IMG/VR virus record: IMGVR_UViG_3300032797_000111
Coordinates: 1 to 22,516 of that record
Reading direction: 5' to 3' (one strand)
From: a virus
DNA: 22,516 nt
In this document: positions 1 through 22,516 of the stretch, piece after piece
Numbering within the stretch: position 1 is the first letter of the stretch
Layout: the number at the start of each line of letters is the position of its first letter
Program-made: the position numbers and the translations under genes
The notes under the pieces: model-generated
The model's database searches: none
Told to the model about the DNA's origin: nothing
The model's input: only the letters and a program-made list of their open reading frames with translations

Positions 1-272
1 CTGAGCTTGAAAAGAAAGTAGGGACCCATGTCAACAAACAGGATTCCGTTGAGCAAAAAGAAATCGAAAAAGTGAGAACTGCTTTTTGCCAAAAATTCCC
101 AAAGGGAAGGTTTAACTGGGGGGTGATTGTCAAGATAGTTCGGGGAGATGATTATCAACCTACGCCACCGGATAAACTGGTTGAGTTGATTGCTCAGATG
201 CGAGATGATCTTGATGATCCTCTTGCTCGGCTGATCGATATGGTAAAAAAATTACCGGCGTATGTGCCATGA
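1..272 (+). CDS. Unrecognised protein, 5' partial
   Basis: The reading frame enters the window at base 3 and is open to the TGA at 270-272, giving about 89 residues; the true start lies upstream. A GTG at 72 could be read as a start, but the frame continues without a stop before it and I see no SD there. The visible part is charged and probably helical (many Glu, Lys and Asp), with a Pro-rich turn in the middle (QPTPPDK) and no Cys motif or membrane segment. I do not recognise the family. Its stop overlaps a possible ATG at 269 of the next small gene, so the two are probably in one operon. Confidence 0.6.
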   Translation, partial: ELEKKVGTHVNKQDSVEQKEIEKVRTAFCQKFPKGRFNWGVIVKIVRGDDYQPTPPDKLVELIAQMRDDLDDPLARLIDMVKKLPAYVP

Positions 273-292
273 AAGGAGGTGAAAATAGGAAA

Positions 293-430
293 ATGAGAAG
301 CTGTTATAAGTGCGTTCATTACTGTATTTGTGAGTATTATGAAAGATTGTCCGAGAATAGGGACATCTTGAAAATAATCCCTACGGAGATAGTGAAGATC
401 GAAATGCAAACTTTTAAATTTGAGAAATGA
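293..430 (+). CDS. Small Cys-rich protein, 45 aa
   Basis: This short gene starts at the ATG at 293, about 12 bases after an AGGAGGTG site at 274-281, and ends at TGA 428-430. An in-frame ATG at 269 overlaps the previous stop but lies before the SD, so I prefer 293. The N-terminus carries Cys4, Cys7, Cys11 and Cys13 within the first 13 residues, a spacing that could bind one metal ion, followed by a short helical tail. There is no other recognisable domain. It sits in a tandem run of small genes, several of them with similar Cys clusters. Confidence 0.55.
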   Translation: MRSCYKCVHYCICEYYERLSENRDILKIIPTEIVKIEMQTFKFEK

Positions 431-444
431 GAAAGGAGGTTTTT

Positions 445-687
445 ATGAAAGAGTTTCCAGAAGAATTGCTTTACCCTTTTTATCTCAATGTTTGTTTGGG
501 GATTGGTGATCTGATATGGACTGTTTGTGATTTTGAAGATAGTAAATTTATTGGATCAACTAATCTACATAAGGCAGTCAAAATGAGAAGGACTCTATTG
601 GTTTTTTTGAAGAAGAGATCCGACTATTGGTCAGCGAATAAATTGAAAACTGTAAAAGTGGAATCTTATAGGAATTTGAGAAAATGA
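445..687 (+). CDS. Unrecognised protein, 80 aa
   Basis: The ATG at 445 follows a near-ideal SD (AAAGGAGGT, 432-440) by four bases. The in-frame ATG at 427 lies upstream of that SD and is unlikely to be used. The N-terminal half is mixed hydrophobic and acidic, and the C-terminal half is strongly basic (RR, KKR, KLK, RNLRK), which could suit nucleic-acid contact, but that is inference. I do not recognise the family. The leader of this gene, from the SD to the start, is almost identical to that of the ATA-start gene at 1120. Confidence 0.6.
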   Translation: MKEFPEELLYPFYLNVCLGIGDLIWTVCDFEDSKFIGSTNLHKAVKMRRTLLVFLKKRSDYWSANKLKTVKVESYRNLRK

Positions 688-689
688 TT

Positions 690-698
690 AACCTCCTT
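690..698 (+). promoter_or_regulatory. Anti-SD-like sequence
   Basis: AACCTCCTT lies just after the stop of the 80-aa gene. It is perfectly complementary over nine bases to the SD regions at 433-441 and 1108-1116 (AAGGAGGTT). In an mRNA it could pair with either site and mask it. The complementarity is seen; any effect is inference. Confidence 0.25.
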
Positions 699-709
699 CT
701 GGTCTGGAC

Positions 710-735
710 TTGGCAACACCTGTAGGGGATGCCAA
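710..735 (+). other. Intergenic hairpin
   Basis: TTGGCA (710-715) pairs with TGCCAA (730-735), and inside it CC (719-720) can pair with GG (725-726) around the loop TGTA. No T tract follows, so it is not an intrinsic terminator. It lies in the 107-base gap between the genes at 445 and 795. No gene is visible in that gap. Confidence 0.3.
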
Positions 736-767
736 TAAGCAAGAGTTGAATCTCATAACCCTTTGTA

Positions 768-789
768 TATGTCTTAAATTTTGAAAGGA
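768..789 (+). repeat. Leader repeat, copy 1
   Basis: This 22-base sequence (TATG, T or C, then CTTAAATTTTGAAAGGA) recurs at 1091-1112 with one mismatch. This copy carries the SD of the gene at 795. The other copy covers the end of that gene and the SD of the next one, so the repeat brackets the gene at 795-1100. Confidence 0.5.
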
Positions 790-794
790 AAGAA

Positions 795-1100
795 ATGCCA
801 GATCAAGATGGTTATCCGACAGAAGCAGAATTAAATAGAATTAAACTTTGGGATTTCCACAAAGATGGAGATGTCCATCACTTCTTGGATTATCTAAAAG
901 GCTTATGGTCTTATCCTAACCGATTTGTTTGGACCGGCAAAAACATTTTACGATTATATCTCTCTACTGGGGGATCGTCGGGAAACGAGAGCATAATTGA
1001 GGCTTTAGGCGAGAATACATTCTGGATGATGTGCTGGCAAAAAAGTAAAAGGGGTGGACATTACTGGTTTGAGATTAACTTAAAATTATTTATGCCTTAA
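795..1100 (+). CDS. Small conserved phage protein, 101 aa
   Basis: The ATG at 795 follows a GAAAGGAAAG site. The protein opens with an acidic segment (DGYPTEAELNRI) and a Trp-Asp motif. It then has two stretches I recall from a recurring small phage or prophage family: STGGSSGNESI near residues 58-68 and KRGGHYWFE near 85-93. No function is known to me for that family, and the recall is from memory, not a search. The protein is soluble, Trp- and Gly-rich and close to full length for such proteins. It is bracketed by two nearly identical 22-base repeats, which could mark it as an exchangeable cassette. Confidence 0.65.
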   Translation: MPDQDGYPTEAELNRIKLWDFHKDGDVHHFLDYLKGLWSYPNRFVWTGKNILRLYLSTGGSSGNESIIEALGENTFWMMCWQKSKRGGHYWFEINLKLFMP

Positions 1101-1112
1101 ATTTTGAAAGGA
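1091..1112 (+). repeat. Leader repeat, copy 2
   Basis: Second copy of the 22-base repeat at 768-789, 21 of 22 bases identical. It spans the last codons and stop of the gene at 795 and the start of the SD for the ATA-start gene. Confidence 0.5.
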
Positions 1113-1119
1113 GGTTTTT

Positions 1120-1293
1120 ATAGATTTAGAAGAAAACGCAAAATTAGTTAAAAGGTTTTTGGAGCAAGAAGTAACGACTGAATTTCAGATGATTAAAAAT
1201 GTGCTGACGAATTTAAAACAAATTGTTGATGCAAGAGAACAACACTTAAAAACTATGATTCATACAGAAGGGGAAAGAAAGGAGAGATTATGA
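1120..1293 (+). CDS. Small helical protein with ATA start codon
   Basis: An open frame of 57 codons runs from ATA at 1120 to TGA at 1291-1293 and overlaps the next start as ATGA, a typical coupled junction. A full SD (AAAGGAGGT, 1107-1115) precedes the ATA by four bases, the same spacing and sequence that precede the ATG of the gene at 445. An in-frame TGA at 1105-1107 rules out a start upstream. The next usable starts are TTG at 1159, with no good SD, and later ATG codons. The product would be acidic and helical (for example EENAKLVKRFLEQE), with no known domain. Either ATA is used, or the gene has a mutated start, or the base is a sequencing error. Confidence 0.5.
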   Translation: MDLEENAKLVKRFLEQEVTTEFQMIKNVLTNLKQIVDAREQHLKTMIHTEGERKERL

Positions 1294-1484
1294 CAAATGA
1301 GGAAGTGTTATTAAAAGCAATTCAGGCTTATTGTAGACAAGAGTGTAGACGGAATCCTCTCTGTGAATGTGATTTTATAAAATGTTCGCTTTATCCCTAT
1401 GGGAAAGGAGGTGATTCTATGGAACGAAAAAAGAAAAAGGGCAAAAAACCGAAAACCAAAAAGATTAAACCCGAACCGTTGTAA
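1290..1484 (+). CDS. Cys-rich phage protein with basic tail, 64 aa
   Basis: The ATG at 1290 follows AAAGGAGAG. Residues 15-38 carry five Cys (positions 15, 19, 25, 27 and 32) ending in SLYPYGKG. This resembles the 'CPLYPYR.G' end of a common small phage zinc-binding protein that I recall only by pattern. After it comes a Lys-rich tail. Inside the gene, at 1404-1414, lies AAGGAGGTGAT, a perfect 11-base match to the anti-SD, placed before an in-frame ATG at 1419. The tail may therefore also be made separately as a 21-residue peptide. The function is unknown; metal binding is inferred from the Cys spacing. Confidence 0.65.
   Translation: MTNEEVLLKAIQAYCRQECRRNPLCECDFIKCSLYPYGKGGDSMERKKKKGKKPKTKKIKPEPL
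1419..1484 (+). CDS. Possible nested basic peptide, 21 aa
   Basis: ATG 1419 is in frame with the 64-aa gene and follows a perfect extended SD (1404-1414) by four bases. The peptide would hold ten Lys and one Arg in 21 residues. The SD is stronger than that of the parent gene. Internal initiation is an inference; the SD could also be chance in an A/G-rich stretch. Confidence 0.3.
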   Translation: MERKKKKGKKPKTKKIKPEPL

Positions 1485-1491
1485 TGTGCGG

Positions 1492-1519
1492 TTTACTTGA
1501 AAGGTGGTGATGTTATAAT
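1492..1519 (+). promoter_or_regulatory. Candidate extended -10 promoter
   Basis: TGTTATAAT at 1511-1519 is a perfect extended -10 element (TG, one base, TATAAT). A weak -35 (TTTACT, 1492-1497) lies 16 bases upstream of the hexamer. It sits in the 149-base gap before the zinc-ribbon gene at 1634, the only sizeable gap in this run of small genes apart from 688-794. Transcription would start near 1526 and give a leader of about 110 bases. Confidence 0.45.
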
Positions 1520-1583
1520 AACAAACTCCCTTAGCTCATTTTAGAATCTTTCAGGTCAACGTAAGTGATTTTTGCGGTCAACA

Positions 1584-1618
1584 ATCAGGGGCGGGTGGAG
1601 GAGGCTCGCCCCTCTGAT
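1584..1618 (+). promoter_or_regulatory. Leader hairpin upstream of zinc-ribbon gene
   Basis: ATCA (1584-1587) and GGGGCG (1588-1593) pair with CGCCCC (1607-1612) and TGAT (1615-1618), leaving a two-base bulge on the 3' side. The hairpin ends about five bases before the SD at 1622-1630 of the next gene, so it could affect ribosome access. It lacks a T tract. Confidence 0.4.
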
Positions 1619-1633
1619 GAAGAAAGGAGAGAG

Positions 1634-1861
1634 ATGAAAAACAAAATTAAGGTTGAGGTAAAATGTCCGGAATGTGGTTCAAGATTAGAACAAGACCCAG
1701 TGCATATTCTATGTTTGCGATGTGTCAACCCCGATTGTAACTACTGGTGTGGATTACATCCACCGAGCATTAAGGAAACCTCTGTGATGGAGCAAAATAT
1801 CGAAGCCAAAGGTGCTTCGATTGTCGAGGAGATAAGAAAACTTTTGGAGGGAAAAGAATGA
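1634..1861 (+). CDS. Zinc-ribbon protein, 75 aa
   Basis: I start this gene at ATG 1634, after AAAGGAGAG (1623-1631), not at the upstream GTG 1565, whose extra codons would run through a hairpin and lack an SD. Residues 9-35 hold CPEC, then CLRC and CNYWC, a zinc-ribbon-like arrangement. The rest is an acidic helical tail. The stop overlaps the ATG of the next membrane-protein gene (ATGA at 1858), which suggests coupled translation. No enzymatic motif is visible; a nucleic-acid or protein-binding role is only inferred. Confidence 0.65.
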   Translation: MKNKIKVEVKCPECGSRLEQDPVHILCLRCVNPDCNYWCGLHPPSIKETSVMEQNIEAKGASIVEEIRKLLEGKE

Positions 1862-2082
1862 ACTTGGTAGAGATCAAAAATAAGATGAAGAAAAAATGGG
1901 TTCCAATCTTAGCTTTTATTTTTACTTTGGCTTACGCTTTTCTTCACTACAAGATGCAGACTTTGGGTTACTCAGGTATGGTGGGAAATCCCCAGGGTTT
2001 TATTTTGGTTGGGGTCTTCAAAGTGTTTTGCTTGCTTGGTTGCATACTGTGCTGGCTGAAAACCATAAACGATAGATGGTGA
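1858..2082 (+). CDS. Small two-helix membrane protein, 74 aa
   Basis: Two hydrophobic segments span about residues 14-31 and 47-67. They are flanked by a basic N-terminus (KNKMKKK) and separated by a short polar, Gly-containing loop. The size and topology are those of a small inner-membrane protein. A holin would have this shape, but no endolysin is next to it and holins cannot be called on topology alone. It overlaps the zinc-ribbon gene before it and the 36-codon gene after it. Confidence 0.6.
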   Translation: MNLVEIKNKMKKKWVPILAFIFTLAYAFLHYKMQTLGYSGMVGNPQGFILVGVFKVFCLLGCILCWLKTINDRW

Positions 2083-2186
2083 AAAAGATGACACAAAAGT
2101 TGAGGGTTAAAAATAATAAAGTTGTGATAGTTTTATCGGAGGGTGAAATAACACGTAGGCGAAAGATAAGTGAATCATTAATATGA
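2076..2186 (+). CDS. Very small basic protein, 36 aa
   Basis: ATG 2076 overlaps the end of the membrane-protein gene, and the stop TGA at 2184-2186 overlaps the ATG of the VRR-NUC gene as ATGA. An alternative in-frame ATG is at 2088. The product is basic (TRRRK near the C-terminus) with a short beta-like Val/Ile run in the middle. I do not recognise it. The tight overlaps on both sides are the main reason to believe it. Confidence 0.4.
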   Translation: MVKKMTQKLRVKNNKVVIVLSEGEITRRRKISESLI

Positions 2187-2527
2187 GAATAAAATTGGTT
2201 AAAGACGGTCGAATACAACTTAAAGAAACAGATATAAAAAGGCAAATTAAGAGTTACCTGAAGCAATTGGGTGTTTTTTATTGGCACAATTTACAGGGTC
2301 TTGGATGTTATCCGGGACTGCCGGATATTATGGGAGTTTATGATAAAGATATTTATGCGGGGAAAGTCTTTGCTATTGAGGTTAAGACAGAGAAGGGGAA
2401 ACTATCTGAGAATCAAATTGAGTTTAAATACCAATGGGAAAAGCCAGGATTAGATTACTGCATTGCACATAGTTTCGATGAATTTTTAGAATTTTGGAAA
2501 AACTTTACGGAGGCAAAAAATGAGTGA
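2183..2527 (+). CDS. VRR-NUC family nuclease, 114 aa
   Basis: The protein has the layout of a stand-alone phage VRR-NUC domain of the PD-(D/E)XK superfamily. An N-terminal helix carries Glu15, GLPD holds Asp48, IEVK holds Glu66 and Lys68, and Gln78 lies in the following helix. In this family these residues bind metal and cleave DNA, and phage members are thought to act as structure-specific or Holliday-junction-type nucleases. At 114 residues it is a normal length. The start overlaps the previous stop (ATGA). A role in processing replication or packaging intermediates is inference from the family. Confidence 0.85.
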   Translation: MRIKLVKDGRIQLKETDIKRQIKSYLKQLGVFYWHNLQGLGCYPGLPDIMGVYDKDIYAGKVFAIEVKTEKGKLSENQIEFKYQWEKPGLDYCIAHSFDEFLEFWKNFTEAKNE

Positions 2528-2741
2528 AAGATTTGGTTGGTTATTTTTAACCATTGTGATAATCGGGATAGTTTTAATTTGTGTTTATGCAAATATTTTA
2601 ATTGGAGAAAACTATCGGCTCAAAGAACAACTCGCCTTCAACCAAGCGAAACTGGACAGTCTCAGATTGGGTTGCAATAAACACTATATCGTCTGGACGG
2701 ATTCTTTGGGGCTGAATGTGTGCGAGGTGAAGAAGAAGTGA
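2520..2741 (+). CDS. Single-pass membrane protein, 73 aa
   Basis: The ATG at 2520 overlaps the nuclease gene by eight bases and follows a GGAGG site inside it. Residues 6-27 form a strong hydrophobic segment. After it comes a short heptad-like helix (ENYRLKEQLAFNQAKLDSLRL) and a tail with two Cys (52 and 68). A membrane anchor with a coiled coil fits several phage roles, including i-spanins, but nothing specific supports lysis and no partner gene is visible. Its last codons carry the GAGGTG that serves as SD for the radical SAM gene. Confidence 0.55.
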   Translation: MSERFGWLFLTIVIIGIVLICVYANILIGENYRLKEQLAFNQAKLDSLRLGCNKHYIVWTDSLGLNVCEVKKK

Positions 2742-3562
2742 AGATTGCAAGAGTATTCGCTACTAAAACAAAAATGTGTCCAACGGATGAAGATTGTTAT
2801 TTCGGGAATCCCGATCTTTTCACTCCGAAGTATGATGAGATTTTGGTGAGTGTTACTTTTACTTGGGCGATAAAAAGAGCAATGGAATTGAAAAATAATT
2901 GGGAGATGGTTTGCAAGAATGTGAAACTTGGTGGATGTGCTTTTGATGATCCGGGCGGAGATTTTATTGCCGGAAGATTTTTAAAGGAAGGTGTAATAAT
3001 TACCTCGAGAGGTTGTCCAAATACTTGCGAATGGTGTTTTGTGCCCAAGAGAGAAGGGAAACTTAGGGAATTAAAAAACATAGTTTCGGGGAATATAGTT
3101 CAGGATAATAATCTATTGGCTTGTTCTGAATCGCATATCGAAAAAGTCTTTAATATACTTAAACATCAAACGAAGATAAACTTTTCGGGTGGTTTAGAAA
3201 GTTCAAGAATCACAGATAAAATTGTGGATGAGTTACGAGGTTTAAAGATTTATCAGCTATGGCTTTCTTTTGACTACCCAGATTTATTTAAATCCTTAAC
3301 GAAAGCAGTGGAAAAACTTAAAAGATATTTTAGAAGAGATCAAATCAGATGCTATGTATTGATCGGTTACAATGGGGATGCCCTGGAGAAAGCTGAATCC
3401 AGACTAAGAATGGCTTGGGAATTAGGCACTTTACCTTTTGCTCAGCGGTATGCAGGTCAAAATGGGTTTTTATATAAAGAGCGGGAATGGAATTTACTAT
3501 GCCGAGAATGGTCGAGACCAGCAATAATCAAAACTTTAAACAAGGAGGATTCGTGGAAATAA
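2738..3562 (+). CDS. Phage radical SAM protein, 274 aa
   Basis: The iron-sulfur site is CPNTCEWC, a CxxxCxxC motif at Cys93, Cys97 and Cys100, directly after TSRG. This marks a radical SAM enzyme that would bind a [4Fe-4S] cluster and cleave S-adenosylmethionine. Further blocks are VSVTFTW near residues 37-43, KLGG and GG-rich segments before the cluster, LACSESHI near 127-134, FSGGLESSRI near 149-158 and RCYVLIGY near 208-215. I recall this pattern from radical SAM proteins in other phages and prophages; the substrate is unknown to me. I start at GTG 2738, which overlaps the previous stop and follows GAGGTG (2725-2730), not at GTG 2720. Confidence 0.8.
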   Translation: MKIARVFATKTKMCPTDEDCYFGNPDLFTPKYDEILVSVTFTWAIKRAMELKNNWEMVCKNVKLGGCAFDDPGGDFIAGRFLKEGVIITSRGCPNTCEWCFVPKREGKLRELKNIVSGNIVQDNNLLACSESHIEKVFNILKHQTKINFSGGLESSRITDKIVDELRGLKIYQLWLSFDYPDLFKSLTKAVEKLKRYFRRDQIRCYVLIGYNGDALEKAESRLRMAWELGTLPFAQRYAGQNGFLYKEREWNLLCREWSRPAIIKTLNKEDSWK

Positions 3563-3942
3563 TTAACACCGTTCTTTTGTTTGTGATTGCGATGCTTTTA
3601 TGCCTAATCGGCTACATCATGGCGAACAAAAAAGAAAACCAAATTAAGATTGAACTTTCGCAAAATGCCAAAGAAATTCTTGAAGATGAGAATTGCACTT
3701 TTAAAAAAATGGTTGATGGAATCCAAAACCTCAACATGTCCAACACAAAAGACAATTCAAAAATCATTGACCGGTTAATTGCGATTCAGATCCTGCTCAG
3801 CAAGGGTCTTAGAACGATAGATGGCTGGGATACGTGTATAAGAACAACAGTCGAAAAAGAACTACAAGCAAACGAGGATGCACTTGCTAAAAAAGCCAAA
3901 AAAAAGATGTATCGACTGCAGGGCAAAGATTTCAATGGGTAA
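3553..3942 (+). CDS. Membrane-anchored helical protein, 129 aa
   Basis: GTG 3553 follows AAGGAGGA (3542-3549) and overlaps the radical SAM stop; the upstream in-frame ATG at 3487 lacks an SD. Residues 3-24 are a transmembrane segment, followed by a basic patch and about 100 polar, mostly helical residues ending in a Lys-rich tail (KKAKKKM). The topology suggests one anchor and a cytoplasmic helical domain. I do not recognise the family. The 3' end overlaps the next gene by 65 bases, which is long for this genome. Confidence 0.55.
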   Translation: MEIINTVLLFVIAMLLCLIGYIMANKKENQIKIELSQNAKEILEDENCTFKKMVDGIQNLNMSNTKDNSKIIDRLIAIQILLSKGLRTIDGWDTCIRTTVEKELQANEDALAKKAKKKMYRLQGKDFNG

Positions 3943-4204
3943 ACGCTGTGTTGCTTGCGGTAAGGAGCATGGAAGAGCTTATCAGCGACAATATTATTCT
4001 GTCCACAAGCAAGAATATTTGGAGGCCCAAAGACAGAAACGAAGAACGGAAAGGAATGAAAAACATAAAAAGAATAAAAAAGTCTTGGTTGTTAAACCCA
4101 TACTCAAACAGCCAATTCTTCTTCAAAATTTACCCGTAGGCGGAAAGTTTGAGGAGGCAATAGAAAAGCTAATAGATTATCACTGGATGAAAAGGCAGGT
4201 TTAA
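3878..4204 (+). CDS. Zinc-finger protein with basic helix, 108 aa
   Basis: Cys11, Cys14, Cys24 and Cys27 form CIDC-x9-CVAC, close to the zinc finger often found before HNH or DNA-binding parts in phage proteins. An HGRAYQRQYY segment follows, then a very basic helix (residues about 52-70, rich in RRTERNEKHKKNKK). This is consistent with nucleic-acid binding, but no HNH catalytic residues are visible. The start at ATG 3878 keeps the first Cys pair; a later ATG at 3935 would lose it. The SD for 3878 is poor, so the start is uncertain. Confidence 0.6.
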   Translation: MHLLKKPKKRCIDCRAKISMGKRCVACGKEHGRAYQRQYYSVHKQEYLEAQRQKRRTERNEKHKKNKKVLVVKPILKQPILLQNLPVGGKFEEAIEKLIDYHWMKRQV

Positions 4205-4378
4205 ATGAAATGCCCAAAATGCGGGGGACAAACTCACATAGAAAATACTTACCATCTTAAAGACAAAACCGAAATCCGAAGGCTTCATAAATGCCTGAAT
4301 CCAAATTGCCTGAATGAAAAAGGTAAACGTTTCACTTTCCATACATTCGAAAATTATGAGAAAAAAGACCCTATTTAA
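4205..4378 (+). CDS. Zinc-ribbon protein, NrdR/Ogr-like, 57 aa
   Basis: The ATG at 4205 directly follows the previous stop, and the frame ends at TAA 4376-4378. CPKC at the N-terminus and CLNPNC near residues 30-35 form a four-Cys zinc ribbon, with IRRLHKC before the second pair and KRFTFHTFE after it. This order matches the zinc-ribbon head of NrdR and the fold of Ogr/Delta-type phage activators. NrdR's ATP-cone domain is absent, so this is not NrdR itself. It may be a small transcription factor, which is inference. It is the last gene before the structured gap at 4379-4563. Confidence 0.6.
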   Translation: MKCPKCGGQTHIENTYHLKDKTEIRRLHKCLNPNCLNEKGKRFTFHTFENYEKKDPI

Positions 4379-4427
4379 AGATTTTAGCTATTAGCAGCTT
4401 TACTTTCTTCAAAGTTGAAGATTTTTC

Positions 4428-4433
4428 TTGACA
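4428..4433 (+). promoter_or_regulatory. Possible -35 element
   Basis: TTGACA is a perfect -35 hexamer in the gap before the methyltransferase gene. The bases at the right distance (4451-4458, GTTTTAGT) make a poor -10, so the promoter is uncertain and could depend on an activator. Confidence 0.25.
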
Positions 4434-4463
4434 AAGGAATAAAATAATACGTTTTAGTCTCTT

Positions 4464-4495
4464 GGAGCGGGGAAGCCCCGAAATTTTCTTGCTCC
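4464..4495 (+). promoter_or_regulatory. Two-tier hairpin in leader
   Basis: CGGGG (4468-4472) pairs with CCCCG (4476-4480) around a three-base loop, and GGAGC (4464-4468) can pair with GCTCC (4491-4495) outside it; the shared base at 4468 means the two stems compete at one position. AAATTTT follows the inner stem, so weak termination of the upstream operon is possible. Confidence 0.35.
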
Positions 4496-4529
4496 TGAGG
4501 TTTTAAGGTTTTAGGTTTAACTCCTTTCA

Positions 4530-4555
4530 CCGCAGAGGGTCTTCCCCCTCTGCGG
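4530..4555 (+). promoter_or_regulatory. Ten-bp hairpin directly before methyltransferase start
   Basis: CCGCAGAGGG (4530-4539) and CCCTCTGCGG (4546-4555) form a perfect ten-base-pair stem with a six-base loop, ending eight bases before ATG 4564. No SD lies between the hairpin and the start. GGGGAAG at 4469-4475 is also complementary to CTTCCCC at 4541-4547, so the two leader hairpins could rearrange. Control of translation start is inference. Confidence 0.45.
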
Positions 4556-4563
4556 AATTGTTT

Positions 4564-5751
4564 ATGCAAATCGTAGAAGAAAAAATATCTGATCTTAAAC
4601 TGGCAATATACAATCCCAGAAAAATCTCCATCCACGATTTGGGCAACCTCATAGCTTCAATTCAAGAATTTGGCTTTGTTGAGCCGGCGGTGGTGAACAA
4701 AGATAAGACGGTTATAGGCGGACACCAGAGGATCAGGGCTTGCCAACAGATAGGGATTGAGAAAATTCCCGTTTTTTATGTCGATGTGAACAAGCGAAAA
4801 GAAAAACTTCTAAATCTGGCTTTAAATCGGATTCACGGCGAATGGGATGAGAAAAAACTCTACGAGGTCTTTTTGGAATTAGATATAAAAACGCCAGATT
4901 TTCAGTTGGCGGGATTTGAAAATTTTGAAGTCGATAAGGTTTTCTCTGAATTCGGCGAGCAGAAAGAAGATGATTTTGATTTAGACCAAAGCCTCGAAAG
5001 GAATAAAAATCCTAAAAGCAAAAGGGGAGAAATCTATGAATTGGGCAGGCATAGATTGATGTGCGGAGATGCTACAAATAGAGAAGATGTAGAACAATTG
5101 ATGGATGGGAAAAAGGCAGATATGGTGTTTACTGATCCGCCCTACAATGTGAATTACGATTTTCATAATTCGGGAATGGTGCAATCTGGTCAAAGAAAAG
5201 CAAGATTTGGAAAAATTGAAAATGATTGCATGGATGAAAAAGATTTTGGGGAATTCGTAAACTCTTTTCTAAAACTTATGAATGATTATTTAAAAGCAGG
5301 AGGGGTATTTTATTTAATGGCAGGGAATGAAAGTTCGAGTAACTTTTATATGGCTATACGAAATAATGGTTTTAAATTTAGCGAATTCTTGTTATGGGTT
5401 AAAGATAATTTTACGATAACCAGATGGGATTATCAGCCGAAGCACGAATTCATTTTATATGGTTGGAAAGAAGGAAAACATAGATGGTTTAATAATCGTT
5501 CGCAGGTTTCCGTCTTAGAATTCAAAAGACGAATTGGTCAAACAGAGTACCCTACTGAAAAGCCAGTGGAAATGATAAGTTATTTACTAAAAAATAGTTC
5601 TATGCAAAATGAAATAATATGGGACCTCTTTGGTGGTTCTGGTTCAACTTTGATCGCCTGCGAGCAAACTAACCGCATCTGCTATATGATGGAGATTGAC
5701 CCAGTTTACTGTGATGTGATTAGGGAAAGATATGAAAAATTTATTTCCTAA
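4564..5751 (+). CDS. ParB-like domain fused to DNA methyltransferase, 396 aa
   Basis: Residues about 5-95 are a ParB/Srx-like domain with GGHQRIRA (52-59). After a linker, TDPPY puts the catalytic DPPY near residue 191, and FGGSGST near 356-362 binds S-adenosylmethionine. Catalytic motif before cofactor motif is the order of beta-class amino-methyltransferases, which make N6-methyladenine or N4-methylcytosine. The ParB-methyltransferase fusion is common in phages and mobile elements and usually has no partner restriction enzyme; none is seen here. Likely roles are protection from host restriction or marking DNA for packaging, the latter suggested only by its place next to the terminase genes. 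The start ATG 4564 lacks an SD and follows a strong hairpin; TTG 4558 is an alternative. Confidence 0.9.
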   Translation: MQIVEEKISDLKLAIYNPRKISIHDLGNLIASIQEFGFVEPAVVNKDKTVIGGHQRIRACQQIGIEKIPVFYVDVNKRKEKLLNLALNRIHGEWDEKKLYEVFLELDIKTPDFQLAGFENFEVDKVFSEFGEQKEDDFDLDQSLERNKNPKSKRGEIYELGRHRLMCGDATNREDVEQLMDGKKADMVFTDPPYNVNYDFHNSGMVQSGQRKARFGKIENDCMDEKDFGEFVNSFLKLMNDYLKAGGVFYLMAGNESSSNFYMAIRNNGFKFSEFLLWVKDNFTITRWDYQPKHEFILYGWKEGKHRWFNNRSQVSVLEFKRRIGQTEYPTEKPVEMISYLLKNSSMQNEIIWDLFGGSGSTLIACEQTNRICYMMEIDPVYCDVIRERYEKFIS

Positions 5752-5763
5752 ATTTGCCCTTAA

Positions 5764-6183
5764 ATGCAAATAACACAAAAACATATAGAAGCGGCTAAGT
5801 TAGAAATCGAGGGGAAATTAACCCAAGCCGAAATAGCCCAGCAGGTCGGAATTACTGAAAGGGCTTTCCATTATTGGCTCAAGAATCCAGAATTTCAAAA
5901 GCTAATGCAAACTTTGGCTGATGAATACAAAGAAAAAGCCAAAAAACTTATGCGGAGATGGGCAGGAGAGGCAGCCAAGAAATTACTTTTGTTAGTTACA
6001 AAATCTCTTGATGATGAAGTTGCCCGTAAGGCAGCCAACGATATTTTAAAGGGGGCAGGCATAACAATCGAGGAAAATGATCGACCAAGTGGAAACAACC
6101 AAATCCTCATCATCCGCTCAAACGGAGACGAGGGCAAGGTTAAAGATTCAACTGAAGTCCTTTCAGGACGCTTTCGTCTTTAG
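5764..6183 (+). CDS. terS: Terminase small subunit
   Basis: Residues about 15-45 form a helix-turn-helix (KLTQAEIAQQVGITERAFHYWL) of the phBC6A51/Sigma-70-like type found in small terminases. It is followed by a long basic helical region suited to oligomerisation. It lies directly before the large subunit, as expected. The small subunit recognises the packaging site on phage DNA and hands it to the large subunit. No SD precedes ATG 5764 (the upstream bases are T-rich), so it may depend on coupling to the methyltransferase gene 12 bases before. The 3' 107 bases overlap the large-subunit gene in another frame. Confidence 0.75.
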   Translation: MQITQKHIEAAKLEIEGKLTQAEIAQQVGITERAFHYWLKNPEFQKLMQTLADEYKEKAKKLMRRWAGEAAKKLLLLVTKSLDDEVARKAANDILKGAGITIEENDRPSGNNQILIIRSNGDEGKVKDSTEVLSGRFRL

Positions 6184-7447
6184 CCCAAGCCGGCATCCGG
6201 CTTTTGTTGCGGCTTGGGGAACAGGCAAAAGTCTGTGCGGAATCTTGAGGGGGATGCTTTACTCCGAGGGCATACCTCAAAATCTGGGAATCATTTTCCG
6301 AAAGGAATATACGGACCTTAGGGATTCGACCTTGAAGGACTTTGAGCGGTATACCGGGATGAAATGCGACAGCCAAAGGAACGTCAACTTTCCCAATGGT
6401 TCTCAGATTATGTTCCGGCACGTTGAGGAGCTTAACAACCTTCAAAACATAAATCTTGGCTGGTTCTTTATCGAGCAAGCTGAAGAATTGGCAAGCGACA
6501 AGGAATTCTTCTTGCTTTGGGGCAGACTAAGAAGAGATTTGATTCCTTCTCCGTCTTTTTCAAGTTTAGGTTTGCCTGTTCATTCGGGTTTTATTAGTGG
6601 GAATGTGAAAGCAAGCAACTGGATCAAAAAGTTTTGGAAGGATAAACCGGAGGAGGGATTTGATTTAATCGAGGCTACGACTTTTGATAATGCTGATGTC
6701 CTGCCGGAAGATTATCTTGCCAGCTTAGAGAAATTGAAGAAACTACGTCCGGAGATTTATGCCCGCTATGTGATGAACGATTGGGAGACTGAAACTGAGG
6801 GAAAGGCATTTAAGAGTGACTTAATTGATGCCTGTATCGGAGGCGAATTTGAGGATCCACAAACTGGGATGAATTATGTCTTAGGCACGGATTTGGGGAA
6901 ATATAGCTCTTATACCACAATCTTTGTTATTAAGTTGGATGTGAAGCCAAGTCCAGTGGTTTATTTCGACAGGTTTAAGAATCTGCGCTGGTCCTCAAAG
7001 GATTTGAGGATTGATACCACAGAAAAGCGGATCAAGGATGTTGCCATAAAGTATAACAATGCGCTTGTGATTCCCGACAGCACGGGTGTGGGCGATCCGG
7101 TGGTCGAGGGCTTGGAAGATTTGGGATTGAGGCTCTATGGGGATGATAAAAAACTTGGATTCGTATTTACCGAAAAGTCAAAGGAACAACTGATTGATAA
7201 TCTCATTTTGGTAATAGAAAATGGGGAGATAAGGATTCCCGATATCGAGGTCGTCATAAATGAACTGAAAGACCTTGAGGTAGAGGATAGGGGCTTGAGT
7301 AGAAAATACTTTGCACCCGAAGGCAAGTTTACTGATTGTGTAATGGGGTTGGCTTTATGCTGTTGGGGGATGCCAAAGCCAGAGCCTTTTTACTTGCAAA
7401 ACGTGGGGCAGAAAAGGGAATCGGTTAGAGCGATGAGGGATTTTTAA
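6077..7447 (+). CDS. terL: Terminase large subunit
   Basis: The packaging motor has an ATPase half and a nuclease half. Walker A is WGTGKS (residues 47-52), Walker B is WFFIEQAEE (129-137), and a coupling-type motif FISGN lies at 172-176. The nuclease half shows three acidic blocks: GTDLGKYS with Asp272, IPDSTGVGD with Asp334 and FTDCVMG with Asp420, as in RNase H-fold terminases. The length of 456 residues is normal. ATG 6077 follows GAGG at 6070-6073 and lies within the small-subunit gene; the homologous part begins only at about residue 27, but no later start codon fits. It pumps DNA into proheads through the portal and cuts the concatemer. Confidence 0.92.
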   Translation: MIDQVETTKSSSSAQTETRARLKIQLKSFQDAFVFSPSRHPAFVAAWGTGKSLCGILRGMLYSEGIPQNLGIIFRKEYTDLRDSTLKDFERYTGMKCDSQRNVNFPNGSQIMFRHVEELNNLQNINLGWFFIEQAEELASDKEFFLLWGRLRRDLIPSPSFSSLGLPVHSGFISGNVKASNWIKKFWKDKPEEGFDLIEATTFDNADVLPEDYLASLEKLKKLRPEIYARYVMNDWETETEGKAFKSDLIDACIGGEFEDPQTGMNYVLGTDLGKYSSYTTIFVIKLDVKPSPVVYFDRFKNLRWSSKDLRIDTTEKRIKDVAIKYNNALVIPDSTGVGDPVVEGLEDLGLRLYGDDKKLGFVFTEKSKEQLIDNLILVIENGEIRIPDIEVVINELKDLEVEDRGLSRKYFAPEGKFTDCVMGLALCCWGMPKPEPFYLQNVGQKRESVRAMRDF

Positions 7448-9466
7448 ATGAGTTTTATAAAAGATACTTTTGTCAAGCTATTCCGCAATGCTAACTATGA
7501 AAAGAATGTGGGCAAACCTGAGACTACGGAGATTGTCCGGGTTGGCAGGGATTGGATGTGGGACGGGTTTATCAATGACATCATTCAAAACCAAGACTAT
7601 ATTCTTTTGAAAAAAGCACAAGGCAAAAGCTACGCTTTCTATCAAGAGATGGAGGAGAAAGATCCGCATCTGTTTTCAGTTCTGCAGATAAGGAAAAAAG
7701 CAATTACAGGTTTGCCTTGGGATGTCTTGCCCTACGTTTCTGGCAAGGGCGAGGAGGCAAAACGCAGGGATCAGATAATTGCTTGGACGGTTAAGGAAAG
7801 CTTGAAGGGAATTCCGAAATTCAAAGACGATAAATTTGAATTATTAGATGGAATAGCAAAAGGTTTTGCTGTTTCGGAAATTATATGGGGTATGGATGAA
7901 AATAGAGTATATGTTAAAGCTATTCATTCCCGGAAGCAGAGCAGATTTGTGTTTGGGTTAGATGGAGAATTAAGATTATTAACTGATAAGAATCCCTTCT
8001 CCGGTGAGGTTATGCCCGATAGAAAATTCCTTGTTTTCTGCAATCAGCCCTATGCTGAGAATCCCTATGGGACTGCCATTTTGAAAGAGTGCTATTGGTA
8101 TTGGTGGTTCAAGAAGAATTGTGTTAAGTGGTGGGCGATCTTTTCGGAGAAGTTCGCTGCCCCACATTTGGATGTAACCTATCCGTCCTCTGGTTTGTCC
8201 GACCAAGAGAAAGAGAAGATCGACAATTTTATTGATAACTTTCAAAGTGAAACAGGGGTAAGGCATCCAGAGGGAGTAGTCATTAAATTATTGGAAGCAG
8301 TTCGTAGAGGTGAAGGTGGGTATCAGAGTTTTATGGACTATTGCGATGACCAGATTTCAAAGGCGGTGCTGTGTCAAACGCTTACTACTTCAGAGGGGCG
8401 AAGGTCGGGTTCTATGGCTTTAGGGAACGTGCACGCAGATGTAAGGCAAGACGTTTTGGAAGATGATACTGGTTCTTTAGATGTTTCGATAAACCAATTA
8501 GGTCATTGGATTGTGGATTATAACTTTGCGAACGTGGATGGCTATCCGACTTATGTTACCAGTGCAGAAGCGCCGGAAGATTTAGTTACCTTAGCCAGCA
8601 GGGACAAGATTTTATTTGCCCCAACTCAAAGTAATGGCCTTGGTGTGCCGATTGCAAAGAAATATTTCTACGGTCGCTATAACATCCCTGAGCCGAAAGA
8701 GGGAGAAGAACTCTTGGAAACCGGTTTGCCTGTTTCTTTGCCCCTTGGAATGAGTGAGATAAAGACTTTCGCAAGCAAGGGGAAAAGGCGATATTTTCAT
8801 ATCGGCAACACTTTGCAGTTGCAGGATAGATTAAGGGCTAAACTTGAATCTATTTATCGAAGCCTCGAGCCAAAGTATTTATCATTGCTTGAAGAAAATG
8901 CTCCACTCAAAAATACTATCGATGAATTGGTGCGGAACTTTTTTGACGATGGCATGAAGAATGAATTTTATTCCGTCACCGAAGCCTCGATGAAATTGGG
9001 CGTGGAAAATTTGGCAAGGCAATTTGATTTGAGAATCAATCCAAAGGTTTTTCAGGGATGGATGGATGATTATCTGAAATATCGGATTTATGAGAAAGGC
9101 AAGTTTGAGGAGATAGGACAAACCTTGAGCGACCTTCTGCATGGTAAGGCAAAGGATTTATATGACCAGAAATTGACAGTAGAGAATATCAGGGATGAAC
9201 TCAAGGCTAAGTTTTCGGACTTGGCGGACTGGAAGGCACAGACTATTGCCCGGACTGAGGTTAACTCTGCGGCTAATTACGGGGCAATTCAGATGATGAA
9301 GGATTCGGGTTTGGATGTCAAGGCTTGGTTCTTTGTTGATCCAGCATCTTGCGATCTTTGCCAAGATTGGGCGGCAAAGAATCCGTATCGATTAAAAGAA
9401 GCAGAGGATTTAGGCTTACCGCACCCTAATTGTAACGATCAATGGGTCTTTACGGTGGAGGAATGA
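7448..9466 (+). CDS. Portal (DUF935, Mu gp29-like) fused to MuF head protein, 672 aa
   Basis: Residues about 40-430 match the DUF935 portal family: the segment near 65-90 (MEEKDPHLFSVLQIRKKAI, then LPWDV) is its hallmark. The C-terminal 110 residues match the MuF/SPP1 gp7 minor head domain. They carry IARTEVNSAANYG near 598-610, ASCDLC near 637-642 and PHPNCNDQW near 658-666, a Cys/His set that may bind metal. In Mu these are separate genes (29 and 30); here one frame covers both with no internal stop. The portal forms the dodecameric DNA gate and connector site, and MuF proteins enter the head or are ejected with DNA. The ATG follows the terL stop directly. Confidence 0.9.
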   Translation: MSFIKDTFVKLFRNANYEKNVGKPETTEIVRVGRDWMWDGFINDIIQNQDYILLKKAQGKSYAFYQEMEEKDPHLFSVLQIRKKAITGLPWDVLPYVSGKGEEAKRRDQIIAWTVKESLKGIPKFKDDKFELLDGIAKGFAVSEIIWGMDENRVYVKAIHSRKQSRFVFGLDGELRLLTDKNPFSGEVMPDRKFLVFCNQPYAENPYGTAILKECYWYWWFKKNCVKWWAIFSEKFAAPHLDVTYPSSGLSDQEKEKIDNFIDNFQSETGVRHPEGVVIKLLEAVRRGEGGYQSFMDYCDDQISKAVLCQTLTTSEGRRSGSMALGNVHADVRQDVLEDDTGSLDVSINQLGHWIVDYNFANVDGYPTYVTSAEAPEDLVTLASRDKILFAPTQSNGLGVPIAKKYFYGRYNIPEPKEGEELLETGLPVSLPLGMSEIKTFASKGKRRYFHIGNTLQLQDRLRAKLESIYRSLEPKYLSLLEENAPLKNTIDELVRNFFDDGMKNEFYSVTEASMKLGVENLARQFDLRINPKVFQGWMDDYLKYRIYEKGKFEEIGQTLSDLLHGKAKDLYDQKLTVENIRDELKAKFSDLADWKAQTIARTEVNSAANYGAIQMMKDSGLDVKAWFFVDPASCDLCQDWAAKNPYRLKEAEDLGLPHPNCNDQWVFTVEE

Positions 9467-9493
9467 TATGAGAGTAGATGAAAGGAGAAGGGG

Positions 9494-9682
9494 ATGAGAA
9501 TTTGCGACATTAAAAATTGTAACCAAGAAGCGAAAAGAAGAGTTGAGCAGAAAGTTATTGAATTAAATATCGATGAAATTATGGAGCCTACATATTGGCG
9601 TTTATTTCGAGGTGATTTATGTGAGGAACATCTTAAGAGACTTGACGAAATTATGGAAAGATTCTTTGCACAAAATAGTTGA
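9494..9682 (+). CDS. Small zinc-finger-like protein, 62 aa
   Basis: The ATG at 9494 follows AAAGGAGAAGGGG. CDIKNC at residues 4-9 and CEEH at 43-46 give a possible C2CH metal site on the two ends of a short helical protein. I recognise the CxxxxC...CxxH layout as common in small phage and actinobacterial proteins, with no known function. It is the first gene of a small-gene island between the portal and the head protease. The last 17 bases overlap the next gene. Confidence 0.55.
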   Translation: MRICDIKNCNQEAKRRVEQKVIELNIDEIMEPTYWRLFRGDLCEEHLKRLDEIMERFFAQNS

Positions 9683-9833
9683 CAAAGAGAAGCTGGAAGA
9701 TTATATTAGAACCCTGAGAGCTGAAAAGTTTACGGGCAAGGTTACCATAAACTTTTTCAAAGGCGGGGTGACGAATATGAATGTTGGGAGCGAACCGGTG
9801 ATATGGGAAGAAAAAACCATAAAAGTAGGGTGA
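9666..9833 (+). CDS. Small phage protein, 55 aa, TTG start
   Basis: The coding part that looks conserved is KLEDYIRTLRAEKFTGKV, then INFFKGGVTNM, a helix followed by a beta hairpin. I recall similar short phage proteins with 'F.G...INF..GG' but no function. The best start is TTG 9666, with GGAAAG at 9655-9660 as SD; the longer frame from ATG 9573 would read through the neighbouring gene in another frame and is unlikely. It overlaps both neighbours slightly and ends at TGA 9831-9833. Confidence 0.5.
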   Translation: MHKIVDKEKLEDYIRTLRAEKFTGKVTINFFKGGVTNMNVGSEPVIWEEKTIKVG

Positions 9834-9838
9834 ACAAA

Positions 9839-10294
9839 ATGAAAGAAAAAGCAGAGGACAAAATAATAAAATGCCGAAAAGGAAGAAGGGGCGAAGCAAT
9901 CAGAAGTTTTAATGACTTGAAGAAACCAATCAGGCTTTTAACATTGGGAGATTTTCCCGAAAGACCACTTACAGAAAATATGTTTAAGGAAATCGTTTCT
10001 AATTTCAAACGGAAGAGATTATCTATCCCTGTTTTTTATTCATTTGATTATAGTTTAGTTGGAGAAGTAGGAAAAATTTGGAAAGAAAAAAATTCACTAT
10101 GGATAAAATTGAAGAACGTAAGCGGTGAAGCAAAAAAGCTTTTTCAATCTGAACCTAAATCTTTTAGTTTAAGTTCTTCGGCTCTTGTCGATCCCGATTG
10201 TGATGACAAGGGGACAACAGGCTTATTAAGAGTTACACTTTTGCGAAAACTAATTGGAATCCCTATCGAAAAAGAACTTGAAGGCAAGAGATAA
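9839..10294 (+). CDS. Diverged paralogue of the head protease, probably inactive, 151 aa
   Basis: Residues about 29-145 align with the protease part (about 75-190) of the gene at 11511. GDFP aligns with GDYP, EIVSNFK with EIVANFN, KIWKEKNSLWIKLKNV with RIWREGDSLWAKLKNL, and IGIP with AGIP. The presumed catalytic His115 (in DHAE) of the larger protein corresponds to Tyr67 here (YSFD), while a Ser is kept near 110 (SFSLSS). Without the His it is unlikely to cut. It lacks the ChaB and scaffold parts. ATG 9839 follows AGGGTG; ATG 9803 is an alternative. It could be a regulator, a decoy subunit or a decaying duplicate. Confidence 0.65.
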   Translation: MKEKAEDKIIKCRKGRRGEAIRSFNDLKKPIRLLTLGDFPERPLTENMFKEIVSNFKRKRLSIPVFYSFDYSLVGEVGKIWKEKNSLWIKLKNVSGEAKKLFQSEPKSFSLSSSALVDPDCDDKGTTGLLRVTLLRKLIGIPIEKELEGKR

Positions 10295-10307
10295 GTGTGG
10301 GGTTGAA

Positions 10308-10541
10308 ATGAATGAACCAACAAAAGTAATATTGAAACATATAAACGATCAAGGTCAAATTGTCGAAGATGTATTTAATTGTTTATTGGATGCTCTGAAT
10401 AAAATTATGGATGACAGTATTCCGAAAGAACGATTTTTGGAGGTTAGAGTAAGATTTGTTTTGATTACGGAAAACTTGGACGTTTTACTTACGGCTGAGG
10501 ACATCCAATATCTTCGGAATAAATGGGTGGTGTTGAAATGA
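10308..10541 (+). CDS. Unrecognised acidic protein, 77 aa
   Basis: ATG 10308 follows a GTGGGG site; the upstream ATG at 10254 would overlap the pseudo-protease gene and has no SD. The protein is acidic and mixed alpha/beta, with a beta-like N-terminus (KVILKHIND) and two helical segments. No Cys cluster, signal or membrane segment is visible. The stop overlaps the next ATG (ATGA at 10538), so it is probably translated together with the zinc-finger gene that follows. Confidence 0.5.
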   Translation: MNEPTKVILKHINDQGQIVEDVFNCLLDALNKIMDDSIPKERFLEVRVRFVLITENLDVLLTAEDIQYLRNKWVVLK

Positions 10542-10798
10542 AGGACAAAAACAAAAAAGAAAAAAGGGATTATACATTCAGATTGTTTGCTATATGTAAG
10601 GTTTGCGGGTGGAAGTTTACATTGGATGCGGAAAGGAGCAAAATTAAATTGGGAATGAATATATTGATTAGCAGAGACCTTTTTCAGCACCTATTACATT
10701 ACCATCCATATACACTTTTTGACGTTGAAAAATATTTTTCTTTGAGTTCTAAGACTCTGAGAGAGTTGAAACAACTTAAAGAAGAAACGAAAGATTGA
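10538..10798 (+). CDS. C2H2-like zinc-finger protein, 86 aa
   Basis: Cys21 and Cys24 (CKVCGWKF) are followed about 25 residues later by HLLHYH, giving a possible C2H2 metal site, with a basic N-terminus (KDKNKKEKRD). ATG 10538 overlaps the previous stop and follows GGGTGGTG; ATG 10523 is an alternative. A DNA- or RNA-binding role is inferred from the finger. It is one of several small Cys proteins in this genome. Confidence 0.55.
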   Translation: MKDKNKKEKRDYTFRLFAICKVCGWKFTLDAERSKIKLGMNILISRDLFQHLLHYHPYTLFDVEKYFSLSSKTLRELKQLKEETKD

Positions 10799-10799
10799 A

Positions 10800-11111
10800 A
10801 TGAGATTAGACAAAGATACCTTAAGGAAACTTAAATATCTCAGGCAAAAATGGGGATTTGTAACTATTGGAAGAAAGGTAATAACCGAACCAATATTTGC
10901 CACTCAAATATGTGCCCCTATTGGAATTCGTGAAGTGGCGGTAACATACTTTTGTCGCAATTTTGATGAAGATGAAAATGGAAATATTACCCGTAATGGT
11001 GAACCTTATTTTGGTGAGCAAATAGCCTTAGAGTGGGATAACCCCGAAGGATTGGTTGATTATCTTTATTGGGATGAAAAAGAACTTGAAAAGGAAGAAA
11101 TGAAAGGATGA
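10800..11111 (+). CDS. Unrecognised protein, 103 aa
   Basis: The ATG at 10800 follows the previous stop with one base between. The protein has a basic N-terminal helix, a central hydrophobic stretch (ATQICAPIGIREVAVTYFC) with two Cys, and a very acidic C-terminus (WDEKELEKEEMKG). No domain is recognised. The stop overlaps the next ATG as ATGATGA, in keeping with coupled translation through the island. Confidence 0.5.
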   Translation: MRLDKDTLRKLKYLRQKWGFVTIGRKVITEPIFATQICAPIGIREVAVTYFCRNFDEDENGNITRNGEPYFGEQIALEWDNPEGLVDYLYWDEKELEKEEMKG

Positions 11112-11287
11112 TGAAAAGGGTATTTTTAAACTTACTGTGGAATCTTAGATTCTTTCTCTTCCGAATGTGGGTTAGAAATAAAGAGATTTCCCTGATAGAT
11201 TTTAAAACGGGAAAGAATTGGGCTGAAATAAAAGATGTGAAAAAAGATAAGGACAATATAACTTTGGAGATAGAAGTTAAAAGTTAA
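11108..11287 (+). CDS. Small protein with amphipathic N-terminal helix, 59 aa
   Basis: Two ATG codons in a row (11108 and 11111) follow GAAAGGA; the second has the better spacing. Residues 4-22 form an aromatic, hydrophobic but Arg-containing helix (FLNLLWNLRFFLFRMW) that could lie on a membrane. It is followed by a polar beta-like tail. The family is not recognised. It is the last gene before the structured RNA, which begins seven bases after the stop. Confidence 0.45.
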   Translation: MMKRVFLNLLWNLRFFLFRMWVRNKEISLIDFKTGKNWAEIKDVKKDKDNITLEIEVKS

Positions 11288-11294
11288 GGAAATC

Positions 11295-11375
11295 TAAATG
11301 CAAGTATCATTCAGTATGAAAGGATTCTCGGGTATGTCCGAGAAAGGATAGTTTGAATCTATCTACTTGCATTTA
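11295..11375 (+). ncRNA. tRNA-shaped four-way RNA structure
   Basis: A perfect 12-bp stem (11295-11306 with 11364-11375) closes three arms. Arm one is TCAT (11307-11310) with ATGA (11316-11319), or alternatively TTCA with TGAA one step over. Arm two is TTCTCGG (11325-11331) with CCGAGAA (11338-11344), loop GTATGT. Arm three is GATAG (11347-11351) with CTATC (11359-11363), loop TTTGAAT. Arm three abuts the closing stem with no gap, as the T arm does in tRNA, and its 5-bp stem and 7-base loop differ from the T-loop consensus mainly by T for C56. The six-base middle loop, lack of a GG D loop and lack of CCA argue against a working tRNA. It may be a leader switch or a phage small RNA. Confidence 0.55.
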
Positions 11376-11417
11376 ATGAGGGCAAAAAATGTAACAATTA
11401 GAATAATTTAAATACAA

Positions 11418-11425
11418 CTCGGACA
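11418..11425 (+). promoter_or_regulatory. Octamer complementary to arm two of the RNA fold
   Basis: CTCGGACA is perfectly complementary to TGTCCGAG at 11335-11342, the loop edge and 3' strand of arm two. A second, shorter copy (CTCGGA) follows at 11426-11431. It could form an alternative pairing that opens arm two. Confidence 0.35.
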
Positions 11426-11440
11426 CTCGGAACAAACCGA

Positions 11441-11488
11441 AGCCGACCAAAATTGCAGAGATGCAAGTGGTCGGCTTTTTTGTTTTTA
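11441..11488 (+). terminator. Intrinsic terminator before the protease gene
   Basis: AGCCGACCA (11441-11449) pairs with TGGTCGGCT (11468-11476). Inside, TTGCA (11453-11457) pairs with TGCAA (11462-11466) around the tetraloop GAGA. A T-rich tract (TTTTTTGTTTTT) follows. ATGCAAGT at 11461-11468 in its 3' strand is identical to 11298-11305 and therefore complementary to 11365-11372 of the upstream closing stem. Confidence 0.9.
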
Positions 11489-11510
11489 AACTTAAAACGA
11501 GGTTTTAAAA

Positions 11511-13076
11511 GTGCCATACGAAAAGTCAAATTTGCCAGATAGAATCAAGGGCTTGCCCGACCATGCCCAAGCGATCTGGATTGCTGCTTTCAATAATGCC
11601 ATTGAGGAATACAAGGGCGACGAGGGAAAAGCCAATGCTACCGCTTGGTCGGCGGTTAAAAAAGCTGGCTACGAGCAGGATGCGAAGGGCGAATGGCATA
11701 AGAAATTCGGCGAGGGGGGAATGGATTTTAACCAACCTATCGAGATTTTCAGGGTAGGCGATTATCCGCAGGGGAAATATACTACCAAAGACTTAGATGA
11801 GATTGTTGCTAATTTCAATCCTGAAGTTCACGAGCCGCCCTTAGTTATAGACCATGCAGAGACGGGTCCCGCCTACGGATGGATCGAAAGGATTTGGCGT
11901 GAAGGGGATTCTCTCTGGGCAAAGCTTAAAAATCTAACCAAAGACATCAAAGAAAAAATCAAAGAGGGGGAATATAAAAAGATTTCAATAATGCTCTGGG
12001 AGAATTTTGACAATACAGCCAAAAAAGTTTTAAAGCATGTGAGCCTTTTGGGGGCGGGCATTCCTCAAGTTAAGGGACTGAAGACATTTTCAGACGTGCA
12101 TGGACTTTATCGGTGCATCACTTTTGAGGATGATGTCAATTCTGAATTCGCTGCAACGGAAGAAGATAAAAAAGTCCAGAAAATAAGATCAACTAAATAT
12201 GGTATCACCATTCGGGAGGATGGTAATGTGACCAAGCCTTCCGAATGGGCAAACGTCCCCGATGAACAGTGGGCGGACCCGGTCAATTATGCTTATCCTT
12301 GCCCGAATTACGACCAGACCGTTGCTGCCTTGCGTTATTGGGGCAAATCCGAAAACCAATCTAAATATTCAATGGAGGACAAAACAACTATAACCAAGAG
12401 GCTTCTTTCCTTTGCCAAGAAATACAAGGTCGAGTCACAGACCAAGCAAAGCGAAATGAAAGAAGCCCAAACAACAATTGAGGAGTTTATTGAAACTAAT
12501 GGAGGTCAAGAGATGACACAAGAGGAAATTCAAAAACTAATTGATTCGACTGTCGAGGCTAAGACCAAAGAATTTACGGAGAAAGTTAATGTCTTGACGG
12601 ATGAAAACAAAAAACTCAAAGAAGATGCAGACCTAACGACCAAGAAAATGTCCGAGCGGGAATTGAATACCCAGCGTGTGGAGATTAAGGCATTTTGCGA
12701 AAATCTCAAAAGCAAAGGGCAGATTATTCCGGCTTGGCTTGATATGGGAATGCTGAAATTTATGGAGAGCCTCGATTCGCAGAACGTTTCCAAATTCAGT
12801 GAGGCGGATAGTTCAAAAGAGATTTCTCCCTATGCTTGGTTTAGGTTATTCCTCGAATCTCTGCCCAAGGTGGTGGAGTTTAAGGAATTGGCAAAAGATA
12901 AGGATGGGAACTTACAAGTGGAAAGCAAATTCTTTGTGGTGGCGGATACCAACGCTCATCTGCCCATCAAAAACGATGAACTGGCTGAGAAGGCAGTTCA
13001 ATTTATGGAATCTAACAAGGACAAAAAGCTAACCTTCAAAGAGGCCTTGATTGAGGTTAGCAGGAGGGACAAGTAA
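11511..13076 (+). CDS. ChaB domain, Mu I-type head protease and scaffold fusion, 521 aa
   Basis: Four parts can be seen. Residues 1-65 are a ChaB-like domain (LPDHAQAIWIAAFNNA, ending GEWHKK). Residues 73-190 are the Mu I-type prohead protease, with candidate catalytic His115 (IDHAE) and Ser159 (KKISIML). Residues about 245-307 resemble the DUF6582-type domain found inside some phage proteases (AYPCPNY, AALRYW). Residues about 335-385 are a coiled coil, followed by a scaffold-like tail to 521. The protease matures the prohead and removes the scaffold. GTG 11511 follows ACGAGG at 11497-11502. An internal SD and ATG at 12513 probably give a separate scaffold. The gene is the first after the terminator at 11441. 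Confidence 0.85.
   Translation: MPYEKSNLPDRIKGLPDHAQAIWIAAFNNAIEEYKGDEGKANATAWSAVKKAGYEQDAKGEWHKKFGEGGMDFNQPIEIFRVGDYPQGKYTTKDLDEIVANFNPEVHEPPLVIDHAETGPAYGWIERIWREGDSLWAKLKNLTKDIKEKIKEGEYKKISIMLWENFDNTAKKVLKHVSLLGAGIPQVKGLKTFSDVHGLYRCITFEDDVNSEFAATEEDKKVQKIRSTKYGITIREDGNVTKPSEWANVPDEQWADPVNYAYPCPNYDQTVAALRYWGKSENQSKYSMEDKTTITKRLLSFAKKYKVESQTKQSEMKEAQTTIEEFIETNGGQEMTQEEIQKLIDSTVEAKTKEFTEKVNVLTDENKKLKEDADLTTKKMSERELNTQRVEIKAFCENLKSKGQIIPAWLDMGMLKFMESLDSQNVSKFSEADSSKEISPYAWFRLFLESLPKVVEFKELAKDKDGNLQVESKFFVVADTNAHLPIKNDELAEKAVQFMESNKDKKLTFKEALIEVSRRDK
12513..13076 (+). CDS. Nested scaffold protein from internal start, 187 aa
   Basis: ATG 12513 (codon 335 of the protease gene) follows GGAGGT at 12501-12506 by six bases, a better site than that of the parent gene. 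The product would be the coiled coil and C-terminal tail only. Lambda uses the same plan for its protease C and scaffold Nu3, where the scaffold is made in excess from an internal start. Internal initiation here is inference from the SD and the domain boundary. Confidence 0.6.
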   Translation: MTQEEIQKLIDSTVEAKTKEFTEKVNVLTDENKKLKEDADLTTKKMSERELNTQRVEIKAFCENLKSKGQIIPAWLDMGMLKFMESLDSQNVSKFSEADSSKEISPYAWFRLFLESLPKVVEFKELAKDKDGNLQVESKFFVVADTNAHLPIKNDELAEKAVQFMESNKDKKLTFKEALIEVSRRDK

Positions 13077-13471
13077 TGCCAACATTTACAAAAGCAATAT
13101 GTTTGCCAATACTCGAAATGACTTTCACTGCCGAGGCGGCAATGGCTACAAATTACATTGCGGTTAAGCTGGGGACATACGATGGACAGGTCAATATCGC
13201 CGGCAGCGCAGAGGCAGCTATCGGTATTTTGCAGACTCCGGCTGCTACGGCTGGAGATCAGGTTCGAGTGATGATACTTGGGATTTCTCCGGTCAAGGCA
13301 AATGGAGATTTTTCTAAAGGTGATTTGCTTGGTTCGGCGGCTTCTACCGGATTGGTGGACACCGCTACGGCAGCTCACCACGGAATTGCAATCGCTTTAG
13401 AGGCGGCAGGCGCACAGAACGATATAGTTTCGGCGTTCGTATGCCCGCAGAAATACATAGCCGCCACATAA
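13076..13471 (+). CDS. Capsid decoration protein, DUF2190-like, 131 aa
   Basis: The stop of the scaffold and this start share TAATG. The protein is small, Ala- and Gly-rich and beta-type, with turns such as LGTYDGQV and KANGDFSKGDLL, and its plain pattern of alternating strands recalls DUF2190 decoration proteins. Its place between scaffold and major capsid gene is where cement proteins usually sit (as lambda D). It would bind the outside of the expanded head and stabilise it. The family call is from pattern and position, not a search. Confidence 0.65.
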   Translation: MPTFTKAICLPILEMTFTAEAAMATNYIAVKLGTYDGQVNIAGSAEAAIGILQTPAATAGDQVRVMILGISPVKANGDFSKGDLLGSAASTGLVDTATAAHHGIAIALEAAGAQNDIVSAFVCPQKYIAAT

Positions 13472-13489
13472 GAATAGGAGAATAATAAA

Positions 13490-14425
13490 ATGCCGATAGA
13501 CAAAGACTTACACATAGACGCTGCATTGTCCAACATTTCGGTAATGTATAAGAATACGGGCTTTGTGGCGGATTTAGTTCTTCCGAGAGTCAAGGTTGCG
13601 AAGAGGAGCGACAAGATCAAGGTTTACGACAAAACCCTTTTCAAATCCGTAAGCACCTACCGGAGAGACAAAGCACCATCATCTGTAGTCGATTGGGGAT
13701 TTGCGACAGACGATTCTTACCTTTGCGAAAAGTATGCCCTGAAAGACTATGTTTCTCAGGATGACAGGGATAATGCCGATGTGCCGATCAGACCGGACGT
13801 AGATACAACCGAGATCATCAACAGCCTGCTTTTCTTGGATAGGGAAATGCGGGTTAAGACGCTTCTCACCACCTATACCAATTATACTTCTGGGATGTAT
13901 AGCACACTTGCTTCCGGTAAGCGATGGACTGATTATGATTCGGTTGATTCAAAACCCCTGATAGACATCAAGAACGCAAAGGCGGCAATCTACGCCGCTA
14001 CTATGATAGAGCCGAATGTGATTTTGATTCCGTATGCAGTAGCTTTGGCTCTTGCTGATCATCCGGCGATATCAGCCATAACCAAATACACACGGGACGA
14101 TCTTTTGACCTATGGCGGACTGCCCCCGACAATAAAGGGATTGAAGGTTATTGAAGCTGGTGCAGGATACGATACTGCTCAGGACCCGCAGACCTCAGTT
14201 TTAGCTGGTGTTTGGTCGGACTTTGTGTGGATTGGCTACGTTGATCCTAATCCTGGACTGAAGACTATCTGTTTTGGGGTTTCCCCGGAGTGGAAGGGTC
14301 GGATTGCCCGGAAGTGGCATGATAACGACAAAAATGCCGATGCTATCGAGATCGAGGAGCAAGGCATTGATGAGAAGATCATAGCCAAGGATTGCGGATA
14401 CCTTTTAATCGATGTATTAGGATAG
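13490..14425 (+). CDS. Major capsid protein, 311 aa
   Basis: ATG 13490 follows AGGAG. The order protease-scaffold, decoration, then this 311-residue protein is the standard head module. N-terminal features match a phage capsid group I recall: LSNISVMYKNTGFVADLVLPRV near residues 13-34, and KYALKDYVSQDDRDNAD near 81-97. A central IEPNVILIPYAVALALADHP segment near 173-192 follows. The fold would be HK97-like, forming the hexamers and pentamers of the shell. There is no obvious cleavable N-terminal delta domain, which fits a separate scaffold. It is the most reliable marker for placing this phage in a tree. Confidence 0.85.
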   Translation: MPIDKDLHIDAALSNISVMYKNTGFVADLVLPRVKVAKRSDKIKVYDKTLFKSVSTYRRDKAPSSVVDWGFATDDSYLCEKYALKDYVSQDDRDNADVPIRPDVDTTEIINSLLFLDREMRVKTLLTTYTNYTSGMYSTLASGKRWTDYDSVDSKPLIDIKNAKAAIYAATMIEPNVILIPYAVALALADHPAISAITKYTRDDLLTYGGLPPTIKGLKVIEAGAGYDTAQDPQTSVLAGVWSDFVWIGYVDPNPGLKTICFGVSPEWKGRIARKWHDNDKNADAIEIEEQGIDEKIIAKDCGYLLIDVLG

Positions 14426-14439
14426 GAGGAAATAAAGAG

Positions 14440-14916
14440 ATGAGAAAACTGATTCTAATTTTGGTGTGCATAGGTTCATTATTATTTTGCACCAATTCTT
14501 TCGCCCAACAAGAACAAGTCAACGTCCATGGATACTCGATTGATGACAGCACTTATGACGCAACCGATGCCGCAAACCTATGGACTATTGTAACTACTGC
14601 GACTGATACCTCGGAAATCTATACAACTTGGAAAATGCACTATTTTGCCACCTTTGCGAATGCTACGGGCAAAGGGGCTACTGCCGATTCGATAAGGGTA
14701 GTGATATTTCCCTTGGTATCCTATGATGCTGTATATTGGGCAAGTCTTAGGGCTACGGACAGCTTGTATCTCTGCACGACCTACACCTTGATGGCTACAA
14801 CCGGTTTTTACAAGAAGTGGTCATTTACAACTACCCCATACGTGAAATTCGTGGCGGTTGGTCTGGCGGGGAACGATTCTTGTTATATAGCGATAAGACA
14901 ACTTTTCACCCAGTAA
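14440..14916 (+). CDS. Secreted protein with signal peptide next to the capsid gene, 158 aa
   Basis: ATG 14440 follows AGGAGGAAAT. The N-terminus is a textbook Sec signal peptide: basic MRK, a hydrophobic core (LILILVCIGSLLF) and a likely cleavage site after NSFA near residue 22. The mature part of about 136 residues is Thr-, Ala- and Tyr-rich and beta-type, with no domain I recognise. A signal peptide is unexpected in a head operon, since virion proteins assemble in the cytoplasm. It could be a surface or superinfection-exclusion factor made late in infection, or an acquired host gene. The longer start at 14392 lies inside the capsid gene and lacks an SD. Confidence 0.65.
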   Translation: MRKLILILVCIGSLLFCTNSFAQQEQVNVHGYSIDDSTYDATDAANLWTIVTTATDTSEIYTTWKMHYFATFANATGKGATADSIRVVIFPLVSYDAVYWASLRATDSLYLCTTYTLMATTGFYKKWSFTTTPYVKFVAVGLAGNDSCYIAIRQLFTQ

Positions 14917-14931
14917 CTTTTTATGGGATTT

Positions 14932-14986
14932 GGGGGAAGAGAAACTGTCCAGTTCATATACCCCCTCTGGACGTCAACCTTCCCCC
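14932..14986 (+). other. Two-tier hairpin in intergenic gap
   Basis: GGGGGAAG (14932-14939) pairs with CTTCCCCC (14979-14986), and inside it GTCCAG (14947-14952) pairs with CTGGAC (14967-14972). There is no T tract after it. It lies in the 93-base gap between the signal-peptide gene and the connector gene and may act in mRNA stability or processing. Confidence 0.4.
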
Positions 14987-15009
14987 TTACCTCCCAGAAG
15001 TGAGTTAAG

Positions 15010-15492
15010 ATGGCTGAAATTAAATGGTGCAAAGATGAGGATGTCGAAAAACGGCTGAAGTCTATTCAGACCGCCAAAAACCACAATTCCAATGATGTGA
15101 AGGAAAGCATCGAGCAGGCGGTCAACAAGATGAAGCCTGTTCTGGTGGCGAAATACGGGTCGAGCAAGGTGGCGGAGTGGACAAGCGAAACAAATGTCCC
15201 TTTATCCTTACGGGAAATGACGGCGGATTTTGCCTCTGCTTTCATCCTTCAGAATTGCTATGCCCAAAGTGTGACGGATTATCTTTCAAAGGCTGGGTCG
15301 CTATATAAAATTGCCTCTGACCTACTCAATGCTATTGCTTCGGGCAAGGCGGAAATTGTGGACATGGCAGGGGACAAGGTTATAGACGCAATGGATTCCA
15401 TAGAGGATTCAACGGAAGGCAAGACGAAACAATATACAATGAATCACCCAGACGATACGGATTTCGGCGAGGGGAGTTTAGACGACCTATGA
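15010..15492 (+). CDS. Head-tail connector, Mu gp36-like (DUF1320), 160 aa
   Basis: The protein is helical, with an N-terminal helix, a central segment (SLREMTADFASAFILQNCYAQ near residues 68-88) and an acidic tail. This matches the general pattern of the Mu gp36/DUF1320 and gp6-like adaptor proteins that form the first ring under the portal. Position directly before an HK97 gp10-like gene supports that role. The SD before ATG 15010 is weak. The stop overlaps the next ATG (15489). Confidence 0.65.
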   Translation: MAEIKWCKDEDVEKRLKSIQTAKNHNSNDVKESIEQAVNKMKPVLVAKYGSSKVAEWTSETNVPLSLREMTADFASAFILQNCYAQSVTDYLSKAGSLYKIASDLLNAIASGKAEIVDMAGDKVIDAMDSIEDSTEGKTKQYTMNHPDDTDFGEGSLDDL

Positions 15493-15965
15493 GGCTGGTC
15501 AAATTCGTAAGGGAGAAAAAGCGGACACCGCTGGATGTTTTCAATGAAGCAATCCAACCAAAGGCTAAAATGGCATTGCAGGATTTAGTCCAGAAGATAG
15601 CGACCTATTGCAAAAGGAATCATGTCTGGAAGAATCGGACTGGAGCATTGGAGGATTCTATTAGCTGGATTCCGCCCGAAAAACAGGGCAACAACTTGAT
15701 TGCGACTGTTTTCGCCGGAGGATGGGCAAAAGCCAAGTTTGCTTACGATCCCAATTTGAGAAAGGAAAGTGGCAGGAGGAAAAGACCTTATCGATACCAG
15801 AGAGGTGCAAGAATCAAGGTTCGACCGGGCATGGGTCTTTTTGTCAAATATGCTCGTTTTGTCGAGGACAAGGGTTTTCCGGTTTTGAAGCAAGGGATTT
15901 CGCACTACAAGGCAAAAGCCAAAAGGGATTTTCAGGACGGTCTTAAAATTGGGAGTTTCAGATGA
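15489..15965 (+). CDS. HK97 gp10-like neck/tail-completion protein, 158 aa
   Basis: KNRTGALEDSISW near residues 48-60 and FVKYARFVEDKG near 120-131 are the two hallmark segments of the HK97 gp10-like family. Between them lies a basic Arg-rich stretch (SGRRKRPYRYQRGARIKVR), longer than usual. Such proteins sit at the head-tail interface and prepare the head for tail joining. The start overlaps the previous stop (ATGA), and the stop overlaps the next gene. Confidence 0.8.
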   Translation: MRLVKFVREKKRTPLDVFNEAIQPKAKMALQDLVQKIATYCKRNHVWKNRTGALEDSISWIPPEKQGNNLIATVFAGGWAKAKFAYDPNLRKESGRRKRPYRYQRGARIKVRPGMGLFVKYARFVEDKGFPVLKQGISHYKAKAKRDFQDGLKIGSFR

Positions 15966-16399
15966 TCAGGCACGATAGGATTCTCAAGGGGATTAAAGCC
16001 CTATTAGATGCGGACACGACCCTTGAAACCTTGCTGGGTTCTATGTCTGGCGATTCTAAAGTGATTACAGGATTGAGTCGCAAAGATATTGTCTATCCCT
16101 GGATTAGTCTGGCTATTTTAACTCACGATGTGGAGATTGCAACAAAATACGAGCAGATAACTTTTGTGGTTATCATCCATACTGCGAAGGAATCAAGTGG
16201 CGAATACGATCTGGAAGTCCTATCCGCAATTGCGGAACGGGTTGATACTCTTATCGACGAAAAGTATAGAACTCTTTCTGTGATTGGGACACAATTTGAC
16301 CAGTTTTATTTCGAATCTTGCTCTCCAGCAGCGGACGAGGGAGAGAGTGGATGCTTTCAAACATTAAGTTACAGACTGCAAGGGAAAAAGATAACATAG
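15962..16399 (+). CDS. Tail terminator-like protein, 145 aa
   Basis: The protein has a helical start (DRILKGIKALLDAD), then a strand-rich middle (WISLAIL, ITFVVIIHTAK) and a final helix and strand (LEVLSAIAERVDTLID). This is the usual layout of DUF3168-type and gpU-like tail terminator proteins. These form a hexameric ring that caps the tail tube and binds the head. Position between a gp10-like gene and the tail tube gene supports the call. ATG 15962 overlaps the previous stop. Confidence 0.7.
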   Translation: MIRHDRILKGIKALLDADTTLETLLGSMSGDSKVITGLSRKDIVYPWISLAILTHDVEIATKYEQITFVVIIHTAKESSGEYDLEVLSAIAERVDTLIDEKYRTLSVIGTQFDQFYFESCSPAADEGESGCFQTLSYRLQGKKIT

Positions 16400-16412
16400 G
16401 AGGATATTTTAA

Positions 16413-16907
16413 ATGTCAATTAACAGAAATTTGCTTTTCTCAGGTGAGGCTACGATGGTGAAAGTGAACAGTGTTGATATTGGTGGGACCATGGGAGGCG
16501 TATCGGTTAGCAGGGCAGATGACTGGCTGGATATCACTTGCGACCAGGTGATGGGAAACCTACGAAAAAAACTTACTGGACGAAAAATGACGGTTGCCTT
16601 TTCGGTGGCGGAAATTTCATTAGCCAATCTTCAAAAAGCCATGGCTATGCCAACTGCTAATCTAAGTGGTTCTACCCTGTATTTCACCGATGCTGAACAG
16701 GGGCAGATTCCAATCGAGTTTCGTGTGGATGCCCCAACAGGCGGAGGGACTTTCATCTATTACTTTAAACTCTGCTATATCACCGGTTCTGCCGAGCACA
16801 AATACGTGAAAGATGGGCAGGTTGTTGTGCCAGTCGAGGCAGAGGTAATGGCTGACCCGGACAATTCCAACCGGTATGGATATTTGGTGGATGTGGTGGT
16901 AGCGTAA
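16413..16907 (+). CDS. Major tail tube protein, 164 aa
   Basis: ATG 16413 follows AGGAGG. The protein is beta-rich, with VSRADDWLDITCDQVMGN, KMTVAFSVAEISL, and a C-terminal strand-rich part including VPVEAEVMAD. That fits the tail tube fold of long-tailed phages, hexamers of which stack into the tube. The order terminator, tube, chaperone, tape measure (with two inserted genes) is the expected one. No sheath gene lies next to it, so a non-contractile tail is likely. Confidence 0.75.
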   Translation: MSINRNLLFSGEATMVKVNSVDIGGTMGGVSVSRADDWLDITCDQVMGNLRKKLTGRKMTVAFSVAEISLANLQKAMAMPTANLSGSTLYFTDAEQGQIPIEFRVDAPTGGGTFIYYFKLCYITGSAEHKYVKDGQVVVPVEAEVMADPDNSNRYGYLVDVVVA

Positions 16908-16909
16908 GG

Positions 16910-17911
16910 ATGAAACTCTGTCTTTATAGCGTAGCCAACGTTGATAAGACGGGCTATGGTGCAATGCTAAAGAACTTCACCATAGCCCTGTTTCAGAGAG
17001 GAATTGATCTGGTCGATTTCTATGCTTGTGATAGGGCGGACGTGCAGATTTTTATTGGGCAACCTGCCCGAATATTAAGAAACTTTAAAACCAGAAGGGG
17101 GATTTTTGACTATCTAAAGCGGAAATCGGACAGGTTTTTCCTCTTTTCGATGTTCGAGGCAGAAAAGTTGCCACCCAATTGGGCACAGGATATTAACCAG
17201 TGGTTCGATGCGGTGATCGTTCCTTCGGATTGGTGCAAAGAGAAATTCGTAAATGCTGGGGTCACTTTGTCAATCCATAAAGTTCCTCTGGGAATTAACC
17301 CCAACGATTTTCCATTTATCAAGCGACCGGATAGGGATACTTTCACCATTGTCTGGCAGGGGCTTTATTTTGGCGATAGGAAGGGTAATAGTTTGGTTAG
17401 ACGGGCTTTAGAGGAACTGGACTTGCCCAAGGTTAGGCTGATAGAGAAAATCGTCCCATTCGCCCTTAAAGCCCGTTCGGAGTTTGCCTTCTATTCAGAG
17501 AAAATCTGGTCAATCTGCGAGGTCTTGCCCCAGACCGATATGTTGTTTTTGCTAAAAGAGGCTGACCTTTCCTTGAATCCCACCAGTGGGGAGGGCTTTG
17601 GCTTGATCCCCCTTGAGCACATGGCTACGGGGTTGCCGGCGATAGTTTCGGACAACAGCGGGTGCAAGGAGTACATTAACGCAGATTATAACATTCCGAT
17701 CCAGTGCCGGCTGATGGAGGCTTTCTTTGGTGGGGAATATGGATTGGATGAGCGCCCGGACTATGAGGATATGAAAGCGAAACTTGTTTATTGTTATAAT
17801 CACAGAGAAGAGATAAAAGAAATGGGTTGGAATGCCTCAAGGTGGGTTCGTGATGAGTGGACTTGGGATAGGGCAACGGATAAGCTTTTGGAGGTGATAA
17901 AGAATGTCTAA
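16910..17911 (+). CDS. GT4-like glycosyltransferase, 333 aa
   Basis: This is a GT-B fold enzyme of the GT4 type. The C-terminal sugar-nucleotide site is seen as SGEGFGLIPLEHMATGLPAI, with Glu228 and Glu236 forming the E-x7-E motif, followed by SDNSGCKEYI. The N-terminal half contains VPSDWCKEKF and HKVPLGIN, usual acceptor-domain and linker segments. It transfers a sugar from a nucleotide donor to an unknown acceptor. It starts three bases after the tail tube stop, with SD TAAGG, and overlaps the methyltransferase by eight bases. Virion or DNA glycosylation, or change of the host surface, are all possible; position favours a virion target. It appears complete. Confidence 0.85.
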   Translation: MKLCLYSVANVDKTGYGAMLKNFTIALFQRGIDLVDFYACDRADVQIFIGQPARILRNFKTRRGIFDYLKRKSDRFFLFSMFEAEKLPPNWAQDINQWFDAVIVPSDWCKEKFVNAGVTLSIHKVPLGINPNDFPFIKRPDRDTFTIVWQGLYFGDRKGNSLVRRALEELDLPKVRLIEKIVPFALKARSEFAFYSEKIWSICEVLPQTDMLFLLKEADLSLNPTSGEGFGLIPLEHMATGLPAIVSDNSGCKEYINADYNIPIQCRLMEAFFGGEYGLDERPDYEDMKAKLVYCYNHREEIKEMGWNASRWVRDEWTWDRATDKLLEVIKNV

Positions 17912-18491
17912 GAATTGGGTGGAATTTTTAAAGGGCAATCCCGGATATGATGCTTTGGTCAGCTCGGTTATGATTGGCGAATTGATTAAAGCAGTCAACG
18001 GTTATGCAACTCCCCCAGACAAACTCTTAGAGGTTGGGTTTGGAACAGGATTCACTGCTATTGCTTTGTCAAAATTAGGTTACAAGGTTTATGCCGTTGA
18101 TGAGATTTTTGAATTGATAGAACCAGCGGAGAAGGAAAATGAAAAGCGACAGGGTAGTGTTGTCTTTCTGAATTTGAATAATTCGCAGTTGTGGAATTAT
18201 TTTTTGGAAAGTGCCATTAGTTTTCAGTTGATTTATCATCAGGGATTATTGGAACATTTTTCAGACGAAAAGATTGTTGAAATGTTAAACCAACAAATCC
18301 CCCTTTGCCGATATTTAGTTTTCAGTGTGCCTTCGATAAATTACGGTGGACAGGATTTTGGGGACGAGAAACTTATGTGTTTAGCTGATTGGCAAAAGAT
18401 TTTGAACGATTTTGAAATCGTCGAAAGTAAATATTACGATGAGGCTAAGCATATTTTAATTGTTTTAAAAGGAGGTTTCAATGGCAAATGA
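17904..18491 (+). CDS. Class I SAM-dependent methyltransferase, 195 aa
   Basis: Motif I is LLEVGFGTGF (residues 41-50), with the acidic residue after strand 2 at Asp66 (AVDE). A post-motif segment HQGLLEHF near 112-119 resembles small-molecule or sugar methyltransferases. No target-recognition domain for DNA is present, so a DNA methylase is unlikely. ATG 17904 follows GGAGGTGA and overlaps the glycosyltransferase stop. Its own last codons carry the SD of the tail chaperone (GGAGG), which ties it into the tail operon. A joint role with the glycosyltransferase, such as methylating an added sugar, is inference from this pairing. Confidence 0.8.
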   Translation: MSKNWVEFLKGNPGYDALVSSVMIGELIKAVNGYATPPDKLLEVGFGTGFTAIALSKLGYKVYAVDEIFELIEPAEKENEKRQGSVVFLNLNNSQLWNYFLESAISFQLIYHQGLLEHFSDEKIVEMLNQQIPLCRYLVFSVPSINYGGQDFGDEKLMCLADWQKILNDFEIVESKYYDEAKHILIVLKGGFNGK

Positions 18492-18915
18492 TGAAAAGGT
18501 AGATGAATTAAAAATCTTAGCGGAGATTCCGCAGAGTATAAAGATCGGAGACAGGGAATTTGCCTTGCGTCCGCTTTCCTTCGGTAAGATAAAGCTTTTA
18601 GGCGATGTGATGCTTATGGTTTTCAACAAGGTGGAGGCTTTCGGAAAAGTGGGTAGTGCCGATCCTGCACAAATCCAGGAGATACTTTCTACCAATTGGG
18701 CAAGTCTGATTGATGAGTTGATTCTTGGGGTGCAGATTATCACTTGCCAGAACGGGAAGACAAGTTTTGACGAGCTAAAGAATGACAAGGAGATGATTGA
18801 GTTTTTGCGGTGGAATTTCACCACTGAGCAATTAAGGGTGGTCTCGGATTTCATTCGCAATTCGATTGATTTGGGTGGGATTATAAAAAACGTGGCTCCG
18901 CTCAGGGGGATATAA
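18481..18915 (+). CDS. Tail assembly chaperone, short form, 144 aa
   Basis: The protein is helical and acidic at the N-terminus, with a REFALRPLSFGKIKLL segment typical of tail chaperones, and lies directly before the tape measure gene. It starts at ATG 18481, with AGGAGG inside the methyltransferase gene. Near its end the slippery heptamer A AAA AAC (18885-18891) is in the zero frame, and the -1 frame is open to 19106. As in lambda G and GT, the short form and a rarer frameshifted form would bind the tape measure during tail assembly. Confidence 0.8.
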   Translation: MANDEKVDELKILAEIPQSIKIGDREFALRPLSFGKIKLLGDVMLMVFNKVEAFGKVGSADPAQIQEILSTNWASLIDELILGVQIITCQNGKTSFDELKNDKEMIEFLRWNFTTEQLRVVSDFIRNSIDLGGIIKNVAPLRGI

Positions 18916-19106
18916 AGAATTTCTCCTGGGCAAAGGTGATAATGAACGTGATTCAAATTACACATTGGTCGCTGGATTATCTGATGTGGGGAGTGAGCTT
19001 TAAAAGTTTGTTGTGCCTGATAAACTCGGTGGGGGATGAAGTAAATCCAGTGGATGTTTCAAAGTTGGCAGAATTTGGCATTGAGGATTTGAGAGGGATG
19101 AAATAA
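18481..19106 (+). CDS. Tail chaperone frameshift fusion (G-T-like), 208 aa
   Basis: Reading 18481-18891 in the zero frame and then 18891-19106 in the -1 frame gives 137 plus 71 residues. The -1 frame is open from 18870 and ends with TAA at 19104-19106, one base before the tape measure ATG. The extension is helical and conserved-looking (SWAKVIMNV, WSLDYLMWGVSF). A separate start at ATG 18942 with an AAAGGTGA site is possible and would give 54 residues. The fusion is the expected T-like form that recruits tail tube protein to the tape measure. Confidence 0.75.
18885..18928 (+). promoter_or_regulatory. -1 programmed frameshift signal
   Basis: AAAAAAC (18885-18891) is read as A AAA AAC in the zero frame, a classic slippery site. 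CAGGGGGA (18903-18910) can pair with TTCTCCTG (18921-18928) as an 8-bp stem with two G-U pairs. The spacer is 11 bases, slightly long. The zero-frame stop lies in the loop. Confidence 0.75.
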
Positions 19107-21692
19107 ATGGCTCAAGGTGCGGTAGTTGATTATCTGAAATATATCATTGGACTGGACACTGGACCCTTGGCAAGTGATGCCAGAGGGGCTGAGAACATTG
19201 TTGGCTCGATGACCAGCAAGATAACCGGGCTGATGACCAAGATGGCTACGGCTATTGGTGTGGGTTTCGGGGCATACAAACTGGTGGACTTCATTAAGGG
19301 GGCGACCCTGACGACCGCAAGGTTAGAGGAAATGGACATTGTTTTGAAAACTGTAGGGGAAAGTGCGGGATATTCTTTGGGATATTTGAAGCAGGAAGAG
19401 GAAAGAATAAAAGGGTTGGGGATCACTACTCAAGCCAGTAGAGAACTTTTGATTAGGTTTATGCAGTCCGAGTTGGACGTGGCGGACGCTGCCAAGATAG
19501 CCCGTGCAGCTCAGGACTTTGCGGTTATAGGGATGATGGATTCCTCTCAAGCGGCGGAGCAGTTGACCTTTGCCATTGCTGCCCAAGAACCAAGAATTTT
19601 AAGGCAGTTTGGCATTGTGACCGACCTTTCGGAAGTATTCGGGAAATATGCAAAGAGTTTAGGCAAAAGTGCGGAAGCCTTGACCGAACATGAAAAAAGA
19701 ACCGCTTTGTTCAACGTGATAATGGAAAATGCAGCAAGGGTTACCGGGACTTACGAGGCGGCTATGACTACAGCGGGAAAGCAGTTGAGGTCTTTGCCCC
19801 GATACTTCGAGGAGGCTTCGGCTAAGATAGGTCAATACTTTATGCCAGTATTAAGGGCATTGACAAGGGACTTGACCAATTTTTTGAAGCCACTTGGATA
19901 TTCTGATGATGACCCTTATGGGATCAGAAATGCGTTCAAGCGTTTAGGGGAAATAACCTTGGGGGTATATGAGAAGGTTAAGAATTTTCTTTTGATGTTA
20001 CTTGCCCATCTCCCACAAATAGAGACGACAATAAAGGCTCTGATTGCATTGGAGATTGCTAAGTGGATTTATGGGATCGTAACCGCAATGAAAGCCCTAC
20101 AGACTAAGACCTTAGTTGGACTTGTTGCTACGATAGCCGTAGCGGCAGCGGCAGCCACAGGTGCTCTTGATGCTATTTTTGGGTATGTTGATAGATTGAT
20201 GGATAAGCTATTAGACATCCCTGAATCCGTTGCAACGGGGAATGAGGCATTTAGGGAAACCATTACTGTCTTAGAAAAGTTGAAAGCCTTATCGGTCGGT
20301 GAAACGATGTTTAAGTTGCCTACTGGTGAAATGAAAAAGATTGAGGAGGATGCAGGGGAACTTTATGAACAGTTAAGCAAATTAACCCAGACTCCCGTTG
20401 CGACTTTAGACCTCTGGAAAATAGAACAGATGTTAAATTATTATAGGTCACAAATCCCAGAGGCACAAAAGGCATCGGGCAAGGTTCAAGTGGACACCGA
20501 AAAGGATACTCAAGGAAAATTAGCGGATGCAAAATTAGAGGGGATGGTCAAGTGTTTAGATTTAGAGAAAAAGTATGAGATAAAAAGTTATGAGGAGCAT
20601 ATTCAAGGACTTAAAAATATCTTGGCTTCAGAAAACTTGACGGCCGACCAAAGATTAAAACTACAAACTATTATTTCTGATACGGAGACGGAACATAATC
20701 TTTCGTTCAACGAAAAATTAAAAGGTTGGATGGAGAAAAGGATAGAAGAGATAAAAACAGAAACGGAGAAAAAGAAGCAAATTTTGGACAATGAATATCA
20801 GTGGGAATATGATCAGGGGGAAATGAATCTTGAGGCATACAAAGTATATCTGGCGGGAAAATTGGTGGCAGCAGAAAAATATTCCGATGAGTGGATGGCA
20901 ATAATGGCTAAGATAAAGGCGGTGCAAGATGGGATGGCTCAAGATGCAGAAGCAACCGAAGAAAAAAAGCGAAGGGATTTTGAAGAGACTTGGGGTTTTG
21001 TCATAGCAGGTTACGATACTTTCTGGCAGACGATTTTGGATAGTCATATAACCGGGTCTGAAAGATTGAAAGCCATTATGGATTCAATGGCACAGGAATT
21101 GGTGGCATCTGAAGCCAGGGAGTTGAAAAAATCAATAATAAATTGGCTTATTGCGAACAAGGTAATCACTGAAGGCAGAAAGTCGGCGGTCATAGAGATA
21201 TTATCTGGCTCGGTTAAGGTCATTGCCGCCTTAGCCAAAGAGGGATGGGAGGCAGTAAAGGCAGCGGCAAAGTTTATCTACAAGGCTGTAGCAAGCATAT
21301 ACTCTGCACATGCTTGGATTCCATTTGTGGGTGTGGCAATTGCGGCGGGACTTGTGGCTCTAATGATGAAGACCATAAACAAATTCGCTAAGTTTGCCGA
21401 GGGCGGACTGGTGACCGGTCTTGCAAAGGGTAAGGACAAGATTTTAGCAGCCTTGACTGTAGGTGAGTATATCGTCCGAAAACCAGTCGTAGAAGCTATC
21501 GGCGTGCCTGCGTTGGCTTATATGAATCGAACGGGACAGATGCCGGGGCAGACTGTGATTAAGGTCGATATGGGGGGATTTACTTTCGCTGGCATGAGCA
21601 AAACCGAAGCATTTTTGACTGAGACCTTTATCACGGACAGGGTAGTCAAGGCAATTAAAGATGCACTGGCAAAGAGAAAATTGAGGCTATGA
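19107..21692 (+). CDS. Tail tape measure protein, 861 aa
   Basis: This is the longest gene in the window and lies right after the frameshifting chaperone. The N-terminal part has helix-rich repeats (AARIARAAQDFAV-like segments). Hydrophobic stretches lie near residues 308-352 and 700-765, with a charged coiled coil between about 490 and 640. Near residues 766-815 the GGLVTGLAKGKDKI and EYIVRKPVVEAIG segments match the C-terminal motif seen in many tape measures. It sets tail length (about 130 nm by rule of thumb), fills the tube lumen and probably inserts in the host membrane during ejection. There is no lysozyme or peptidase motif that I can see. Confidence 0.88.
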   Translation: MAQGAVVDYLKYIIGLDTGPLASDARGAENIVGSMTSKITGLMTKMATAIGVGFGAYKLVDFIKGATLTTARLEEMDIVLKTVGESAGYSLGYLKQEEERIKGLGITTQASRELLIRFMQSELDVADAAKIARAAQDFAVIGMMDSSQAAEQLTFAIAAQEPRILRQFGIVTDLSEVFGKYAKSLGKSAEALTEHEKRTALFNVIMENAARVTGTYEAAMTTAGKQLRSLPRYFEEASAKIGQYFMPVLRALTRDLTNFLKPLGYSDDDPYGIRNAFKRLGEITLGVYEKVKNFLLMLLAHLPQIETTIKALIALEIAKWIYGIVTAMKALQTKTLVGLVATIAVAAAAATGALDAIFGYVDRLMDKLLDIPESVATGNEAFRETITVLEKLKALSVGETMFKLPTGEMKKIEEDAGELYEQLSKLTQTPVATLDLWKIEQMLNYYRSQIPEAQKASGKVQVDTEKDTQGKLADAKLEGMVKCLDLEKKYEIKSYEEHIQGLKNILASENLTADQRLKLQTIISDTETEHNLSFNEKLKGWMEKRIEEIKTETEKKKQILDNEYQWEYDQGEMNLEAYKVYLAGKLVAAEKYSDEWMAIMAKIKAVQDGMAQDAEATEEKKRRDFEETWGFVIAGYDTFWQTILDSHITGSERLKAIMDSMAQELVASEARELKKSIINWLIANKVITEGRKSAVIEILSGSVKVIAALAKEGWEAVKAAAKFIYKAVASIYSAHAWIPFVGVAIAAGLVALMMKTINKFAKFAEGGLVTGLAKGKDKILAALTVGEYIVRKPVVEAIGVPALAYMNRTGQMPGQTVIKVDMGGFTFAGMSKTEAFLTETFITDRVVKAIKDALAKRKLRL

Positions 21693-21693
21693 A

Positions 21694-22137
21694 ATGAGCG
21701 CTCCAACGCTTTCTTATCCTTATGTTGATCCAGTAGGCACTGCGATTTTGATAAATGCAGCTATTGTTCCCTATTCAATAGACCATCAGTTAAACCAGAC
21801 GATTAGCAGAACTGAAGACGGAAAATTGAAAGTTTACAGTCAAGCATGGGCCGGATCATACAAGCGGATTTGGACAATCAAGTGTATCGCAGACGATACC
21901 TGTGGTGCCAATTATTATGCGGATTATTTTTACCTTTTGGCTTTTTATCGCACCGCATCTGAGGGAGCAAAAAATCAGATTAAATTTACCGACTCTGATG
22001 GGAATTCATTCAAGGTTAGAATAATTGATTTTACGGATAGGGTGATTGGGCGAACATACCACGTAGCTGGGATTGGAATGGCACAGACCGATTTGAGGCA
22101 TGAGGTTACTATAATCTTAGAGGAGGACTATTCTTGA
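21694..22137 (+). CDS. Distal tail protein candidate, 147 aa
   Basis: The gene starts one base after the tape measure stop. The protein is beta-rich with aromatic residues (YYADYFYLLAFY near residues 71-82) and acidic loops. Position directly after the tape measure suits a distal tail (Dit-like) or lambda M-like protein at the tail tip, though it is shorter than typical Dit proteins. I cannot place it more exactly. It carries the SD (AGGAGGA, 22121-22127) of the following gene at its end. Confidence 0.5.
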   Translation: MSAPTLSYPYVDPVGTAILINAAIVPYSIDHQLNQTISRTEDGKLKVYSQAWAGSYKRIWTIKCIADDTCGANYYADYFYLLAFYRTASEGAKNQIKFTDSDGNSFKVRIIDFTDRVIGRTYHVAGIGMAQTDLRHEVTIILEEDYS

Positions 22138-22516
22138 GCAAGACTTTACCTTCAGCCATATCGACAAGGAAAGCTGGCAATTCAGAACGAATACTTTTGG
22201 TTCGCATAATTCCAGAGGGAGACGATGGCTGGGATGAGCTTTGTTGGGGGACGAGGGCAATAACCGTTACCACATGGGGAGGCGAAGATGACAAGGCATT
22301 CGCTGGCGGGTGTTTGCTTAAAGATGGATTTTCTTCTATCTCAGAGGGCGTGGATGTCGAGGAGGGAGGTAACGTTGCCCAAGTAAGTGGATTCAGCGTG
22401 AAGATTGCCAATCCCCAATATTATGCCCAGCAGAGATTTGACCAAGCTTCGGCATTTAATAGAGAAAATAGGGTGATAGAGGTATGGTTAGCTCTTGTCG
22501 ATACTGGGGCGACTGA
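22134..22516 (+). CDS. Tail tip or baseplate protein, 3' partial
   Basis: TTG 22134 overlaps the previous stop and follows AGGAGGA by six bases. The frame is open to the end of the window (127 codons), so the product is truncated here. The visible part is beta-rich with many Gly and Asp turns (EGDDGWDE, WGGEDDKAFAGG). That suits a minor tail or tip protein (lambda L- or J-like position). No enzymatic motif is seen. Position is the main support. Confidence 0.5.
   Translation, partial: MSKTLPSAISTRKAGNSERILLVRIIPEGDDGWDELCWGTRAITVTTWGGEDDKAFAGGCLLKDGFSSISEGVDVEEGGNVAQVSGFSVKIANPQYYAQQRFDQASAFNRENRVIEVWLALVDTGAT

Follow-up and report, generated by a model that had tools for sequence, protein, structure and literature searches.

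Close to the head-protease gene of an uncultured phage lies a small open reading frame whose product resembles the protease domain of that enzyme, and the locus raises the question of what a stand-alone copy without the expected catalytic histidine does beside the active enzyme. The window, meaning the whole stretch of DNA that was analysed, is a virus record of 22,516 bases. The small protein is referred to here as P0001 and the head protease as P0002, and the coordinates of the main features are collected in Table 1.

Table 1. Position and character of the main features of the window.
Feature	Coordinates	Strand	Description
Portal gene	7448..9466	+	Mu-type portal with C-terminal head-morphogenesis part (Portal_Mu, E 8.6e-86)
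Small-gene cassette	9494..11290	+	GC about 0.34; follows the portal fusion and precedes the protease; contains P0001
oD	9678..9833	+	conserved frame of 51 codons immediately before P0001; the codon at 9678 is not a standard start
P0001	9839..10294	+	151 aa; paralogue of the head-protease domain; stand-alone, without His
Conserved RNA	11407..11487	+	terminator/attenuator-like, about 80 bases; between the cassette and the protease gene; z -5.4
P0002	11511..13076	+	521 aa: ChaB (8-65), Mu-like head protease (about 71-197), DUF6582 (249-310), C-terminal scaffold-like part (Pfam)

An earlier sequence-only reading had described P0001 as an intact frame similar to the protease part of the gene at 11511. 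The frame was recovered exactly, with its 151 codons intact; a further in-frame ATG lies upstream at 9803, and a start there would lengthen the protein by 12 aa. The similarity was borne out by BLASTP against the protease domain of the 521-aa P0002, which gave 52.4 bits (E 6e-13, 41/135 identical), while the top score among 5000 shuffled P0001 sequences was 28.9 bits. All of the shared motifs that had been listed are present (GDFP/GDYP, EIVSNF/EIVANF, SLWIKLKN/SLWAKLKN and GIP), and the identity of the two proteins is 32%. Searched against its own record, P0001 matched itself and the P0002 protease and nothing else. Profile comparison with hhalign against the family, including the window's clade, gave 90% (E 1.7e-6), firm over about residues 28-104 and weaker over residues 105-147; when the rows nearest to P0001, those of the window's own clade, were removed, the value was 7.6% (E 0.0046), and for two control proteins from elsewhere in the window it was 0.1% and 0.9%. 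P0001 has neither the ChaB domain nor the scaffold part of P0002 and ends right after the protease domain.

P0002 matched the head maturation proteases of phrog_976 with an E-value of 3.1e-52, and its gene is followed by those of a cement/scaffold-type protein and of the major head protein (phrog_1005). Two related records have the protease domain within frames of 993 codons (L122, 5405-8383) and 801 codons (L123, 1-2403), an arrangement that suggests its fusion to an upstream head protein. By reading, the portal/head protein gene of L067 is interrupted at about 4550-5560 by a putative intein, and an endonuclease-like ORF lies at 4750-5400 on the strand opposite to the interrupted gene. Elsewhere in the window, a gene that precedes the terminase genes (4558-5751) joins a ParB N-terminal domain to an N6/N4 DNA methyltransferase, and glycosyltransferase (GT4-conflict, PF20706) and methyltransferase genes lie between tail genes (16910-18491); counterparts of the latter were recognized by reading at a similar place in L114 (10070-11666).

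The active site was compared in an alignment of 90 distinct protease domains from related viral and bacterial contigs, the window's own included. H115 and S159 of P0002 were invariant in 90/90 domains and H176 was present in 98% of them. Herpesvirus assemblins have the catalytic order His-Ser-His, and on the grounds of this analogy and of the invariance the three residues are taken as the putative catalytic triad. P0001 contains no histidine at all, the sole such row among 65. The counterpart of H115 was Tyr71 in the BLAST alignment and Phe69 in that of MAFFT, so that the previous statement that the expected His has become Tyr stands as far as the loss is concerned, the replacing residue being dependent on the aligner; the complete absence of His is the stronger statement. 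H176, at the third triad position, corresponds to Arg131, and a Ser is kept at the family Ser position (Ser108, Ser110 or Ser113, depending on the alignment). The near relatives L008 (9001-9366), L114 (4706-5095) and L067 (5720-6097) have Ala at the third triad position, where P0002 keeps its His; because of these relatives, loss of the third residue is no proof of inactivity and the argument is carried by the first His. As judged from its residues, P0001 is very unlikely to cut by the mechanism of the family. It might still be a protease with another catalytic arrangement, and a Ser and acidic residues do remain near the old site, but with no His anywhere and with the PA-[FY]-G-W and KKRS motifs around the site also lost, we consider this barely credible. 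The proposal that P0001 is an intact, stand-alone paralogue of the head protease and inactive was upheld; the protein, which holds no His, almost certainly lacks His-Ser catalysis, and P0001 is very probably catalytically dead.

An AlphaFold2 model of P0001 built on the 65-row family alignment had a mean pLDDT of 77.4 and a pTM of 0.70, with pLDDT of about 90 in residues 31-100 and of 49-77 per block from residue 101 onwards. This model aligned with T4 gp21 (Z 8.7, rmsd 3.4, 125 residues aligned) and, at Z of 7.4 or less, with herpesvirus proteases as far as rank 37, at identities of 6-16% in the structural alignments. Foldseek matches were weak (best E 0.05), with an unrelated protein in the top row and herpesvirus proteases from rank 2, and the named matches among predicted viral structures were mostly scaffold, peptidase or prohead-protease proteins. 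The model made without an alignment was poor (pLDDT 37.8) and had helices and strands at the same places as the alignment-based model. Structure prediction, which had been put forward as a test of the fold, favours a protease fold to this extent: the good model is biased by the family alignment on which it was built, and the single-sequence model is of low confidence.

A stand-alone domain of this kind could be what is left of a protease once duplicated or imported, functionless and decaying, a view with which its very long branch, its missing domains, its different base composition and the lack of orthologues in the searches agree. However, 151 codons have stayed open at 32% identity. In random sequence of the composition of P0001 the probability of such a frame is about 2e-6, and in 1000 simulations that took the protease domain to 33% identity by neutral substitutions only, 3 frames remained open and the mean number of stops was 6.7. 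The loss is also concentrated in the active site: P0001 and P0002 agree least in the His loop (2/15 identical) and most in the beta-hairpin of residues 76-95 (10/20), with 11/31 in residues 30-60, 5/16 in residues 96-112 and 10/30 in residues 113-147. A core fold kept while the active site is lost is the pattern that a working pseudoenzyme would show, and we rate a mere remnant as quite unlikely. No orthologue was found in the viral contig collection with P0001 as query or in the phage collection by tblastn, a two-row profile of P0001 and P0002 gave 265 stretches in the viral contigs among which no orthologue was confirmed, and P0001 had no match in Pfam, PHROGs, NCBIfam or PADLOC. Since no orthologue was found, the case for selection on P0001 is drawn from a single sequence.

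The best match of P0001 among the sequences fetched by that stage was the protease of the window, followed by those of L008 and L009. At alignment column 77 P0001 and the window's protease clade both have Trp, a position at which Lys or Arg stands in 92% of the family. In a tree it grouped with the window protease, L008 and L067 (98/99) on an extreme branch, and in a second tree without the window protease (37 rows, L114 added) it stood beside L114, L008 and L067, with no starred branch; the great length of its branch makes the placement unsure. From these sequence comparisons P0001 probably derives from the clade of proteases to which P0002 belongs. It may have arisen by duplication within this phage or by import, the difference in GC3 between P0001 and the protease gene allowing import from an AT-richer relative.

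Base composition sets the gene apart from the head genes. P0001 has a GC content of 0.34, a GC3 of 0.265 and accessory-like codon use, as against GC and GC3 of 0.437 and 0.489 for the P0002 gene and of 0.467 and 0.511 for the major head protein gene. The closest relatives, L008 (whose protease is 55% identical) and L114, have other small genes between portal and protease. The frame oD is common to the cassettes of the window, L008 (7225-7404), L114 (4024-4191) and L138 (1110-1319), with ORFs of about 50-70 aa in the four phages and no Pfam match above the cut-off. No second protease-like copy was found in the related loci, either in a search of 108 sources or in one of 123 sources, which gave two short, weak matches. 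These, L027 55-195 (19 residues, E 0.0065) and L015 3205-3684 on the minus strand (51 residues, E 0.022), were taken as chance. Exactly one protease copy was present in each of 25 related virus records searched whole, which were chosen from a larger set, most of them fragments, and which include neither L027 nor L015. Searched against 17 related records, P0001 matched the active protease of three and nothing else. It is strongly supported that P0001 is an accessory gene in a variable cassette beside the portal gene.

This setting bears on two further readings. P0001 may be a weapon or shield, the product of an accessory (moron) gene whose dead domain would poison the head protease when a related phage infects the same cell, as would suit a cassette whose content differs between relatives, codon use of accessory type (GC3 0.265, against 0.489 for the protease) and a protein not found in the relatives examined. 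PADLOC, however, gave a defence-family match for 0/7 cassette proteins, and the closest known protease is that of the phage itself, so that self-poisoning would be expected; we regard this reading as unlikely. Alternatively, P0001 may be a minor structural or internal component of the head, the protease fold being reused for binding to capsid or scaffold. The retained core fold with its lost active site, the adjacent head genes and the oligomeric state of this fold in T4 gp21 speak for such a role, but the codon use and GC of P0001 are unlike those of head genes and the protein is missing in relatives whose head genes stand in the same order, which leaves a head component improbable as well.

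Between the cassette and the protease gene stands a conserved RNA element, copies of which occur in L008 (7722-7803), L114 (4383-4462), L138 (3699-3775 and 7329-7408) and also L009; it stands upstream of head genes in the window, L008 and L114. Its 5' block, AATAGnAGTATCGGACACTGG, is almost constant, and by reading of five copies the 3' terminator varies in the sequence of its inner hairpin and keeps its form. Pairing is conceivable between UCGG in the 5' block and CCGA in the terminator stem, which would make an attenuator-like arrangement, and the element may be a promoter-terminator or an antitermination leader. In L138 an extra copy of the 5' block, without the terminator, precedes a start codon; tblastn of the 13.7 kb fetched from L138 found none of the window's portal, protease and major head protein. 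No Rfam family matched the conserved RNA at its gathering score, and the permissive matches, to STnc430 (21.6 bits, cut-off 47) and an HIV hairpin, were taken as chance. A second strong stem-loop lies just upstream at 11295-11375 (z -3.97) and likewise gave no match in Rfam. With a terminator-like element between their genes, P0001 and P0002 need not be co-produced.

The reading that we prefer is that P0001 is a dead stand-alone paralogue which works by binding and restrains prohead maturation; we assign it a probability of roughly 0.45. Many proteases are regulated by inactive paralogues. It is well supported that P0001 has lost catalysis together with the ChaB domain and the scaffold part, and probably retains the protease fold. 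It would join oligomers of the protease or occupy the acidic scaffold/protease substrate, and by this binding proteolysis would be lowered or delayed during prohead assembly. The charges of the two proteins are opposite in sign. P0001 has a net charge of +12, to which its N-terminal tail contributes, the family mean being -0.8 (sd 2.4, 64 domains); residues 30-142 by themselves reach +6, the same as the highest value in the family. P0002 has a net charge of -12, with -9 in residues 200-521. According to passages of PMC9958956, T4 gp21 is a pentamer whose N-terminal part blocks the site before activation, and this makes mixed oligomers of P0001 and the protease conceivable. The basic P0001, the acidic P0002 and the pentameric, self-blocking gp21 together favour a binding role. 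Against restraint, P0001 is without the C-terminal region by which it might enter the prohead; lacking the scaffold part, it is also not a scaffold of the usual kind. That the maturation restrained is that of the phage itself we put forward tentatively, and with some doubt.

Among known systems, the Mu gpI-like head-maturation protease/scaffold proteins (phrog_976) have a homologous protease domain and the same head-gene neighbourhood as P0001, but P0001 lacks their catalytic His, scaffold part and ChaB domain. T4 gp21 and the herpesvirus assemblins resemble the predicted fold of P0001 in the alignment-based model and, unlike P0001, are active enzymes. The nearest parallels come from giant phages. 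Passages of PMC5694885 describe gp117 of phage SPN3US as a prohead-protease paralogue that is diverged, truncated and presumably inactive, and name related proteins in Erwinia phages, in 201phi2-1 (gp206, 145 aa) and in PhiPA3 (gp143, 136 aa); in these 'cryptic' paralogues the alignment keeps the catalytic Ser and Asp but not the His, and the authors call the case unprecedented to their knowledge. The passages of PMC10052503 at hand do not mention gp117. P0001 shares with the cryptic paralogues that it is diverged, truncated, stand-alone and a paralogue of its own phage's protease, with the His missing and the Ser aligned, and its 151 aa are close to the 161 aa of gp117 and the lengths of gp206 and gp143. 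The giant phages, however, have a protease of the S80/gp21 type and show the paralogue in several phages, whereas P0001 belongs to the Mu-like ChaB-protease-scaffold family and is seen in a single phage; the SPN3US gene numbers, 117 and 245, are far apart, whereas P0001 lies close to its active protease gene. Compared directly by BLASTP alone, P0001 and gp117 showed no similarity (12.7 bits, E 3.1). A literature search of open-licence PMC papers found no case beyond those of the giant phages. The kind of protein is known from giant phages, and what is new is its seemingly independent occurrence in a Mu-like phage of small size. There is a slim chance that dead head-protease domains are recurrent, independently evolved prohead regulators which act in trans on the proteases of their own phage or of a competitor; in the same low-probability reading, giant and Mu-like phages would share a His-less, Ser-keeping stand-alone form of about 150 aa, carried in the Mu-like phage as an accessory gene. 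With its compact genome, the active enzyme close by and no apparent relation to the giant-phage proteins, this second case offers a simple pair of proteins on which restraint of prohead maturation could be tested directly.

Follow-up and report, generated by a model that had tools for sequence, protein, structure and literature searches.

A likely terminator/antiterminator RNA switch, conserved in several phages, at the end of a moron-like island directly upstream of a capsid operon

Introduction

Phage genes, late or early, may lie behind terminators and need read-through, as at lambda pR'-tR' and at HK022 put, and lambda Q acts through DNA at the promoter. In Mu, the terminator of the lys transcript is located upstream of protease gene I, and the P_I promoter lies downstream of this terminator. 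The put element of HK022 is an RNA of ~70 nt with two stem-loops, which acts on polymerase and does not share bases with the terminator (PMC9378689). RAT antiterminators are built from a stem broken by two asymmetric internal loops, which are recognised by the CAT dimer (PMC3369936).

Here we describe an RNA element at 11404-11481 of a 22,516-nt stretch of DNA from an uncultured virus of bacteria (linear IMG/VR record IMGVR_UViG_3300032797_000111, positions 1 to 22,516; this whole stretch is called the window in the following). Judging from alignment and predicted folds, it is probably a conserved terminator/antiterminator RNA switch that ends a moron-like island and is situated directly upstream of the capsid operon. 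With the protein-stabilised LicT RAT antiterminators it has in common a short hairpin with an asymmetric internal loop, which overlaps the 5' arm of the terminator and is too weak alone (PMC3369936, PMC7430163), and in five out of five elements the antiterminator is, as predicted geometry, exclusive with the intrinsic terminator, which is the arrangement of the RAT/BglG-LicT systems. However, its sequence is unrelated, its site is between phage structural genes, no CAT/PRD protein was seen in the phage fragments, and it cannot be assigned to the RATs because each element has one 4x2 loop and not two. T-box antiterminators likewise consist of two helices and an internal loop and compete with a terminator, but the T-box sequence, stem I and the specifier loop are absent here, the Rfam T-box model gave no match (also in a permissive local scan), and the neighboring tRNA-shaped fold is specific to the window. 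Unlike put, the element has the terminator itself as its second helix and shares a strand with it, which sets it apart from put-type RNAs, and in contrast to both Q and put, the latter of which acts on polymerase at distance, its local hairpin has bases in common with the terminator. Compared with lambda pR'-tR', we observed a conserved TAAATA-like box and no -35, and Q was not identifiable within the fragment. On the sequence level, the island corresponds to the description of a moron (promoter-like boxes at its start, variable cargo, a terminator at its end, a position between structural genes), yet it differs from the morons of temperate phages in the conserved competing hairpin on the terminator and in the conserved small gene that opens it. 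As in Mu, the terminator is found at the boundary to the protease gene, whereas here there is hardly room for a downstream promoter.

Results

The window shows a Mu-like gene order with methyltransferase, terminase, a portal/minor head fusion, variable small genes, protease, scaffold and major capsid. The head maturation protease, which has an N-terminal ChaB domain (11511-13076, + strand), was assigned by PHROG and Pfam matches, as were the scaffold and then the major capsid genes 3' of it, and its start codon is positioned 29 nt past the T run of the terminator. A terminase scan yielded L006, L007 and L008 as relatives at 51-54% identity, from which L006 and L007 additionally have portal, protease, scaffold and capsid in common with the window; single-protein scans with the protease and with the capsid did not find relatives. 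The more distant relatives L002, L003, L059 and L060 have no such gap upstream of the protease, and the portal matches, which were proteobacterial Mu-like phages lacking the gap before the protease, were set aside. Desulfobacterota as the host group were rejected, as motif and small-gene searches led only to chance or chromosomal matches.

In L006 and L007, as in the window, the gap closes with one and the same sequence and, after it, a terminator. This conserved element, located just downstream of a three-arm fold in the window, combines three parts: the conserved sequence AAATCTAAATAG-NNN-TATCGGACA, a small hairpin in which compensatory changes are seen, and an intrinsic terminator. The leader sequence reads TAATTTAAATACAAC (11404-11418, + strand; consensus AAATCTAAATAGnnnTA), and the five-element alignment A8 (n=5) follows the pattern AAATCTAAATAG-NNN-TA-UCGG-ACAN, inner hairpin, AG-CCGAU, terminator. 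The five elements derive from four phages, namely the window, L006 and L007, which have common head genes, and one further phage with a different head module and two copies, L081 upstream of the tail-tube gene and L088 upstream of the prohead protease. The L081 element was located by a DNA pattern scan, and the L088 island was located independently via the small island gene. A weight matrix found the conserved sequence essentially only at the gap in each genome, and a covariance model trained without the window recovered 11403-11481 at E 1.3e-7 as its sole match in the window, results that have to be read with n=5 elements and a motif definition drawn from these same five. The five-element model returned the known copies and no further complete copy from 0.8 Mb of related loci, and the element is absent from Rfam.

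What may be another copy of the conserved sequence, AAATCTAAATGCAAGTATC (11290-11308, + strand), overlaps the three-arm stem on its 5' strand; by inspection only, its AAATCTAAAT is common to L007, L081 and L088, and the spacing of its AGTATC equals that in the L007 element. Because of duplications in L081 we also considered cassette recombination via the repeated AAATCTAAATAG, which was rejected since it leaves the covarying RNA unexplained. There, the small island gene has its 3' end in duplicate (6186-6290 and 6704-6814; 89%) ahead of the second cargo gene, TTTAAATCTAA lying at the junction, and a similar copy occurs in L008 after its TTTAAATAG.

The terminator (11440-11481, + strand; folding energy -22.1 kcal/mol), for which compensatory changes were found, comprises a lower stem (11440-11449/11468-11477), an upper stem (11454-11458/11463-11467) and the T run at 11476-11481. 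In all five elements, the UCGG that precedes the small hairpin has its complement, CCGA, in the 5' arm of the terminator. The resulting antiterminator hairpin (11419-11446, + strand) is the same unconstrained minimum free energy (MFE) fold of its segment in five out of five elements, always with the 4x2 internal loop between 4-5 bp and 3-5 bp. In the window, the outer helix pairs 11419-11422 with 11443-11446 (UCGG/CCGA), the internal loop is ACAC/AG, and the inner helix pairs 11427-11430 with 11437-11440. Since the 3' strand of the antiterminator is part of the terminator 5' arm (shared 11443-11446), the antiterminator excludes the terminator.

The inner hairpins differ in sequence while retaining their pairing, with UCGG/CCGA in the window, UCUG/CAGA in L006, UGG/CCA in L007, UCCG/CGGA in L081 and UCGUA/UACGA in L088, and their combined chance probability was about 1e-6 by spacer shuffling with spacer limits of our own choice. 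Across the five elements, changes on both sides were found for three of four inner-helix pairs and three of eight terminator-stem pairs. For the inner hairpin and the terminator stem together, 98% of the cells are paired and six pairs show changes on both sides, which was reached by 3 out of 500 shuffles, and the covariation score was 0.50 compared to 0.21 in shuffles and <0.1 with partners slid by one column. TCGG and CCGA are invariant, and the adjacent terminator pairs vary with compensation. Because of this invariance covariation lends the outer helix no support, its backing being the invariance together with the geometry, and the invariance could have another cause. The outer helix has just 4-5 bp, and in L006 the 5' antiterminator strand has a rival local pairing. 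Folding energies ranged from -6.5 to -9.5 kcal/mol for the antiterminators versus -20.4 to -36.9 kcal/mol for the terminators of the five elements. When the window RNA is folded step by step, the antiterminator is present at 11447-11470 and gives way to the terminator at 11476, and in equilibrium folding the antiterminator has a probability of about zero once the terminator is complete.

We consider it unlikely that a plain, unregulated operon-boundary terminator ends the cargo transcript, with a head operon that has its own promoter and an incidental match of UCGG to CCGA, as might arise because UCGG repeats part of the terminator 3' arm. Terminators are expected at operon boundaries and in morons, a strong one is present in five out of five elements, and the lack of covariation in the outer helix also fits this explanation, which nevertheless leaves the covarying hairpin at a fixed place, the constant 4x2 loop and the invariant UCGGA unexplained. 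It is further disfavored by the distance from the T run to the structural start codon, which with only 25-47 nt in the window, L006, L081 and L088 leaves little room for a new promoter, and by the result that no sigma-70-like + strand site was found at 10645-13084 of the window.

Every element closes an accessory-gene island, at the opening of which the same small gene is found. In the window, this gene (9666-9830, + strand) marks the 5' island boundary and encodes a protein of ~55 aa with the pattern ...DK..(E)..DYIR.L..EKFTGKVTINFFKGGVTNMN..EP...; its homologues in L006, L007, L008, L081 and L088 are 40-50% identical, and it comes first in six out of six islands, which are the five with an element and L008, whose contig stops just past the leader sequence and which we counted as the sixth. 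The small island protein had no match in Pfam and no clear match in PHROG, and its structure prediction gave a mean pLDDT of 49.5. Short ORFs bearing its FTG..KVNFSQGG motif, without the RNA element, were seen in Desulfobacterota genomes (L093-L096).

A sigma-70-like promoter, TTGACA-17-TATATT (9679-9707, + strand; 11 of 12 consensus matches), overlaps the start of the small gene. TTGACA is exact in all six islands, a TANATT-like box follows 17-18 nt downstream in five of them, and this site at the island start is the only full sigma-70-like + strand site in the window, and likewise in L089. The codon before GAC always ends with TT, which hints at a constraint acting on the DNA, with shared descent contributing. 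The variable cargo of the window consists of ORFs of 163, 95, 91, 103 and 58 aa (9803-11287, + strand; ORF list), none of which had a PHROG match or a significant Pfam match. The 163-aa ORF (9803-10294), lying between the portal and the true protease, resembles part of a head protease, with a weak match (26%) to the L007 protease. Between terminator and protease, L007 carries an endonuclease VII-like gene (12678-13247) and a further ORF.

Less probable again is an arrangement in the style of lambda pR'-tR', in which AAATCTAAATAG with its -10-like TAAATA box would serve as a late promoter for a phage sigma or an activator, transcription would start near UAUCGG, and the short RNA would end at the terminator unless the polymerase is modified in a Q-like or put-like manner. 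The sequence is also found without a terminator, immediately ahead of a cargo ORF in L007 (12323-12346) and close to the L008 contig end, its spacing to UCGG is consistent, and one phage carries the element before the protease as well as before the tail-tube gene; on the other hand, TAAATA/TGAATA is a poor sigma-70 -10 box, there is no -35 in common, and the motif is present just 1-2 times per genome fragment.

The three-arm fold upstream of the element (11295-11375, + strand; MFE fold with an 11-12 bp closing stem) had been proposed in a first-pass annotation to control the terminator through two alternative pairings. The perfect 12-nt inverted repeat described there (11295-11306/11364-11375) and the arms are present, and MFE folding yields the three-arm shape with the twelfth closing-stem pair mostly open (P 0.31). 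The z-scores against dinucleotide shuffles were -5.35 for the 221-nt region 11280-11500, about -4.7 for the three arms alone and -7.7 for the terminator alone. The terminator was likewise correctly recognised (stem 11440-11449/11468-11477, then T6), and the two octamers are indeed exact complements (11335-11342 with 11418-11425; 11365-11372 with 11461-11468). These matches are weaker evidence than the fold: when the downstream part is shuffled, at least one arises by chance in 9% of cases and two in 2.4%, and the sequence at 11418-11425 is fixed by the conserved element, to which it belongs and which is present in phages without the three-arm RNA. If 11335-11342 is forced to pair with 11418-11425, the structure lies only about 3 kcal/mol above the MFE, and the antiterminator strand would be buried; at best, this pairing may be a modulation specific to the window. 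The octamer 11461-11468 belongs to the top of the terminator, which is not conserved, and its forced pairing costs about 21 kcal/mol. By blastn and covariance model, no homologues of the three-arm RNA were found in related loci, confining it to the window phage.

The layout of mutually exclusive folds before the head genes is well supported by the conserved terminator/antiterminator overlap, and the proposed partners are not, since the other phages keep the element without the three-arm RNA and comparison lends that version no support. Given that the antiterminator of the conserved element excludes the terminator, a switch such as the one claimed is probably present, with partners that differ from those proposed, and control of the terminator by the three-arm RNA through the two octamer pairings is very improbable despite their exact complementarity and the low cost of the first.

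The first-pass annotation had recognised no riboswitch or T-box, in line with our Rfam search of the region, which gave nothing at gathering score and, in a permissive scan, weak, sub-threshold matches to unrelated families only; the match to STnc430 (E 0.33, far under its gathering score) was rejected as mere terminator resemblance. With the related loci included, the only Rfam match at gathering score was one tRNA in L022, and blastn with the whole region returned nothing informative. ARAGORN found no tRNA in the region, and the three arms were ruled out as a tRNA or Y-RNA, as no model, including the tRNA covariance model, matched. A leader-peptide attenuator was rejected because the 17-codon ORF at 11298-11351 (MQVSFSMKGFSGMSEKG) has no counterpart seen elsewhere; this ORF has AAGGA upstream and begins inside the three-arm closing stem. 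The three-arm RNA forms a structured insert of its own in the cargo slot, specific to this phage. In L006, a different strongly folded non-coding stretch (4210-4416) occupies this slot directly before the element, with z -3.6 to -3.8 for two parts of it and z -7.1 for 4200-4470 including the terminator.

Discussion

What the analysis shows directly is a conserved element and its island context, covariation in both the inner hairpin and the terminator stem, and a geometric overlap between the two folds. A terminator with a competing hairpin recurs at comparable places in three other phages, and this recurrence suggests that shell production is under the control of an on/off gate. By default, the terminator (about -22 kcal/mol) would prevail, and transcripts from within the island, probably from the promoter at 9679-9707, would halt before the structural genes. 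The shorter antiterminator at 11419-11446 would form first during transcription, and we infer that an exchange of folds in its favor would need a factor that holds it, presumably via the invariant outer helix and the 4x2 loop. With the terminator blocked in this way, the polymerase would proceed into the protease, scaffold and capsid genes, and the gate would open for late expression. The small island protein is a candidate for this factor on its co-occurrence with the element alone. Taken further, and only as a tentative proposal that we hold to be possible, the element may represent a new class of phage RNA switch, in which a phage factor, for which the small island protein is one possibility, binds a two-helix antiterminator with an invariant 4x2 loop, so that accessory genes are expressed in lysogeny and structural operons stay shut until late infection.

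The usual answer to how accessory genes can be kept between structural genes without transcribing the latter is 'a terminator'. This answer raises the question of how late transcription passes that terminator. At exactly such a boundary, a conserved hairpin competes with the terminator, and in one genome it does so twice, at two different structural boundaries. The question of read-through is thereby made directly testable, and a covariance model is available for finding more of these elements.
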